Shown in pieces: positions 1 through 64,000 of a stretch of DNA of 64,000 nucleotides; positions within the stretch are counted from its first letter, which is position 1, and each line of letters begins with the position of its first letter. Origin of the DNA: Bdellovibrionales bacterium RIFCSPHIGHO2_01_FULL_40_29 (GTDB lineage: Bacteria > Bdellovibrionota > Bdellovibrionia > Bdellovibrionales > Bdellovibrionaceae). The position numbers were made by a program, and so were the translations under genes. Under the pieces are notes generated by a model. That model made no database searches and was not told the DNA's origin. It was given only the letters and a program-made list of their open reading frames with translations. Where the stretch lies: positions 124,001 to 188,000 of the forward strand of contig MEPU01000008.1 of NCBI GenBank assembly GCA_001771815.1. The letters are read 5' to 3'.

Positions 1-636
1 TTTTGCAGTTGTTAATCTCTGAACAATTTTTTTGATTTGATCAGATGAGATTTCAACAGAAGCTTTTTTTATCTCTGCTGGATCAAATCCACGCAATTTT
101 TCAACCTCTATCGGAGCTCCTTGTATATCTAATGGAATATCCAAAAAGACAGGTCCCGGACGACCTTCCATTGCAAGATAGATAGCTTTTTCTAAATGAT
201 AGCGAATATCAGTTGCTGAAGTTACCATCTCGGCATACTTGGTAACTGATTTCATTGTTGGAATCACATCAACTTCAAAAGTTCCGAACTGACGCAAGCC
301 TTGCGAACCTGTGCCTTCAATTGTTTGGGATAATTTACTTTGTCCTGAAATAAAAAGTACTGGTGACGAATCTTGATACGCGCCAACAACTGCTGTCAGA
401 GTATTTGTTCCGCCAGGCCCACTAGTCGCATAACACACTCCCAGTTGAGAAGTTACGCGGGCATAGGCGTCTGCAGCCATACCGCTGCACTGTTCATGAT
501 GATTGCAAATATATTTTAAAGTATCTTTTCGGCTGGCAGCATCCAACAAATGCATCATTCCGCCACCTGATAAAAGGAAAACAGCGCGAACGCCAATTTT
601 TTCTAAATGCTCAGCTATGTAATCGGCTACTCTCAT
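1..636 (-). CDS. TPP-dependent acetolactate synthase-like enzyme (N-terminal part)
   Basis: The first 212 codons of a thiamine-diphosphate enzyme of the acetolactate synthase family; the C-terminal part, with the GDG cofactor motif, lies beyond the window edge. I see the TPP-binding N-terminal domain: a start MRVADYIAEHLEKIGV, the catalytic-glutamate segment HHEQCSGMAADAYAR near residue 48, and ATSGPGGTNT. The ATG at 634-636 has an AGGA 5-8 bases upstream and sits 8 bp after the HpaI-type aldolase gene. In amino-acid biosynthesis this family makes acetolactate. In CDP-sugar loci a relative (YerE of the yersiniose pathway) decarboxylates pyruvate and adds the two-carbon unit to a 4-ketosugar. 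Given the CDP-dideoxysugar genes in the same operon I infer a branched-sugar role; the actual keto-acid donor is unknown. Confidence 0.85.
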   Translation of the reverse strand, partial: MRVADYIAEHLEKIGVRAVFLLSGGGMMHLLDAASRKDTLKYICNHHEQCSGMAADAYARVTSQLGVCYATSGPGGTNTLTAVVGAYQDSSPVLFISGQSKLSQTIEGTGSQGLRQFGTFEVDVIPTMKSVTKYAEMVTSATDIRYHLEKAIYLAMEGRPGPVFLDIPLDIQGAPIEVEKLRGFDPAEIKKASVEISSDQIKKIVQRLTTAK

Positions 637-644
637 GGGGATTC

Positions 645-1418
645 CTATCGCTGTACTGAAGAAGATAATTCTTTCAATACGTTTTTCATGCCGTTTCCAA
701 TTAGAAAACTGTCAACGCCTACTACTAATAAATTAGCTCCAAGTTTTGAATACTGACTTACTTCGGCAGAACTTCTTGCCATAACACCAGCCGCTTTACC
801 ATTGTCTCTGATTTTTTTAACACTGGATTCTAAAAAATCAACAAGCTCGGGGTTTTCCATATCGCCTGGTTTACCTAATGCCACCGACATATCGTAAGCA
901 CCCAAATAAACAATATCTAAATTTTCTGTTTTTAATATTTCATCCAAATTTTTCTGTGCAGAAAGGTTTTCAATAATAACACTAGTTAGTGCGAAATCGC
1001 TAGTATTCCTTTTTACTGCTGCTTGGTCTTGAAAACCGAAAGCATTCGCTCTGGTAAATGGATTATAGCCACGACATCCGTTAGGCGGATAATTACAAAG
1101 ATGTACGGCTCGCTCACTATCACTTGCATTTTGAATTTGCGGAAATATCAAACCATGAGCTCCCATATCTAAGGCGCGCTGACTGCTAACCGAGTTTAGC
1201 TCGCCGATGCGAACTAAGGCAGAACAGCCAGCAGTTTCACTAGTTCGGATAGCATTTTCTAACGACTCAAAATCAAAAAGTCCGTGTTCCAAATCAAAGA
1301 TCTGAAAATCAAATCCAGCAGCAGCGATAATTTCTACTACAGTTGCAGACGGAATAATATTCCAAATTCCAAAAGTAGGCTTTCCTGAATTGATTTTTTC
1401 CTTCAAATAATTTTTCAA
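645..1418 (-). CDS. HpcH/HpaI-family aldolase
   Basis: A 257-residue class II pyruvate aldolase of the HpcH/HpaI family, a TIM barrel that makes or cleaves 4-hydroxy-2-oxo acids with a divalent metal. Visible family segments are DLEHGLFD near residue 42, with the catalytic histidine, VRIGE near 69, VIIEN near 147, with the metal-ligand glutamate, and YLGAYDMSVALG near 171, with the metal-ligand aspartate. Length is normal for the family. It lies between the TPP enzyme (8 bp away) and the SDR gene (18 bp away) in a CDP-sugar operon, where a catabolic role is unlikely. I infer that it makes or trims a 2-keto-4-hydroxy acid used as acyl donor by the TPP enzyme. The aldehyde substrate cannot be told from sequence. 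Confidence 0.85.
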   Translation of the reverse strand: MKNYLKEKINSGKPTFGIWNIIPSATVVEIIAAAGFDFQIFDLEHGLFDFESLENAIRTSETAGCSALVRIGELNSVSSQRALDMGAHGLIFPQIQNASDSERAVHLCNYPPNGCRGYNPFTRANAFGFQDQAAVKRNTSDFALTSVIIENLSAQKNLDEILKTENLDIVYLGAYDMSVALGKPGDMENPELVDFLESSVKKIRDNGKAAGVMARSSAEVSQYSKLGANLLVVGVDSFLIGNGMKNVLKELSSSVQR

Positions 1419-1436
1419 AAATAAATCCTTACTGAA

Positions 1437-2483
1437 TTAAAGCGTGTACCACTCTATACTTCGCTTGATTGCTTCGGCTGTTGAAAAAACTGGTTTTAAC
1501 GAAAATTTAGATTCTACAAACGATGTGTCTGGGACCATAAAGTTAACCTTATCCGCATTAGCATGACCGCCTACATATAAAATTTCTTTAGGTGACACAA
1601 ATGATTCCGTTACCATTTTAGCAACATCTGCTAATTCGAAAGCTTCTGAATTGCCTAAATTATAAGTCGCTCCGCTTTCGCCATTTAAAACCAATGTTAA
1701 AACTTGGTAAGCCACATCAGCTCCATAAAGAAAACTTCGCACTGTTTTACCAGTTCCAAGAACTTTAATCGTAGTCCCTTTGATAGCATCATGAATAAAA
1801 TTATTCAAAGCCCATGGGCTTGTTAACGTTTGATGGGGGCCAATAAAAGTAAAAGGCCTAATCACAATGCTTGGAGTTCGGTACTGCTGACGGTATGCCG
1901 AAGTCAATACTTCAGAATAGATTTTTCCCGCAATGTAAGGACTTAATTCATTATTAACTAATAACAAATCACTTTCTTTGACGGGTTTAGAAATTGTATT
2001 AAAGTTTCCATAAACCAAACACGATGTTAAATTTGCAAACATTCTTAAGTCAGAAAGACGATCAGTGGCTTTTAAAATGCACTCGGTTCCCGCAGAACAC
2101 GTCGACATAACATCCACTGGATTAATGGCATGTGTTCGGTTATCGGGGCTGCCAGCACAATGAATGATATAATTTGTTTCCCGCGGTAGCTCAACAAGGT
2201 ATCTGATGTCGGTACGCTGTAATTTAAAGGCAGTCGATTCGGACAAGTGCGGAGAATTTTTTTTTAATTTTTCAAAGTCACGGTCAATAACCGTAACAGT
2301 AGTCTCAAATTTGTGATGAACATTTAGAAAATTGATCAATTCCAAAATCCAAGTTCCAACAAAGCCTGATCCCCCAGTAATGCAGACATTTGTTTTTTTT
2401 AAATGATTCAATTTGCTAATGCCTGCTTTTGAAAATAATTTTTTTAGATCTTCTTCAATAAATTGAACTTGTTTTAAGCTCAT
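1437..2483 (-). CDS. NAD-dependent epimerase/dehydratase (SDR), possible branched-sugar reductase
   Basis: A 348-residue extended SDR protein. The N-terminal Rossmann glycine motif is TGGSGFVG at residues 36-43; a SCLVYG segment and a YIAGK catalytic Tyr-x3-Lys follow in mid-protein. These are features of nucleotide-sugar epimerases, dehydratases and reductases. Its ATG overlaps the stop of the aldolase gene by 4 bp (ATGA), so the two are translationally coupled. By analogy with YerF, which reduces the keto group of the two-carbon branch in yersiniose synthesis, it may reduce the keto-sugar made by the TPP enzyme. It could instead be an epimerase; substrate assignment is inference. Confidence 0.8.
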   Translation of the reverse strand: MSLKQVQFIEEDLKKLFSKAGISKLNHLKKTNVCITGGSGFVGTWILELINFLNVHHKFETTVTVIDRDFEKLKKNSPHLSESTAFKLQRTDIRYLVELPRETNYIIHCAGSPDNRTHAINPVDVMSTCSAGTECILKATDRLSDLRMFANLTSCLVYGNFNTISKPVKESDLLLVNNELSPYIAGKIYSEVLTSAYRQQYRTPSIVIRPFTFIGPHQTLTSPWALNNFIHDAIKGTTIKVLGTGKTVRSFLYGADVAYQVLTLVLNGESGATYNLGNSEAFELADVAKMVTESFVSPKEILYVGGHANADKVNFMVPDTSFVESKFSLKPVFSTAEAIKRSIEWYTL

Positions 2484-3496
2484 GCATTAATCCCATTTTT
2501 CTTTTGCAAGTCTTTTGCGACTTCCATAATAAAATCTTCTTGGCCGGCAACAATTTTTCGTTTTCCCAGTTCAAAGAAAATATCACGAGCATCTAAATTC
2601 AATTCTTTTGCAATACGGCTAACTGGTTTCATGAACCCCGAGAACACGCCAGACAAACCACTTACGATACTAAGTGAATTAATCGTTGGTGGCGCCGGCA
2701 TTAATTCTTTTTCTGCTAAATCAGAGCAATCCAGCATTTTATAGAAATCAATTCCTGTTTCGTAACCCATACGATGAAGAACTGCGACCAACACTTCAAG
2801 TTGTGCATTTCCAGCGCCAGCACCAAAGCCGCGTGCACAGCCGTCCAACATCTCAGCGCCAGCTTCAAGCGCAGCTATTGAATTGGCAATCGCCATACCT
2901 AAATTATTATGAGCATGGAAACCAACAGGAATTGTTAAACTATTTACTAATGCAGAAATTCTTTGAGTCACATCTGTCGGCAAGTAATTTCCAGCAGAAT
3001 CCATAATTATCAAACCTTGGGCTCCGTAAGATTCCATTTTCTTAGCTTCTTCAGCTAATATTTCTTTACTTGCCATATGAGACATCATCAGCACGCCATA
3101 AACGGTTTTATTTTGATTTCTGGCGTATTCAATATGCCTTTGGGTTACATCTGCTTCTGTACAATGTGAAGCCACGCGAAAGACATCAACACCAAGATCG
3201 ATGGCTTTTTTCATATCTTTATCAATTGTCGCAAACCCAGGAATCATATGAATTCCTAATTTTGATTTTTTTAAATTTTCGCGTGCTGTTTTTAAAGTTA
3301 ATTCATCAGAACAAGCCGATTCACCTAATTGCAATGATGAAGCACCAATTCCATTACCGTGCCCGACTTCAACAATTGGGATTCCCGCATTGTCAGCAGC
3401 TTTGCAATAAGCGGCAATCTGATCAGCCTTAAGTTGGTGACGAATAGCGTGGTTTCCGTCGCGAAGCGTGGGATCACTGATTAAAACCTTTTTCAT
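2480..3496 (-). CDS. 4-hydroxy-2-oxovalerate aldolase-like protein (DmpG/MhpE family)
   Basis: A 338-residue DRE-TIM aldolase. It shows TLRDGNHA at residues 10-17 (Arg12, Asp13 metal ligand, His16 base) and GFHAHNNLG at 192-200 (metal ligands His194 and His196), plus the C-terminal helical domain that contacts the dehydrogenase partner in DmpFG/BphIJ. The family reversibly joins pyruvate and an aldehyde, classically acetaldehyde, to 4-hydroxy-2-oxoacid. It is followed 29 bp upstream in the operon by its normal partner, the acylating aldehyde dehydrogenase. No aromatic-degradation genes are nearby. I infer use in the synthetic direction to make 4-hydroxy-2-oxopentanoate for sugar branching. 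Confidence 0.88.
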   Translation of the reverse strand: MKKVLISDPTLRDGNHAIRHQLKADQIAAYCKAADNAGIPIVEVGHGNGIGASSLQLGESACSDELTLKTARENLKKSKLGIHMIPGFATIDKDMKKAIDLGVDVFRVASHCTEADVTQRHIEYARNQNKTVYGVLMMSHMASKEILAEEAKKMESYGAQGLIIMDSAGNYLPTDVTQRISALVNSLTIPVGFHAHNNLGMAIANSIAALEAGAEMLDGCARGFGAGAGNAQLEVLVAVLHRMGYETGIDFYKMLDCSDLAEKELMPAPPTINSLSIVSGLSGVFSGFMKPVSRIAKELNLDARDIFFELGKRKIVAGQEDFIMEVAKDLQKKNGINA

Positions 3497-3525
3497 ACAC
3501 GTTCCTTATTTATCGTTACAGAAGT

Positions 3526-4395
3526 TTATTTGTTCTTCATTGTAGCATATTCTTCTGCCATAGCTACTGCCGCACAATTAATAATATCTAAGTTTCCTGC
3601 ATATTCAGGCAGAAAATCTCCAAGGCCTTTAACTCTGATAGTTATAAAAATACGACCATCTTCTACTACAGGACCGACTAAGATTTCATAGCCGGGAACA
3701 TAACGTTTTACCGATGTAACTAAGTGATCTAAAACTGGTTTTAAGGCTTCAATATCTGGAGTAGCCACTTTAGCCATAATTGTAGTTTGCATATTGATAC
3801 AAGGAACCGCGGGATTTAAATTTAAGATAGCCTTTGTTCTTTTTGCTCCAGAGAATCTTTTAATGCCTTCTTCAGTCGTATGAATATACTCATCCAAATT
3901 TGATCGCGTTGCAGGACCAGCACTTTTAGAAGCAATAGCTGAAACAACTTCGATATAGTCGATATCTTTTTGAGTTTGCCCAATAGCATAGGCCACTGGA
4001 ATAGAAGCTTGTCCACCACATGTGATCATATTAACGTTCTGATGATCTAAGCTTTCTTTAAGATTAACTGCCGGAACACACATTGTGCCAATTTTAGCCG
4101 GAGTCAAATCAATTACAAATTTACCCAAGGCTCGTAAAATCGGAGCATGCTCAAAGTGACTTGCCGCAGATGTTGCATCGAATACGATATCACAGCAATC
4201 AGGGTTGTTTTTGATGAAATCAATTCCATCGGCAGAAACGCGAACACCTAATGAAAGTGCTTTTTGAATTCCCTGAGAACCTAAGTTTCGACCGATAAAA
4301 GCACCACATACAAGTTGTTTTGAGCGAAGCACTTTTATCAAAAGATCTGTACCAATATTACCGCTACCAATAATAGCTATTTTCATTTTTTCCAT
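3526..4395 (-). CDS. Acylating acetaldehyde dehydrogenase (DmpF/BphJ family)
   Basis: A 289-residue NAD-dependent CoA-acylating aldehyde dehydrogenase that interconverts acetyl-CoA and acetaldehyde. The Rossmann loop GSGNIG is at residues 10-15 and the catalytic cysteine is Cys126 in TCGGQAS, as in DmpF. Family members form a heterotetramer with the aldolase and channel the aldehyde; the aldolase gene follows after 29 bp. The start is either Met1 or Met4 (position 4386); a GGA stretch lies 5 bp before Met4, and AGGA lies 11 bp before Met1. In the CDP-sugar context I infer acetyl-CoA reduction feeding acetaldehyde to the aldolase. Confidence 0.9.
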   Translation of the reverse strand: MEKMKIAIIGSGNIGTDLLIKVLRSKQLVCGAFIGRNLGSQGIQKALSLGVRVSADGIDFIKNNPDCCDIVFDATSAASHFEHAPILRALGKFVIDLTPAKIGTMCVPAVNLKESLDHQNVNMITCGGQASIPVAYAIGQTQKDIDYIEVVSAIASKSAGPATRSNLDEYIHTTEEGIKRFSGAKRTKAILNLNPAVPCINMQTTIMAKVATPDIEALKPVLDHLVTSVKRYVPGYEILVGPVVEDGRIFITIRVKGLGDFLPEYAGNLDIINCAAVAMAEEYATMKNK

Positions 4396-4462
4396 TCGGC
4401 GAATGTTCCTATTTCAAGCGGTTAAGGTCAAGTTAATCTGCATCGCTAGCTATACCGTGCGC

Positions 4463-5533
4463 TTAAGCTTTCTCGTATTGTAGTATCTGTTCCAAACAAA
4501 TTTCTTGAACAGGTCGCCCATCTATACGTTGTAAATGCCACTGTACTGTTTTTTCTAATGCTTGCTCAACACTCCAGCAAGGATTCCACCCTAAAGTTGA
4601 ATTTGCCTTAGCACAGTCCAGTTTTAAAAAGTGCGCTTCATGCAACTGAGTTTCAGATCTAATAATTTCATACTGAATTTTCTGATTCCAGTAAGAATTC
4701 ATTTTAATAATTATATTTTCAACATCACAACTTTCGTCGACATGGGGACCAAAATTAAAACCTTCTGCAAACTTATCACCGTGGTTGAACAGATGTTCAG
4801 TTAAAGACAAATAGCCACCCACAGGCTCTAATACATGCTGCCATGGTCTTAACGATTTTGGATTTCGAATAATTAGTTTTTTGTTATTTAACACCGATCG
4901 AACGATATCAGGAACTAATCTGTCTTCAGCCCAATCTCCGCCGCCGATAACATTTCCGGCCCGTCCACTTGCAACTAAAACATCTTCTTTAGCAAAAAAA
5001 GATTTTCGATAAGCCGAGGTGATTAACTCTGAGCACCCTTTGCTGTTACTATAAGGATCGTGACCACCCATGGCTTCATCTTCACGATACCCCGCTAAAC
5101 GTTCGTGATTCTCGTAGCATTTATCACTAGTCACATTCAAAACGGTTTTTACACTTTTTGCAGCCCGAACAGCCTCAAAAAGATGAACCGTTCCCATAAC
5201 ATTCGTCATGTATGTTTCAACTGGATTGTTGTATGAATAACGAACCAATGGTTGAGCCGCCATGTGAATGACGATTTCTGGTTTTACTTCGCAAACTACT
5301 TTTTTCAAATTTTCTAAATCGCGAATATCACCAACCCGGGAATCCATATTCTTTGCCACCCCAGCTTCTTCAAATAAAGATGGATTAGTTGGCGCAGCTA
5401 ACGCATACCCCGTAACATTGGCACCCGCCTTTGTTAACCAAAGCGAAGTCCAGCTTCCCTTGAATCCCGTGTGCCCCGTAAGAAAGACTTTTTTCCCTGA
5501 CCAAAAATTGGGGTTCACTACATTTTTTGCCAT
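4463..5533 (-). CDS. rfbG: CDP-glucose 4,6-dehydratase
   Basis: A 356-residue extended SDR that converts CDP-D-glucose to CDP-4-dehydro-6-deoxy-D-glucose. The motif TGHTGFKGSW is near the N-terminus; TSDKCYENHE and the YSNSK catalytic Tyr-x3-Lys are typical of RfbG/DdhB. I chose the ATG at 5531-5533 because it has AGGA 8 bases before it and lies 8 bp after the rfbF stop. A longer in-frame start at 5578 would overlap rfbF by 37 bp and add 15 unconserved residues. It is the second gene of the leftward CDP-sugar operon. Assignment is strong because rfbF and rfbH flank it. Confidence 0.95.
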   Translation of the reverse strand: MAKNVVNPNFWSGKKVFLTGHTGFKGSWTSLWLTKAGANVTGYALAAPTNPSLFEEAGVAKNMDSRVGDIRDLENLKKVVCEVKPEIVIHMAAQPLVRYSYNNPVETYMTNVMGTVHLFEAVRAAKSVKTVLNVTSDKCYENHERLAGYREDEAMGGHDPYSNSKGCSELITSAYRKSFFAKEDVLVASGRAGNVIGGGDWAEDRLVPDIVRSVLNNKKLIIRNPKSLRPWQHVLEPVGGYLSLTEHLFNHGDKFAEGFNFGPHVDESCDVENIIIKMNSYWNQKIQYEIIRSETQLHEAHFLKLDCAKANSTLGWNPCWSVEQALEKTVQWHLQRIDGRPVQEICLEQILQYEKA

Positions 5534-5541
5534 GCTAGTTC

Positions 5542-6309
5542 CTACCAAACTTTCCATGGAGCACGTCCTGACTGCCAACTTTCTTCAAGAAAATTTTTGT
5601 CTCGTAGCGTGTCCATAGGTTGCCAAAAGCCATTATGGAAAAAAGAATGCAATTGCTTTTGAGTGGCCAATTTTTCAAGTGGTTCTTTTTCGAAAATCGT
5701 TTGGTCATTCGCAATTAATTCTAGAACTTTAGAATTAAGAACGAAAAATCCACCATTAATCCAATTACCGTCTCCGGCTGGTTTTTCTTTGAATGATTCA
5801 ATCACAGTGCCATTTAGCCCTAAAGCACCAAATCTGCCCGGTGGTTGTGTCGCTGTCATAGTAGCCAGACCGCCATGTGATTTATGAAATTCAATTAATT
5901 CTTTTATATTCACATCAGCTACACCATCGCCATAAGTAAGACAGAAATCATCGTTACCAATATGTTCTTTAACGCGCTTAATGCGACCACCTGTCATCGT
6001 TCCTTCACCCGTATCAACCAAAGTCACTTTCCAAGGCTCCGACGAATTTTGGTGAACTTGCATCGAGTTATCTTTCAAATCAAAAGTCACATCAGAATTA
6101 TGTAAAAAATAATTCGCAAAGTATTCTTTGATGACATAACCCTTATAACCACAAAGAATCACAAACTCATTCAACCCATAATGTGAATAGATTTTCATGA
6201 TATGCCACAAAATTGGCTTACCACCGACCTCAATCATCGGTTTAGGTTTTAAATGGCTCTCTTCACTAATACGCGTGCCGAATCCGCCAGCTAATAATAA
6301 GACCTTCAT
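5542..6309 (-). CDS. rfbF: Glucose-1-phosphate cytidylyltransferase
   Basis: A 255-residue nucleotidyltransferase that makes CDP-D-glucose from CTP and glucose 1-phosphate, the entry step of CDP-3,6-dideoxyhexose synthesis. The signature LLAGGFGTRISEES at residues 4-17, with PKPMIEVGGKPILWHIMK following, is characteristic of RfbF/DdhA. Length matches the family. It is the first gene of the leftward operon, transcribed away from rfbH, with a good promoter candidate at 6332-6360. Confidence 0.96.
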   Translation of the reverse strand: MKVLLLAGGFGTRISEESHLKPKPMIEVGGKPILWHIMKIYSHYGLNEFVILCGYKGYVIKEYFANYFLHNSDVTFDLKDNSMQVHQNSSEPWKVTLVDTGEGTMTGGRIKRVKEHIGNDDFCLTYGDGVADVNIKELIEFHKSHGGLATMTATQPPGRFGALGLNGTVIESFKEKPAGDGNWINGGFFVLNSKVLELIANDQTIFEKEPLEKLATQKQLHSFFHNGFWQPMDTLRDKNFLEESWQSGRAPWKVW

Positions 6310-6331
6310 AGTTTATCCTTACTAAACGGAA

Positions 6332-6360
6332 ATTTTATGAAATTTACTTCCTAGTGACAA
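6332..6360 (-). promoter_or_regulatory. Candidate promoter of the leftward CDP-sugar operon
   Basis: Sigma70-like elements on the minus strand: -35 TTGTCA (6360-6355), 17 bp spacer, -10 TAAAAT (6337-6332), each five of six bases from consensus, followed by the rfbF ATG at 6309. The -35 overlaps the -35 of the rightward rfbH promoter. Confidence 0.5.
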
Positions 6361-6383
6361 CCATTTTGATTAACTGATATATT
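6354..6383 (+). promoter_or_regulatory. Candidate promoter of rfbH
   Basis: Rightward elements GTGACA (6354-6359), 18 bp spacer and TATATT (6378-6383), 22 bp before the rfbH start codon, which has a strong GGAGG ribosome site. The -35 shares its base pairs with the opposing rfbF promoter. Confidence 0.45.
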
Positions 6384-6405
6384 TTTGTTTTTTTGGAGGT
6401 AAAAT

Positions 6406-7755
6406 ATGTCAAATGATACTCAAAGTGTAAGCGAATCTCGATTGGCCTTACTGGCTGCTGCACGCGAGGTTTTCAAAAAAGAAAATCCACCCAAAATATT
6501 TACTCCTGGTGAAACCTATATTCCCGTAACAGCAAAAGTTGTAGATGAAGCAGACTTATCGTTGCTGATTGACGCATCGCTCGACATGTGGCTCACAGCA
6601 GGTCGTTATGCGCGACAGTTTGAGAGTGAATTCGGCAAGTATTTTGGCAGATCCACCAAGTCCCTTTTAGTCAATAGCGGCTCTAGTGCTAACTTAGTAG
6701 CCATTAGCTCTCTAGGCTCTCCAGAGTTGGCAAAAATTGAAGGCCTGCAACCACTTCTCCCTGGTGATGAAATTATCACTGTTGCAGCCGGATTTCCAAC
6801 AACAGTAAACCCAATTCTTCAAAACGGTTGGGTACCTGTCTTTGTTGATATCGATGAGACCACTTTAAATGCACTTCCTGAAAAAATTATGGCAGCAAAA
6901 ACACCTCGAACGCGAGCGGTTGTCTTGGCACACAGCTTGGGAAATCCATACCGTGCTGACATCATTGCTGACTGGTGTAAAAAAGAAGGATTATTTTTAA
7001 TCGAAGATTGCTGTGATGCTCTTGGTGCCACAATCAAAAATAAGCCCGTTGGTAGCTTTGGTGAATATTCAACCAGTAGCTTTTATCCAGCACACCATAT
7101 TACAATGGGTGAAGGCGGAGCCGTCATGTCAAAAGATGGACGCTTTAAAAAAATTGCCGAAAGTATTCGCGATTGGGGTCGCGACTGCTGGTGTGAACCC
7201 GGTGTCGATAACACTTGCAAAAAACGATTTGGTTGGACTTTAGGTGATTTGCCGCCGGGATACGACCACAAGTATGTCTACTCGCATATAGGTTACAATT
7301 TAAAAGTCACTGATATGCAGGCTGCCCTTGGCGTTTCTCAATTAGCAAAAGTAGATCACTTTGTTTCAGTGCGACGTGCAAACTGGCAATATCTTTTTGA
7401 TGGCATCCAATCATCAGCTATTTTAAAAGAAAATTTCAAACCAATTCTAGCAACTGCCGAAACCAACCCCAGCTGGTTTGGTTTCCCAATGTATGCCCAT
7501 CCACGCCTGAACCGTGAAAAAATTGTTGCCACACTTGAACAGCGTAAAGTAGGAACTCGTCTCTTTTTTGCGGGTAATTTGACAAAACAACCAGCCTATA
7601 AAAATACAAATTACCGGATTCATGGTGATTTAAGCACTACTAATAAAGTCATGAACTCATTATTTTGGATTGGTGTCCACCCGGCTCTAGATAAACAAAA
7701 AATGAATTATATGCTAGAGCAACTTGAGCATGTCACAAAGCACTGTACGACATGA
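6406..7755 (+). CDS. rfbH: CDP-4-dehydro-6-deoxyglucose 3-dehydrase (E1)
   Basis: A 449-residue PLP enzyme of the DegT/DnrJ fold that removes the C3 hydroxyl of CDP-4-keto-6-deoxyglucose. The usual PLP-binding lysine is replaced by His230 in PAHHITMGEGG, the hallmark of this dehydrase. Cys261, Cys263 and Cys271 (DCWCEP...DNTC) together with a cysteine at 202-203 match the spacing of the [2Fe-2S] ligands of the Yersinia E1 enzyme. The partner reductase E3 (DdhD/AscD type) is not in the window and may lie left of position 1. RBS GGAGG precedes the ATG. It is divergent from rfbFG and overlaps the next glycosyltransferase by 4 bp. Confidence 0.96.
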   Translation: MSNDTQSVSESRLALLAAAREVFKKENPPKIFTPGETYIPVTAKVVDEADLSLLIDASLDMWLTAGRYARQFESEFGKYFGRSTKSLLVNSGSSANLVAISSLGSPELAKIEGLQPLLPGDEIITVAAGFPTTVNPILQNGWVPVFVDIDETTLNALPEKIMAAKTPRTRAVVLAHSLGNPYRADIIADWCKKEGLFLIEDCCDALGATIKNKPVGSFGEYSTSSFYPAHHITMGEGGAVMSKDGRFKKIAESIRDWGRDCWCEPGVDNTCKKRFGWTLGDLPPGYDHKYVYSHIGYNLKVTDMQAALGVSQLAKVDHFVSVRRANWQYLFDGIQSSAILKENFKPILATAETNPSWFGFPMYAHPRLNREKIVATLEQRKVGTRLFFAGNLTKQPAYKNTNYRIHGDLSTTNKVMNSLFWIGVHPALDKQKMNYMLEQLEHVTKHCTT

Positions 7756-8543
7756 TAGATCTTGCTGTTTTTATCTTAAGTTACAACAGAGCTGAATATT
7801 TAAAAGCAGCAATTGAATCTATTTTGCAGCAGTCGTATCCGCATTTCAAAATTATAATTTCTGACAACTCCACGACAGATGATGTCCAGAACTCTCTTTC
7901 TGAATTTGCAACAAATTCTCGAGTTTCAGTGATTCGTCGTTCACCATCGCTAAATAATATCGATCATTTTAATTGTGTCCTTTCCGAAGCCCAGAAATAT
8001 CCCCACTTTATGATGTTTCATGATGATGATCTGATGTTAAATGGATGTATTGAAAAAATGATGGCCGTGATTAAATCTCATGACGGTATTTCTGCTGTCG
8101 GATGCAATGCCTTCATTAAAACACAGATTGATTCATCTAAAATTTTCAATCCAAATTTAACAGAAAACTTGATGATCTCAACACCCAAACAGTTGATTCA
8201 GCATTATTTGAATCCTAATTTAAGCCATATACCATTTCCATTTTATATTTATAATTCGAAAGCCACTCAACTGTTGATTATGGATAAAACCCAAGGTGGA
8301 AAACATTGTGATTTGTCTTTTTTATGTCAAGTCGTAGAAAAAAGTCCACTCTTTTGGTTGGCTGAACCCTTAGCACTTTATCGTCGTCATAGTCATAACG
8401 ATTCAGGTTCAATCAACATGAAGGATATCTTTTCATTAGCAAAATTTATTTTAAATCGATATCACACTGGCTACTGGCGATTATCTATTTTTATATTCAA
8501 AAGTTTTTTGCTTTATTTAAAATCAATTTTTTTTAAGAAATAA
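7752..8543 (+). CDS. Family 2 glycosyltransferase
   Basis: A 263-residue GT-A glycosyltransferase. The start LAVFILSYNRAEYLKAAIESIL is typical of GT2 (nucleotide-binding strand and helix), IIISDNST follows near residue 36 and the metal-binding acidic motif is MFHDDDLM near 96. It is coupled to rfbH by an ATGA overlap, so it probably transfers the CDP-derived sugar or a neighbouring unit of the polysaccharide repeat. Acceptor and donor are unknown. Its 3' end overlaps the convergent flippase gene by 31 bp. Confidence 0.85.
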   Translation: MIDLAVFILSYNRAEYLKAAIESILQQSYPHFKIIISDNSTTDDVQNSLSEFATNSRVSVIRRSPSLNNIDHFNCVLSEAQKYPHFMMFHDDDLMLNGCIEKMMAVIKSHDGISAVGCNAFIKTQIDSSKIFNPNLTENLMISTPKQLIQHYLNPNLSHIPFPFYIYNSKATQLLIMDKTQGGKHCDLSFLCQVVEKSPLFWLAEPLALYRRHSHNDSGSINMKDIFSLAKFILNRYHTGYWRLSIFIFKSFLLYLKSIFFKK

Positions 8544-9940
8544 AACATCACACCTAATGAATATAGACCAATCAAACAGCTTAGCACTACAGATGTTATA
8601 CTGATGCTTTCCAAATAAGGTCTCAGCAAAAGAACTGGAATGCACATCATAGTGATTTGCAACATTTGAAAAAAGTAAAAACGAATACTCGCTAATCTAA
8701 AAGCCACAAAGCTGTTCAGCAGTAATGTAATAAAGTAGGCTGATATAAGTAAAAGTATAATCCAATTCAATGATATAACAGAAAAGTAGTACCTATATAT
8801 CAAACCCAATAACAAAATCAAAGACCCAGCAAAGTAAGGTAAAATATTACCAGCTGTCTTTTTCTCAGAATGCGAAACCAAATAAACAATATTTGTCAAC
8901 TGACGGAAAAGCTCAAGACAAGCCCCTGCCGCAACAAAAGAACCGTACATGTGAAATACAGGACCCGTTAAAATTTTCAAAACAATCGAAGAAACTGCCA
9001 TAACTGCAATTGCCGATGGAATATATATACTGATTGCTGCTCGCCAAATTAATTGCCACGCCTGCTTTCGTGAATCTAAACTGACATTAGAAATTTGCGC
9101 ATAATACTTCGGGTATAAATACTGAGTTGCCAAAGACTCGACAATGCTGGCAAGACTTGCGGCAACTCCAAGACTAACACCCAAAATTGCCAGCAATTCA
9201 ACGCCAGAAGACTTTTCTATAATCAATCGATACCCTTGCGTTTGAAACCACATAAAAACAGTAGCTAATGCAACCGGTAAACAAAAATGCAACGTCTCTT
9301 TGGTAAATATATTTAACTTAGCATTGATCTGAGTTTTCGAATTAAAATACTGATTTTGTCTCAGAAATAAAAAAGCCATCAATAAGGATGCAAACTGCCC
9401 TACCAATAATCCAAGCATCCAATAAAATGCACTCATCTGAAACTCAATGGTTAGACCGTAAGCGAATATCAATCCTAGAGCTTGCGAACTGATATTCAAG
9501 AACACAAAATGCTTCTGATAGTTGAATAGATTAAAAAATGAAGTCAAAGTTTGAAACCAAGTGCTCAAATAAATGTAAAGAAACACCAACACCATAACAG
9601 AAACTGTGCTTTGATTTGCCCCAATTGATAGAACTTCTTTTGCAAAATAAACAATTGGAATACTGACAATTCCAACACCAAGAAAATAAGCATTCATTTT
9701 CTTAAGGGCACTAACTAATTGATTGCTCTGAAACCACTCATGAACATGGCGATTAATAAACATTCCAAATGGATTAATCAAAACTAAACTAAACCATAAT
9801 ATAATTGATTGAATTAAATACTGACTGCCAATTTCGTCTTTAGCCAACACTGTTGTCATAATTCGAATAGTGAGGATCGATATCCCCGCCTGCAACACTC
9901 GTCCAATCAATATGAATAAAAAATTCTTATCTACCTTCAT
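8513..9940 (-). CDS. Polysaccharide flippase (Wzx/MATE-like)
   Basis: A 475-residue, very hydrophobic protein with about 12-14 predicted membrane segments. It begins with the amphipathic LFILIGRVLQAGISILTIR typical of polysaccharide exporters of the MviN/MATE superfamily. Such proteins flip lipid-linked repeat units across the inner membrane. It sits among glycosyltransferases, which supports a Wzx role. It overlaps the GT10 gene upstream by 14 bp and the convergent GT2 gene by 31 bp. No Wzy polymerase was recognised in the window. Sequence divergence among Wzx proteins prevents naming the substrate. Confidence 0.8.
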   Translation of the reverse strand: MKVDKNFLFILIGRVLQAGISILTIRIMTTVLAKDEIGSQYLIQSIILWFSLVLINPFGMFINRHVHEWFQSNQLVSALKKMNAYFLGVGIVSIPIVYFAKEVLSIGANQSTVSVMVLVFLYIYLSTWFQTLTSFFNLFNYQKHFVFLNISSQALGLIFAYGLTIEFQMSAFYWMLGLLVGQFASLLMAFLFLRQNQYFNSKTQINAKLNIFTKETLHFCLPVALATVFMWFQTQGYRLIIEKSSGVELLAILGVSLGVAASLASIVESLATQYLYPKYYAQISNVSLDSRKQAWQLIWRAAISIYIPSAIAVMAVSSIVLKILTGPVFHMYGSFVAAGACLELFRQLTNIVYLVSHSEKKTAGNILPYFAGSLILLLGLIYRYYFSVISLNWIILLLISAYFITLLLNSFVAFRLASIRFYFFQMLQITMMCIPVLLLRPYLESISITSVVLSCLIGLYSLGVMFYFLKKIDFK

Positions 9941-10940
9941 TGATCTTCAGCATATCCTCAGTCACTTTTTGCGCAACAAATAATGGTTCAAACCATTTAT
10001 GGCGGTCACTTTTTAGAAACTTATTGATATCATTTAAACGGTTTTCATATTCGGACTCAGTCATCCCATGTAAAAAAGTATTTAATTCTTCGTATGAAGA
10101 AAATTGTGTTCGATCAATAAAGCATGCCTGTGGAATAAAATCTGTTACATTTGGTGCTCCCCAATAAATGGGGATACAGCCTGCCGTTAAGGAATCAAAT
10201 ATTTTTTCGGTAATATACCCAGGTATTCCATAAGCATTTTCATAGCATATTGAAAACTTATACTTTTTAAGGGTCGTCAACTTATCAACAACCGATCCAT
10301 GATAAGATGGCCATTGCTTTGCAAATGCTCGTCTTAAGAATTGTAACCGATTGAGAATCTTCGATAGCACTGGAACATTAAATGTATGCATGCTCCAACC
10401 CATCCCAAAGAATTGAAAATTTGCAGGATCATGCTCCTCAAACCACCGAATAGCTTCGATCCGTTTCGAGTAAAGCTCTAAGGGATGTTTTACTGATTTT
10501 GCACCTGCGATGAGCGTACAAAAACCAGTTTTCTTTTTAAAAGAAACAAAATCGACACCCCCAGCATGTGTAAAATTAAATTTGAAGTACTTCCTATTAT
10601 CTACAAATGAATCATTCCATGTAAATATTTGCTTGAACTGATTGTGCTTTTTCAAATCCCAATTGTCGGGCCTAATAAGCTCACTTTCAAACAATAGCAA
10701 AACAGCTTTATTCTTTAAAGACTCCGGCACTGAATATTTTGGCATTTCATTAAAAATAATAAAATCACACACTTCAGGTGAATGGATGTCCTGAGTATTC
10801 AAGTCGATACCATTTTTAGCCAAACAAAGCTTTAAATCGTAAAAAAACTGCAGACAATTGTCTCGATTAAGCCGACTTCTAGGATTAAATATTTCACCCT
10901 TGTCATATGGCGCTGTAACTACCAAACAGGCTTTTTTCAT
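9927..10940 (-). CDS. Family 10 glycosyltransferase (fucosyltransferase-like)
   Basis: A 337-residue GT10 protein. The C-terminal donor-binding motif is clear: FSICYENAYGIPGYITEKIFD at residues 229-249 followed by AGCIPIYWGAPNV at 253-264, the alpha-1,3-fucosyltransferase signature. GT10 enzymes use GDP-L-fucose. The locus has gmd and a fucose-synthase-like reductase, but also a ColD-like 3-dehydratase, so the donor may instead be GDP-L-colitose (3-deoxyfucose). The gene overlaps the CgeB-like gene by 4 bp and the flippase by 14 bp. Confidence 0.88.
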   Translation of the reverse strand: MKKACLVVTAPYDKGEIFNPRSRLNRDNCLQFFYDLKLCLAKNGIDLNTQDIHSPEVCDFIIFNEMPKYSVPESLKNKAVLLLFESELIRPDNWDLKKHNQFKQIFTWNDSFVDNRKYFKFNFTHAGGVDFVSFKKKTGFCTLIAGAKSVKHPLELYSKRIEAIRWFEEHDPANFQFFGMGWSMHTFNVPVLSKILNRLQFLRRAFAKQWPSYHGSVVDKLTTLKKYKFSICYENAYGIPGYITEKIFDSLTAGCIPIYWGAPNVTDFIPQACFIDRTQFSSYEELNTFLHGMTESEYENRLNDINKFLKSDRHKWFEPLFVAQKVTEDMLKINEGR

Positions 10941-11923
10941 AGCTGCAAAAATATTTCTTTTTGACGATTAAAATAGGTATGAAATTCACGAGCCTTCTTA
11001 ATACCGGCATTCTTAATAATTTCTCGTTCTGAATCATTTTCAAGATAGTGCTGCGTCAGCATAAGGGCCTCATCAACGTTTGAAAAACAAACTAGCTCTT
11101 GACCTAAGTTAAAGTAAGATTCAATTGTTGGAACATACTCCGTCAACTGAAAGCCTCCATAATAGGGAATTTCAAAATTTCTTGCTTTAATTTGACTAGA
11201 CGCTTTAGAACTCTTCCAAGCAACAATTGGATTTTTTAAATTATGCAAAAGATATCGCATATCTAAATGCACACTATTTCCTAAATTTAAATTAATTTTA
11301 CTTTCTTGAAAAACACTCATCATTTGTTCTAAAGAAATAGGACCTGATGGCCAACCATAACCAAATGTCGCGACATTAATCCCTTTTTTTCGAAAAGTAT
11401 CAATAAACCAACGACGAACAGAATGAGAAGATCCAATAAAACTGACGTCGTACTTATACTGAGACGGTGCCTGCACCGGGATATTCAAATTCAAAGCGGC
11501 CCACTGGCTGAGTATGACATTCTTAATTCCAAGCTTACGATATTTTGACACCGCAAATGGATCCGTTGTAACCGACCAGGTAAACAATGGCGCATACTTT
11601 TTAGTAAAATTCTCAAAACGCCATTGATCGTCACCAAACCAATTGATTGTTTTGTATTTAGAGCTCAGGGCCTTAAGTGTTTCAGGCTTAAACTGCTCTC
11701 CAAATAAAACAAAGTAGATCAAATCCGGCTTTACCTGATCAGCCTTAAATTGCACGGCCTCTTGCAATGCTTCTAAATTTTTCAAATAGTCATCGTAATA
11801 AAAACATTCAACCTGATGGCCTAATTTCAAAAATGATTGATGAAAACCAATCTCACCGATCTGATTGATTCCCCGATCTTTCATTCCATAATCATACTGT
11901 AAATCGACGAACAGTATTTTCAC
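10937..11923 (-). CDS. CgeB-like glycosyltransferase
   Basis: A 328-residue protein resembling the CgeB family of GT-B glycosyltransferases. It has an N-terminal Rossmann-like half (MKILFVDLQYDYG..., GINQIGEIGFHQSF, WFGDDQWRF) and a C-terminal half with IGSSHSVRRWFID and a PYYGGFQLTE segment resembling the donor-binding EIPacGgf motif. It probably adds one sugar of the surface polysaccharide. It is coupled to GT10 by an ATGA overlap and follows the ColD gene directly. Donor and acceptor are unknown. Confidence 0.75.
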   Translation of the reverse strand: MKILFVDLQYDYGMKDRGINQIGEIGFHQSFLKLGHQVECFYYDDYLKNLEALQEAVQFKADQVKPDLIYFVLFGEQFKPETLKALSSKYKTINWFGDDQWRFENFTKKYAPLFTWSVTTDPFAVSKYRKLGIKNVILSQWAALNLNIPVQAPSQYKYDVSFIGSSHSVRRWFIDTFRKKGINVATFGYGWPSGPISLEQMMSVFQESKINLNLGNSVHLDMRYLLHNLKNPIVAWKSSKASSQIKARNFEIPYYGGFQLTEYVPTIESYFNLGQELVCFSNVDEALMLTQHYLENDSEREIIKNAGIKKAREFHTYFNRQKEIFLQL

Positions 11924-13111
11924 TTATTTTTGCGCCTTAATAGCATCGCTCATTGTTTGACGTAATTTTTTAATCTGATCTGTCATAGGCACATGATGAT
12001 TACCGACGAAAAATCCATGCTGATCAATACGGTCCGCATTTTTCAGATCACCACTGATCTCGTAATCAAACCATTTAACAACTTCATTCTTAGCAAAATT
12101 TCCTGTAACAATTGGGCGGCACTCAACACCTGCTGAGGTTAACGAATCAATCAACTTCAAACGATTTAACTTAGATTCTGGACGAATAACAAAACTAAAT
12201 CCAAACCATGAACTTTCGCCAATTTCCTTTTGAATCATCAAATCAGAATCATTATTGAATAAATCAACAAACACCTGTGCATTTTGCCGACGAACATCAA
12301 CAAAATTTGGTAATTTTTTAATCTGCTCGATACCAATGGCTCCGCTCATTTCAAGTGGTCGAACATTATAACCTGGTAATACAAATTTAAAAGACTCTTC
12401 AAAGGCATTATCACTTTTAGTTCCTGTTATTTTATTGTGTTTAGGTAAATTCCGCGTCCAACCATGGGCTCTTAAGCAAAGCAAAATATGGTAAAGCTCT
12501 TCATCATGAGTTGTGACAAAACCGCCTTCCATGGTCGAAATATGATGACTGAAAAAACTGCTAAATGTTCCCATAGAACCAAATGTTCCAGACTGTTTAT
12601 TTTTATAAACTGCCCCCATTGATTCGCAATTGTCTTCGATCAATTCAATATTTTTACCATTTATTAATCGTTGGATCTGTTCGAATTCATTTGGGTTACC
12701 CAATAAATTCACAGTCATGATTAATCTTGTGTTGGGGGTGATTGCTTTTTCAAGCGCATTTAAATCAAAGTTTAAAGTGTTTAAATCTATATCCACAAAC
12801 TTTAATTTTAATCCATACTGATACAGTGGATAATACGTTGTGCTCCAGGATACCGCTGGAACAATAACTTCATCACCACGCTTGAGTGGATTTTCTTTGC
12901 GATAAAACAAGGCCGCCACCATAATTAAATTGGCTGTTGAACCCGAACTAACCATAACGCAATAGGGGCTTCCTAAAAATTCAGCGAACTTCTTTTCGCA
13001 TTCAGCAACGTGGCTCCCCATCGTGTACATTCCAGTCTTAATAACTTTTTGAATGGCATCGACTTCAACATGATCCCAGCTGGTGGTTGCTAATGGGTAA
13101 AATGGATTCAT
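11924..13111 (-). CDS. colD: GDP-4-keto-6-deoxymannose 3-dehydratase-like (ColD-type)
   Basis: A 395-residue DegT-fold PLP enzyme. The PLP lysine of the fold is replaced by histidine (His189-His190 in SFFSHHISTMEGG), which marks ColD, the enzyme that deoxygenates C3 in GDP-colitose synthesis, rather than perosamine aminotransferases, which keep the lysine. No cysteine cluster like that in RfbH is present. I chose the ATG at 13109-13111: AGGAGAG lies just upstream, and the ATG shares one base with the colC stop (TAATG). A longer frame to 13186 would overlap colC by 76 bp. Gmd and a reductase upstream complete the pathway. Confidence 0.85.
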   Translation of the reverse strand: MNPFYPLATTSWDHVEVDAIQKVIKTGMYTMGSHVAECEKKFAEFLGSPYCVMVSSGSTANLIMVAALFYRKENPLKRGDEVIVPAVSWSTTYYPLYQYGLKLKFVDIDLNTLNFDLNALEKAITPNTRLIMTVNLLGNPNEFEQIQRLINGKNIELIEDNCESMGAVYKNKQSGTFGSMGTFSSFFSHHISTMEGGFVTTHDEELYHILLCLRAHGWTRNLPKHNKITGTKSDNAFEESFKFVLPGYNVRPLEMSGAIGIEQIKKLPNFVDVRRQNAQVFVDLFNNDSDLMIQKEIGESSWFGFSFVIRPESKLNRLKLIDSLTSAGVECRPIVTGNFAKNEVVKWFDYEISGDLKNADRIDQHGFFVGNHHVPMTDQIKKLRQTMSDAIKAQK

Positions 13112-14034
13112 TATCTCTCCTGTAAACTTAAAAAATAGTGATAGGCTTTTTCGATTCCTGCATGCAATGAGGTCTGACTTTTCCAACCCCAGTTATTTAA
13201 TTTTTCAATAGAAACCAACTTTTGTTGCATGCCTACAGGTTTTGTCAAATCATGCTTAAATTGCCCTTGATAGCCCACGACCTCGGCTACGGCTCTGTAG
13301 TACTCATTCACAGAATAGTCATGACCAAGACCAACATTCATCAAATTAGGAATAGCACTAAAGTCATTGATGCATTTAATGATACAATCCGCCAAATCAC
13401 CGGCATACATAAATTCACGTCGTGCTTCGCCTGTTCCCCAGATCTCAACGTCACTTAAATTATTTTTCTTAGCCTGAAAGACCTTACTTATGATTGCAGG
13501 AACCAAGTGTGAATGCTCTGCTGCAAATTTGTCATGACGACCATATAAATTACAGGGAATCAACGTCTTATACTGAAATTCAGAATCTTCACGCATGATG
13601 TATTCACAAAGTCGTTGAGCCATAATTTTTGCCAATGCGTAACCTTCGTTCGTAGGTTCTAATTCACCTTGAAGAATCATAGATTCCTTCAATGGGTTTT
13701 GCGCACGACAAGGGTACATGCAAGAGCTACCTAGATTTAGAATTTTTTTAATACCCACAGATTGACAGCTTAAAATTAAATTTTGATTGATATCAACATT
13801 CTCTGATAAAAAAGCCACTGGATGCTTTATGTTGGCTTGAATCCCGCCCACCCGACCAGCTGTATGAATAACAAAATCTGGCTTATTTTTCTTTAAATAA
13901 TCTTCTGTAGCTTTTCGATCTGAAAGATTCATTTCACTGCGCGATGGAGCTAATATCTGCCACTTTTGAATAGCAGAATGCTCAAGAATATTCTTCCCGA
14001 CCATTCCATTTGCACCTGTGATTAATACTTTCAC
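13111..14034 (-). CDS. colC: GDP-fucose/GDP-colitose synthase-like epimerase-reductase
   Basis: A 307-residue SDR of the WcaG/ColC family, which epimerises C3/C5 and reduces C4 of GDP-4-keto-6-deoxy sugars. Seen are [11 protein letters not shown] near the start, NLGSSCMYP with the catalytic serine near 107, YALAK (Tyr-x3-Lys) near 132, and [13 protein letters not shown]-fucose synthase and GDP-colitose synthase cannot be separated by these motifs. The adjacent ColD-like dehydratase favours colitose. Start overlaps gmd by 4 bp (ATGA). Confidence 0.85.
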
Positions 14035-15110
14035 TGATTCACTCGCATTACTTTTTGACTAACACCTGTTTTAGCCTCGTGTTCAGCCATAATAAAATCT
14101 GCCTTAACCATCTCTTTGACCAATTCAGAAAAAGAAATTTTTGGCGTCCAACCAAGTTTTGTTCTGGCCTTAGTCGCATCACCTAATAGAGTTTCCACTT
14201 CTGCTGGACGGAAATACATCTTATCTACAGCAACGATGCACTTGCCACTTTCATCATAGCCCTTTTCATCAACACCCTTGCCGTCCCATTTTACTTTCAT
14301 ACCAAGCTCGGATGCTGCAACTTCAACAAACTCACGCACGCTTTTCTGCATTCCTGTAGCGATTACAAAATCTTCAGGGACTTCTTGCTGCAACATCATC
14401 CATTGCATTTCAACGTAATCTTTTGCATGACCCCAATCGCGCCGCGCATCCAAATTCCCCAAAAACAAACAGTCCTGGGTTCCAAGTTTAATACGTGATA
14501 AAGCGCGAGTAATTTTTCGAGTTACAAAAGTTTCTCCACGCAATGGACTTTCATGATTAAATAAAATTCCATTGCACGCATAAATTCCATAAGCTTCACG
14601 ATAGTTAATCGTGATCCAATAGGAATATAATTTTGCCACAGCATAAGGACTTCGCGGATAAAATGGAGTTGTTTCTTTTTGTGGTGTTTCTTGTACCAAA
14701 CCATAGAGCTCTGAGGTTGACGCTTGATAGAATTTTGTTTTTTTAGTGAGATTTAAAATACGTATAGCTTCTAAAATCCGCAAAGCTCCCAATGCATCAC
14801 TATTTGCTGTGTACTCAGGTTCTTCAAAAGAAACAGCAACGTGACTTTGGGCAGCTAAATTATATATTTCGTCAGGCTGAACCTGTTGAATAATGCGAAT
14901 TAATGACGACGAATCCGTCAAATCACCATGATGCAAAAAGAACTTTAACCCCTGCACATGAGGATCACTAAACAAATGATCAATCCGATCTGTATTAAAT
15001 AACGACGTTCTGCGCTTGATGCCGTGAACCTCATAGCCTTTACTTAATAAAAGCTCCGCCAAATAAGCACCATCTTGTCCTGTAACACCTGTAATTAAAG
15101 CTTTTTTCAT
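14031..15110 (-). CDS. gmd: GDP-mannose 4,6-dehydratase
   Basis: A 359-residue SDR that converts GDP-D-mannose to GDP-4-dehydro-6-deoxymannose. N-terminal [19 protein letters not shown] is the diagnostic Gmd motif; [10 protein letters not shown] and the YAVAK catalytic pair follow. I chose the ATG at 15108-15110, preceded by AAGGA at good spacing, rather than the in-frame start 48 bp further upstream. GDP-mannose is supplied by manC in the same operon. Product feeds ColD and ColC. Confidence 0.95.
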
Positions 15111-15185
15111 GTGATTTTCCTTACCCAGACAAACTACCCTTAAACAAATTATTTTCAACTAATAATAGGAGAAATCTCAACTCAA

Positions 15186-15731
15186 TCATTCATACTTCGG
15201 GGCATCTTTAAAACGCTCACCCTTAATATCTTTTTCGGAAAGCGTTGGTTGCGAATCCAATCGCCAATCAATTTTCAAATCTGAATCATCCCATATAATG
15301 CACTTTTCATCCTCTGGCTGATAATATTCAGTTGTCTTATAAAAAACTTCAGCTTGTTCAGACAACACAAGAAAACCATGTCCAAATCCAGGCGGCACCC
15401 ATAATAACTTTTTCTCAACATCATTCAGCAATAGGCCAAACCATTTTCCAAAGGTTGGGGAGGATTTTCGCAAATCAACAGCAACATCGTAAATCTCGCC
15501 ATGCAGAACACGAACTAACTTTCCCTGTGGATTATTCAACTGGTAATGAATTCCCCGCAAAACGCCTTTTTTTGACTTGGAATGATTATCTTGAACAAAT
15601 ATGTATTCAGTCCCCGTTAAATCATTAAAAACTCTCTGATTGAAGCTCTCAAGAAAAAAACCACGATGATCGCCAAAAACAATTGGTTCTAGAATAAAGC
15701 AATCCTTCAACGGAGTTTCTGTCAATTTCAC
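15186..15731 (-). CDS. rfbC: dTDP-4-dehydrorhamnose 3,5-epimerase
   Basis: A 181-residue cupin epimerase of the dTDP-L-rhamnose pathway. Family segments are [11 protein letters not shown] near 21, [10 protein letters not shown] with the catalytic histidine near 60, [11 protein letters not shown] near 79 and [10 protein letters not shown] near 112. Its start overlaps rfbA by 4 bp. Together with rfbA, rfbB and rfbD it gives all four steps from glucose 1-phosphate to dTDP-L-rhamnose. Confidence 0.96.
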
Positions 15732-16603
15732 GGTAACGTCTCTTTCGAAACCTGCATTAAATAATGTCCATAACTATTCTTAATAAACGGCAATGCCAAC
15801 TCACGTAATTGAGCTGAATCAATGTAGCCCATCCGATAGGCAATCTCTTCAGGCGATGCCACCTTAAGTCCCTGTCGATGTTCTATTGTCTGAATAAATA
15901 AACTAGCTTCCAATAGACTGTCGTGGGTGCCTGTGTCCAACCACGCAAAACCTCTGCCTAAGGTTTTTACAGATAACATCTGCTTTTCTAAATATATTTT
16001 ATTTAAATCAGTAATCTCCAACTCGCCCCGTTTAGATGGTTTTAAAGATTTCGCGTAGGCAACAACATTTTGATCATAAAAATAAAGCCCCGTTACTGCA
16101 TAATTCGATTTTGGTAAACTTGGCTTTTCCTCAATACTAATGACCTTCAAATCCGAAGTCATTTCAACAACACCATATCGCTCTGGATCTTGAACTTTAT
16201 AGGCAAATACAGTGGTTCCAACATCACTTGCAGCAGCCTCTTGCAAAAGCTTACTAAAACCTTGGCCATAAAAAATGTTGTCGCCCAAAATTAATGCGCA
16301 TTTTTCATTATTAATAAACTTCTCTCCAATAATAAATGCCTGAGCCAAACCATCCGGAGATGGCTGCACGGCATAGGATATTTTAATCCCCCACCTTGCC
16401 CCATCACCAAGCAACTGCTCAAATCTTGGCGTGTCTTGTGGGGTTGAAATAATTAAAATATCTTTTATTCCAGCCAACATAAGAGTTGATAACGGATAAT
16501 AAATCATTGGCTTATCATAGACAGGAAGAAGCTGTTTGCTTACGGAAATTGTGGCAGGAAAAAGACGTGATCCAGACCCTCCAGCTAATATAATACCCTT
16601 CAT
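15728..16603 (-). CDS. rfbA: Glucose-1-phosphate thymidylyltransferase
   Basis: A 291-residue nucleotidyltransferase with [22 protein letters not shown] at the N-terminus, the RfbA/RmlA signature, and [17 protein letters not shown] after it. It makes dTDP-glucose. Length is as expected. It overlaps rfbC and rfbB by 4 bp each, which indicates tight translational coupling. Confidence 0.96.
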
Positions 16604-17631
16604 TGACTATCCTTTGCCAATACGGCTTCAACCCATTTTGTATTTTCTAAGTACCACTCAATTGTTTTTGCGATGCCTGACTCAAAAGATTCTTTAGGTT
16701 TCCAACCAAGCTCATGTTGAATTTTTGTGGCATCAATAGCATAGCGCTTATCATGACCCAGACGATCAGTAACAAACTTCTTTTGAGTTAAATAACTTTT
16801 CCCATCACTGCGTGGTCGGAGCTGGTCCAATTTCATACAAATAGTATCTACAACATCTAAATTCTTTTTCTCATTCCATCCACCAATATTGTAAGTCTCA
16901 CCAATGCGACCATTTTTTAAAACACACGTGATCGCCTCACAGTGATCAGTGACATATAGCCAATCTCGAATATTTGATCCATCACCGTAAATGGGTAAAT
17001 CTTTATACTTTAGTGCATTATGCAGAACTAAAGGAATTAATTTTTCTGGGAATTGAAAGGGACCATAATTATTTGAACAATTTGTGGTTAACACCGGCAA
17101 ACCATAAGTATGATGATAGGCTCGTACTAAATGATCACTTGATGCCTTTGATGCAGAGTACGGGCTATTCGGAGCAAAAGGCGTTGTCTCTTTAAACGCT
17201 GGATCTTCAACATCCAAACTTCCATAAACTTCATCTGTCGAAATATGCAAAAATCGAAACTCTTTTTTTTGAGATTCAGTTAACGTTTGCCAATAGCTCT
17301 TAGCGCACTCGAGGAGATTAAAGGTTCCGACAATATTCGTTTGAATAAATTCAGAAGGCCCATCTATGGAACGATCCACGTGACTTTCGGCAGCAAAATT
17401 AAGAATCGCTCGTGGCTGGAATTCACGAAATAATTGTAAAATTTTTTCCTTATCTGCAATGTCTGTTCTTGAAAATTGATAGGATTCATTTTTAGAAACT
17501 GATTCTAAATTGCTAAGATTCCCAGCATAAGTTAACTTATCAATATTGACCACTTGCTCATTGGAATTCTGAAGCCAGTTCAGTATAAAATTTGAACCAA
17601 TAAATCCGGCACCGCCAGTGACAAAAATCAT
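16600..17631 (-). CDS. rfbB: dTDP-glucose 4,6-dehydratase
   Basis: A 343-residue [15 protein letters not shown] at residues 5-16, [11 protein letters not shown], and YSASK (Tyr-x3-Lys) with the RmlB-type context. It produces dTDP-4-dehydro-6-deoxyglucose. I see no Shine-Dalgarno before the ATG at 17631; instead a sigma70-like element ends 4 bp upstream, so a second, leaderless transcript may begin here. It is 51 bp from rfbD and overlaps rfbA by 4 bp. Confidence 0.95.
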
Positions 17632-17635
17632 GACT

Positions 17636-17665
17636 TATATAAAAATATCAAATACTTAAAGTCAA
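17636..17665 (-). promoter_or_regulatory. Possible internal promoter before rfbB
   Basis: Minus-strand TTGACT (17665-17660), 18 bp spacer and TATATA (17641-17636). The rfbB ATG starts 4 bp after the -10, so a transcript would begin at or next to the start codon. The -10 match is moderate. Confidence 0.3.
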
Positions 17666-17682
17666 CGCCGATATAAGTGATC

Positions 17683-18555
17683 CTACATTTCAGCTAGGAC
17701 TTTTTTGACACTATAATCCCACTCTGGCAACGTAATTTGAAAATTGGTTTTTAGCTTTACTCCAGACATTAAGGAGTACCTTGGCCTCACAGCAGGCGTT
17801 ATAAATTGATCAGAGCTTATAGCCACCACAGACTCTGTGATAACTTTATACTTATCAGACTTCTGTTTTGCAAAATCGACAATCAATTGAGTAAAATCAT
17901 ACCATGTTGTCTGCCCTTGCGCAGGCATATGATAAATACCAGTTTTATCTCGTAATTGAGAATTAGATAAAATCTGCACCGTTGCCTTTGCGATGTCATA
18001 ACTAAATGTCGGAGCACCTATTTGATCACTGACAATCTTAAGCTCAGGTCGTTCTTGCATGAGTTTTAAAATAGTTTTTAAAAAATTATTCCCATATTTT
18101 CCATAGACCCAACTCACTCGAAAAATATAGGCCTGACAGCCCGTATCCAAAAGATACTTTTCGCCTAAAAGCTTTGTTTTCCCGTAATGGTTAATTGGAT
18201 CAACATGATCATCTTCAGTATAAGGAATACGACTCGCACCATTAAAAACATAATCCGTCGAATAATGAATAACTGAAGCATCAATTTTTTTTGCGACCTC
18301 ACCTATTATGCCCATTATTTGACCATTTGTTTGTAAGGAAACATCTTTTTCAGATTCGGCTTTATCAACAGCCGTATAAGCAGCCGTATTTATAATACAC
18401 TTAGGCTTATACTCTCGAATCAGCTTCACTACAGAATCTGGATTTAGAAAATCAATACTGGGTCGACCAATCTGATAGACTTCTTTATCATCTCTAAATA
18501 GTTGCTTAAATTCATTGGCCAGTTGGCCACTAGCTCCAAGGATGAGTGTCTTTAT
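17683..18555 (-). CDS. rfbD: dTDP-4-dehydrorhamnose reductase, apparent AUA start
   Basis: A 290-residue SDR reductase, the last step of dTDP-L-rhamnose synthesis. The usual beginning of RfbD (MKxLxxGxxGQL) is found intact as KTLILGASGQLANEF, but the codon before the first lysine is ATA at 18555-18553. There is no ATG, GTG or TTG between it and the in-frame stop upstream. AAGGA ends 6 bp before this ATA, and ATA overlaps the galU stop as ATAA, the same geometry as the ATGA overlaps elsewhere in the operon. The first GTG downstream (18429) would remove 42 residues including the dinucleotide-binding loop. Later segments INTAAYTAVDKAE, HYSTDYVFNG and NHYGKTK are intact. A single ATG-to-ATA error or mutation is the alternative. 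Confidence 0.85.
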   Translation of the reverse strand: MKTLILGASGQLANEFKQLFRDDKEVYQIGRPSIDFLNPDSVVKLIREYKPKCIINTAAYTAVDKAESEKDVSLQTNGQIMGIIGEVAKKIDASVIHYSTDYVFNGASRIPYTEDDHVDPINHYGKTKLLGEKYLLDTGCQAYIFRVSWVYGKYGNNFLKTILKLMQERPELKIVSDQIGAPTFSYDIAKATVQILSNSQLRDKTGIYHMPAQGQTTWYDFTQLIVDFAKQKSDKYKVITESVVAISSDQFITPAVRPRYSLMSGVKLKTNFQITLPEWDYSVKKVLAEM

Positions 18556-19448
18556 AAAGCATCCTTACATTTACCACGAATATAATTCAAAATCCCTTCA
18601 CGCAAATCATCCCTGTCCAAGGCCACTTCAATATTTGCCAATAAGAATCCAAGCTTATCCCCCGCATCAAAACGACGAGCATTAAAACTATAAGCATTTA
18701 ATTCATCGACTTGCGCCAAACGATTCATAGCATCACTCAATTGATACTCACCATTTACGCCCGGGCTAATCTGATTGAGATGATTTATAATATCAGACGT
18801 AAAGACATAGCGACCAGGTAACGCCCAAAATGATGGTGCCATCTCAGCATTTGGCTTTTCAACAACACCAAAAACTTTTTTTCCACCACTTAGGTCTTTT
18901 ATACTTTTATCTTTCAGATCAACAATACCATATCTATGCGTATCAGCCTGAGCTACAGGCAATACCCACACGCTGCTAGCACCTGACTCTATTGATCGTT
19001 CAGTTAAAAATTTTGTGATATTTTTTTCTGGGCCCGATGGAATTGTAATCTCATCCCCCAGCAGAACTGCAAATGGATCAGAACCAGTTACGGTCGCTGC
19101 GCACTTGACTGCATGACCAAGACCCAAAGGACTTTTTTGCCGAATAGAAATAATATTAACTGAATTACGAATCTTATTTATTTCATCAATTAAATGGCCC
19201 TTGCCATCTTTTATTAATTTATCTTCCAATTCATAACTGATATCAAAAAAATCTTCGATTGCTGTTTTCCCGCGACCTTGAATTAATACAATATCTTCGA
19301 TTCCAGCTTGAACCGCCTCTTCAATGACATAAAGAATTGTAGGTTTGTCCACAATAGGTAACATTTCTTTGGGGATTGTCTTGGTTGCAGGAAAAAATCG
19401 AGTCCCCAATCCAGCAGCAGGAATAACAGCCTTAGTTACTTTTTTCAT
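18552..19448 (-). CDS. galU: UTP-glucose-1-phosphate uridylyltransferase
   Basis: A 298-residue GalU enzyme making UDP-glucose. The N-terminal PAAGLGTRFFPATKTIPKEML signature is complete and VEKP and the lysine-rich active-site segments follow. It shares one base with the pstB stop (TAATG) and its own stop overlaps the rfbD start codon. Its position in a sugar-nucleotide operon fits a supply role for surface polysaccharide. Confidence 0.95.
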   Translation of the reverse strand: MKKVTKAVIPAAGLGTRFFPATKTIPKEMLPIVDKPTILYVIEEAVQAGIEDIVLIQGRGKTAIEDFFDISYELEDKLIKDGKGHLIDEINKIRNSVNIISIRQKSPLGLGHAVKCAATVTGSDPFAVLLGDEITIPSGPEKNITKFLTERSIESGASSVWVLPVAQADTHRYGIVDLKDKSIKDLSGGKKVFGVVEKPNAEMAPSFWALPGRYVFTSDIINHLNQISPGVNGEYQLSDAMNRLAQVDELNAYSFNARRFDAGDKLGFLLANIEVALDRDDLREGILNYIRGKCKDAL

Positions 19449-20212
19449 TAACCGAATCTCCCTGTTATATAGTTTTCAGTTTTTTGCTCTTTGGGGTTTG
19501 TAAATATTTGTGAGCTTTCCCCAAATTCAATGAGCTCTCCTAAATACATAAATGCTGTGTAATCTGCAGTCCTAGCGGCTTGATGCAAATTATGCGTAAC
19601 CATTAAAATGGTCACCTTTTTTTTCAAACTAGCTACAAGCTCTTCGATGTGAGCTGTTGAAATCGGATCCAAAGCGGATGTGGGTTCATCCAATAATAAA
19701 ATATCAGGCTCTGTCGCCAAAGCACGCGCAATACAAAGACGTTGCTGTTGCCCACCAGATAATGAATTGGCTCCGGTATGCAATCGATCTGAAACCTCTT
19801 GCCACAAACCGGCCATCTTCAATGAATCTTCAACCTTTTCATCGATGTAGGATTTCTTTTTAATCCCTCGGATTCTTAATCCATACGCAATATTCTCGTA
19901 GATACTTTTTGGAAATGGATTGGGTTTTTGGAAAACCATACCTATTTTCATGCGAACTTCAATCGGATCAATATCAGTTGATAAAATATTCACCTGATCA
20001 GGTAACAAAAGAATACTTCCATCGTACTTAACATTTCCGTACAAATCATGCATACGGTTAAAACATCGTAACAATGTTGTTTTGCCACAACCTGATGGAC
20101 CAATCAGTGCCGTAATTTTATTTTCAAAAATAGGCAGACTGACTGATTTTAAAACCAATGCTGAATGACTATAGCTAAAATTTAAATTCTTCACTTCTGC
20201 TTTTCTATTCAT
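19448..20212 (-). CDS. pstB: Phosphate ABC transporter ATP-binding protein
   Basis: A 254-residue ABC ATPase of the PstB family. Walker [10 protein letters not shown] is near residue 37, the Q-loop [21 protein letters not shown] is PstB-typical, the ABC signature is LSGGQQQRL and Walker B is [12 protein letters not shown]. It energises the PstA/PstC channel whose genes lie directly upstream. No PstS or PhoU gene is nearby, so the periplasmic phosphate binder must be elsewhere. Confidence 0.95.
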
Positions 20213-20239
20213 AGATAATCCTGCAAATTTTTATTTGCG

Positions 20240-21139
20240 CTACCATTTATACTTCTTTCGAAAGCGATAGCGAATATAAATCGCTACGGCATTCAATAGA
20301 AGTGTCATTGTTAAAAGAACTAAACCTGCTGCTGCTGCATTTATATGAAATTCCTCTTGGGGACGTGATACCCAATTAAACATTTGAATAGGCATAACGG
20401 TATACGGGTCGGTAAGCCACTTCATACTCAGGTAGGGAGCAATATCTGAAACGGGTGCTGTCGGCAAAAATGCAATAAACGTCAATGCGCCAACTGTAAT
20501 TAACGGCGCTGTCTCTCCAATAGCTCGCGAAAGCGCAATTACGACTCCCGTCATAATCCCTCCAGATGAATACGGCAGAATATGATTCCAAATTGTTTGC
20601 CATTTTGTTGCACCCAAGGAATAGGAAGCTTCTCGAATATGCGATGGAATTGTTCGAATGGCCTCTCGAGTTGTAACAATAATAATCGGAAGAACCAATA
20701 ATCCCAAAGTCATTCCCGCCGTAATAATTGTTTGCCCTAATCCAAAGCGATAGACAAAAATTCCAAGAGCCATTAATCCAAAAGTGATTGATGGAATGCC
20801 TGCAAGATTTAAAATATTAATTTCAATAATTTTTGTAAAAATATTTTTAGGTGCGTACTCTTCTAAATAAATTCCAGACGCAATCCCAAGTGGAATAGCC
20901 ATCAATGCCGTCACTAAAACCACACAAAAGCTACCCACCCATGCCGATAAAATACCGGCACGCTCTGGAAAACGTGATGGAAAACTGGTGAAAAAATGAC
21001 TGGAAATTCGGGGCATTCCCGTCATAGCCATATCAATAATCAAGCTCAGCAAAATCACCAATGCGACGATCATCGTAATTAGTCCTATAAACCAAAAATA
21101 TTTGTCTTGCCGCTTGAGTTGCTCAATTAGTTTTTTCAT
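20240..21139 (-). CDS. pstA: Phosphate ABC transporter permease
   Basis: A 299-residue inner-membrane permease with about six membrane segments. The segments PLGIASGIYLEEYAP, GIPSITFGLMALGIFVYR and the EAA loop REASYSLGATKWQTIW are typical of PstA. It pairs with PstC to form the phosphate channel. It overlaps pstC by 4 bp (ATGA) and is 27 bp from pstB. Confidence 0.94.
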   Translation of the reverse strand: MKKLIEQLKRQDKYFWFIGLITMIVALVILLSLIIDMAMTGMPRISSHFFTSFPSRFPERAGILSAWVGSFCVVLVTALMAIPLGIASGIYLEEYAPKNIFTKIIEINILNLAGIPSITFGLMALGIFVYRFGLGQTIITAGMTLGLLVLPIIIVTTREAIRTIPSHIREASYSLGATKWQTIWNHILPYSSGGIMTGVVIALSRAIGETAPLITVGALTFIAFLPTAPVSDIAPYLSMKWLTDPYTVMPIQMFNWVSRPQEEFHINAAAAGLVLLTMTLLLNAVAIYIRYRFRKKYKW

Positions 21140-22056
21140 TTGAATTTCTTTTCCATATTGGAGCGAATAAGCTGGCCAATAAGATTAAATACTAATGTAA
21201 AAATAAGAAGAACCAAACCTGAAACATAAATTGAACGATAGCCAATTGACCCCTGAGGCAAATCACCAAGACTCACTTGCACAATAAATGCAGTTATTGT
21301 TTGCGTTGATTCCAAAGGATTAAATGATAGACGCGGTTGTAAACCAGCAGCAATTGCCACAACCATAGTTTCACCTAATGCTCGGGATATTCCCAATATA
21401 TATGCTGACGCCACTCCAGAAAAGGCCGCAGGCAAAATCACTCGAAATGAAGTCTGAAACTTCGAGGCTCCCAAGGCCAAACTCCCTTCGCGAAGATGCA
21501 AAGGAACAGCCCGCATGGCATCCTCTGACAAACTACTGATGTAGGGTATGATCATCACACCCATAACAAGTCCTGCACTTAAGGCATTAAAGCTCGATAT
21601 CCCAGGAATAATTTTTTGCAAAAGTGGCGTTACAAACAGCATCGCAAAATACCCATACACAACCGTAGGTATTGCAGCTAAGAGTTCCAAAATTGGCTTG
21701 AATATTTCGCGCATTTTTTCAGAAGAATACTCACTCAGAAAAACAGCCGTTATCGTACCTAATGGAATTGCAACTAAGAGAGCTATTACTGTAGTTAGTA
21801 AAGTTCCGCACACTAAAGTCATTATTCCATACTGTGCATTTTCAAAAAGTGGTGTCCACTCTCGATCAAATAAAAACTGACTCAACGAAACATCATCAAA
21901 AAAAGGCAAGGCCTCAACCACCAAAGTCCAAACAACACCAACTGTAACAAGCACTGAACTGGCAGCACAAATAAACAAAAATGCTTTGATTAGAAATTCT
22001 TTCAATACTCGAAAGCGACGTTTAGTGCTGTGAGGAGTTGAAAATTCAGTCTTCAC
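21136..22056 (-). CDS. pstC: Phosphate ABC transporter permease
   Basis: A 306-residue permease. AIPLGTITAVFLSEY, AAIPTVVYGYFAMLFV and the EAA loop LREGSLALGASKFQTSF are PstC-like. The start is GTG at 22056-22054, overlapping the manC stop (TAGTG), so the transporter is coupled to a sugar-nucleotide gene. Cytoplasmic N-terminus is followed by one long hydrophobic segment at about residues 24-48. Confidence 0.93.
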   Translation of the reverse strand: MKTEFSTPHSTKRRFRVLKEFLIKAFLFICAASSVLVTVGVVWTLVVEALPFFDDVSLSQFLFDREWTPLFENAQYGIMTLVCGTLLTTVIALLVAIPLGTITAVFLSEYSSEKMREIFKPILELLAAIPTVVYGYFAMLFVTPLLQKIIPGISSFNALSAGLVMGVMIIPYISSLSEDAMRAVPLHLREGSLALGASKFQTSFRVILPAAFSGVASAYILGISRALGETMVVAIAAGLQPRLSFNPLESTQTITAFIVQVSLGDLPQGSIGYRSIYVSGLVLLIFTLVFNLIGQLIRSNMEKKFK

Positions 22057-23447
22057 TAGCGACCATAATCATCTTGATAGCGGATGATGTCATCTTCACC
22101 AAAATAAGACCCAACTTGAACCTCAATAAATTCAACCATCTCTGAGCCCGTGTTAATAATTCGGTGTTTTGCACCTTGAGGAATATGAATATGCTGACCT
22201 TGTACTAATTTATGATTTGTATCATTCAAAACTACCGTTGCCGTCCCGCGTACGATAATCCAATGTTCTGAGCGATATTGATGCGATTGATATGAAATTT
22301 TTTGCCCAGGTGCCACTTTGATTATTTTTGACTTAAAATAAGTCTCATCCTTTAAAATCTCAAATTCGCCCCATGGTCTCATTTCAAACGGATGTTCTTC
22401 GAGTAATTTATTGTTTTGTTCTTTAACCAAATTAACGACATCTTTGACTTTTTGAGATTGGCCTTTTTTGCAAATCAGCATGGCATCTGTTGTATCAACA
22501 ACCATGATGTCATCTACACCGACGAGACTATATACTTTTTTTTCTTTTGAAAAAATTGTATTCCTAGAAGCATCCACTTGGATGGGTTGTTTAAAAATAT
22601 CTAGCTTTTCCTTACTGTCTGAATTTATTTGATCCAAAACATCCCAAGAGCCCAGATCACTCCAACCAATATCACATGGAACACAACTTAATTGTTCACT
22701 TTTAAGTTTTTCCACAATGGCATAATCGAAGGAAATATTTTTAACTTTAGAGTAAATTTCTTTTAAATTATCAAAGTCAGTGTGCAATTCCGAAATCAAA
22801 GACCACATCTCCGGCTGATGTAATTTAAAATAATGAATCATTTCTGATACTTTAAAAATAAAAATTCCGGCATTCCAAAAAAAACTTCCATCTTGAATAA
22901 ATTTTTCAGCCGTTGAGTGATTTGGCTTTTCATGAAATTTCAAAACTTCTGATGCTTGATTCAAATTGAAATTTTTTGGCACCTGTATGTATCCAAAACC
23001 AGTTTCAATGCGATCAGGACGAATTCCCAGCACCACAACCTTACCCTTGGTTGCTTCTTCAGTGGCCATCTCAATTGCTTTTTCAAATGCAGCAGTTTTA
23101 GTGATCAGCGCATCTGAAGAGAATACGCCACAAACTTGACCTTGCAAACCAAGCAGCTCCAAGTACCGACAAGCGACGGCAACTGCTGGTGCTGTGTTTT
23201 TTCCTTCACTTTCATAAATAATTTTACGAATGATAAATTGATGGTCGCTGATTTCTTTTTCAGTTAATACTTTTAACTTTTCAGAAGTAATAATTAAGGG
23301 TGATTCAAACATCTGTAAGCGACGTAAAGTCAAAGTTTGTAAGGAATCCTTCAACAGATGGGAAAACTGTTTCGGGTGACTCGCTCGGGAGATGGGCCAC
23401 AATCGGGTGCCACTTCCGCCACTCAAGACAATGGGAATTAATTTCAT
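22056..23447 (-). CDS. manC: Mannose-1-phosphate guanylyltransferase / mannose-6-phosphate isomerase
   Basis: A 463-residue bifunctional type II enzyme. The N-terminal nucleotidyltransferase has LSGGSGTRLWPISRASHPKQF at residues 8-28 and a central FVEKP-like segment (KFHEKPNHSTAEKF). The C-terminal cupin with RPWGEFEIL and QKISYQSHQYRSEHWIIVRG is the isomerase part. It makes GDP-mannose, substrate of Gmd. It is the first gene of the long leftward operon that runs through pstCAB, galU, rhamnose and colitose genes. Confidence 0.95.
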   Translation of the reverse strand: MKLIPIVLSGGSGTRLWPISRASHPKQFSHLLKDSLQTLTLRRLQMFESPLIITSEKLKVLTEKEISDHQFIIRKIIYESEGKNTAPAVAVACRYLELLGLQGQVCGVFSSDALITKTAAFEKAIEMATEEATKGKVVVLGIRPDRIETGFGYIQVPKNFNLNQASEVLKFHEKPNHSTAEKFIQDGSFFWNAGIFIFKVSEMIHYFKLHQPEMWSLISELHTDFDNLKEIYSKVKNISFDYAIVEKLKSEQLSCVPCDIGWSDLGSWDVLDQINSDSKEKLDIFKQPIQVDASRNTIFSKEKKVYSLVGVDDIMVVDTTDAMLICKKGQSQKVKDVVNLVKEQNNKLLEEHPFEMRPWGEFEILKDETYFKSKIIKVAPGQKISYQSHQYRSEHWIIVRGTATVVLNDTNHKLVQGQHIHIPQGAKHRIINTGSEMVEFIEVQVGSYFGEDDIIRYQDDYGR

Positions 23448-23504
23448 GGGTTAAAATTGCCTTGAAACAACGGGATGATCAACTACTTTGGCAACTCATA
23501 AATC

Positions 23505-23539
23505 TTCAAAGTGCTTTGAATTTGGTCAAACAGACCAAA
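23505..23539. repeat. Two adjacent perfect inverted repeats between merR and manC
   Basis: TTCAAAG-TG-CTTTGAA (23505-23520) is immediately followed by TTTGGTC-AAACA-GACCAAA (23521-23539), which abuts the merR-like stop codon. The second could fold in RNA as a 7 bp hairpin without a U tract; the first resembles a protein-binding operator ahead of manC. Confidence 0.6.
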
Positions 23540-24088
23540 CTAATTCAGCATCGCTTTGGTTTTACGAATATCGTCTACAAATTGACGCACCAATGTTGTC
23601 ATCTGATCCATTTTTTGGACGACTTGAATCATGTCTTTGCTGTGTTCTTTTTCTTTTTTGAAGGCAAATTTCACATCTTTCAATGCCTGACGAGCACCTT
23701 CGATGGAAAATTTATCTCGGTACAAAAGTTTACGAATCAAAAAGGCATTCTCAACATCTTTTTTAGTATAAAGTCGCTGATTGTTAGATGCTTTTTTTGG
23801 CTTTAAAATTTCAAACTCTTGTTCCCAGTATCTCAGCACATACTGTTTGATACCCAATAAATCAGCTACATCTCCAATTTTAAAACCAAAGCGATCTGGA
23901 ATTGTTGCTATTTCTGCCATCAGTTCTTCATCAACTAAAACATGAGGCATAGATGCTGATTCTGCCTTTAGCTCAGGCTCTGATTTAACTTCGGATTTTG
24001 CTTCAGCAGGAACAAATTTATCCTCTAAAGACAAGATTTCGTCGGCATCAGTGCCTATGATCACGGATTCAGTTTCATTCGTCGTCAT
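23540..24088 (-). CDS. MerR-family transcriptional regulator
   Basis: A 182-residue protein with an acidic, low-complexity N-terminal stretch of about 50 residues, then a MerR-type winged helix: FKIGDVADLLGIKQYVLRYWEQEF and NQRLYTKKDVENAFLIRKLLY, followed by a helical tail. Proteins of this kind regularly follow ihfA after pheST in delta-type proteobacteria. The second ATG (24088) has AAGGA at 5 bp spacing, whereas the first ATG (24094) is too close to it, so I prefer 24088. It overlaps ihfA by 14 bp. Its targets are unknown. Confidence 0.88.
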   Translation of the reverse strand: MTTNETESVIIGTDADEILSLEDKFVPAEAKSEVKSEPELKAESASMPHVLVDEELMAEIATIPDRFGFKIGDVADLLGIKQYVLRYWEQEFEILKPKKASNNQRLYTKKDVENAFLIRKLLYRDKFSIEGARQALKDVKFAFKKEKEHSKDMIQVVQKMDQMTTLVRQFVDDIRKTKAMLN

Positions 24089-24419
24089 CGTCATCCTTTA
24101 AGTGTGCGTATTCCTCACCGTTCAGCATGGCTTTTAAAACCTGACTCGGTCGGAATGTTAACACACGACGTGCAGAAATTGTAATCTGCTCGCCAGTTTG
24201 GGGGTTGCGACCAACGCGTTCATTTTTTCCACGCACCATAAAATTTCCAAAACCAGAAATTTTAACTTTGTCGCCATTTTGCAATGTGTTCTTTAATGAA
24301 TTGAATACCATTTCAACAAGTTCACTGGCTTCTTTTTTAGAGAACCCAATTTTTTCATAAACTTTTTCAACAATATCTGCTTTAGTTACTGTTGAATGTC
24401 CCACATTTTGCCCAGCCAT
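24075..24419 (-). CDS. ihfA: Integration host factor alpha-like HU-family protein
   Basis: A 114-residue HU/IHF protein. TKADIVEKVYEKIGFSKKEA, the signature KISGFGNFMVRGKNERVGRNP and the DNA-intercalating arm with Asn-Pro are clear. An acidic tail (KDDDDDE) ends it. The ATG at 24417-24419 begins the conserved part; an in-frame start 51 bp upstream adds unrelated hydrophobic residues. It bends DNA as a dimer. Gene order pheT-ihfA-merR supports the IHF alpha call. Confidence 0.92.
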   Translation of the reverse strand: MAGQNVGHSTVTKADIVEKVYEKIGFSKKEASELVEMVFNSLKNTLQNGDKVKISGFGNFMVRGKNERVGRNPQTGEQITISARRVLTFRPSQVLKAMLNGEEYAHLKDDDDDE

Positions 24420-24502
24420 GATTAAACCACCCTTATATAAAAATCGTAGCAAGTATTTGAAATGAATCAAGTTTTTGAAATAAAATACCTAACACATTGC
24501 GG

Positions 24503-26932
24503 CTATTGGCGTAATGTCGCTCCTAATGACTTTTGTGCACCTTCAATGACCTTTTGAGACAGATTTTGAATTTCACTTTCACTCAATGGAGTCGTGAAAC
24601 TGTGCAACTCGACCTTCAAAGCCACTGATTTTTTGCCATGAGGCAACTTATCGCCTTCATAAATATCAAAAACATGAATCTGCTTTAAGTTGGCTCCAGC
24701 GGCTTTCTTAATTTCTTTGATCAAATCGCCAACGGGTTTTCCCGAGTCCATAACAAATGCAAAATCCCGTTCGACAGGTTGAAAACTAGAAAGAGATTTG
24801 AATTTTCGGGGACGAGGTTGACCCACTAATAATTGCTGCAAGTCGATTTCAGCAACAGCCACATCGCAGCGAATTTTCTTTTGATTCAGCCAACCCGGAT
24901 GAACTGAGCCCACAAATCCAATATTTTTACCTTCAACGACCAATGAAGCAAACTGCCCACGATGCAAAAATGCCGGAGCATCCGTGCTTTGCAACCAGGT
25001 GAATGAATTGATTTGATACGCTTGCAATAACTTTTCAACAGCCGCTTTCACTTGAAATAAATGTGGCGCCGTCGTTTTAAACACTCCAATAGGATCACCC
25101 CAACTGATGAGGGATGTGCGAAGTGTTTCTTTATACTCATTTCCAGAGCGAAAGAAAATGCCTCCACTTTCGAACAGTTTTCCATAACTATTTCCCGCAT
25201 GAACATTAGATAAAACATTCTGCGCCAATCCAAACGAAAGCGTTCGTCGCATTCCATTTAATTCTTCACTTAATGGATTCATCAACGGAATGGATTTCTC
25301 GTCAGTCATCAACCCTGTTTTTTGTAAAACAGCAGTTGATCCTAAAAATTGAGACTCTTCTTTTTCATTCACAAAAGCATAATTAAACGCCTGAGAAAAT
25401 CCTTGTGCGCGAAAAAGTGATGACACTTTTTGCACCTCCATATATTGAAAATCATGAGCCACAGGTTCCGTTTTTAAAACGGGAATTGTTTCTCCCAGAT
25501 GTTCATACCCATGAAGCCGCGCATACTCTTCTACTAAATCCATATCCGAATTCAGATCGAATCGAAAAAGAGGTGGCGTGATTTTAAAATTCCCGGCTCC
25601 TGCAGAGTCGATCTTGCATTGCAAGCCCTGAAGATACTGGATAAATAATTTTTCATCAGCCACATAGCCCAAGCGATCTGAAACCGTTTGAATAGAAATT
25701 GAAATGGGATTTTTAACAACGGGCATCGGATACACATCATGGTGATCACCATAAGCTTCTCCACCTGCAACTTGTTGAATCAAGTAAACCGCACGGTCCA
25801 TAATTTCAAAAGTAGAGCTGGGATCAACTCCGCGCGAAAAGCGATATGCCGAATCTGTTTCAATTCCATGAGCTCTGGATGATTTTCTGGCGCTCATCGG
25901 TTGGAAGTAGGCACTTTCTAAAAAGATATTTTGGGTCTTCTCAGAAACTCCTGAATTAAGTCCGCCAATAACTCCAGCTAACGCCACTGCTTTTTCGGAA
26001 TCACAAATTAATAACTCATCTCCTGTCATCACAATTTCTTGTTCTTTGAGGGTTTTAAATTTTTCATCTTTTTTAGCTGTTCGAACCACAATGCTGTTAC
26101 CCATCAAAAGGTCTGCATCAAATGCATGAAGCGGTTGTCCCATTTCAAGCATCACATAATTTGTAACATCCACCACATTGTTGATGGAATTCTGCCCGAT
26201 GGACTGCAATTTTTGAACAAGCCATGCGGGGCTTGGTCCAATTTTTACTTTGGCGATATAGCGACCACAATACCGTGGGCAAAGATCCGCATTTTCAATT
26301 TTCAAAGACACTTTATTTTTTGTCGAGAGACTAACAAACTGTTTTTGAATTTCGGGTTTCTTCACCGGCTTATTCAACAAACACCCAATTTCGCGAGCTA
26401 AACCATAATGACTCAAACAATCCGCACGGTTTGGAGTGACCTTCAATTCAAATGTCACATCATCATGACCAGCAAATTCAGCAAAGTTTTTCCCAACAGG
26501 AGCCGTCGGATCAAGAATAACAATTCCATCGCTGGTGTCAGCCATTCCTAATTCTTTGTAGGAGCACAACATCCCTAAACTTTCCACATCACGAATCTTT
26601 GATTTTTTAATAGCAAAGTTTCCCGGAAGCACTGCACCTGGCAGCGCCACAATCACTTTATCGCCTGCTTTGTGATTTTGCGCACCACAAACAATTTGTG
26701 CCACTTGCCCCGGTGCAATTTCAACCTGACACAGTGAAAGCTTATCCGCATTGGGATGCTTGTCCTTGACCGTGACAAGACCAACGACAACATTTTGAAA
26801 ATCTTTGGCTTTATTCTGGATTTCCTCAACCTCTAAGCCGGCCTTTGTTAAAAGATCTGCCAAGGCTTGCGGTTCTGCCAAAAAGCTACTGATATCGACG
26901 AACTCATTAATCCATTTTAACGAAATTTTCAT
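24503..26932 (-). CDS. pheT: Phenylalanyl-tRNA synthetase beta subunit
   Basis: An 809-residue PheT of standard length. In order: the N-terminal tRNA-binding OB fold (VVGLVTVKDKHPNADKLSLCQVEI, about 49-72), the B3/4 editing domain, the B5 domain, the catalytic-like core, and the C-terminal ferredoxin-fold anticodon-binding domain (SLSSFQPVERDFAFVMD). It is 14 bp from pheS and forms the alpha2-beta2 enzyme with it. Confidence 0.97.
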   Translation of the reverse strand: MKISLKWINEFVDISSFLAEPQALADLLTKAGLEVEEIQNKAKDFQNVVVGLVTVKDKHPNADKLSLCQVEIAPGQVAQIVCGAQNHKAGDKVIVALPGAVLPGNFAIKKSKIRDVESLGMLCSYKELGMADTSDGIVILDPTAPVGKNFAEFAGHDDVTFELKVTPNRADCLSHYGLAREIGCLLNKPVKKPEIQKQFVSLSTKNKVSLKIENADLCPRYCGRYIAKVKIGPSPAWLVQKLQSIGQNSINNVVDVTNYVMLEMGQPLHAFDADLLMGNSIVVRTAKKDEKFKTLKEQEIVMTGDELLICDSEKAVALAGVIGGLNSGVSEKTQNIFLESAYFQPMSARKSSRAHGIETDSAYRFSRGVDPSSTFEIMDRAVYLIQQVAGGEAYGDHHDVYPMPVVKNPISISIQTVSDRLGYVADEKLFIQYLQGLQCKIDSAGAGNFKITPPLFRFDLNSDMDLVEEYARLHGYEHLGETIPVLKTEPVAHDFQYMEVQKVSSLFRAQGFSQAFNYAFVNEKEESQFLGSTAVLQKTGLMTDEKSIPLMNPLSEELNGMRRTLSFGLAQNVLSNVHAGNSYGKLFESGGIFFRSGNEYKETLRTSLISWGDPIGVFKTTAPHLFQVKAAVEKLLQAYQINSFTWLQSTDAPAFLHRGQFASLVVEGKNIGFVGSVHPGWLNQKKIRCDVAVAEIDLQQLLVGQPRPRKFKSLSSFQPVERDFAFVMDSGKPVGDLIKEIKKAAGANLKQIHVFDIYEGDKLPHGKKSVALKVELHSFTTPLSESEIQNLSQKVIEGAQKSLGATLRQ

Positions 26933-26946
26933 TTTGTTTACCTAAA

Positions 26947-27966
26947 TTAAAATTGTTTTAAAAAACGCACATCATTCTGTGGAAATAAACGAATATCATC
27001 CACGCCATACTTAATAATGGCCATCCGCTCGACACCAAATCCAAATGCAAATCCTTGCCATTTTGGATACTCCACTTTGGCAAATTCAAATACCTTTGGA
27101 TTGATCAAACCGCATCCACCAATTTCGATCCACCCCGTATGTTTACACAGTGAACAGCCTTTCCCTTTGCAAATAGGACAAGAGCAATCGACTTCCGCAG
27201 ACGGTTCTGTGAATGGAAAAAAACTAGGACGAAAACGAGTTTTTAATCCGGGACCAAAAAATTCTTTAACAAAAAAGGAAATGGTTCCCTTTAAGTCAGC
27301 CATGGAAACTTTCTCATCCACGCACATGCCTTCTATTTGATGAAAATTCGGCAAATGCGAAATGTCACTGTCGCATCGAAATACAGGCCCCGTGCCAATC
27401 ACACGCAAGGGTGGTTTTTCATTCTCTAACGAGTGAATCTGAATCGGAGACGTGTGCGTGCGAAGCACATGGGTTTCATCAATAAAGAATGTATCCTGCA
27501 TATCTCTGGCAGGATGATTCTTGGGAATATTGAGGGCTTCAAAATTATAATAATCTTTTTCAATCATGGGCCCCGTACGCAAAGCATATCCAAGGCGCGC
27601 CATAATTCCAAAAATTTCATTCGTCACTTTGTAAATAGGATGTTCACTTCCCAGTGGCTGAATATCTATGGGTAAAGTCAGATCCAACTTCTCACTTTCC
27701 ATTTGAGAGTTGATCTCTTTATTTTTAAGCTCATCTTCGGCCTTTGAATAAAAAGCTTCCAGCTCGGTTTTAACATCATTCACCAGTTTTCCGAATTGAG
27801 GTTTTTCCTCTTTGGGAAGTGTGGCCATTAATTTCATGGTTTCCGTTAAAGCTCCGCTTTTTCCTAAATACTGAACTTTAGCGTTGTAAAGTTCGGTGGA
27901 ATTCTGAGCCGCTTGAAAAGCTTTCAAAGCCTTTTGTTTTATATCGTTTAATTGAGTTTGTGACAT
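26947..27966 (-). CDS. pheS: Phenylalanyl-tRNA synthetase alpha subunit
   Basis: A 339-residue class II synthetase subunit. It has the N-terminal coiled coil, the [11 protein letters not shown] motif, [11 protein letters not shown] (motif 2 region), a [17 protein letters not shown] cysteine-rich segment and the motif 3 end [13 protein letters not shown]. It catalyses Phe activation. It is divergent from rsmG across a 63 bp gap, and no phenylalanine-rich leader peptide was found upstream. Confidence 0.97.
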
Positions 27967-28029
27967 GGGATTAGTATCCAGAATAATTTAAGTCTTTTCA
28001 AGTATTTAGCCCTATGATAAGTTCCTTTT

Positions 28030-28827
28030 GTGGCGCATAAAAATAAGCAAAATTATTCTCCTTATAAGGCCAGGCTTGAAAAGGCCGGCATTAATCCTGT
28101 TCAAAAAGCTTCAAATCGCAGCTTTAAAGCTGAAAAGATCTATTCCCCCGAAGAAGCCAATGATCGCTTAGCTGATATTTTTCGCAATCATGACTTTAAA
28201 TGCTCCCATGAAGAAAGGCAGAAGCTGGCCCTTTTTTATTCAGTCCTGATGCAAAACCAAGAACATCAAAACTTTACCCGCCTCCTTAAAATCAAAGACA
28301 TTGCCATCAAGCACTTTATTGACTCACTGATCATCACCGAGCTTTGCGATTTGCAGTTTCCTTTGCTTGATTTAGGAACCGGACCTGGATTTCCAGGAAT
28401 TCCGCTAAAAATCCGATACCCTGATCAAAAAATTCTTTTGGCCGAAGGTGTTCAAAAACGAGTCGAGTTTTTAAAAACAGTCCGCGAAAAACTGGATCTT
28501 AAAAATTTGGACATCATTGGCCGCAATGTGAACGAATTTTTTGTTTATCCGGTCAATGGGGTCATTACCCGAGCTGTTGAAGATATTCCAAATACCCTAC
28601 GAAATGTTTTGAGTTGTCTTCAATGTGGCGGAGCTGTTTATTTTATGAAAGGCCCCGGAGTTGATCCTGAATTCAAATTGATTCCTGATGAACTTTTGGA
28701 ATTTTACACATTAGAAAAAGACATCGCTTATGATTTAAAGCACACCGAAAATCACCGCCGCCTCGTGATTTTTAGAAAAATTAAAAACGCTCCACTACCG
28801 GACGATCCTGACGAGGAAGTTGAATAA
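28030..28827 (+). CDS. rsmG: 16S rRNA (guanine-N7) methyltransferase RsmG-like
   Basis: A 265-residue SAM-dependent methyltransferase. Motif I reads LLDLGTGPGFPGIPLKI and SAM-binding LAEGVQKRVEFL follows; EHQNFTRLLKIKDIAIKHFIDSL matches the RsmG N-terminal region. It is expected to methylate G527 of 16S rRNA. The start is GTG at 28030, giving a basic N-terminal extension of about 40 residues that ordinary RsmG lacks. Its end overlaps the SpoU gene by one base. The assignment to RsmG over a related rRNA methyltransferase is likely, not certain. Confidence 0.82.
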   Translation: MAHKNKQNYSPYKARLEKAGINPVQKASNRSFKAEKIYSPEEANDRLADIFRNHDFKCSHEERQKLALFYSVLMQNQEHQNFTRLLKIKDIAIKHFIDSLIITELCDLQFPLLDLGTGPGFPGIPLKIRYPDQKILLAEGVQKRVEFLKTVREKLDLKNLDIIGRNVNEFFVYPVNGVITRAVEDIPNTLRNVLSCLQCGGAVYFMKGPGVDPEFKLIPDELLEFYTLEKDIAYDLKHTENHRRLVIFRKIKNAPLPDDPDEEVE

Positions 28828-29609
28828 TGCAAACCCAAGTGATTACTTCTGAATCCAATGAAAAATTAAAAATTTTTAAATCTCTTCTGAGCGCCAAGGG
28901 AATCAAAGAGCATCATCAGTTTATTCTGAGTGGCCGCAAGTTAGTGGACGAGTTTTTATCGCAAAAACTGATGCGGTTTAAGCTTCATGCCATTGTTTTT
29001 GATAGTGAAAACTGGACTCCGGCTATTTTGAAACTTCAAACGACTCAAAAATTTGTGATTCCAAAAGCCACCTTCAAAGAACTCGACGTCATCGGCACTG
29101 GCGAGCCTCTGTTGATTATTGAGTTCAATGCTTTTGAAGCCAAAGATTTTCAATCATCTCCGCAAGAACTTGAAGTCGTATGTCCATTGGGTGATCCACG
29201 CAATCTTGGCGCCTTGATCCGCTCCGCAGTTGGACTTGGTGCCCGCGAATTCATATTAACAAAAGAATCGGCTCATCCCTTTTTACCACAGTCTGTTAAA
29301 GCGTCCTCTGGTGCTGTGCTTTATGCTCATTTTAAAAAAACCGATTTAGCCATCAATGAAATTCCAGTTGTTCGTGATAATATGGCTTTGGACTTAGATG
29401 GGCATGTGATCTCGGCGGTGAAATGGCCTCAGAATTTGCGCTTATGGGTTGGTGAAGAAGGTCCTGGATTGAAGCTCACCCCACAGCAGAAAAAAGCAAT
29501 GACCCTGGTGACAATTCCCACTCAACGAGTGGAATCATTGAATGCCATGGTTTCGGCATCGCTAGCTATTTGGGAATGGAAAAAAAGCTCGGTTCAAACA
29601 AAAAACTAA
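28827..29609 (+). CDS. SpoU/TrmH-family RNA 2'-O-methyltransferase
   Basis: A 260-residue SPOUT methyltransferase. The N-terminal substrate-binding half is followed by the SpoU core with PLGDPRNLGALIRSAVGLGA (motif 1), LWVGEEGPGLK (motif 2) and VESLNAMVSASLAIWEW (motif 3), which together form the SAM-binding trefoil knot. It probably modifies rRNA or tRNA; the target is not evident. It overlaps rsmG by one base and converges on the glycosyltransferase with a 4 bp overlap. Confidence 0.88.
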   Translation: MQTQVITSESNEKLKIFKSLLSAKGIKEHHQFILSGRKLVDEFLSQKLMRFKLHAIVFDSENWTPAILKLQTTQKFVIPKATFKELDVIGTGEPLLIIEFNAFEAKDFQSSPQELEVVCPLGDPRNLGALIRSAVGLGAREFILTKESAHPFLPQSVKASSGAVLYAHFKKTDLAINEIPVVRDNMALDLDGHVISAVKWPQNLRLWVGEEGPGLKLTPQQKKAMTLVTIPTQRVESLNAMVSASLAIWEWKKSSVQTKN

Positions 29610-30301
29610 TATTTACGAATCAACCAAACTCGGTAAAAAGCCTCGAGCACTATTTTAAGTGACATTTTACTTTGCCCGACACGTCGATCCTCGAAAGTGA
29701 TCGGGACTTCTAGGACAGGATAATTATATTTTTGAGCTTTATACTTCAGCTCAATTTGAAAACTGTAACCATTTGATTGAATCGTGTCTAAACCAATATC
29801 TTGAAGCACTTTCGTTTGCCAACCATTGAAACCTCCGGTCCAATCCCGAATAGGATATCCCAAGATCAACCGCGAATACACACCTCCACCCCGTGAAATG
29901 AGTTTTCGTAAAAAACCCCAATTGACGGTTTTCCCACCTGATACATATCTCGATCCAAGGACAACAGGATGAGTTTCAATTTTTTCTAGAATTTTTATTA
30001 AATCTTGCGGAGAATGAGAAAAATCAGCATCCATCTCGATCATGGCATCATACTTATTCTGAAGTCCCCATTTAAATCCAGCGATGTAGGCTTGTCCTAA
30101 GCCATTTTTTTGAGTTCGCTTGAGTAAATTCACTCGTGGAGAATGTTGACGAAACTTCAAAACTTCGTCCGCCGTTCCATCCGGAGACGAATCATCCACA
30201 ACGAGCACATCAAATTCTGTCGGTAATTGCATCAGTGCCGGAAGCAATTGTTTGATATTTTCAATCTCATTATACGTTGGAACAATGACTAATTTTTTCA
30301 T
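29606..30301 (-). CDS. Polyprenol-phosphate mannose synthase-like glycosyltransferase (Dpm1-type)
   Basis: A 231-residue GT2 enzyme of the Dpm1 type. It shows IVPTYNEIENIKQLLP, VVDDSSPDGTADEV, the DxD motif EMDADFSHSPQDL, GSRYVSGG and EVPITFEDRRVGQSKMS. It lacks the membrane anchors of DPM-GtrA fusions. It would transfer a hexose from a nucleotide sugar to a polyprenyl phosphate. I chose ATG 30301, two bases after the mevalonate kinase stop with GGAG at good spacing; the longer frame needs a TTG. Being the last gene of the mevalonate operon, it links isoprenoid supply to lipid-linked sugars. Confidence 0.85.
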   Translation of the reverse strand: MKKLVIVPTYNEIENIKQLLPALMQLPTEFDVLVVDDSSPDGTADEVLKFRQHSPRVNLLKRTQKNGLGQAYIAGFKWGLQNKYDAMIEMDADFSHSPQDLIKILEKIETHPVVLGSRYVSGGKTVNWGFLRKLISRGGGVYSRLILGYPIRDWTGGFNGWQTKVLQDIGLDTIQSNGYSFQIELKYKAQKYNYPVLEVPITFEDRRVGQSKMSLKIVLEAFYRVWLIRKY

Positions 30302-30303
30302 TT

Positions 30304-31230
30304 TTATTTCTCCGTACAAGGAATCAGATTAAAAGGTAAATGAATAGGCTTGTGGTTCCAAAGACTCAACATAAACCCACCACCACCAGATCCCGTTAAC
30401 TTAACTGCAAGTGCACCATGTTTCAAAAGCAGTTCCTCGTGGTTTTTAACATTCTGATTCATTAAACCCCAATCGCGAAAACAACTGTGAGCTTTATTCA
30501 TGGCATCTATCCAACCCGCTTCGTTTTTTTGATGATTTAATAGTTCTGAAAATTGACTCACGGCAGACATCATGCGTTCATCAATTTCTTTTGCAAATTG
30601 GGGTTGATCTAATCCCAGATTCTTCACTCGCGTTACACAGTCCTTGGTAATACCTTGTGCTCCGGTGTGCGACAAATAAAGTTGTGGCATGTGGTAATTC
30701 TCAATTTCATGGATTCCTTGTTCACGAGAAAACAAAAGTGGTTTCTTCCGCAGCACAACGGCAATATCGACACCACTGCTTTCGCCATGAAATAAGTTTT
30801 CTAATTGACGTGCAAATTCATAAAGAGAATCTGTTTGTGGCTCCTTCTGCGAATCCGTAGATACATAACCCAAAAAGTGAAAAAACTCAGCCACCGCCAC
30901 GCAAAGTGTGGCTGAAGCTCCCATACCCGCTCCAAAAAGAATATTGGACTGAAGAATCACCTGTCCCGTTAATGTTTCAGATTGAATCTTTAGAGTCTCA
31001 AGAGCACGGGCAAATACAGCATTGACCACAGATTGGATTTCCAAAGAATTCTCGCCACGCAGAGTGATTTCAAAAGGCATTTCACTCGTGAAATAAAATA
31101 TTTCAAGGTACTGACTGGTCAGTGGAAAAACCAAGGCCTTTCCACCACGAAGGACGGTGTGTTCTCCTGCAAGAATCCACTTGCCCGGAATTTTCTGATA
31201 AAATGCAGGTGCTGAATTAAGATTTTGCAC
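30304..31230 (-). CDS. Mevalonate kinase-like GHMP kinase
   Basis: A 308-residue GHMP kinase. Motif 1 PGKWILAGEHTVLRGG, motif 2 FGAGMGASATLCVAVAE and motif 3 KLTGSGGGGFML are all present, plus FHGESSGVDIAV with the catalytic aspartate, typical of mevalonate kinase. The start is GTG at 31230-31228 with GAGGGA 4 bp upstream, overlapping the decarboxylase gene by 14 bp; a longer frame to 31341 would add 37 unrelated residues. It catalyses ATP-dependent phosphorylation of mevalonate. Confidence 0.85.
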   Translation of the reverse strand: MQNLNSAPAFYQKIPGKWILAGEHTVLRGGKALVFPLTSQYLEIFYFTSEMPFEITLRGENSLEIQSVVNAVFARALETLKIQSETLTGQVILQSNILFGAGMGASATLCVAVAEFFHFLGYVSTDSQKEPQTDSLYEFARQLENLFHGESSGVDIAVVLRKKPLLFSREQGIHEIENYHMPQLYLSHTGAQGITKDCVTRVKNLGLDQPQFAKEIDERMMSAVSQFSELLNHQKNEAGWIDAMNKAHSCFRDWGLMNQNVKNHEELLLKHGALAVKLTGSGGGGFMLSLWNHKPIHLPFNLIPCTEK

Positions 31231-32179
31231 AATATCCCTCGTCGGTCCACATTGGAAAACTTGGATTAAAGACGGACTTGTATTTTTTGTAAGTGTCAGT
31301 CTGATCCGGCCGGTATAACAAATGAATATTGCTTCCGGCATCCATAGTGACCAATGGTCCGTCTTTTTCAGATCTCCACAATTCTAAAATCTGTCGCAGA
31401 ACCTGTTGAGATCCCGCCGTCATATACATAAAAGGTGGTTTTGAGGTGTGAAATAATACATGCATATCCCAGAATTCATTCCAACAAATTTGAAAAGCCT
31501 CTTCCCAGTGCCCACGGCTTAAAGACTCAGACAAATCCTGCAATCTTTTTTCAGCTCTTTCAGGTCGATTTAAAAATAACTCTGAGGTTAGAACCAACTG
31601 ATGTGCCTGACTTGATGAAACAGCTTTAATGCTTTCATCACATAAAATCACTTGATGCTTAAGATTTGAAATCGGCAAAGCCACGGGCTCGATACTTTCT
31701 GAAGTCCACTTCACCCACGGTCCTGAAAAAGATCGACAGGAAGACCCCGATCCCAATTTGGAAATCAGTGCCAATTGCAATTCAGATTTTTGAATCGTTG
31801 TACTACAGGCATAAGCCGCTCGTGTCAGTGCCGCAAAGCTTGAAGCCGAACTGGCCAATCCACAATCTGACGGAAAATTATTTGCGGATTCAATATGGTA
31901 AAATCCAGACAGATTGAATTCTTTTTTTAATTTTGCAAAAAAACTTAAAAATTTCTTCTTGCCCGTTTCAGAAAGTTCAATAGGCCGAAGATCCGAACGA
32001 ACAAAAGGCCGCCATTGATCCTCAAGCAATTGAGGTCCCGGTTGCAATCGAACAAATGTTCGTAAATGATCCAATGTGTAGGACAGTGACGAATTGCATG
32101 GTCGATTATTCACAGGATCTGTTTTTCCCATATATTTGATCAATGCAATATTAGATGGAGCCGACGCTTCAATCCACAT
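31217..32179 (-). CDS. mvaD: Diphosphomevalonate decarboxylase
   Basis: A 320-residue GHMP-fold decarboxylase that makes isopentenyl diphosphate. It has APSNIALIKYMGK near the start, NFPSDCGLASSASSFAAL (the ATP loop) and TMDAGSNIHLLY with the conserved aspartate near the C-terminus. The ATG at 32179 is preceded by GGGAG at 5 bp; a GTG six bases earlier is less well placed. It overlaps the upstream kinase gene by 11 bp and the mevalonate kinase gene by 14 bp. Confidence 0.92.
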   Translation of the reverse strand: MWIEASAPSNIALIKYMGKTDPVNNRPCNSSLSYTLDHLRTFVRLQPGPQLLEDQWRPFVRSDLRPIELSETGKKKFLSFFAKLKKEFNLSGFYHIESANNFPSDCGLASSASSFAALTRAAYACSTTIQKSELQLALISKLGSGSSCRSFSGPWVKWTSESIEPVALPISNLKHQVILCDESIKAVSSSQAHQLVLTSELFLNRPERAEKRLQDLSESLSRGHWEEAFQICWNEFWDMHVLFHTSKPPFMYMTAGSQQVLRQILELWRSEKDGPLVTMDAGSNIHLLYRPDQTDTYKKYKSVFNPSFPMWTDEGYCAKS

Positions 32180-33044
32180 AGGCACTCCCTTGAACCTGAG
32201 ACAATTGATCTAAAATCCCCATAGCAATATCCTGTGTTGTCGCGCAAATATTTAAATTCAATTCTGAAATCTTATGTTTCACATGAGAAAAATTCTCCGT
32301 TCGACACATCACAAAAATCACATCCGCGCCCATGGCGCCACACGGTTTTGCAGAAAGAATTTCTGGGGATTTACGAAGGTTTAAGCTCAACTCTAAAGAT
32401 TCTTTCTGAATGAACTGCTCCCTCACTAAAAAATCAGACCACTCGTTTAATCCTCGACAGAAATCCTCGCCATTTTTTTTAAAATACAACTCCACAATGG
32501 GATTCGAAATTCTGGGAAAATGTCTGATTTGATCTAAATTCAATGTCGCTAAATGCTCGTGCGTTTTCACTTTCAATCCCGTTGAAACTATAAAAAACTC
32601 AAAATCTGAGAAATTCCAACCCAAAGATTGATAGACCTGAGACTCCTGATCAAAATGCAAGATGCGTCCAAAATACTGAATGGCCATATCCAAACCACTC
32701 ACTCGCGCTCCACATTTTTCACTTATACTTTGATATTGAAGTCGGATATCCGAAAAATTGGAATTGGCTTTTAACGTAGGAATTAAAACACTCAGGTACT
32801 CGGCTGTGGATTTACCGAATCCACCCCATCCAATATGATCTTGAAATTGAAAAGGGAATTTCCTTTTGGATTCACTCCAAAGTAATCCCGCAGGACTCTG
32901 CTCAGAAAATGGAAACGAAAAATTCTCTTGGGAAATTGTCTGCATCGAAAATCCAGGCGTCGTGGCGACTCCCAGAACAGACCCCTCAACCAATGCTGAA
33001 TACTCTCCGACCAGAAATGTTTTTCCAGGAATCACGAACGTCAT
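32169..33044 (-). CDS. GHMP kinase, probable phosphomevalonate kinase
   Basis: A 291-residue GHMP-superfamily protein. The N-terminus IPGKTFLVGEYSALVEG is as in phosphomevalonate kinases. The ATP loop reads GWGGFGKSTAEYL at 72-83 in place of the usual GLGSSAA, and the C-terminal motif is AKPCGAMGADVIFV at 232-245. SGLDMA carries a plausible catalytic aspartate. It lies between HMG-CoA reductase and the decarboxylase, and the phosphomevalonate step is the one otherwise missing, so I assign it by position. Its substrate specificity is not certain. Confidence 0.75.
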   Translation of the reverse strand: MTFVIPGKTFLVGEYSALVEGSVLGVATTPGFSMQTISQENFSFPFSEQSPAGLLWSESKRKFPFQFQDHIGWGGFGKSTAEYLSVLIPTLKANSNFSDIRLQYQSISEKCGARVSGLDMAIQYFGRILHFDQESQVYQSLGWNFSDFEFFIVSTGLKVKTHEHLATLNLDQIRHFPRISNPIVELYFKKNGEDFCRGLNEWSDFLVREQFIQKESLELSLNLRKSPEILSAKPCGAMGADVIFVMCRTENFSHVKHKISELNLNICATTQDIAMGILDQLSQVQGSAYVD

Positions 33045-34334
33045 TTAGTGATGGGTGCTATTTCTGAGGTCTTTAAGAACTTCAACAGCATTTGATAAAG
33101 AAATACGTTTTCTTAAAGCTAAAATTTCTTCTAATTTTTTAACCATTGTTGGCATTTCATTCTCAGTTGCCCCTGCACCCAGTGATAAATTCTTAATATG
33201 TAATTTCATGTGACCTTCGATAATTCCAACAGTTGTCAGAGCTCGTAAGGCACCTAAGTTTTGAACCAATCCAACAGCAGCAATAACTCGTGACAACTCA
33301 GTCGCTGATAGAACACCTAATATCTTCATCGAAATTTTTGCAGATGGGTGTAGCGCTGTCACACCGCCAACAGTTCCCACAACCAATGGAGCTTCTAGTG
33401 TTCCTATCAATCCGCTTGGTGTTTGACGCCATTTTGTGATCGAACGATATTGTCCACCTTGTGTCGCAAAAGCATGGACTCCGGCCTCGACCGCGCGCCA
33501 ATCATTACCTGTTGCAATGAGTATCGGATCAATCCCATTCAAAACACCCTTATTGTTGGTTGCTGCACGATAGGGGTCAAGTTCAGCAAAGCGCGAAGCC
33601 TCTTCAATTTTTAAAGCCAAATCAGGATCAATATTTTTAAGTTCGACTGTCGCGCGCGTCAGTTTTGTATCCACCAAATTAGATAGAATACACATATTGA
33701 CTGTTTCCCCCGTAAAAAGTTCTAGGGGCTCTTTTAAAAACTCACAAACTTGATTCATGATGTTGGCACCCATGGCATCACACGGATCCATATAGATATG
33801 AACAACGCCCATCTCAAAACCATCATCACGAACCAACCGTCGAACAGTTATGTTACGAACGCCACCGCCACGGGCAACTAAACCAAATGCCACTTCACGA
33901 TTAGCCAATTCGATCAAATAATTTTTCTGATGCAAGATTTGTGTTTCAAAGTTTCCAAAATTATTCACTTTAGCAAACTGAATTTGGCCAATTATTTCAG
34001 TTCCTAAAATTTCAGTTGTCACGGATCCGTTCTCTCGAACCCATTTTGCTGTTTTTGATGCCGCAGCAATAATGGACGTTTCCTCAACGGCCATTGGAAT
34101 TATAAAGTCTTTCCCATCAATTCGAAAATTAGTAGCAACTCCCATTGGCAATTGAAAGTAGCCAATCACATTCTCAACAAATTTTTCTGCCAAGCTGACA
34201 TCTTTTAATCCGCCTTTGCGCAAGTACTCAGCGTCCTCGATCGAGATCAAATCAACATCAGTTAATGTTTTCAAACGCTGTTCATAGTTTAGCTTTGAAA
34301 AACCTTTAAATAGGGCGTTTTTATTATTTTTCAT
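33045..34334 (-). CDS. mvaA: Hydroxymethylglutaryl-CoA reductase, class II (degradative-type fold)
   Basis: A 429-residue class II HMG-CoA reductase. It shows ENVIGYFQLPMGVATNF near the N-terminus, PMAVEETSIIAAAS with the catalytic glutamate, DAMGANIMNQ, the lysine in ATNNKGVLNGID, and GHMKLHIKNLS with the catalytic histidine. It produces mevalonate. The ATG at 34334 overlaps the fni stop as ATGA; the longer frame to 34349 would begin inside fni. No HMG-CoA synthase gene is in the window. Confidence 0.94.
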   Translation of the reverse strand: MKNNKNALFKGFSKLNYEQRLKTLTDVDLISIEDAEYLRKGGLKDVSLAEKFVENVIGYFQLPMGVATNFRIDGKDFIIPMAVEETSIIAAASKTAKWVRENGSVTTEILGTEIIGQIQFAKVNNFGNFETQILHQKNYLIELANREVAFGLVARGGGVRNITVRRLVRDDGFEMGVVHIYMDPCDAMGANIMNQVCEFLKEPLELFTGETVNMCILSNLVDTKLTRATVELKNIDPDLALKIEEASRFAELDPYRAATNNKGVLNGIDPILIATGNDWRAVEAGVHAFATQGGQYRSITKWRQTPSGLIGTLEAPLVVGTVGGVTALHPSAKISMKILGVLSATELSRVIAAVGLVQNLGALRALTTVGIIEGHMKLHIKNLSLGAGATENEMPTMVKKLEEILALRKRISLSNAVEVLKDLRNSTHH

Positions 34335-35362
34335 GCCTGATACTGCCAAACCTTTTTATGTAAAAATTCTTCAGTGCGTTTTATCCCAAGACAAAACATG
34401 GATACTTTGAGTTGATAATCAAAAACGTCCATGACCTTCATGACTGCTATTTCAGAATCAATCGCTGCCTTCATCAAGGGTTGAGCAATTCCAATGGCCC
34501 TTGCTCCTAAAGCCAAACATTTTGCTGTATCAACACCACTTCGTATTCCACCCGAAGCAAAAATAGGATGAAAGAGCACATACTCTTGACACTGCAAAAG
34601 GCAATCAATCGTACTGCTTCCCCAATCACTGAAAGCAGAAATAGCCATTTTCTCGGTAGAATCATCCTCATGTCTTAAGGCTTCAATATAACCCCAATGA
34701 GTTCCACCATGTCCTGCAACATCAACAGCATAAACTCCGATATCGATTAGTTTTTTAACGAGATCTGCTGAAATTCCAAAACCGACTTCCTTCACCAAAA
34801 TAGGAATTTTCGATTTTTTGACTAAGGTTTCAATGGATTTCAATCCATGAGTAAAATCCACATGACTATTTTTTTGAAAAACTTCTTGAAGTGGATTTAA
34901 GTGTATATACAAAGCCACCGCATCCAGATTTTCAGCCAGCTTCAATATGGCTTCGGCAGGATACTGAATCACTTCAAGTATACCCACGTTTGAAATAAAA
35001 CGGACATCTGGTGCCAACTTGCGAATTTCTTTCCATTCATGAGCCGCATCAGGATCTGTGAGCTCTTTTCGCTGAGATCCGATGGCCATCAGCCAATTCT
35101 TTTCTTGAGCTGCTAATGCCAATCGCAGATTGATAGATTTTGAATCTTCATGACCCGCTGTCATGGATGAAATAAAATGAGGTGTTGAAAATGTGAAATC
35201 AAATAACTGGGTTTGAAGATGGATATCGTTAAAACGAATTTCAGGCAGCGCATTGTGCGATAATTTTATTTTCGCAAACTGACTATCGGCCAATTGCTGA
35301 GATTGCTCGGATAATGCCAGGCGAATATGATCTTTCTTTCTTTGTTCGAAATCGTTTTTCAT
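34331..35362 (-). CDS. fni: Type 2 isopentenyl-diphosphate delta-isomerase
   Basis: A 343-residue FMN- and NADPH-dependent isomerase interconverting isopentenyl and dimethylallyl diphosphate. It shows RKKDHIRLAL near the start, FISSMTAGHEDS, AIGSQRKEL, YIHLNPLQEV and VKEVGFGIS, all characteristic of IDI-2. It is the first gene of the mevalonate operon. A strong terminator for the upstream rplT lies at 35390-35421, so the operon probably has its own promoter in the short gap that follows, which I could not pin down. Confidence 0.95.
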   Translation of the reverse strand: MKNDFEQRKKDHIRLALSEQSQQLADSQFAKIKLSHNALPEIRFNDIHLQTQLFDFTFSTPHFISSMTAGHEDSKSINLRLALAAQEKNWLMAIGSQRKELTDPDAAHEWKEIRKLAPDVRFISNVGILEVIQYPAEAILKLAENLDAVALYIHLNPLQEVFQKNSHVDFTHGLKSIETLVKKSKIPILVKEVGFGISADLVKKLIDIGVYAVDVAGHGGTHWGYIEALRHEDDSTEKMAISAFSDWGSSTIDCLLQCQEYVLFHPIFASGGIRSGVDTAKCLALGARAIGIAQPLMKAAIDSEIAVMKVMDVFDYQLKVSMFCLGIKRTEEFLHKKVWQYQA

Positions 35363-35389
35363 TTTTACCCTTATCTAGTTGTCCTCAAT

Positions 35390-35421
35390 AAAAAAGGCGA
35401 GCTGTATTCCAACTCGCCTTT
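35390..35421 (-). terminator. Rho-independent terminator of rplT
   Basis: On the minus strand AAAGGCGAG, an 11-base loop, then CTCGCC followed by TTTTTT. This is the clearest intrinsic terminator in the window and lies 24 bp after the rplT stop. Confidence 0.88.
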
Positions 35422-35445
35422 AACAAAGCATAACTAATATGGCCT

Positions 35446-35793
35446 TTATTTAATAGCGTGTTGGCAAAGTGATGTGAATGCTGTTGCATCCGTAATTGCC
35501 AAGTCTGCTAATACTTTACGATCCAACTCGATACCGGCTTTAATTAAACCACCGATTAAACGTGAGTAAGTCGTGCCATTCATGCGTGCTGCTGCATTAA
35601 TTCGTTGAGTCCACAAAGCACGGAAAGAACGTTTTTTCATTTTTCTGTGTTTGTAGGCATACGCCATACCACGGTCATTTTTTTCAACCGCGTGAGTGTA
35701 TGAACGCGAACCCGCTGAGTAGTAACCTTTAGCTCTTTTTAAAACTTTTTTGTGGCGACGACGATTAGTCATCCCCGATTTTACACGTGCCAT
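35446..35793 (-). CDS. rplT: 50S ribosomal protein L20
   Basis: A 115-residue L20 of normal size with the basic N-terminal tail ([23 protein letters not shown]) and [23 protein letters not shown] precedes the ATG. It lies 10 bp after rpmI. L20 represses its own operon in several bacteria; a hairpin ahead of rpmI could serve this, but I cannot recognise the L20 operator. Confidence 0.98.
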
Positions 35794-35803
35794 CGTTTAC
35801 TCC

Positions 35804-35989
35804 TTAAAAGCCGAATTGGCGCTTCACTTGAAGCATGTTTGCATCAGCGACATAAATAACTTGTCCCAGATGACGTTTAGTTTTCGAACTCATGTGAGAG
35901 TTCAAGTGGCGCATTTTTGTTTGTTTGCGTTTCACTTTTCCGCTTTTAAGAACGCGCATGCGTTTCTTTGCACCAGAGTGCGTTTTCAT
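35804..35989 (-). CDS. rpmI: 50S ribosomal protein L35
   Basis: A 61-residue basic protein with MKTHSGAKKRMRVLKSGKVKR, the L35 signature, slightly shorter than the usual 64-66 residues. A GGAGGAAGG ribosome site precedes the ATG. It has its own promoter candidate at 36065-36093 because the lipoprotein gene separates it from infC. Confidence 0.97.
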   Translation of the reverse strand: MKTHSGAKKRMRVLKSGKVKRKQTKMRHLNSHMSSKTKRHLGQVIYVADANMLQVKRQFGF

Positions 35990-36012
35990 AATGACCTTCC
36001 TCCGACAGGGCG

Positions 36013-36031
36013 AGATCTTGAAATAAGATCT
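36013..36031 (-). promoter_or_regulatory. Stem-loop in the rpmI leader
   Basis: AGATCTT and AAGATCT form a perfect 7 bp stem with a 5-base loop, about 12 bases upstream of the rpmI GGAGG site. It is placed where ribosomal-protein autoregulation often acts; function is inferred. Confidence 0.4.
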
Positions 36032-36064
36032 ACTTGTTAGCCAACTGACAGCCTTAATTTGAGT

Positions 36065-36093
36065 CTTATAGATGTAGGGAATTATGGTGAAAA
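36065..36093 (-). promoter_or_regulatory. Candidate rpmI-rplT promoter
   Basis: Minus-strand TTTTCA (36093-36088), 17 bp spacer, TATAAG (36070-36065), giving a leader of roughly 70 bases before the rpmI start. The -10 is five of six from consensus. Confidence 0.4.
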
Positions 36094-36124
36094 AATCAAG
36101 GATTTTAGTAACTTAGATGTCTAG

Positions 36125-36156
36125 ATCAGCACGAACTGCTTAAAATACGTGCTGAT
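36125..36156 (-). terminator. Hairpin after the lipoprotein gene, no U tract
   Basis: ATCAGCACG and CGTGCTGAT form a perfect 9 bp stem about 20 bp after the stop of the lipoprotein gene. No T run follows on either strand, so it may stabilise a 3' end or assist Rho-type termination rather than be a classical terminator. Confidence 0.45.
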
Positions 36157-36175
36157 TGTTAATAAAATACGCTCA

Positions 36176-36604
36176 CTACTGATTTAAGATGGTTGGAGGA
36201 CATCGAAATGTCGTTCCTAAAAAGACTGTTTGAGGAATTTTTTCAGTCTGCTCTTCGGCCTTTTGCTCAGGGGCTTCCTTTGCATCTTTTTTGGTGACAT
36301 CAACTATTGCAGAATGAGTCGTAGCCATTTTAGACTTATTTTTTGACATAAAAACTAAAATATTACCATTCAATTTAAAAGCCTTATTTCGAAGATCAAT
36401 ACGAGTATCTAAAGTCATTTCTGGTTCTTTGCCAGCAGTCACAACTGTATCTTCATTTTCTTGGACGCTGGAAACTTCGCCCATATACAAACACCCTTTA
36501 GGTTCTGCATCGAAAATACGAATACGTTCGGCCCCTGGGGTCACAGTTTTTGAAACACATGATACCAACCCCAAAACAACAGCCCCCAGAATGGCAATGG
36601 TCAT
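36176..36604 (-). CDS. Small lipoprotein, DUF4156-like
   Basis: A 142-residue secreted lipoprotein: a hydrophobic signal (MTIAILGAVVLGLVSC) with lipobox cysteine at 16, then segments RIFDAEPKGCLYMGEVSSVQ and DLRNKAFKLNGNILVF that resemble DUF4156 outer-membrane-associated lipoproteins. An E/K/Q-rich linker and a final TTFRCPP follow. The ATG at 36604 is 1 bp from the infC stop with GAGGA at 5 bp; the longer frame begins inside infC. Its place between infC and rpmI is unusual. Function unknown. Confidence 0.78.
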   Translation of the reverse strand: MTIAILGAVVLGLVSCVSKTVTPGAERIRIFDAEPKGCLYMGEVSSVQENEDTVVTAGKEPEMTLDTRIDLRNKAFKLNGNILVFMSKNKSKMATTHSAIVDVTKKDAKEAPEQKAEEQTEKIPQTVFLGTTFRCPPTILNQ

Positions 36605-36605
36605 T

Positions 36606-37265
36606 TTATTCCTCATCCGGCTCATTGTCCTTCATAGGTTCGAGCACTTCTTCTTTTTTAGAAGGGTGAAGTTTCATGTATTCTTTTACTTTTGCTGGAT
36701 CCGGAGCAATCAAGGTAAAAAGATTTTTACCTTCGGTCTTTGGCGGCGCCTCCACCAAGGCAATATCTTTAACGTAATCAATGGCCTTACGAATAACAGC
36801 AACACCGGCTTCTTGGTGTGCCATCTCTCGACCCATAAAGCGAAGATTAATTTTAACTTTGTCGCCATCCAAAATAAAGCGGCGGGCGTGTTTCATCTTG
36901 GTTTCAAAATCATGTTGATCCGTTCGCGGACGCATTTGAATTTCTTTGATTGTCACGATCACTTGATTTTTTCTGGATGCAGCGGCTTTCTTTTTCTCTT
37001 CGTATTTGTATTTGCCGTAGTCCATGATTTTACAAGTGGGCGGCTGAGCTGTCGGAGCAATCTCGATCAAATCAAGACCTTTATCTTCGGCCATGCGAAT
37101 GCCTTCAGGTACGGTCATCACTCCAACCATCGTCCCATTTTCATCAATCAGACGAATTTGTTGAGCGCGAATTTCGCGGTTGACGCGAAGTCCGTCTTTT
37201 TCTCGTTTTTTATCGCGATCGAATTTTCCTGGCGGGCGTGGTGGGCGTGGTACAATGGCGTTAAT
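36606..37265 (-). CDS. infC: Translation initiation factor IF-3, AUU start
   Basis: A 219-residue IF3. The N-terminal domain (RVNREIRAQQIRLIDENG, GVMTVPEGIRMAEDKGLDLIEI), the linker rich in lysine and the C-terminal domain (VTIKEIQMRPRTDQHDFETKMKHARRFI) are complete, with an acidic tail. The start is ATT at 37265-37263, six bases after GGAGG and overlapping the thrS stop; the first in-frame ATG would cut 45 residues of conserved N-terminus. AUU starts let IF3 limit its own translation, as established in E. coli. A proline/arginine-rich N-terminal extension (VPRPPRPPG) is unusual. Confidence 0.95.
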   Translation of the reverse strand: MNAIVPRPPRPPGKFDRDKKREKDGLRVNREIRAQQIRLIDENGTMVGVMTVPEGIRMAEDKGLDLIEIAPTAQPPTCKIMDYGKYKYEEKKKAAASRKNQVIVTIKEIQMRPRTDQHDFETKMKHARRFILDGDKVKINLRFMGREMAHQEAGVAVIRKAIDYVKDIALVEAPPKTEGKNLFTLIAPDPAKVKEYMKLHPSKKEEVLEPMKDNEPDEE

Positions 37266-39207
37266 GGCTAACCTCCGTAGTTAGTTTTCGTGTTTGAATT
37301 GTTTCTTGAATCATATGAAATGCTTTTTCCCAAGCGATATTGTTGTGAATTGTTCCATCACGCAATCGAATTGAAACAGTTTTTGCCTCGGCTTCTTTAT
37401 CACCGACAATCAACATAAATGGAACTTTTCGAAGCTGGGCTTCGCGAATTTTAAAATTAAGTTTTTCACTGCGACGATCAAACTCAACACGAATGGTCGC
37501 GTCTTTCATTTGTTTTTCCATCATTTCACAGAACTCATTCACCCGATCTGTCACATTTAAAATCATCACCTGAGTTGGCATCAGCCATGTCGGCATATTC
37601 CCGATGGTGTGTTCCAAGTAGACACTGATGAATCGCTCCAAAGATCCCAATACAGCCCGGTGAAGCATCACGGGACGATGCTCTTTATTGTCCTCGCCTG
37701 TGTATTTTAAATCGAATGCCTCAGGCAAATTAGGATCAACCTGAATAGTTCCTGTTTGCCAAGAACGCCCGATCGCATCAATGAAATGCATTTCTAATTT
37801 TGGACCATAGAATGCGCCCTCACCCGGAGAAATCGCATATTCCAAACCCATCTCGGTGATGGCCTCGGCCAAAGCCTTTTCAGCAAAATCCCAATACTCC
37901 TCGGAACCCATTCGTTTTTCAGGACGAGTTGCCAAAAATAATTTGTAATTGGGCATACCTAAAGTTTGGTAAATGGTATTGAGCAAATCAATAAACTTTG
38001 AAATTTCAGATTTCAATTGATCTAGAGTACAAAAAATATGTGCATCATCCTGACAAAAAGTTCGAACGCGCGACAAACCATGCAGTGAACCTGATTTTTC
38101 ATAGCGATGAAGTCGTCCAAAATCAGCCATTCGCAGTGGTAATTCACGGTACGAATGCTTCTCTGATCCAAACAGCAAGCAATGACTTGGGCAGTTCATG
38201 GGTTTTAATCCAAATTCACGCTCGTCTGGATTTGTAAAATACATATTTTCTTTGTAATTTCCGTAATGTCCCGAAGTTTTAAAAAGTTCAATATCAAAAA
38301 TCTGTGGTGTGATAACCTCTTGGTAATCAAATTTTTGATAAAGTTCACGAATATATTTCGTCAATTCATTGTAAATAATTGTTCCACGGCCCGTAAAAAA
38401 TGGTGATGCCGGTGCCAAATCATGAAACATAAAGAGGCCCAAATCTTTTCCCAATTTACGATGATCACGTTTTTTAGCTTCTTCAAGCTGCACAATATAG
38501 GCGTCTAATTCTTTTTTATCTTGAAAAGCTGTCGCGTAAATTCGCTGAAGCATTGGATTTTTTTCGTCACCACGCCAATAAGCACCAGCAACAGACATCA
38601 GCTTGACCGCTTTGATCTGCCCCGTACTTTGCACATGGGGACCGCGACAAAGATCAAACCAGTCCCCTTGATGATAAATACCTACAACGGTTTCACCTTT
38701 TTTGGCTAAATCTTCGATCAACTCGACCTTAAAGCGCTCATTCATTTTCTTGAAAACTTCGATCGCTTTTTCAATTGGCCAGTTTTCACGAATTAACGGA
38801 AGATCTTTTTTAACGATCTCGTCCATCTTTTTTTCAATTTTTTCAAAATGCTCTTCCGTAAAATTAAACGGAGAATCGAAATCATAAAAGAAACCATTAT
38901 CGATCACTGGACCAATCGTCACTTTGACTTCTGGCCAAATCTGCTGAACAGCTTGAGCCATCAGATGAGCCGCCGAATGCCGAATCACTTCAACAGCTTG
39001 CGGTGATTTCGTGGTGATCAGCTCTAACAGTGTTCCATCTTTTAATGGCTGACGAAAATCAATGACTTCCGCACCCCCATTTATTTTAGCACCCAAAGTA
39101 TCTTTGGCTAAACGAGGGCCTATGCTGGCTGCTACTTCAAGCGCAGTGGGTTCATGATCGAATGTGCGTACCGATTTATCCGGCAGTATTATATTTATTT
39201 GTGACAT
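37261..39207 (-). CDS. thrS: Threonyl-tRNA synthetase
   Basis: A 648-residue class II synthetase of normal length. In order: TGS domain, the second editing-type domain with HSAAHLMAQAVQQ, the catalytic core (GRGTIIYNEL, MNCPSHC with a zinc-binding cysteine, LRMADFGRLHRYE) and the anticodon-binding domain. The ATG at 39207 has no clear Shine-Dalgarno. A threonine-rich short reading frame ends 20 bp upstream, which suggests translational control by threonine supply. Its last codon and stop overlap the infC AUU start. Confidence 0.97.
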   Translation of the reverse strand: MSQINIILPDKSVRTFDHEPTALEVAASIGPRLAKDTLGAKINGGAEVIDFRQPLKDGTLLELITTKSPQAVEVIRHSAAHLMAQAVQQIWPEVKVTIGPVIDNGFFYDFDSPFNFTEEHFEKIEKKMDEIVKKDLPLIRENWPIEKAIEVFKKMNERFKVELIEDLAKKGETVVGIYHQGDWFDLCRGPHVQSTGQIKAVKLMSVAGAYWRGDEKNPMLQRIYATAFQDKKELDAYIVQLEEAKKRDHRKLGKDLGLFMFHDLAPASPFFTGRGTIIYNELTKYIRELYQKFDYQEVITPQIFDIELFKTSGHYGNYKENMYFTNPDEREFGLKPMNCPSHCLLFGSEKHSYRELPLRMADFGRLHRYEKSGSLHGLSRVRTFCQDDAHIFCTLDQLKSEISKFIDLLNTIYQTLGMPNYKLFLATRPEKRMGSEEYWDFAEKALAEAITEMGLEYAISPGEGAFYGPKLEMHFIDAIGRSWQTGTIQVDPNLPEAFDLKYTGEDNKEHRPVMLHRAVLGSLERFISVYLEHTIGNMPTWLMPTQVMILNVTDRVNEFCEMMEKQMKDATIRVEFDRRSEKLNFKIREAQLRKVPFMLIVGDKEAEAKTVSIRLRDGTIHNNIAWEKAFHMIQETIQTRKLTTEVSH

Positions 39208-39227
39208 AGTTTTTTAAAAGGTCATGT

Positions 39228-39296
39228 TTAACATGCTACGGTGGTGGTAACAGTGATTGTGGAAACGGTGTTGAACGAAAGTGTTCTTAAAGACAT
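39228..39296 (-). CDS. Putative threonine-rich leader peptide of thrS
   Basis: A 22-codon frame from ATG 39296 to TAA 39228. Seven codons are threonine: residues 5, 10, 13, 15 and 17-19, the last three being consecutive ACC. AGGA lies 2 bp before the ATG, close but usable. The stop lies in the loop of a short palindrome CATGT-TAA-ACATG and 20 bp before the thrS ATG, which itself lacks a Shine-Dalgarno. Leader peptides rich in the cognate amino acid control thr and phe operons in E. coli; here no U-run terminator follows, so translational coupling or occlusion is likelier than transcription attenuation. Codon chance cannot be excluded. Confidence 0.55.
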   Translation of the reverse strand: MSLRTLSFNTVSTITVTTTVAC

Positions 39297-39348
39297 AGTC
39301 CTAATCTACTCAAATTATTCACCAGAATCCACAAAATTGTTTTGAATT

Positions 39349-39366
39349 AAGCCTTTTTAAAGGCTT
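39349..39366 (-). promoter_or_regulatory. Hairpin A in the thrS upstream region
   Basis: AAGCCTTT-TT-AAAGGCTT, a near-perfect palindrome. Its arms share the AGCCTT/AAGGCT core with hairpin B at 39391-39413, so alternative pairings between the two are possible. Confidence 0.4.
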
Positions 39367-39390
39367 TTCTGCATTCTGCTGTATTCCACC

Positions 39391-39413
39391 AGCCTTATTT
39401 ATGCTTTAAGGCT
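39391..39413 (-). promoter_or_regulatory. Hairpin B downstream of actF
   Basis: AGCCTTA and TAAGGCT form a perfect 7 bp stem with a 9-base loop about 50 bp after the actF stop. No U tract follows. It may end the act transcript or, if read-through occurs, belong to the thrS leader. Confidence 0.4.
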
Positions 39414-39462
39414 AGGGGAATTTAATAATATACTTTAACAATAACCTCTATCCAGGACGTGC

Positions 39463-40659
39463 CTAGTAAGTCACGTGATGCTTAAGGGCTTCGTGCATGC
39501 GTGGATCTTTGATGGCGACCATGTTGTTTTTTGTGAAAAACTTGATCATACCCATTAAGAATAATCCTGCAAAACCAATAAAAATACCAATTTCCCAGAA
39601 ACTAAACTGAGGAACACCATCATAAAAGTTAGGATACACCAACCAATACAAATCCACATACTGCATCACTAAAACCAACACAGATACACCGACAAGTACG
39701 GAATCATTTCTTTTTGCAGCACGTGGCAACAAAGTTAAAAATGGAACAATAAAACGAAAAATCAAAAGTGCAAAGGAAACCGTCGTCCACCCGTTCAATG
39801 AACGCATGATATAGAACTCAGTCTCTTCAGGAATATTCGCATACCAGATTAACATAAACTGTGAAAAGGCAATGTAGGCCCAAAAAATAGTGAAGCCTTT
39901 CAAAAATTTTCCAACATCATGCTGATGCTCTTCAGTGACATAACCTTGGATCCAAGACGAATTTTTAAGCCACACGATCATGATTGCCAATACAGCCATT
40001 GTTGCCTGAATAGCTCCCGAGAAAACATAAAGCCCAAAAATAGTCGAATACCATGTCGGCAACAAGGACATCAGTAAATCAATGGAATACATCGTGAAGA
40101 AAATAGCAAAAAAAGCAATAAATCCAATCGAGTTTCGCAGATTCTTATGAGTCAATTCATGATCACCGGACTTATCTTGTTTGAGTGAATTTCCAACAAT
40201 TAGATGTCGGAACCAAAGACAACCCAAGCAGAAAATCACAAAGCGTAGAACAACAAACCATTGCGCCAGATAAAGTGTTTTTCCACCCGTTAATGCGTGC
40301 GCCTGAGCAGGATCTGCCCATGAGTAAAGGTACTTGAAACCTAAAATAAGGACAAAGCTTGCAATCAACATCGTCGGCATAAAACTCGTCATCGCTTCCG
40401 CAAAACGACGAATAGATACACTCCATCCAGCCTTCGCGGCATAGTTGAAAGCGATAAAAAACATCGCACCCACTGCCAAACAGACAAAGAAAATATACGA
40501 CGTCAAATACGACGTCCACAAACGCTCAGGATTTTTAACAAATCCTAAGACGAAGGTAATAAATCCAATAAACATAAAAGCCATGCTTGCGATCTTGAGT
40601 CGCTGCGGAGCTTCGAAGGGAGATAACTTTAATTCATGCGAGTGATTTTGTGCTGCCAT
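39463..40659 (-). CDS. actF: Alternative complex III subunit ActF (NrfD-like quinol-site membrane protein)
   Basis: A 398-residue polytopic membrane protein with about ten hydrophobic segments, matching the shorter NrfD-like subunit of alternative complex III (ActF). Segments such as WFVVLRFVIFCLGCLWFRHLI and YIAFSQFMLIWYANIPEETEFY are family-typical. It is the last gene of the act operon and helps form the membrane part that oxidises quinol. It is 8 bp from actE. Confidence 0.88.
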   Translation of the reverse strand: MAAQNHSHELKLSPFEAPQRLKIASMAFMFIGFITFVLGFVKNPERLWTSYLTSYIFFVCLAVGAMFFIAFNYAAKAGWSVSIRRFAEAMTSFMPTMLIASFVLILGFKYLYSWADPAQAHALTGGKTLYLAQWFVVLRFVIFCLGCLWFRHLIVGNSLKQDKSGDHELTHKNLRNSIGFIAFFAIFFTMYSIDLLMSLLPTWYSTIFGLYVFSGAIQATMAVLAIMIVWLKNSSWIQGYVTEEHQHDVGKFLKGFTIFWAYIAFSQFMLIWYANIPEETEFYIMRSLNGWTTVSFALLIFRFIVPFLTLLPRAAKRNDSVLVGVSVLVLVMQYVDLYWLVYPNFYDGVPQFSFWEIGIFIGFAGLFLMGMIKFFTKNNMVAIKDPRMHEALKHHVTY

Positions 40660-40667
40660 ATTTTTAC

Positions 40668-41219
40668 CTATTTCGATTCTTTTTGAAGGTGACGAATGTA
40701 GTTAACAACTTGCCAACGATACTTCTGAGGAATATGAGACGCATATGGCCCCATCACCCCTTGTCCCATTGTGATGACATGATAAATTTGGCCATCCGTC
40801 CATTGAGTCACACGATCCGATATGACCGGAGGTGGTACCAATGGCATTTTTGGCCCCATAGATAATTTGGCTCCGCCCTCCCCCTGAGCTCCGTGGCACA
40901 ACATGCAATTGGTCTGATAGAATTTCAATCCTACTTTTAAAGTCTCTTCTGAGAAATCATTGCTCAATGGATTCTTATTCTTTGCTGATGCTGCGAAATC
41001 AGCACCATATCGGTACGGCGTAAATCCAACGGGTTGAGTCCCCTCTGGTGGAACACGCATTCCCGAATGGTTAGGAGAGCTTTCATCATACTCTTGAGCC
41101 TTGATTGCGGGAGACTCCATCATATCTTGAATCACTTCAATGTTTGGTTTTGAAGAATCTTTTCCACAAGCACTCAGAAGAATCAGTGATGCTGCTAAAA
41201 CTGAAATGAATTTTGTCAT
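40668..41219 (-). CDS. actE: Alternative complex III subunit ActE, monohaem cytochrome c lipoprotein
   Basis: A 183-residue lipoprotein: signal LAASLILLSAC with lipobox cysteine at 19, then a class I cytochrome c domain with CMLCH near 108 and a methionine ligand candidate in MGPKMPLVPP or MGQGVMGPYA. RVPPEGTQPVGF is common to ActE proteins. It carries electrons from the complex toward a periplasmic acceptor. Haem attachment requires ResB/CcsA, encoded upstream. Confidence 0.9.
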   Translation of the reverse strand: MTKFISVLAASLILLSACGKDSSKPNIEVIQDMMESPAIKAQEYDESSPNHSGMRVPPEGTQPVGFTPYRYGADFAASAKNKNPLSNDFSEETLKVGLKFYQTNCMLCHGAQGEGGAKLSMGPKMPLVPPPVISDRVTQWTDGQIYHVITMGQGVMGPYASHIPQKYRWQVVNYIRHLQKESK

Positions 41220-41220
41220 A

Positions 41221-41751
41221 CTAGTACTCCGCCACTTTCTTCACTTCATTTGCACCCAAGTCTTTTAAAAGTCTTTCAACGCGGTCCTGACTGAAACCAA
41301 CGTCATTCTCAGGAATAAAGATCGCAAACTTGTGTGATGTTAAATCTTTATCTATGGTCGGCGGATCTACTTTTGGCATTTTGCAAACAACAAAAAGCGC
41401 CGCAACAGAACATAAAGCCGCAAATAAAATTGTCAGTTCAAAAATAATCGGAATAAAAGCCGGTAATGAAAAAAGTGGTTTACCACCAATATTCAAAGGC
41501 CAGTCTGATACCGACGTGTAATAAGTCAATCCTAGTCCCGCAAGCATACCCACAACACCCGCTATAAATGTAACATATGGCAAACCAGATCGTTTGATTC
41601 CGCAAGCCTCTTCCATTCCATGAACTGGATAGGGAGTGATCGCATCGAAATGAATAAATCCGGACTCACGAACTTTTCGTGCTGCCTGAAGCACTTGAGA
41701 CTCCTCAAGAAAAATACCCGCAATACCACCGAGAGATTTTTTATTTCCCAT
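41221..41751 (-). CDS. actD: Alternative complex III subunit ActD (DUF3341)
   Basis: A 176-residue protein with two membrane segments and the DUF3341 pattern: a soluble N-terminal part with GFIHFDAITPYPVHGMEEACG, hydrophobic hairpin, and a C-terminal part ending in GANEVKKVAEY. It is a structural subunit of alternative complex III. Its start overlaps the actC stop by one base. Confidence 0.9.
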   Translation of the reverse strand: MGNKKSLGGIAGIFLEESQVLQAARKVRESGFIHFDAITPYPVHGMEEACGIKRSGLPYVTFIAGVVGMLAGLGLTYYTSVSDWPLNIGGKPLFSLPAFIPIIFELTILFAALCSVAALFVVCKMPKVDPPTIDKDLTSHKFAIFIPENDVGFSQDRVERLLKDLGANEVKKVAEY

Positions 41752-43115
41752 TAGTGACCTCCCTCGTCTTTTCCAACATTCATTACAGGTTTTATTTCAG
41801 CAATTGAAATCGCTGGAAATACCCGTAGATAAAGTAGAAATATCGTAAAAAACATACCAAATGATCCCACTAAAATCGCCGTATCATACATTGACCATGC
41901 GTACTGCCCCCATGATGACGGCAAGAAATCACGATGAAGCGACGTGACCGTAATCACGAAACGCTCAAACCACATACCGATATTGACGAATATAGACACC
42001 ACAAACATCACAGGAATCGAACGGCGGAATTTTCTAAACCAGAAAATCTGCGGCGCAACCACATTACAGAAAATCATCGTCCAGTAAGACCATGCATAGG
42101 GACCAAAAGCACGGCTGACGAAAAATACGTAGCGCTCGTAATCGTTACCAGAATACCAGGCGACTAAGAACTCTGTCCCGTATGCATATCCCACCATCAA
42201 ACCGGTCATCATGATAATTTTATTCATGACTTCCATATGATCAATTGTGATGTAATCCTTAAATTTTGGAAAACCAATTCGAACCAAGCTCATTAATGTA
42301 ATAACCATTGCAAAGCCCGAGAAAATCGCGCCCGCAACGAAGTACGGTGGAAAAATCGTCGTATGCCAACCAGGTAAATTTGAAACCGCGAAGTCAAACG
42401 AGACAATCGTATGAACTGACAAAACAAGTGGTGTTGATAGACCTGCTAGAATCAAATACAACATTTCATAATGCGACCAATTTTTTGCTGTCCCTTTCCA
42501 GCCCATAGATAGAACACCATAAATTGTATAACGAATTTTATTCTTCGCACGATCTTTGAGTGTCGCTAAATCTGGAATCATTCCGATAAACCAAAATACG
42601 CTGGAAACAGTGGCGTAAGTCGAAATCGCAAAAACGTCCCACAACAATGGAGAACGGAAATTCACCCACAATGGGCCCCGTTGATTAGGATAAGGAAAAA
42701 GCCAGAAATCCAACCAAGGACGTCCGGTATGAATCAATGGAAAAATACCCGCAGTCATGACCGCAAAAACCGTCATGGCCTCTGCTGTTCGAGCCACTGA
42801 TGTTCTCCATTTTTGACGAAACAAAAAGAGAATAGCCGAGATCAATGTCCCCGCATGACCAATACCCACCCAGAAGACGAAGGTGATAATCATCGTACCC
42901 CAAGCCACTGGCGAATTAACCCCTAACAATCCCATACCTGTCGAGACGACAACAGCAATTGTTAGAATATAAAATATAAATAGTGTCTTTGCTCCAAGAA
43001 ATAAAGCCACCCATTCTTTTGAAGGAATGGTTTCAACCGGAGCACAAATATCGTCTGTGATTTCCTTTAACGTTTTATTTCCTAAAACTAAAGGAGTCCG
43101 TTTCATTTCACTCAT
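41751..43115 (-). CDS. actC: Alternative complex III subunit ActC (NrfD-like)
   Basis: A 454-residue NrfD/PsrC-type membrane protein with about ten helices. [17 protein letters not shown] with conserved histidine, [20 protein letters not shown] and [25 protein letters not shown] are highly characteristic of ActC. It carries a quinol-binding site. It overlaps actB by 4 bp and actD by 1 bp. Confidence 0.94.
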
Positions 43116-46100
43116 ACTTGGCTCCCTTCAACTGCAGACTGCGACTGGAATGCGTGGCCATCGGCTTTCTTCTCTGTGATTTTATCGTTGTTACGAATTT
43201 TAGACATGTAACGAACCGATGGTTTTGCATACCATTCCTCGAGCAATGCATACGAGCGCTCTTCGGCTTTGAACGCTTTAGCAACTCTTGAATTCTCATC
43301 ATTCAAATCACCAAAACTAATGGCTTCAGCAGGACAAGCTGTTTCACACGCCGTTTTGATATCGCCATCTTTTAATGGGCGATTTTCAGTTTTAGCTTTG
43401 TTTTTACCATCTTTAATTCGCTGAACACAGAATGTGCATTTTTCCATCACACCACGAGGGCGAACAGTGACTTCTGGGTTCAACGCCATATGCATTGGTT
43501 TTTCAATCAGTTTTGCATAATTGAACCAGTTGAAACGACGGACTTTGTACGGACAGTTATTCGCGCAGTACCGGGTTCCAACACAGCGGTTGTAAACCAT
43601 TTCATTTAAACCTTCGCTACTGTGAACAGTGGCCGCAACCGGACAAACTGTTTCACATGGAGCATTGTCACAATGTTGACACATGATGGGTTGAAAAACA
43701 GTTTCTGCATTCTCGACCGCACCCACATAGTACCGATCGATTCGAATCCAATTCATTTCTCGACCTTGCATCACATATTTTTTACCAACAACATGAATAT
43801 TGTTTTCAGACTGACATGCCGTCATACATGCGGAACATCCTGTGCATGAATTCAAATCTATCGCCATACCCCATTTGTGTCCGTTGTACTGGTGACCAGA
43901 CCAAATAGACCATGTGTGATGGCGTTTGATATTAGCTCCCTGAGAAGCTTGATAATCTTTATTTGTCGCCTGAACCACCAACTGGCGACCTTCCATTGAG
44001 TCATGCCCTTGAGTTGTGACCAATGTGTAACGAGCTCCAGTTTTTTTAATCTGAACTGGCAATCCGGCAAAAAGAGCTTCGGAGTTTTTATTCATTACCA
44101 AAGCAAAAGCATTCTTTCCAACACCATTACCCACTTTTCCAGCGTGAGTCCGTCCATAACCAACAGCAATAGCAACAACTTCATCATGCAAACCTGGTTG
44201 AATATGCGCTGGAACTTCTAATTTTTGAGTTCCAACTGAAACTTCAACGATATCGCCTTCTTTGAGTTTTAAGGCCTCGGCTGTTTTGATGGATACACTG
44301 GCGTAATTATCCCAAACGATTTTTGTGACAGGATCCGGAATTTCTTGCAACCAGCCATTATTGGCCAATGTGCCATCTCCAATTTGTACTTTAGAATACA
44401 AGGCCAACTCATATCCAGTTGTAGCTGTTTTTTTACGAATAGCAGACATAGCCTCTGTCTTAAAAGAACGTGCCGCAACGGATGTTGAAACATCTCCATG
44501 AACACCCTTTTGTAAAAGATCATTCCAGAAGTCTTCAAAATCCTGGCCCCGAGCTAACTTTGGAGCCATCTCTTCTTTCCAAAATGCGCGCAGATAATCA
44601 TAAAAAGTTTCATATGTTGTTAAACGCTTAGGCCCCTGATTTGCCAAATAAGCCCATGTCATCAATGACAATTGAAAAGAGCGCGTGTCGTACATGCTGC
44701 GAATTAATGGCTGATGCAAAGCATAGACGCCTTTAGAAAATTCAGAATCATTCCATGTCTCAAGAGCGTGATTATCAACAGCAACCCAATGAGCAAATGA
44801 AGCGGTCTCATCCATTTTGTCGCCAACATAAATAACCGTTTCAACATTTTTAAGAGCTTTTGCAAAACCAAAATCTGTTGCCACAGCATACAAAGGATTA
44901 CTGCGATAAATAATCAGAGTTTTTACAGACCCCTTTTGCATCTTTGCAATCAACTCAATCAATGAACCGTAGCCCGCACGGAGATTTGGATTTCCACCGG
45001 CGGCTGAAATTGTTTGACCTTCGTTGCCTAGCATTGAGTTTAAATAATTAACCGCAACTTGTAATTGCAGAGAATCTTCAGTGCGAGTTTGCAAACCACC
45101 TGCAACAACTAATGATTCACCAGCTGTTTTTAATAAATCCGAGGCTACTTTTTTAAAAGCCTCCGCTGAAATTCCAAGTTTTTCAGAAATCCCCTTGTAC
45201 GGAGCTAAGACTTCTTTTACTGATTCTGGAACAGATTTCCCCATCAGTGAAAGCTCTTGAATAAGACCCATCACAACATCTAATTGTTGTGATGGCTTAA
45301 TACGAAAACGAATATCTGCATTCGAACCCGTTAAAGAATATGTCGAATCAAACGAGTACATCCGTGACATTTTCGCAGGGTTCTTGCGACCAGCAGCAAA
45401 TTGACGAGTGAATGCAACGGGAGTGAGCCATGTCCCTAAGAAGTCCGCATCAATCGAAACAATAGTTTTGGCCTGATCAAAGCGGTATTGTGGAACAAGG
45501 GCTTCGCCATAAGATCGTTTTTGACCTTCGCTGATATCGTCTGTTGCAAGCGGTTCCCAAACAGTATGAGTGGCATTGAATGCTTTACAGAAATCAGAAA
45601 CAACAGCATTCGTTGCTGGTGAAGAAATATTTCCTGTTAAAACATGCACAGAGCCCTTTTGCAGAGCCACGACAACTTTTTTATCAAGATCTTCCCAAGA
45701 AGTCTGAACAGTTTCTTTATTTGTTTTTTTCTCGTTGAAAAGATTGCGATAAGGGTTTTTTAGTCGCTCAGGATCATAAAGACTTAAAAGCGATGCCTGA
45801 GCTCTAGAAGACACGGCACTTTTATTCAAAGGATACGAAGGATTTCCTTGAATATGAATAGGACGTCCCTCTCGAGATTTAATCAATAATCCAAAACCTT
45901 CGGTGCCATCAAAATATGTTGATGTGTACCAATTCGGAACCCCCAGAGTGACCTCTTCGGGTTGCTTTGTATAAGGAACAATTTTCTGAACAGGACGTCG
46001 AATGCAACCCGCACCCGTTGTCAGCGCAATAGAAGCTCCCATTAATTTCAAAAATTCACGACGAGCCCATTTGTCAGTCGACGAGCCATTATCGTTATCA

Positions 46101-46291
46101 AAATCACCTTCACTTGCTGATTCTTCACGAAGTGGAGAAGACATGAACTCTGTCTGTAAAGATTTTTGAAACTCTTCTGTATTATTTAAATCATCAAAAG
46201 ACCGCCAGTAGGTTCGATCTCGTTCGATGATAGGATGATTTGGATTTTTCTGTTCAGCTGTATCGTTTTGATTTTCGTTATATTTTTGCAT
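43112..46291 (-). CDS. actB: Alternative complex III subunit ActB (molybdopterin-like fused to Fe-S subunit)
   Basis: A 1059-residue periplasmic fusion. [14 protein letters not shown] near the start is typical; a twin-arginine motif [11 protein letters not shown] at 75-85 predicts Tat export with Cys96 as lipobox-like residue. The middle is a degenerate molybdopterin-oxidoreductase domain. The C-terminal part binds iron-sulphur clusters: [38 protein letters not shown] and a CTFC...CETACP pair. It passes electrons from the quinol site to ActA/ActE haems. Length is normal for ActB. Confidence 0.95.
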
Positions 46292-46306
46292 GACAACTCT
46301 TTTTGG

Positions 46307-46843
46307 TTAGTGATGACAAGTCGTACAGTTAAGAGGCGCTTTGTTTTCTGGTTGACGATGACAGTTCACACACCATCCCATGGATAGATCCGAGAATTGG
46401 TAAACTTTCGCCATCTTTTCGATAGGTCCATGACATGTTTGACAGTTCACACCACGCGACACGTGCGCCTGATGATTAAATTGAACGTGATCTGGAAGCA
46501 TGTGAACCTTGACCCATTCAATCGGCTTATTGTCCGCATAGGCATCGCGGAGTTTCTTGATATTCTCGAGCTGAGTTCCCACCTGCTGGTGACAATTCAT
46601 ACACGTTGAAAGTGCTGGAATATTTGAATTTTTTGATCGCTCCACCTGATTGTGACAGTACTGACACTGAATCTGATGTGTTCCCACATGCAATTCATGA
46701 CTAAATGGGAGTGGTTGCTCAGGAGCATAACCGTTATTGTATCCAAAACTTTTTTGTGTGCGTTGTTCAGCATCGGGAGATTGCCATAAACAACCTGAAA
46801 GTACTAACGCAGTTAATACGATCAGCAAATTTGTAAGACGCAT
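46307..46843 (-). CDS. actA: Alternative complex III subunit ActA, pentahaem cytochrome c
   Basis: A 178-residue lipoprotein: signal LIVLTALVLSGC, then five CxxCH haem motifs (CQYCH, CMNCH, CQTCH, CVNCH, CTTCH) spread through the mature part, as in ActA. The ATG at 46843 has AAGGA at 7 bp; an ATG five codons earlier lies almost on that site. It is the first gene of the act operon, with a promoter candidate at 46928-46956. Confidence 0.95.
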   Translation of the reverse strand: MRLTNLLIVLTALVLSGCLWQSPDAEQRTQKSFGYNNGYAPEQPLPFSHELHVGTHQIQCQYCHNQVERSKNSNIPALSTCMNCHQQVGTQLENIKKLRDAYADNKPIEWVKVHMLPDHVQFNHQAHVSRGVNCQTCHGPIEKMAKVYQFSDLSMGWCVNCHRQPENKAPLNCTTCHH

Positions 46844-46927
46844 AAAAAGGTCCTTCATCGTGTTGCAATGAACATTGGTTTATTAAAAAATAACAAATAT
46901 TCAAATGGTGTTAAAAACTATCCCACA

Positions 46928-46956
46928 ATTTAAAAGCACCTCGTGGTATTTGTCAC
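46928..46956 (-). promoter_or_regulatory. Candidate act operon promoter
   Basis: Minus-strand GTGACA (46956-46951), 17 bp spacer, TTAAAT (46933-46928). The -35 overlaps an inverted repeat TCGTG-N8-CACGA at 46941-46958, which could be an operator. The -10 is only four of six. Confidence 0.35.
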
Positions 46957-47005
46957 GAATGTTTTTGAAAGGTAATTGAGAATCTTAGAGTAAAATCGTT
47001 GTGTT

Positions 47006-47034
47006 AGCTGCATTTAGTTTCAGCAAATGCAGCT
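47006..47034 (-). terminator. Hairpin after ccsA, no U tract
   Basis: AGCTGCATTT and AAATGCAGCT form a perfect 10 bp stem with a 9-base loop, 26 bp after the ccsA stop. No T run follows, so it resembles the other operon-end hairpins of this window. Confidence 0.5.
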
Positions 47035-47060
47035 CGAAAAAGAACTTTTTAAAGAATATC

Positions 47061-48719
47061 TTACGAATTTGTTTTCTGAGATTTCTGCGACAAATAGGCA
47101 TATATGACAAACATCATATGAAGAAGAACAAAGATAGAAACATACTCAACTCCACCCGCTCCAAAACCATAAGAATGAAGCCCAGCACCCAAGACAAAGT
47201 TAACTCCGTACCATGCCATGATCACCAAACTAAATGTGATAATCCCCGAAGCCAACATTCCAAAGTTCTTGAGCCAGCCAACTAAACGCGCATGCAGCAC
47301 AATAATATATCCTAACAAAACAATCAGAGCCCAAGTTTCCTTTGGATCCCATCCCCAAAAACGCCCCCACGAGTAATCCGCCCAGATTCCACCCAAGATT
47401 ATTCCTGGTGCTAAAAAAGCCACACCAATCTGGATCGATCGGTACACACCTGTTGTCAGCTTCTGAATCGTGTCATCGTGTTTTTCACGACCCATAACAT
47501 AATAAACCATCCCCAAGTCACCCAAACCAAATGCCAGCATGAAGGCTGCATAAGAAATTGTGATTGTCATTACATGCACGATCAGCCAGTAGTTGCTTCG
47601 CAAAACAGCCTCTAGCGGTTGAATACTTGGATCCAAAACTGCTGGCGCAACATCCGCAACAATCAATGACACAAGTCCAACTAAGCTGCCCCCCAATAAA
47701 AGAATTCTAAATTTATAAACTTTTTCTAATATCATCGAGAAAAGTATCGCACCCCATGATGCCCAAATAACTGTTTCGTACATATTTGAAACAGGTGGTC
47801 GCTCCGCAAGGTAAACACGAAATCCAAAACCCAAAGTGTGAATCAAAAATCCAATAGAGACAAAGGTCCACGCAAGCCCCATACCGCCACTCATCTTTCG
47901 TATCCATATATAAAGTAGCGTCAACACAGCCAAAAGATAAAAAACATAGGCCCACCGAAAAGGGTGAATTTTATTGTAAATCACCTCTGTTTTTGTTTTT
48001 CGAGCCGCTTCGTATTTTTCTGGATTAAACCTGCGGGCAGCATCTTGAAATTTAATCACGGCTTGATCTAAACTCTGACCAGCCTCTTCAATATTTTTCC
48101 CCTCAGCGGTGGCTCCCAAAAAAGTAGCCACATTTTTACTGATCTCTAAAAAATAAGGCTGAATTTCTATCGGCAACTCAGAAACAGAAAACCATTGAGT
48201 CGCATCCGGCCGAGGCAATACAGCTAGCAAACGACCACTGGCAATCTCACGAAAAACATAGAATTGATTTTCCAGTCTTTGCAGAGCTTGAAAATAAGGT
48301 GTTAGCTTTTCTTTGGATTCTTTTTTATTTGCCAATTCCTGCATGAGGTTGCCAAACTTTTCAGTTTTAAAAAGCTCCTCGCCCGTATAGTATTTTTTCC
48401 CCTTCTCAAGATCTAATTTCTCTAGAACTTCAAAATAGGTCACTTCAAATAGCGGACGATTCACCCAACTCTCAGGCGCCAACATCCACGTTAAAACAAC
48501 CCAATGAGCCTCAATTGGTTTTGCATTTTGATCGGGCTTATATGATTTTTTACCATAAATGATTTCCAGGGTTTCTTTAGCAAATGTATCAAAAGGCTTA
48601 ATACGTCCCGAATCTTGAACTGGTAAATACCTTATCTGGTCCCCAGATTTTGCATTGGCACCAAAACTTAAAACCAAAAAACAGAAAAAAATCAAAATCG
48701 ATTTCACTCTTAAATTCAT
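47061..48719 (-). CDS. ccsA: System II cytochrome c maturation protein CcsA/ResC
   Basis: A 552-residue protein with a signal sequence, a long soluble region of about 230 residues (unusual compared with short CcsA proteins), then about eight membrane helices with the tryptophan-rich haem-handling motif WGRFWGWDPKETW. It works with ResB to deliver and attach haem to cytochromes c. The ATG at 48719 overlaps the resB stop (ATGA) and has AGGAG 9 bp upstream; the longer frame to 48758 begins inside resB. Confidence 0.9.
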   Translation of the reverse strand: MNLRVKSILIFFCFLVLSFGANAKSGDQIRYLPVQDSGRIKPFDTFAKETLEIIYGKKSYKPDQNAKPIEAHWVVLTWMLAPESWVNRPLFEVTYFEVLEKLDLEKGKKYYTGEELFKTEKFGNLMQELANKKESKEKLTPYFQALQRLENQFYVFREIASGRLLAVLPRPDATQWFSVSELPIEIQPYFLEISKNVATFLGATAEGKNIEEAGQSLDQAVIKFQDAARRFNPEKYEAARKTKTEVIYNKIHPFRWAYVFYLLAVLTLLYIWIRKMSGGMGLAWTFVSIGFLIHTLGFGFRVYLAERPPVSNMYETVIWASWGAILFSMILEKVYKFRILLLGGSLVGLVSLIVADVAPAVLDPSIQPLEAVLRSNYWLIVHVMTITISYAAFMLAFGLGDLGMVYYVMGREKHDDTIQKLTTGVYRSIQIGVAFLAPGIILGGIWADYSWGRFWGWDPKETWALIVLLGYIIVLHARLVGWLKNFGMLASGIITFSLVIMAWYGVNFVLGAGLHSYGFGAGGVEYVSIFVLLHMMFVIYAYLSQKSQKTNS

Positions 48720-50116
48720 ACAGCAGTTCTCCTTTTTCGCTTTTGGTAGAAAAGCCAAACAATACCGATAGACATAATGAGAGAACCAAAATATTTAATC
48801 CATCTTCCTGGATCATAATTAATTGAAAAAACAGATGCGGTAGGTTCTTTAGTGACCTCATCCTCTTGAAAGCTCGCTTGATAAATTGTATACCCTGCAT
48901 GTTTCAAAGGCTCATTCATCGAAATCACTGCTGATTTTGCTTGGCCACCGACTCCGTCATCAACACCAACCGTGACTTCGCTTTCATAAGCCATTGCCTT
49001 CATTGACCCCTCATAACGAGAAACTTTAAAACCCTTCAATGCTATCGGAAATCCCAAATCCAATCGCCGGTTCTGGTATGTTATTAAATAAGCTTCACTT
49101 GTTCCAAAAATTTTAAGAATATCGTTTAAAACCAACCAATGAAGATCACCCGCTCGTCGAATCTGAATGGCCGCAGTGGTCAGTGGAGTTGGTCGTTCCG
49201 AGCGCGTCACATCCCACTCCTCGGTAGCTCGAGGAATATAATCCAAAAGCCTCAACTCCATCCCCATCCAACCCGTATCAACCACGTCCCCAATTTTGAG
49301 AGTGCCTGTTTTAAAAACTTTTGCCTGATCTTTCCTAAAAATAGAATACGTCAGCGACTCATCATTCTTAGGTGTTAGATAAATTTCATTTTTACCCAAA
49401 GTTTTTCGATCCACTTCACCTAAAAAAACTTGCGCAGGACCAAAGTTAAATTGATTTGTTTTGTTTTTTCGAACCTGAGTGATTGTCTCAACCTGCTTAA
49501 CATTTGAATTCATCAATTGAAATCGCACAGAACTCCCTGCCTGAGATGACAAACTGGGTTTCACTTTTTTAGCAAGCCGCGCATAGGGAACGTAATCAAT
49601 CACTTCGATTGTGTTGTTATTCAGGGAAACTCGAAATGGCCTCTCAAGGGAGGGCTTTTTTTTAAAAAAATCCACTTCTTGTTCAAACATTTTAGAGTAC
49701 CGATCACCATCAAATGTGGCGTAAACAACCAAATCAGTCTGAGGCATGGCAACAAAATTATTCTTTCCCGCTATGGGAACAGACATCGAGCCATCAACTC
49801 CAAATTTTTGGGTCACAAATCCACCCAGAATAATAACTATAATACCAATATGAACAAATATAAATGGATAGTGCTTCAGCTGCCAGGGCATCCGATCCAC
49901 CATCACGATAGTCAGATTATAGATCAACAATACCATCGCGACCAACATCATCCAGCTTTCGTAGACAATTCGTTTTGCAGCATAAGCATCATACCGCGAT
50001 TCAACGATGGTGCCGTAGGCAATTAATATGGCAATTGAAACCAGAATTGGAATACCCAATTGAAATGAAGTCGAGAATTTCCAGAATTTATTAAACCACT
50101 TGTTTTCAAATCTCAT
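48716..50116 (-). CDS. resB: System II cytochrome c maturation protein ResB/Ccs1
   Basis: A 466-residue membrane protein with three N-terminal helices (LGIPILVSIAILIAYGTIV at about 19-37, then two more), a large periplasmic domain and a C-terminal helix (ASFQEDEVTKEP..., YFGSLIMSIGIVWLFYQ). FVHIGIIVIILGG carries the conserved histidine. It forms the haem lyase with CcsA. It precedes ccsA and the act operon, whose ActA and ActE are c-type cytochromes. Confidence 0.9.
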   Translation of the reverse strand: MRFENKWFNKFWKFSTSFQLGIPILVSIAILIAYGTIVESRYDAYAAKRIVYESWMMLVAMVLLIYNLTIVMVDRMPWQLKHYPFIFVHIGIIVIILGGFVTQKFGVDGSMSVPIAGKNNFVAMPQTDLVVYATFDGDRYSKMFEQEVDFFKKKPSLERPFRVSLNNNTIEVIDYVPYARLAKKVKPSLSSQAGSSVRFQLMNSNVKQVETITQVRKNKTNQFNFGPAQVFLGEVDRKTLGKNEIYLTPKNDESLTYSIFRKDQAKVFKTGTLKIGDVVDTGWMGMELRLLDYIPRATEEWDVTRSERPTPLTTAAIQIRRAGDLHWLVLNDILKIFGTSEAYLITYQNRRLDLGFPIALKGFKVSRYEGSMKAMAYESEVTVGVDDGVGGQAKSAVISMNEPLKHAGYTIYQASFQEDEVTKEPTASVFSINYDPGRWIKYFGSLIMSIGIVWLFYQKRKRRTAV

Positions 50117-50131
50117 GATGTGATCGGAATA

Positions 50132-50959
50132 TTAATCTTGGATTACCAAATTGGGTAGCTCTGATTTGATGTACTCGAGTGCTGCCCGAATTTTCTTCTG
50201 AACATGCTCAGCTGCAGTGGTTTTTAATTGCTTAGATTCTTCATCCATATACAAACTTCGATTGAGTTCCACTTGAATAGCGTGCTGACCAGATGCTGGT
50301 CGGCCATAAGTCTCTGTGACGCGGCCTCCCAAATAGGGCCAATTGTAGCCTACTTTAAAACCTGCCGTCACATAGGCCGCAATCACCAAATCGCGAAATT
50401 TTTTATTACAACTTTTCCCACCGCAATCACTGATAACAATATCCGCACGTTGTTCGCCTGGATCACGATGCATTCGAGTGCCCATAGAGGGCATTGAATG
50501 GGCATCTATATGAAAAACATTTTTATGCCTTTTCTGAAAAATTCGATAATAATTTCGCACACCTTCATGAAAAGGTTCGTAAATTAATTGAGTTAACTTT
50601 TCATGAGCCTCTCGAGATATTGGCGCCGGCATCAACTGCTGTTCTGATTTTGTTCGCACCCAATGATAACCATCACTATGACGGCCCGATGGGTTCTGAC
50701 TGCCGATCACAGAATCACAATCAACATCCTCTGGAATGCGATTTAAATCAACAGCATAGCGGTGCCATAAAGTTGTCTGAAAAGGAATATTCAATTCGTT
50801 CATTGCTGGCATATAAAGCTGGTCTACATACCGATCCACATCCGACATTAATAAAGTCTCTGGTAAATTCTTTAGCCATGGTGCTAATTCTGGAACAGTC
50901 TCGCCGGAGTGAGGAATACTTATAAAAATTGGAACTTCAGTTGTTGTTAATTGACTCAT
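50132..50959 (-). CDS. N-formylglutamate amidohydrolase-family protein
   Basis: A 275-residue zinc hydrolase of the FGase family. SIPHSGETVPE near residue 14, AVDLNRIPED near 70, FHIDAHSMPSMG with metal-binding histidine near 148, and YGRPASGQHAIQVELNRSLYM near 215 match the family. It would release formate from N-formylglutamate or a related acylated amino acid. No histidine-degradation genes are near, so the physiological substrate is open. It is divergent from the next gene with only 26 bp between start codons. Confidence 0.85.
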   Translation of the reverse strand: MSQLTTTEVPIFISIPHSGETVPELAPWLKNLPETLLMSDVDRYVDQLYMPAMNELNIPFQTTLWHRYAVDLNRIPEDVDCDSVIGSQNPSGRHSDGYHWVRTKSEQQLMPAPISREAHEKLTQLIYEPFHEGVRNYYRIFQKRHKNVFHIDAHSMPSMGTRMHRDPGEQRADIVISDCGGKSCNKKFRDLVIAAYVTAGFKVGYNWPYLGGRVTETYGRPASGQHAIQVELNRSLYMDEESKQLKTTAAEHVQKKIRAALEYIKSELPNLVIQD

Positions 50960-50985
50960 ACCCTGCCTTCGTTTGAAATAAGGTT

Positions 50986-51552
50986 ATGAAAATTTACACA
51001 AAAACTGGAGATAAAGGTACGACTCGCTTGGTCGATGGCTCTTGTGTCGAAAAATTCAACCCTCGCGTTGAAGCCTACGGCTGTGTTGATGAATTGAATT
51101 CTATTCTTGGATTGATTCGAAGCCTTCTTAAAGAAAAAAATAATCCCTTACTCACCCCACTTGAACCACGACTTGAGCGGATTCAAAATCACCTTTTTAA
51201 TGTGGGCTCACTTTTAGCGACTGAAAAAAAGGACGTCTTTGAAAAACTTCCCGCTGTAACACCAAATCATATTCACACGCTCGAACAATGGATTGACGAG
51301 GCCACGATAGAGCTTCCCGATTTGAAAAATTTTATTTTACCCAGCGGCAGCACTCTCGCAAGCCAACTTCATCTGAGCCGCACTTCTTGTCGGCGCGCCG
51401 AACGCCGCGCTGCCGAGATTTCTGTTAAAGAAGATCACTATGAGTTTGTTTTGATTTATTTAAATCGCTTGAGCGATCTTCTTTTCACTTGGGCACGGTG
51501 GGTGAACTTCAAAATGGATATTCCCGAAACCCTTTGGAAAAAAGATGAGTGA
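50986..51552 (+). CDS. Cob(I)alamin adenosyltransferase, PduO type
   Basis: A 188-residue helical bundle enzyme that makes adenosylcobalamin from cob(I)alamin and ATP. The N-terminal TKTGDKGTTRLVDG is the ATP-binding motif and SRTSCRRAERRAAEI is the helix with the active-site arginines. AAGG precedes the ATG. It overlaps the GNAT-like gene by 8 bp. Confidence 0.93.
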   Translation: MKIYTKTGDKGTTRLVDGSCVEKFNPRVEAYGCVDELNSILGLIRSLLKEKNNPLLTPLEPRLERIQNHLFNVGSLLATEKKDVFEKLPAVTPNHIHTLEQWIDEATIELPDLKNFILPSGSTLASQLHLSRTSCRRAERRAAEISVKEDHYEFVLIYLNRLSDLLFTWARWVNFKMDIPETLWKKDE

Positions 51553-52687
51553 CTCGTCCCCCTTGCATATCCGCGAGGCGACTTCAGAAGATTCACAACG
51601 TCTCAACACTTTTTTCACCTCGATTCCAATCACTGGCGCTATTCAAATTAAAATTGCTCGAGAAGAACAATTTTTTTCATTTTATCAACGCCTAGGACTT
51701 CCCTACAAAACCTATCTGCTCGAAGATGGTCATGAACTTTTAGGCACAGCCAGTTTCCTGATTCGAGAACTTAAATTTAAAGATAAAATTTTAAAGATTG
51801 CCCAAGGTTGCGATCTTCGCATTGCGCCCAACCGCAAAGCCATTCTTTCGTGGTCAAAATTTTTTCTGCCGCTGCTCGAAGAAATTCGTCAGATCGAACA
51901 CTGTGACGGATTTATCACTTCGATCAATCACACAGAATCCCAATCCATGAATGCCTTTATTCGCCCCAAAATGCGGCGTTCTGAACAGCCAGCCTATAGC
52001 TTGGCTCGAAAATACAACCTGGTCTCGATTCATGGAAGTTACCCATGGCAACCCAGCCTGAATGAGAACATAACCGTCAGACCTTACAACTCCTCAGACA
52101 AAGATGCCTTGATCCAATTTATTTCAAAACAACTCAAGGGCCACGACTTTGCTCCCAAAGAACTCTCTGAAGATGTCGCTGCTTATATTCAGCGTTCATT
52201 TCTGTATTCGTGGAGCCAATTTTTAATTGCATTTTCAAGAGATAAGAAAATTATTGGCTGTGTTCAACCGATCAGCTCCAGCCTCTTGCAGGACTATTTA
52301 CCTCAGGAGTACGATCAACAAGCCCATAATTTTCGACAATTTTTAAAAGTAGCGCAGTGGCTACAGATCGGCCGAAGACTCACAAAACCCTATTCTCGCT
52401 CAAAGCAACAAGAAGCCCTACATTTTCGAATGCTGCACTTTTTCCTGTTCGAACATGCCGAAGTCCAAAAAGCATTGCTTCAAGCGGCTTACACCACGTC
52501 GAAACAAAATGAATTTTTAATTTATGCTTATGAAAAAAGTGATTACGTAAAACGTCCGCCTCGGGGTAGTATTTATGCTGAAATTCCCTATGGACTTTAC
52601 AATATCGAAACACCCGATCGAGATGCCCTCACCGAGCTGACCTTAAATAATGATCAGCCCGTTTGGTTGGATTTAATTTGGTTTTAA
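51545..52687 (+). CDS. GNAT-like protein of unknown substrate
   Basis: A 380-residue protein. The N-terminal half resembles a GNAT acetyltransferase (LHIREATSEDSQRLNTFF start, GTASFLIRELKFKDKILKIAQGCDLRIAP around the core beta strands); a second beginning of the same type, ITVRPYNSSDKDALIQFI, appears near 177, suggesting two tandem GNAT-like units. The acetyl-CoA loop is not clear. It is coupled to the adenosyltransferase by an 8 bp overlap and ends one base before the convergent lipoprotein gene. Function unknown. Confidence 0.65.
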   Translation: MSDSSPLHIREATSEDSQRLNTFFTSIPITGAIQIKIAREEQFFSFYQRLGLPYKTYLLEDGHELLGTASFLIRELKFKDKILKIAQGCDLRIAPNRKAILSWSKFFLPLLEEIRQIEHCDGFITSINHTESQSMNAFIRPKMRRSEQPAYSLARKYNLVSIHGSYPWQPSLNENITVRPYNSSDKDALIQFISKQLKGHDFAPKELSEDVAAYIQRSFLYSWSQFLIAFSRDKKIIGCVQPISSSLLQDYLPQEYDQQAHNFRQFLKVAQWLQIGRRLTKPYSRSKQQEALHFRMLHFFLFEHAEVQKALLQAAYTTSKQNEFLIYAYEKSDYVKRPPRGSIYAEIPYGLYNIETPDRDALTELTLNNDQPVWLDLIWF

Positions 52688-52688
52688 A

Positions 52689-53624
52689 TTAGTTCGCCCA
52701 TGTTGTCAGATGACTTTGAATTTTCAAAATACTTTGTCTCAACACTTCTTGTTGACGAGCCATTTCAGCAGCATCCGCAGCCGGATCACCCGAAACACCA
52801 ACAAGCTCGACAGGATTAACCATCGCACCAGTATGGTCCGCAATCGGAGTCACTCGGTCCAATATTATTTCCCAATTGTTTTTTGCTATGGCTATGTCCA
52901 ATTTCTCAACAGACATCGCTGCATTCATTTCTTGGTTCATAAAACCTGTGATTTTAATCCCAATCCAAGGTGCAAATTTCAATTTAGCAATGAAGTCGAT
53001 CTTTTCGTTGTACTCAATGGCTGTTGTTACCATTCCAACAGTTTTAAGCTTATCCTTTAATAGACTGGCCTTCAACATCACCTTGTCATAAAAACTTGAA
53101 CGCAAACTGAGGATTTGCAAAGCCGTATCGAAGTACCGACCACCGCGCATAACCTCTGTATGAATGATCTCCTGAACCACATGATCCGGCAAGAAGCCAG
53201 CAACGATTTGCAACGAGTAAAACAGAGCCAACTTTGAACGCTCAAATCGACGCATTTGTTCTGCATTTTTCAGTTCTTCATCTTCTGGATACTGATCACG
53301 ATACGTGTTTTCATTGATATTCACCATTTTAACGTAAATCAACTTCACGGCTTCTTCAGCAGTTAATGTTTCAGCCAAAAGCTTTCCCGGGCCCATCATA
53401 TCACCTGGGATTGGGGATAAAAACATTTGATTTTCTTCTTGCATTAAATGATCTAGAGATACCGCCAACTTTTGCAAGCGAATGCTTTCATTTGTTTGCG
53501 CCATTCCTCGATTGGTCTCGGCAATTTGATCTGGCAAATGCTCTGTGCCATCCATAATATTTTTAATCTGTCCACACGCCGTAAGAGCCACTGCTGCTGC
53601 TATCAATACTAATTTTTTCATCAT
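52689..53624 (-). CDS. Lipoprotein of unknown function
   Basis: A 311-residue protein with a lipoprotein signal (KKLVLIAAAVALTAC, lipobox cysteine 17). The mature part is largely helical; a MDGTEHLPDQIAETNRGMAQTNESIR stretch near the N-terminus looks like a coiled coil. I recognise no catalytic motif. AAAGG lies upstream of the tandem ATGATG start. It is probably a Bdellovibrionota-specific envelope protein; that is inference. Confidence 0.8.
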   Translation of the reverse strand: MMKKLVLIAAAVALTACGQIKNIMDGTEHLPDQIAETNRGMAQTNESIRLQKLAVSLDHLMQEENQMFLSPIPGDMMGPGKLLAETLTAEEAVKLIYVKMVNINENTYRDQYPEDEELKNAEQMRRFERSKLALFYSLQIVAGFLPDHVVQEIIHTEVMRGGRYFDTALQILSLRSSFYDKVMLKASLLKDKLKTVGMVTTAIEYNEKIDFIAKLKFAPWIGIKITGFMNQEMNAAMSVEKLDIAIAKNNWEIILDRVTPIADHTGAMVNPVELVGVSGDPAADAAEMARQQEVLRQSILKIQSHLTTWAN

Positions 53625-53657
53625 TTTAATTACCTTTTTGAAATCGAATTTTAGTGA

Positions 53658-54305
53658 TTAGTAAACAGGATTTAATAATTGTTTTTTCAAAGCTGCTAAT
53701 CCATCGTCAGACGATTTTCCCAGCCAGATAGCCATAATTTTTGTCATCAACTGAGCCGAACCTTGAAATGATTTCTGAACACCACTTGCGTCTTCATAGT
53801 AAACGTTGGTTTTTTCGCCTTCTTTAACCATCAACAATGTTAATGATTTTCCCTGAACCGCATCCGCACTTTTTTCAACCATGGATAACATCTGCTGCAA
53901 TTCAGCATCAAGTGCATATCCATTGGCTTGAAGTCCTTCACGAAATGAAATCGCCAACGCAGATGCCGCAACCGTACGGATCATCGACATTTTTAAAGAA
54001 ACTTGCTTTGAATGAGTCACCAATGACGTCAAGGCTTTGTCATCACGTGAAAAAGCACCTTTATTATCTGAAAATAATTGAGCCACATACGCTTTAGCAG
54101 GAACAAACAAGACTGTTTTGCTACGCAGACCCGCACCCAATAAATCCAATTTAAATGCAGAAGGTTTTCCTTGTGAATCATTGATCGTTGCTGTTTTATT
54201 CAGATTAACGCCTTCAATCTGAAGCGCACCCTGTTCAAAAGTCATCAAACCTGCTTGAGCAGATAAACCAGTCGCAAGGGCTATTGTAAAAAGTATTTTT
54301 TTCAT
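53658..54305 (-). CDS. Chalcone isomerase-like periplasmic protein
   Basis: A 215-residue exported protein: signal MKKILFTIALATGLSAQA, then a chalcone-isomerase-like domain (LDLLGAGLRSKTVLFVPAKAYVAQLF, MIRTVAASALAISFREGLQANG). Bacterial members are of unknown function and are not expected to act on flavonoids. It lies 33 bp upstream of the lipoprotein gene in the same direction, so both may act in the periplasm together. Confidence 0.8.
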   Translation of the reverse strand: MKKILFTIALATGLSAQAGLMTFEQGALQIEGVNLNKTATINDSQGKPSAFKLDLLGAGLRSKTVLFVPAKAYVAQLFSDNKGAFSRDDKALTSLVTHSKQVSLKMSMIRTVAASALAISFREGLQANGYALDAELQQMLSMVEKSADAVQGKSLTLLMVKEGEKTNVYYEDASGVQKSFQGSAQLMTKIMAIWLGKSSDDGLAALKKQLLNPVY

Positions 54306-54430
54306 TTTTATCTCCTGTAAGTTTTTTTATGCTGCAGGAGAAGAACACAGTTCAAATATTGATGTCACGAGGAAGACGCCATGTTGCAGAACTTACACTT
54401 GTTTCAGTTTATTTTCTGTTAAAATGCTTA

Positions 54431-54922
54431 TTATGAATGCAAATGAAGGCCGCTTTTAACGTCACTCCAGAACCAATTCAAATTGGGATCTTGATGAATC
54501 ATATCATAGAGCGGAGCGCTATTGAGCTTGAGCTGAATACGAAGAAAAGCTTCGAGCTCGTCAAAACCAGGCCCAATGGTAACGATCTTAAGTTGCTCGA
54601 TTGTTGAAAGTTTTAAAAATGTGGATGTCAGTTGCGAGAAATCTTCATAATCTCGACGACGAATAATTAAATCAGGCTCGACACCTTGGGCTTGCCATCT
54701 TTGAAAAAGGGATTGCTGTAACATGATTTTTAAACGGGATTTCTGATGGTAATTCAGAAGGCTAAAAACATTCTGATCCATCATGGCGATGAACAGATCA
54801 CAGTTCAAAAATTCTTTTTGATTCTCACGCAAACATTTAATGATTTCTGGAATACGCAATAGTGATTTACGAATATGTAAATCATCAATGAGTGCTCCAT
54901 CCGTGAAGTAAATGACCGTCAT
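54431..54922 (-). CDS. Hypothetical protein, 163 residues
   Basis: A cytosolic-looking protein without signal or membrane segment. Its alternating strands and helices (MTVIYFTDGALIDDLHIRK, LKIVTIGPGFDELEAFLRIQL) suggest an alpha/beta fold, but I recognise no family. It is divergent from gspC and shares the 200 bp control region with it. No ATP or metal motif is evident. Confidence 0.65.
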   Translation of the reverse strand: MTVIYFTDGALIDDLHIRKSLLRIPEIIKCLRENQKEFLNCDLFIAMMDQNVFSLLNYHQKSRLKIMLQQSLFQRWQAQGVEPDLIIRRRDYEDFSQLTSTFLKLSTIEQLKIVTIGPGFDELEAFLRIQLKLNSAPLYDMIHQDPNLNWFWSDVKSGLHLHS

Positions 54923-54937
54923 AGTCCCTTTTAACTC

Positions 54938-54959
54938 AAAGTAACATCCAGGTTACTTT
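54938..54959. repeat. Perfect inverted repeat in the gspC upstream region
   Basis: AAAGTAAC-ATCCAG-GTTACTTT, 8 bp arms and a 6 bp centre, 16 bp before the divergent 54922 start. It could be an operator shared by the two divergent genes, or a hairpin. Confidence 0.55.
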
Positions 54960-55036
54960 TGTGCTATTTTCATTAGACCCGACAAAAGGCTCAAAAGGCC
55001 AGACTTTTCCTAGGCTAAAGGCTTTGATTTGGCCCA

Positions 55037-55057
55037 AGGTCCAGAGCCAGGTCCAGA
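55037..55057. repeat. Direct repeat AGGTCCAGA x2
   Basis: AGGTCCAGA at 55037-55045 and 55049-55057, a 12 bp period, 65 bp before the gspC start. It may be a regulator half-site pair or upstream promoter structure; no sigma70 promoter was convincing here. Confidence 0.4.
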
Positions 55058-55122
55058 TTATGCGGATCGACGTGATTAGAACTCCCCGAGACCTAGGGCT
55101 ATTGTTATCTTGAGTACAGGCT

Positions 55123-56043
55123 ATGAAATTAGGAAAATTCAACTTAGTACGACAGAAGCGATTGGCTCAGTTTGCCTTATATGGGTTTCTGCTCTTCTTG
55201 GCTTTTTCCATAGCGGATTTAACGATTATTTATATTCGTGATTTAATGCTTCCCTCAGAAGCTCCTCCGCAAAAAACCGCAAAAATGAATCCACAGCAGT
55301 TTATCGATCGGAATCAATTCACAGGAATCAGTTCACGCAATTTATTTTCTTCAACCGGAATCATGCCCGAAGCCATTACTCTAAAGCAAGATGACACTCA
55401 AAAAGAAGACATCCCTATCTTGTCAGCCTTGCCGCTGAATTTAATTGGAACTCTGGTTCACTCTGATCCCTCTAAATCCATCGCAGCGATCGAAGTCAAA
55501 AGCAAAAATTTAACAGGCTCTTTTACGCCAGGATCTGATGTTGAGGGGCTGGCTCGAGTTGAACGTATCGAGCGAGGGATCGCCTATATCCGCAATAACA
55601 ATACAAATGCACTTGAGTATATCGAACTCAAATCTGCGGGCAAAGTTTCTTTTGATGCTTCAAAAGCTGCAGCAGTTGCTCCCGCTGCCAGCAAAGATGT
55701 GAAAGCTATTGCGCCCAATAGATTTCAAATCAAACGATCCGATCTTTTAAAATACACGAATGATTTATCCAGTGTTTTGATGCAAGCCCGAGCGGTGCCC
55801 AATCGCGATCCGGCCACGGGCGAGATCAATGGATTTCGCCTGCTGGATTTACAAGAGAATAGCATCTTCGGACAGCTGGGTTTAGCACGAATGGATATTC
55901 TTCAAAGTGTTAATGGCGAGCGGATCGATAGCATTCAAAAAGCAATGGAAACATACAACGCAATGAAAAATGGTAATAAAATTGAGCTGGGCGTTGTGCG
56001 CAATGGAAAAACCGAAGTGATGACTTACGAAATTACTCAGTAA
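55123..56043 (+). CDS. gspC: Type II secretion system protein GspC
   Basis: A 306-residue inner-membrane protein: short cytoplasmic N-terminus, one membrane segment at about 17-38, the HR domain (ISSRNLFSS..., ALPLNLIGTLVHSDPSKSIAAIEV) and a C-terminal PDZ-like domain from about 215 (INGFRLLDLQENSIFGQLGL, DILQSVNGERI). It links the inner-membrane platform to the GspD secretin. The ribosome site (CAGG) is weak. Confidence 0.9.
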   Translation: MKLGKFNLVRQKRLAQFALYGFLLFLAFSIADLTIIYIRDLMLPSEAPPQKTAKMNPQQFIDRNQFTGISSRNLFSSTGIMPEAITLKQDDTQKEDIPILSALPLNLIGTLVHSDPSKSIAAIEVKSKNLTGSFTPGSDVEGLARVERIERGIAYIRNNNTNALEYIELKSAGKVSFDASKAAAVAPAASKDVKAIAPNRFQIKRSDLLKYTNDLSSVLMQARAVPNRDPATGEINGFRLLDLQENSIFGQLGLARMDILQSVNGERIDSIQKAMETYNAMKNGNKIELGVVRNGKTEVMTYEITQ

Positions 56044-56082
56044 TCTTGTAAGCATCATTTCAAAAAAAAGTGGGGTTTAGGA

Positions 56083-58395
56083 ATGACCTTTAATAAAAAA
56101 ATGACAACTGTCGCTATGTCTGCAGGATTTTTGGCATCGACAGTGACACTTGCGCAAACGGAAAGTTTTCCGCCACCGCCACCACCCGTGATGGAAGAAA
56201 TGTATGCACCACCTCCAGAGGTTGTACCTTCTGCTGGATTTTCAAATCCGACAGCAACACCACCGCCGCCTGTTGTGGAAACTCGAATCGTCGCTCCGGC
56301 TAAAAATAAAAATGGTGTCCTGACGGACTCCCAGCGGGCAAAGTTTGCAAAAGCAACACCCGAAGACATCACAGCTGAAAATTTTCCGGAGACGATTGAA
56401 TCCTTTGATTTTCCAAATGTGGATATCACGGATATTGTTAAAGCAATCAGTGAATTAACTGGGAAAAACTTTATTATCGATTCGACAGTGCGTGGAAAAA
56501 TCACCATCGTGGCTCCTAGTAAAATCACTGTTGCCGAAGCTTACAAAGCTTTTTTATCATCCCTGGCGATCAACGGATTCACCGTTGTTCCAAGCGGTGG
56601 TTTCTTAAAAATCCGAAATGCTCGTTCCGCGCAACGAGACAATATTGATACTTATTCTGGATCCTATTATCCAAACACCGATCAAATGATCACTAAAATT
56701 GTCCATTTAAAACATATCACAGCGGAAGCCATTCAGCAGCAGTTGCGTTTACTGACATCCAGCTACGGTGAAATGGCACCATTCTCTTCAACAAACTCTC
56801 TGATTATTTCAGATTTCGGCGCCAATATAGACCGGATCATGAAAATTTTAAATCAGCTGGATGTTCCAGGATTTGAAGAGCAGCTTGAAGTGATTGGAGT
56901 TAAATACGCACGTGCAAAAGATATTGCTGAACTGATTGATAAAGTTATCAACAAGGGCGAAAAAAGACCCACAACCGGAGCTGGTGGATTTTCATCAGGC
57001 GTTCCCCGTTTTTCCTCAGCCGCCAATCGCACCACTGGTGGCCAACAAGGGGCCAGCTACTTTATGGTTTTCCCAGAAGACCGTACAAATTCTTTGATTG
57101 TTGTTGGAAATCGCGCGGGCATCAACCGAGTCAAAAAATTAATCACGCAACTGGATTTCAAAGTAAAGGCTGAAGACCAAGGCGGCGTTTATGTTTACTA
57201 TGTTAAAAATGGAGATGCCGAAAAAATTGCACAAACTCTACAAGAAGTGGCCAAAGATTCAGGTCCGAAATCAGCAGCCCCAGCCGGTGGCGCTGGCGGA
57301 GCCGCCAGTATTTTAGCACCACAAGGCCAAGCCGCTATTCGTGAAGGTCTTTTTGGTGGTGATGTACAGATCAAGGCTGATAAAAATACCAACTCATTGG
57401 TTATCTCCGCCAGCAAGCAAGACTATGAAAAAGTTCTCAGTATCTTACAAAAGTTGGATATTCCTCGAGATCAAGTTTTTGTCGAAGGCATTATTATGGA
57501 AATGGCCCTCAATGATGGGTTTGAGCAAAGTGCTGGATTTATTAAATTCAATGAAGGTGGTGGTAAAGCCGGCTTCACTTCTAGTAGTTCTGGCGCCGCT
57601 GATTTCCTGAATCCACTTTCTGGTGGTTCTGCCATTTTGGGTTTTGCCTCCAGCAATAAAGTTTCCATTCCAAATTTTTTAGATTCAACAAAGCCGCCCA
57701 TTCAAGTTCCTGACATTGTTGGCTATATTAATTTATTAAAATCTTTTGGTAAGACAAATATTTTATCGACTCCTCAGATTTTAGCCATGGACAATCAAGA
57801 TGCTGAAATCGAAGTGGGTGATCAGGTCATCACAGGTGCGACTTTTACACCTGGACAAAATGGAGCCGCCGGTCAGACTACGCCTATATTTGGTGAAGCG
57901 AAGATCACATTAAAAATCAAACCCATCATTTCGCCGAATAGCGAAAGCGTTCGTATGGAAGTACAGCAAACGGCTGGGCAAATTTCTACCCTGACCGTTC
58001 CTAAAAATTTTGAAGGTTTGGCTCAGCCTCTTTCAAGTCGTAAAATTAAAACCACGATCATTGTTCAGAATGGCGATACTGCTGTTTTGGGTGGTTTAAT
58101 AAAAGATGAAGAATTGGAAACAGTCAAAAAAGTTCCTCTCTTAGGAGACCTTCCTGTTTTAGGATGGTTATTTAAAGGCAAAAAGAGTGATAAAAAGAAA
58201 GTGAACATGTTGGTCTTTTTGACACCAAAGATTATTCGTAATCCTGCTGATCAACGCAATCTCTTGACGAATAAAACCAATGAACGTCTTCGATTTATCA
58301 AACAACAAGGTGGCAAAGATCCATTCGGAGCAACCGTAGATAAAGTTTTAAAACGAGAGACTCGCGCGCCACAAAGCATTCCGGTGAAAGAATAA
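56083..58395 (+). CDS. gspD: Type II secretion secretin GspD
   Basis: A 770-residue outer-membrane secretin. A signal (MTTVAMSAGFLASTVTLAQ) is followed by a proline-rich stretch of about 45 residues, then N0 (FDFPNVDITDIVKAISELTGKNFIID), N1-N3 domains with a glycine/serine-rich insertion, and the secretin domain ending VPLLGDLPVLGWLFKG, the secretin signature. The proline-rich linker and Gly/Ala-rich loops are longer than usual. It forms the export pore. Confidence 0.96.
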   Translation: MTFNKKMTTVAMSAGFLASTVTLAQTESFPPPPPPVMEEMYAPPPEVVPSAGFSNPTATPPPPVVETRIVAPAKNKNGVLTDSQRAKFAKATPEDITAENFPETIESFDFPNVDITDIVKAISELTGKNFIIDSTVRGKITIVAPSKITVAEAYKAFLSSLAINGFTVVPSGGFLKIRNARSAQRDNIDTYSGSYYPNTDQMITKIVHLKHITAEAIQQQLRLLTSSYGEMAPFSSTNSLIISDFGANIDRIMKILNQLDVPGFEEQLEVIGVKYARAKDIAELIDKVINKGEKRPTTGAGGFSSGVPRFSSAANRTTGGQQGASYFMVFPEDRTNSLIVVGNRAGINRVKKLITQLDFKVKAEDQGGVYVYYVKNGDAEKIAQTLQEVAKDSGPKSAAPAGGAGGAASILAPQGQAAIREGLFGGDVQIKADKNTNSLVISASKQDYEKVLSILQKLDIPRDQVFVEGIIMEMALNDGFEQSAGFIKFNEGGGKAGFTSSSSGAADFLNPLSGGSAILGFASSNKVSIPNFLDSTKPPIQVPDIVGYINLLKSFGKTNILSTPQILAMDNQDAEIEVGDQVITGATFTPGQNGAAGQTTPIFGEAKITLKIKPIISPNSESVRMEVQQTAGQISTLTVPKNFEGLAQPLSSRKIKTTIIVQNGDTAVLGGLIKDEELETVKKVPLLGDLPVLGWLFKGKKSDKKKVNMLVFLTPKIIRNPADQRNLLTNKTNERLRFIKQQGGKDPFGATVDKVLKRETRAPQSIPVKE

Positions 58396-60086
58396 TGGCT
58401 CAACTGGATATATCAGGAGTCCTGACCAAAGCAACTTCGCTTTCTGCAGAACAGATAAAATCTGTTCTGGCTAATCCTGCTGTATCCCAAGCGCGTTCTG
58501 TTGGTGAAACACTTTCTAAGAAAGATTACTCCTCGGCAGATGACTTAGTCGCGGATCTTTGCCGCGAACTCGGCCTGGAATTCATCAAAGACATTCCTGT
58601 TAATGATATCTCAGCAGATTTAATTCGAGATTTACCAATTAATTATGCAAAAACTCAGGGAATTTTACCCTACCGGGCTGATGGTGATACTCTCATTGCT
58701 TTGACTTCGAATCCACTCAATACAAAAGCGCTCGATGATTTGCGTATTCTTTTTAATAAACGTATACGTCCGCTCGTCAGCACGTCTCAACGCGTGCAAG
58801 ATGCGATCAATCGCGTTTATGAAAAAAGCACGACTAACATGAGCGGCATGGATGAAATTGAAGAAGATGAAATGGATCTAGAAGATCCAATTATCGACTT
58901 ACTCGAAGCTGGCGAAGATGATGCTCCAGTTATTAAACTGGTTAATTCACTGCTCTTTCGCGCGGTCAAAGAAAAAGCTTCTGATATTCATATCGAACCC
59001 TACGAAAAAGACATGGTTGTTCGGTACCGCATTGATGGAATTTTATTTGATATTTTTAAACCACCTAAAAAACTGCAAAATGCCATCACATCGCGGATTA
59101 AAGTCATGGCCAATTTGAATATCGCCGAGAAACGGCTGCCTCAAGATGGTCGCATTCCTCTGAAGGTCGGCGGCAAAGATATTGATATCCGTCTATCAAC
59201 AGTGCCCACAACTCATGGTGAACGTCTGGTGATGCGTCTTCAGGACAAATCCAGTCAAGTGCGTGAACTTTATCAAATGGGTTTTTCTGAAGACACCATG
59301 AAGGTTTTAGATGATTTGATTCTTCGCTCTTACGGAATTTTAATTGTTACAGGCCCAACAGGATCTGGTAAATCAACGACACTTTATGGTTGTGTTTCAA
59401 AGCTGAATAAACCGGATATTAATATCTTAACAGTTGAAGATCCGGTGGAGCAGCGAATCCACGGCGTTGGACAAGTTCAAGTGAATGCCAAAATAGGACT
59501 GACTTTTGCCGCAGGTCTTCGATCGTTTCTTCGTCAGGATCCAGATATTATTATGGTCGGAGAGATTCGCGACTTAGAAACAGCAGAGCTTGCAATCAAT
59601 TCCTCGTTGACGGGTCACTTGGTTTTATCAACCATCCATGCCAATGATGCCTCGGGCGCATTTCCACGTCTGATGGATATTGGAGCCGAACCCTTTTTGA
59701 TCGCCACCTCAATTCTTGGAATTTTGGCTCAGCGTTTGGTTCGAGTCCTTTGCCCCCATTGCAAACTGCCGCATGTTCCCTCTGAATTTGATCTGGTCAC
59801 TCTGGGATTAACACGCCAGCAAATTCAAGGCACCAACATCTGCAAACCAATGGGCTGCGAACATTGTGGACAAAAAGGTTATCTGGGGCGAACTCTGATT
59901 GCTGAAATTTTACCGGTCACAGATGATATTCGCTCACTCATCATGCAAAGAAAAGATGGTAGCACCATTAAAAAACAGGCCATTGCGAACGGAATGAAAA
60001 CTTTCCGCGATCACGGTATCCAGAAAGTTCTTGCAGGAATCACCACAATCGAAGAACTCGTAACAAATACTCAGATGGATATTTAA
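58395..60086 (+). CDS. gspE: Type II secretion ATPase GspE
   Basis: A 563-residue hexameric ATPase. Walker A GPTGSGKST at 320-328, Walker B DPDIIMVGEIRD at 382-393, His box SSLTGHLVLSTIHAND, and the zinc-binding pair CPHC (453-456) / CEHC (488-491). An N-terminal domain of about 150 residues contacts GspL. It starts one base into the gspD stop region (overlap TAATG). It powers pseudopilus assembly. Confidence 0.97.
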   Translation: MAQLDISGVLTKATSLSAEQIKSVLANPAVSQARSVGETLSKKDYSSADDLVADLCRELGLEFIKDIPVNDISADLIRDLPINYAKTQGILPYRADGDTLIALTSNPLNTKALDDLRILFNKRIRPLVSTSQRVQDAINRVYEKSTTNMSGMDEIEEDEMDLEDPIIDLLEAGEDDAPVIKLVNSLLFRAVKEKASDIHIEPYEKDMVVRYRIDGILFDIFKPPKKLQNAITSRIKVMANLNIAEKRLPQDGRIPLKVGGKDIDIRLSTVPTTHGERLVMRLQDKSSQVRELYQMGFSEDTMKVLDDLILRSYGILIVTGPTGSGKSTTLYGCVSKLNKPDINILTVEDPVEQRIHGVGQVQVNAKIGLTFAAGLRSFLRQDPDIIMVGEIRDLETAELAINSSLTGHLVLSTIHANDASGAFPRLMDIGAEPFLIATSILGILAQRLVRVLCPHCKLPHVPSEFDLVTLGLTRQQIQGTNICKPMGCEHCGQKGYLGRTLIAEILPVTDDIRSLIMQRKDGSTIKKQAIANGMKTFRDHGIQKVLAGITTIEELVTNTQMDI

Positions 60087-60090
60087 CGTC

Positions 60091-61314
60091 ATGCCTATTT
60101 TTGAATACAAAGGACTTACACGTGACGGCAATAATACCAAAGGGGTTATTGATTCTGAAAATTTACGAACCGCTCGTATGAAATTAAAAAAAGATGGCAT
60201 TTTCGTTGTTGCCATCGCAGATAAAAAAAAATCCACCGCACAAAAAAAATCAAGCGCACGCGGTCGTTCCGGCTCAGTCCCTGTCAAAGATCTTTCTTTA
60301 ATGACGCGCCAATTAGCCACCTTGATCAAAGCCAATGTTCCATTGGTTGAAGCTCTCACGGCGGTTTCCGAACAAGTTGAAAATCCTATTCTTTCCGAAG
60401 CCCTTGCTGATTGTAAGAATATGGTCAACGAAGGTTTGTCCCTTCATAAAGCATTTGCAAAGTATCCCGCTGTTTTTAGTCCGATTTTTTTATCCATGGC
60501 CGAAGCGGGTGAGATGTCTGGAACATTAGATGTCATCTTGATTCGTCTGGCGGAGTTTACAGAATCCCAAGCCGAACTTCGTCAACGTATTCAAAGTGCC
60601 ATGACCTACCCGATCATCATGCTGGTGGTTATCACTCTGGTTATTTTTGGTTTATTCACGAAAGTCCTTCCTGAAATCTTAGCTGTTTTTGAATCATTTC
60701 CCGACATGACTTTGCCATGGTACACGCAAGCTATTTCTGCAACCAGCCAAGTGTTTATAAACAATTGGTACTTTTTTGCGGGCTTTATCGTGATCTCGAT
60801 ACTTTTATTTACCAATTGGAAGAACTCGACCGAAGGACGCAAAAGCTGGGATGCCATTTCACTTAAGCTTCCCCTTGCCGGTGAAATTATTCGCATGGTG
60901 GCAATCTCTCGATTCACGCGAACCTTAGCCACACTGCTGAATGGTGGCGTTCCTATGCTAAATGCCTTAGATATTGTGCGCAACGTTGTCGACAACCATG
61001 TGATTGCTCTGGCTATTGATGAAGCCAAGAGTAATATCTCTGAAGGTGAATCCATTGCTGGACCTTTAAAAAAATCAGGGCATTTTCCGCCGCTGGTCGT
61101 TCATATGGTTAATATCGGAGAGAAAACAGGCGATTTAGAAAACATGCTCACATTAGTTGCGGATGCCTATGATTTTCAGGTAAAATCTAAAGTTGATACG
61201 ATCACAACAATATTGAATCCTTTTATGACTTTGTTGATTGGTATCGTGATTTTTGTCATAGTATTATCTATTATTGTTCCAATGTTTGATTTGACCTCAA
61301 AATTAGGTGGATAG
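60091..61314 (+). CDS. gspF: Type II secretion inner-membrane protein GspF
   Basis: A 407-residue protein of the PulF/PilC family, with two cytoplasmic domains (T2SSF) and three membrane segments (IIMLVVITLVIFGLFTKVLP, WYFFAGFIVISILLF, TLLIGIVIFVIVLSIIVPMF). LMTRQLATLIKANVPLVEAL and HMVNIGEKTGDLENML are signature segments. A lysine-rich stretch near 48-62 is variable in the family. It is the platform protein for pseudopilin assembly. Confidence 0.96.
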   Translation: MPIFEYKGLTRDGNNTKGVIDSENLRTARMKLKKDGIFVVAIADKKKSTAQKKSSARGRSGSVPVKDLSLMTRQLATLIKANVPLVEALTAVSEQVENPILSEALADCKNMVNEGLSLHKAFAKYPAVFSPIFLSMAEAGEMSGTLDVILIRLAEFTESQAELRQRIQSAMTYPIIMLVVITLVIFGLFTKVLPEILAVFESFPDMTLPWYTQAISATSQVFINNWYFFAGFIVISILLFTNWKNSTEGRKSWDAISLKLPLAGEIIRMVAISRFTRTLATLLNGGVPMLNALDIVRNVVDNHVIALAIDEAKSNISEGESIAGPLKKSGHFPPLVVHMVNIGEKTGDLENMLTLVADAYDFQVKSKVDTITTILNPFMTLLIGIVIFVIVLSIIVPMFDLTSKLGG

Positions 61315-61324
61315 GAGATTTCTT

Positions 61325-61786
61325 ATGGATACTCAACAGGATACTCAACTGAAAAAAAATGCATCCCTGAAAATTCAAAATAACAAAGGTTTCTCGCTGG
61401 GTGAGATTCTGATTGTCTTGGTTATTATTGGCGGCATCATGGCCATCATTCTTCCAAAAATTGCTGATGGAAATGCAAAGTCTAAAGTCAATTCCACGCG
61501 AATGAAAATGTCTGAAATTGAAAATAAAATTAATGAGTACAATTCAGAATGCGGAAAATATCCCAAATCTATTAGCTTTATCACCGAAGATGACAGCTCT
61601 TGCAAAAATTGGTCGGCAAATCCAAAAATGAAGCATCTTTTAAAAGATGGCTGGAATACAGAATTTGTTTTTGAAGGCTCTGACACGGGCTATAATTTAA
61701 AATCTTTAGGCGCCGATAAAAAAGAAGGCGGATCCAGCTATGAGAAAGACATTTTTTCTGACGGGTCAACAGCCGCTGGTGAGTAA
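61325..61786 (+). CDS. gspG: Major pseudopilin GspG
   Basis: A 153-residue pseudopilin. The prepilin site is KG-FSLGEILIVLVIIGGIMAIILP; Glu at +5 is kept, but +4 is glycine in place of the usual isoleucine or leucine. The C-terminal domain has GKYPKSISFI and a GWNTEFVFE strand. The ATG at 61325 has AGGAG at 7 bp spacing; an earlier in-frame GTG would overlap gspF. It forms the pseudopilus rod after cleavage by the prepilin peptidase GspO. Confidence 0.93.
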   Translation: MDTQQDTQLKKNASLKIQNNKGFSLGEILIVLVIIGGIMAIILPKIADGNAKSKVNSTRMKMSEIENKINEYNSECGKYPKSISFITEDDSSCKNWSANPKMKHLLKDGWNTEFVFEGSDTGYNLKSLGADKKEGGSSYEKDIFSDGSTAAGE

Positions 61787-62381
61787 AAACTCGTCGCGCG
61801 GATTTTCGCTGCTCGAAATTATTATAGTTTTATCCATTATCGGAGCGATCATGGCGATCGCTCTTCCCCGTTTAATGGATAAAAAACAAGACACTCGAAA
61901 AGTCTTTCGTGAATTCACAATTGCCGGCAAGGACATCCGAAACCGCGCCAAGCTTGCCAACAGCTCCTATCGCTTAGCTTTTAAACTGGATAAGGATGAT
62001 CAATCCTGGTGGGTTGAAAAGGCCTCTCGGACCATCCTGCTGGACAAAAAGAAACTCGAAAAAGCCCGAGACGATGCTCAGTCCACTTTCAAAGAAGATG
62101 AAAAACCCGCTTCGGAATTCGCGCCAGACACGACCATATTTAAAAAAGAACAACGATTGCCCGCAGGCTGGCGTTTTATTCATATTGAAAGCGGACCTCA
62201 AGAGCTTGTCATGACTGATGGCACGGCCTATATTCATTTTTTTCCGCAGGGCATGATTGAACCATCTGCCATTCAATTCGAGGACAGCAAAAAGAATATT
62301 TGGACGCTTGTCTTTAATCCAATCACAGGTCAATCTGATATTATCCCTGAGGCAAAGACCCTGCGGGATTTAACTCGTTAG
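61740..62381 (+). CDS. gspH: Minor pseudopilin GspH
   Basis: A 213-residue minor pseudopilin with RG-FSLLEIIIVLSIIGAIMAIALP. The ATG start overlaps gspG by 47 bp and gives a 21-residue leader; a GTG at 61779 would give a 7-residue leader, more typical, but with no ribosome site, so the start is unsettled. The globular part carries charged low-complexity stretches (KKKLEKARDDAQSTFKED). It likely caps the pseudopilus. Confidence 0.88.
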   Translation: MRKTFFLTGQQPLVSKNSSRGFSLLEIIIVLSIIGAIMAIALPRLMDKKQDTRKVFREFTIAGKDIRNRAKLANSSYRLAFKLDKDDQSWWVEKASRTILLDKKKLEKARDDAQSTFKEDEKPASEFAPDTTIFKKEQRLPAGWRFIHIESGPQELVMTDGTAYIHFFPQGMIEPSAIQFEDSKKNIWTLVFNPITGQSDIIPEAKTLRDLTR

Positions 62382-62392
62382 GAAATAAAGAT

Positions 62393-62923
62393 TTGAACTC
62401 ATGGAGTGAGTCTAAAAATTTAAAACATCATCAAGCTGGCTTTACCTTGATTGAAGTGGTTTTGGCTTTGATCATCATGGCCTCTGGTTTATTTATTCTT
62501 TTAAATTCTTGGGCAGGCACTTACTCTCGGCTTCGAAAAACTCAGATTCAAGTTCAGATCGTTTCTTTGCTCGAGCGCAAAGTGAACGAAATCGAACGTG
62601 AATTCAAAGGCAAGTCCTTGGATTCTATTCCCGAAGAAAAATCAGATGACTTTGGATCTGATGTCGCTGGCTATTCATGGAAAATGACCTCTCGAAAATT
62701 AGAAATTCCTGATCTTTCTTCAAGCCTGGTCAGTCGTGATGATGGTGCCAACCAAAATTTTTTAATAATCATGAAGATGTTCACCGATCATCTTTCGAAA
62801 AGTATTGTCGAGGTCAAAGTCACCGTTATCTATCAGGATAAAAAGAAGCCCCTAACTGCTGATGTGACTTTTTATATCATCGATTACGACCGACCACTTC
62901 CTATTCCTGGAGCTGGAACATGA
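62393..62923 (+). CDS. gspI: Minor pseudopilin GspI
   Basis: A 176-residue minor pseudopilin; prepilin site AG-FTLIEVVLALIIMASGLFIL. The start is TTG at 62393, preceded by AGGA 9 bp upstream; no ATG or GTG precedes the signal in frame. GspI forms the pseudopilus tip with GspJ and GspK. It overlaps gspJ by 4 bp. Confidence 0.9.
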   Translation: MNSWSESKNLKHHQAGFTLIEVVLALIIMASGLFILLNSWAGTYSRLRKTQIQVQIVSLLERKVNEIEREFKGKSLDSIPEEKSDDFGSDVAGYSWKMTSRKLEIPDLSSSLVSRDDGANQNFLIIMKMFTDHLSKSIVEVKVTVIYQDKKKPLTADVTFYIIDYDRPLPIPGAGT

Positions 62924-63714
62924 AGTTGAAATCATCTGGTTTTACTTTGATTGAAGTTGTGTTAGCGATCTCTATTTTATCAACACTGACCGTTTTAACA
63001 ACGCAAGCTTTAAGCAGAGCACTTAAAGCCAAAGTTAAAATTCAAGCGGAAGTTGATGATGTTGCCGCTTTACGTGATACCATGCGCATGATTCGCACGG
63101 ATATTAATTTAGCTTTTCACCATCGTGATTTTGAAAAAGAAATTTTGGATCTTGTTTCAAAACCAGCTGGAGCCGTTCCAGGGTTACCCACCACACCGGT
63201 TATGCCAACTGCACCCAATACCCCTCAACGACAAAATAAACGCGCTGATCCGGTCACTCATTTTGTCGGGACTGAAAATCAACTGGATTTTATCACGATG
63301 AATAATGGCCGCACCACGGCCAATCAGCAGCAAGCTGATTTTATCGAAGTGGGTTATTCTTTAAAAGGCTGTCGCAATTTGACCGATTCAAGCAAATCGA
63401 GTCAGTGCCTGTATCGTCGAACTCAGATGGTCATTGATGACGAAGTCTCTGAAGGGGGCACTGAAGTTGTCCTGCTTGAAAATGTCGTTGAATTTAAAGT
63501 GCGCTACAACGGTGAAGGTAAGCAGGATTGGGTTTCGACTTGGAATACAAAAAACAGCAGTGATGCCGCGACTCGTTTGCGATTTCCAGAGGTTATTGAA
63601 GTTTCATTGGGTATTGAACGCGAAATCGACAAGAAAAAACGCACCTACTCTTTACAGTATGCTGTTCCCATCCACTTTCCGAATAATCCGCCTTTGACGG
63701 GAGCTGCAAAGTGA
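62920..63714 (+). CDS. gspJ: Minor pseudopilin GspJ
   Basis: A 264-residue minor pseudopilin with SG-FTLIEVVLAISILSTLTVL and a GspJ-type globular domain (TMRMIRTDINLAFH, EGGTEVVLLENVVEFKVRYNGEG). A proline-rich insertion VPGLPTTPVMPTAPNTP lies near 90-106. It overlaps gspI and gspK by 4 bp each. Confidence 0.9.
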   Translation: MKLKSSGFTLIEVVLAISILSTLTVLTTQALSRALKAKVKIQAEVDDVAALRDTMRMIRTDINLAFHHRDFEKEILDLVSKPAGAVPGLPTTPVMPTAPNTPQRQNKRADPVTHFVGTENQLDFITMNNGRTTANQQQADFIEVGYSLKGCRNLTDSSKSSQCLYRRTQMVIDDEVSEGGTEVVLLENVVEFKVRYNGEGKQDWVSTWNTKNSSDAATRLRFPEVIEVSLGIEREIDKKKRTYSLQYAVPIHFPNNPPLTGAAK

Positions 63715-64000
63715 ATTTAAAAAAAATAATCTCTCGGATGAAGCACAATCCCTTGAAAGGATCAGTGAAGGATAAAGGCATAGCCTTGATCTTAGCAGTC
63801 ACGTCCTTACTTTTTATGGTTTACATTGCCAAAGAGGTTTCACGCGACTCACTTACAGAGTATGTCGTGAATTCTCATGAATTGAATCGACTAAAAGCCT
63901 ACTATGCGGCCCGCAATGGAATGGATATTGCGCTTTTACGCATTAAAATTTTTCAGCAGGCCTCGCGGTTTCCGCTGCCTCCTGCTTTTGCTCAAGAGAT
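63711..64000 (+). CDS. gspK: Minor pseudopilin GspK, N-terminal part
   Basis: The first 96 codons of GspK, cut by the window end. GTG at 63711 overlaps the gspJ stop (GTGA) with GGGAG at 7 bp. The hydrophobic segment KGIALILAVTSLLFMVYIA lacks the +5 glutamate, as GspK proteins do, and NRLKAYYAARNGMDIALL is family-typical. Remaining gsp genes (L, M, N) must lie to the right. Confidence 0.88.
   Translation, partial: MNLKKIISRMKHNPLKGSVKDKGIALILAVTSLLFMVYIAKEVSRDSLTEYVVNSHELNRLKAYYAARNGMDIALLRIKIFQQASRFPLPPAFAQE

Follow-up and report, generated by a model that had tools for sequence, protein, structure and literature searches.

Does a threonine-rich micro-ORF that stops just short of a threonyl-tRNA synthetase gene control that gene, and if so, in what way? 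This question is raised by the thrS locus of a 64,000-nucleotide stretch of Bdellovibrionales DNA, analyzed here at its full length and called the window, from a genome of 2.9 Mb for which the closest relatives with names are MAGs of Pseudobdellovibrio and Bdellovibrio. The thrS product carries the TGS, SAD, catalytic, and anticodon-binding domains of ThrRS, and the gene order after thrS is infC, rpmI, and rplT:

39228–39296, minus strand: threonine leader micro-ORF of 22 codons, MSLRTLSFNTVSTITVTTTVAC*, with 7 Thr (asterisk, stop)
39240–39248, minus strand: ACC ACC ACC run, leader codons 17–19
37261–39207, minus strand: thrS, threonyl-tRNA synthetase, 648 aa, no Shine-Dalgarno (SD) sequence
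36606–37256, minus strand: infC, coding for IF3, in the same gene run, probable AUU start at 37256
35804–35989, minus strand: rpmI, ribosomal protein L35 (read from sequence)
35446–35793, minus strand: rplT, ribosomal protein L20

No ATG lies near the start of infC; its frame opens with ATT (37254–37256, minus strand) 4 nt past the thrS stop and is preceded by GGAGG, a pattern pointing to an AUU start as in E. coli infC. After rplT (32169–35362, minus strand), there are genes that read by eye like those for mevalonate kinase, HMG-CoA reductase, and type 2 isopentenyl-diphosphate isomerase. Some relatives contain, besides thrS, a shorter ThrRS-like gene (about 420 aa, 35–38% identity to residues 245–640; genome G018, C1:1885057–1886265, and also G017, G019, G020, G025, G026, G042, and G047), and none was found in the genome of the window. 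In phylum mates outside Bdellovibrionales, most ThrRS match only from residue ~60–75 and their open frames are close to 600 aa, as if they lacked an N-terminal TGS domain.

The first-pass annotation had described a 22-codon frame running on the minus strand from 39296 to 39228, with seven Thr codons, a triple ACC, and a stop 20 nt from thrS, and each of these points was re-derived from the sequence: the leader ATG occupies 39296–39294 and its TAA 39230–39228, and 20 nt separate the stop from the thrS ATG (39207). The claim that thrS has no SD of its own was upheld as well; an SD-like site precedes 26 of the 55 large genes in the window. Among the 575 ATG-to-stop ORFs of 12–45 codons in the window, the leader is the only one with at least five Thr and at least 27% Thr, and the chance of at least 7 Thr in 21 codons is p = 9e-5 at the window rate of 5.5% Thr. 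No terminator-like site was found in the leader–thrS region, in agreement with the earlier statement that no poly-U terminator follows the leader. Since a terminator is absent, transcription attenuation was rejected and, as had been proposed, control would be exerted on translation rather than on transcription. A scan of the window against Rfam at gathering thresholds gave no match, nor did that of five relatives, and known riboswitch or leader families were rejected on this basis.

The case for the leader is decided by comparison rather than by statistics within the window. The comparison drew on the thrS upstream regions of relatives (85 distinct, 72 after dereplication), using thrS starts chosen by rule. 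In the ten codons ending at the stop near the thrS start, the mean was 1.88 Thr, vs. 0.68 in dinucleotide shuffles (z = 14.3, n = 72), in regions that are related by descent, a non-independence lessened by dereplication and by their near-unalignability. The next-ranked residues in the same test were Met, Ser, and Val (z = 5.2, 4.1, and 3.8), and none except Thr exceeded 5.2. Leaders of the family include MLFIITTTTF*, MKLSTFVQIMTTTTTSF*, MNMFSFSNSTNTFLTTTMTF*, and ..RTVTTTSTLS*. Frame conservation in close relatives, on which the first-pass annotation had made its reading depend, was found in the closest one (L128), whose leader contains 10 Thr and stays in frame despite indels of 16+2 and 9 nt. 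The spacing from leader ATG to thrS ATG equals 2 modulo 3 in 22 of 23 genomes of the Bdellovibrio-type genus (g6), over a range of 44–137 nt. At least three Thr in the ten codons were present in 23 of 72 regions inside Bdellovibrionales, in 0 of 19 phylum mates outside the order, and in 3 of 45 remoter thrS upstreams (four in L080, three in L083 and L100). No leader comparable to that of Bdellovibrionales was found in these 19 phylum mates and 45 remoter upstreams, and many thrS genes outside the order have a clear SD, such as GAGGAGCCC-ATG in Holophagaceae. Not all of Bdellovibrionales conform: in some members Thr codons are scarce or absent, or there is no leader.

The position of the Thr codons was likewise characteristic, mostly 2–6 codons ahead of the leader stop. 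In leaders chosen by promoter spacing, and thus blind to Thr, this residue occupied 44% of codons −3, 35% of codons −5, and 30% of codons −6, vs. 2–4% in the other two frames. The final codon was Ser in 42% and often Phe, with Thr preferring position −3. Leader length and sequence vary widely, and Thr near the stop is the sole shared motif. ACC was raised in leaders relative to thrS (p = 3e-6), and the share of ACC+ACT vs. ACA+ACG was the same in both (51%, summed by hand), so the codon choice does not point to a preferred tRNA. Cognate leaders were not seen at other synthetase genes, identified by PF00133, PF01409, and PF00587. Based on these comparisons, the Thr leader of thrS can be regarded as real and conserved. 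A chance ORF was ruled out by the Thr enrichment (z = 14.3), the frame-specific Thr positions, the rarity of such an ORF in the window, and the 2-modulo-3 spacing in g6. A CA-rich enhancer was rejected because the enrichment does not extend to Gln and His codons and the Thr signal is confined to one frame.

Upstream of the leader, two promoter-like boxes were identified:

39326–39331, minus strand: weak −35-like box TGGATT, 17-nt spacer to the −10, weaker than the TTGAC/TTGAA of most relatives
39303–39308, minus strand: −10-like box TAGATT, 6 nt before the leader ATG; the transcript would start at or beside this ATG

In 49 Thr-bearing leaders, picked by Thr content, a TTGAC/TTGAA box lies exactly 36 nt 5' of the leader ATG in 23 and at 34–40 nt in 36, and almost none lies elsewhere; this selection and that by promoter spacing are each independent of the quantity then measured. 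A box at 36 nt places the transcript start at or beside the leader ATG, and the leader ORF of Bdellovibrionales is probably leaderless. The window has just a weak version of this promoter (TGGATT-17-TAGATT-6-ATG), and L128 has TAGCTT (−35) and TACATT (−10) at the aligned places. Such leaderless-type spacing seems to be used elsewhere in the lineage: pheS (26947–27966 of the window, minus strand) is preceded by TTGAAA-17-GATACT-6-ATG, with a TTGAA box 35–37 nt upstream of the start codon in each of the six genomes tested (L188–L193), and itself appears leaderless. In some congeners (L033, L004/L032, L005), the thrS −35 TTGAAA lies within the loop of a terminator-like hairpin of the preceding operon, for example CCCCTTGAAATGGGGGCTTTTTTTT. 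A promoter-like pair, TTAAAA-18-TATAAT, also spans the thrS start (39188–39217, minus strand), and its transcript would begin inside thrS. The main text of a Bdellovibrio TSS study (PMC3627812) mentions neither thrS nor leaderless mRNAs.

Two further elements lie at the junction between the leader and thrS:

39223–39235, minus strand: weak imperfect palindrome CATGT-TAA-ACATG, its loop formed by the leader stop
39214–39234, minus strand: relay micro-ORF MLNMTF*, overlapping the leader stop and ending 6 nt before thrS

The leader stop lies within −4 to +6 of the thrS AUG in 33 of 52 dereplicated leaders, 18 of them with an exact TAATG. Gaps span −4 to 66 nt across the family, and the larger ones are bridged in 15 of 19 cases by one or two micro-ORFs (of at least 3 codons) that begin at or close to the leader stop and run up to thrS, vs. 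1.6 expected when the gap alone is shuffled. In L091, the passage takes three steps (TTTTTSF*-TAATG-MSFVLSLSYKF*-TAATG-MLQFYKQKLNI*-ATGA-thrS); in L128, no qualifying relay ORF was found, only MNF*. The earlier expectation that frame, Thr codons, and stop-to-ATG distance would be kept in relatives while the rest drifts was thus borne out for the frame, the Thr codons, and the closeness of stop and AUG, but not for the exact 20-nt gap. Coupling has been conserved instead, by TAATG overlap or by micro-ORF relay. Of the 52 leader-bearing thrS genes, 2 have an SD-like site in front. Leader and thrS show the features of a translationally coupled pair, with overlapping or adjoining stop and start codons and an SD-less second gene, in the window by way of MLNMTF*. 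Because thrS is SD-less, it would depend mainly on ribosomes delivered by the leader, and we infer that these provide most of its translation.

The reading that we consider probable is that a leaderless micro-ORF ending in Thr codons feeds thrS by coupled re-initiation, so that charged tRNA-Thr gates thrS. The thrS mRNA would start at, or a few bases from, the leader AUG; ribosomes would enter at this 5'-terminal AUG, translate through the Thr codons, and terminate at a stop lying on or beside a further start codon. There they would re-initiate, either on thrS itself or first on one or two intervening micro-ORFs. When charged tRNA-Thr is scarce, the ribosome would stall with its front on the coupling junction, and thrS translation would be gated. 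In 18 of 56 leaders, exactly 11 nt separate the last Thr codon from the thrS AUG (median, 15.5 nt). Since a ribosome extends about 12 nt past the codon being read (PMC4833913), a waiting ribosome would sit on the junction in most of the family. In the window, where this distance is 35 nt, its front would reach the start of the relay ORF. Given Thr codons mostly 2–6 codons before the stop, a stalled ribosome would occupy the coupling junction and would not expose a start farther away. The signatures of conservation and coupling are strong at the sequence level, from which we also infer leaderless initiation, re-initiation, and stalling. For the window, we rejected a stalling-induced frameshift into thrS: the open stretch of the thrS frame has just 650 codons vs. 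the 648 of the gene.

The geometry favors a lower thrS output under severe threonine starvation, to which we give about an even chance; homeostatic induction is doubtful, and the absence of any response is unlikely. Positive feedback on ThrRS is the weak point of the gate: to our knowledge, known synthetase controls act by negative feedback. This general rule speaks for classical translation attenuation, in which a structure would hide the thrS start and a ribosome waiting on hungry Thr codons would open it, raising thrS expression. In Bdellovibrio and near relatives, a hairpin does end 10–14 nt, mostly 11, before the thrS AUG in 17 of 20 cases (z = 10.5 vs. shuffles), its sequence changing (GGTCGT..ACGACC, GCTCG..CGAGC, CTCCGG..CCGGAG), and it overlaps or directly precedes the Thr codons, where a stalled ribosome would open it. 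However, the other clades as a group show no hairpin enrichment (z = −1.0), the window thrS start is hardly structured (opening energy, 1.6 kcal/mol), and the last Thr codon is generally so near the AUG (median, 15.5 nt) that a stalled ribosome would itself cover the start. The first-pass annotation had placed the leader stop in the loop of a palindrome; this stands insofar as TAA forms the 3-nt loop of a 5-bp palindrome, but the CATGT/ACATG hairpin is weak and absent from the predicted minimum-energy fold. The window and some congeners share such a short palindrome around the leader stop, ending 13–15 nt before the AUG. With the start open in the window and no hairpin in other clades, a hide-and-uncover attenuator is not the general design, and we consider classical attenuation rather unlikely; our guess is that the Bdellovibrio hairpin keeps independent ribosomes out of thrS. 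The Bdellovibrio hairpin stands just 5' of the AUG, roughly where the operator hairpins of E. coli thrS lie, so ThrRS might also bind the leader RNA as a tRNA mimic and repress its own translation. This is scarcely to be entertained, since several of these hairpins are short-looped by eye (GCTCG-TTCA-CGAGC) and contain no 7-nt anticodon-like loop, most clades lack enrichment, no Rfam match was found, and the Thr codons would be left unexplained. In the first 30 nt of g6 leaders (L012, L119, and others), a conserved inverted repeat GTGATG ... CATCAC was also observed, with a spacing of 16 or 19 nt; as no compensating changes were seen, we do not claim it as an RNA structure.

Two further alternatives dispense with sensing of charged tRNA-Thr. 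The leader could be a mere ribosome loader, with constitutive leaderless entry feeding an SD-less thrS through coupling; no general features of the family are stronger than the signatures of coupling and of leaderless entry, and leader genes have been argued often to raise translation through re-initiation (PMC4833913). We regard this as improbable because it does not explain a Thr pattern that is specific, stop-proximal, and confined to one frame, and because the other synthetase upstreams tested have no such micro-ORF. The preference for Ser (42%) or Phe as last codon and for Thr at −3 would also fit a peptide end, Thr-x-Phe/Ser-stop, that slows termination as an arrest motif and sets re-initiation independently of Thr-tRNA. 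Leaders so diverse in length and sequence, with nothing in common beyond Thr near the stop, make such a motif very improbable.

If the gated-relay model is correct, thrS would have a further mode of control beside the E. coli operator and the T-box, and sensing by leaderless cognate-codon ORFs would be known from a second, unrelated phylum, with conservation here throughout an order. With its conserved micro-ORF relay, the family offers a natural system for asking whether ribosomes from leaderless starts re-initiate downstream, and what a hungry codon does at a coupling junction. In predators, the leader may tie prey-derived threonine to the making of the translation machinery. A search for homoserine dehydrogenase found none in 8 genomes, against 14 of 14 control genomes that have it, so a leader of threonine biosynthesis was discarded. 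A metabolic model of B. bacteriovorus requires external threonine (PMC7529429), and on both grounds threonine would come from prey. As a tentative extension, the arrangement might therefore be a supply gate and not a feedback attenuator, in which the relay would reach thrS-infC-rpmI-rplT only with Thr-tRNA at hand in threonine-auxotrophic predators. As infC, rpmI, and rplT follow thrS, this gate may serve more than ThrRS, and since IF3 is reported to disfavor leaderless starts (PMC9031893), IF3, from infC with its probable AUU start, would also set it. Lack of its own amino acid would then turn a synthetase operon off, not on.

Among known systems, the leader peptides of E. coli thrL and pheL act in transcription attenuation, pheL serving a synthetase operon. 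They share with the thrS leader a cognate-codon ORF; unlike them, the latter has no terminator or antiterminator, is putatively leaderless, and is coupled to its gene, and its stop, just 20 nt from thrS in the window, is followed by no Rho-independent terminator. In E. coli thrS, ThrRS binds an operator on its own mRNA. Gene and proposed level of control, translation, are the same here, but the E. coli-type operator has tRNA-Thr-like hairpins before an SD-led AUG, whereas the sequence of Bdellovibrionales thrS reads as a translated Thr ORF with an SD-like site in 2 of 52 cases, no general hairpin, and no tRNA-like loops seen. Covariance models found no T-box upstream of thrS in the window or in five relatives. 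A literature search found no thrS leader peptide. Short leaders described by Korolev et al. (2016; PMC4833913), in whose text a term search found neither Bdellovibrio nor Deltaproteobacteria, feed re-initiation when the distance from leader stop to gene start is short, and stalling at regulatory codons lowers it; unlike the thrS leader, they mostly lack cognate codons. Leaderless polycysteine short ORFs of mycobacteria (Canestrari et al., 2020, as related in PMC9031893 and PMC13236596; early candidates in PMC4633059) are, in these accounts, proposed to act through a stalled ribosome that opens a structure hiding the downstream start. As far as they are described there, these ORFs and the thrS leader share a leaderless first ORF, cognate codons near its end, and the cognate gene or operon directly downstream. 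They differ in amino acid (Cys, not Thr), in the synthetase gene, in phylum, and in the coupling by TAATG or micro-ORF relay. A structure sequestering the ribosome-binding site was not found in the window (1.6 kcal/mol), a hairpin being confined to Bdellovibrio and near relatives, and for this reason we do not file the thrS leader as a polycysteine-type member. By analogy, and within what those accounts relate, the thrS leader would nevertheless work on a similar principle, with the mycobacterial polycysteine ORFs as its nearest precedent.
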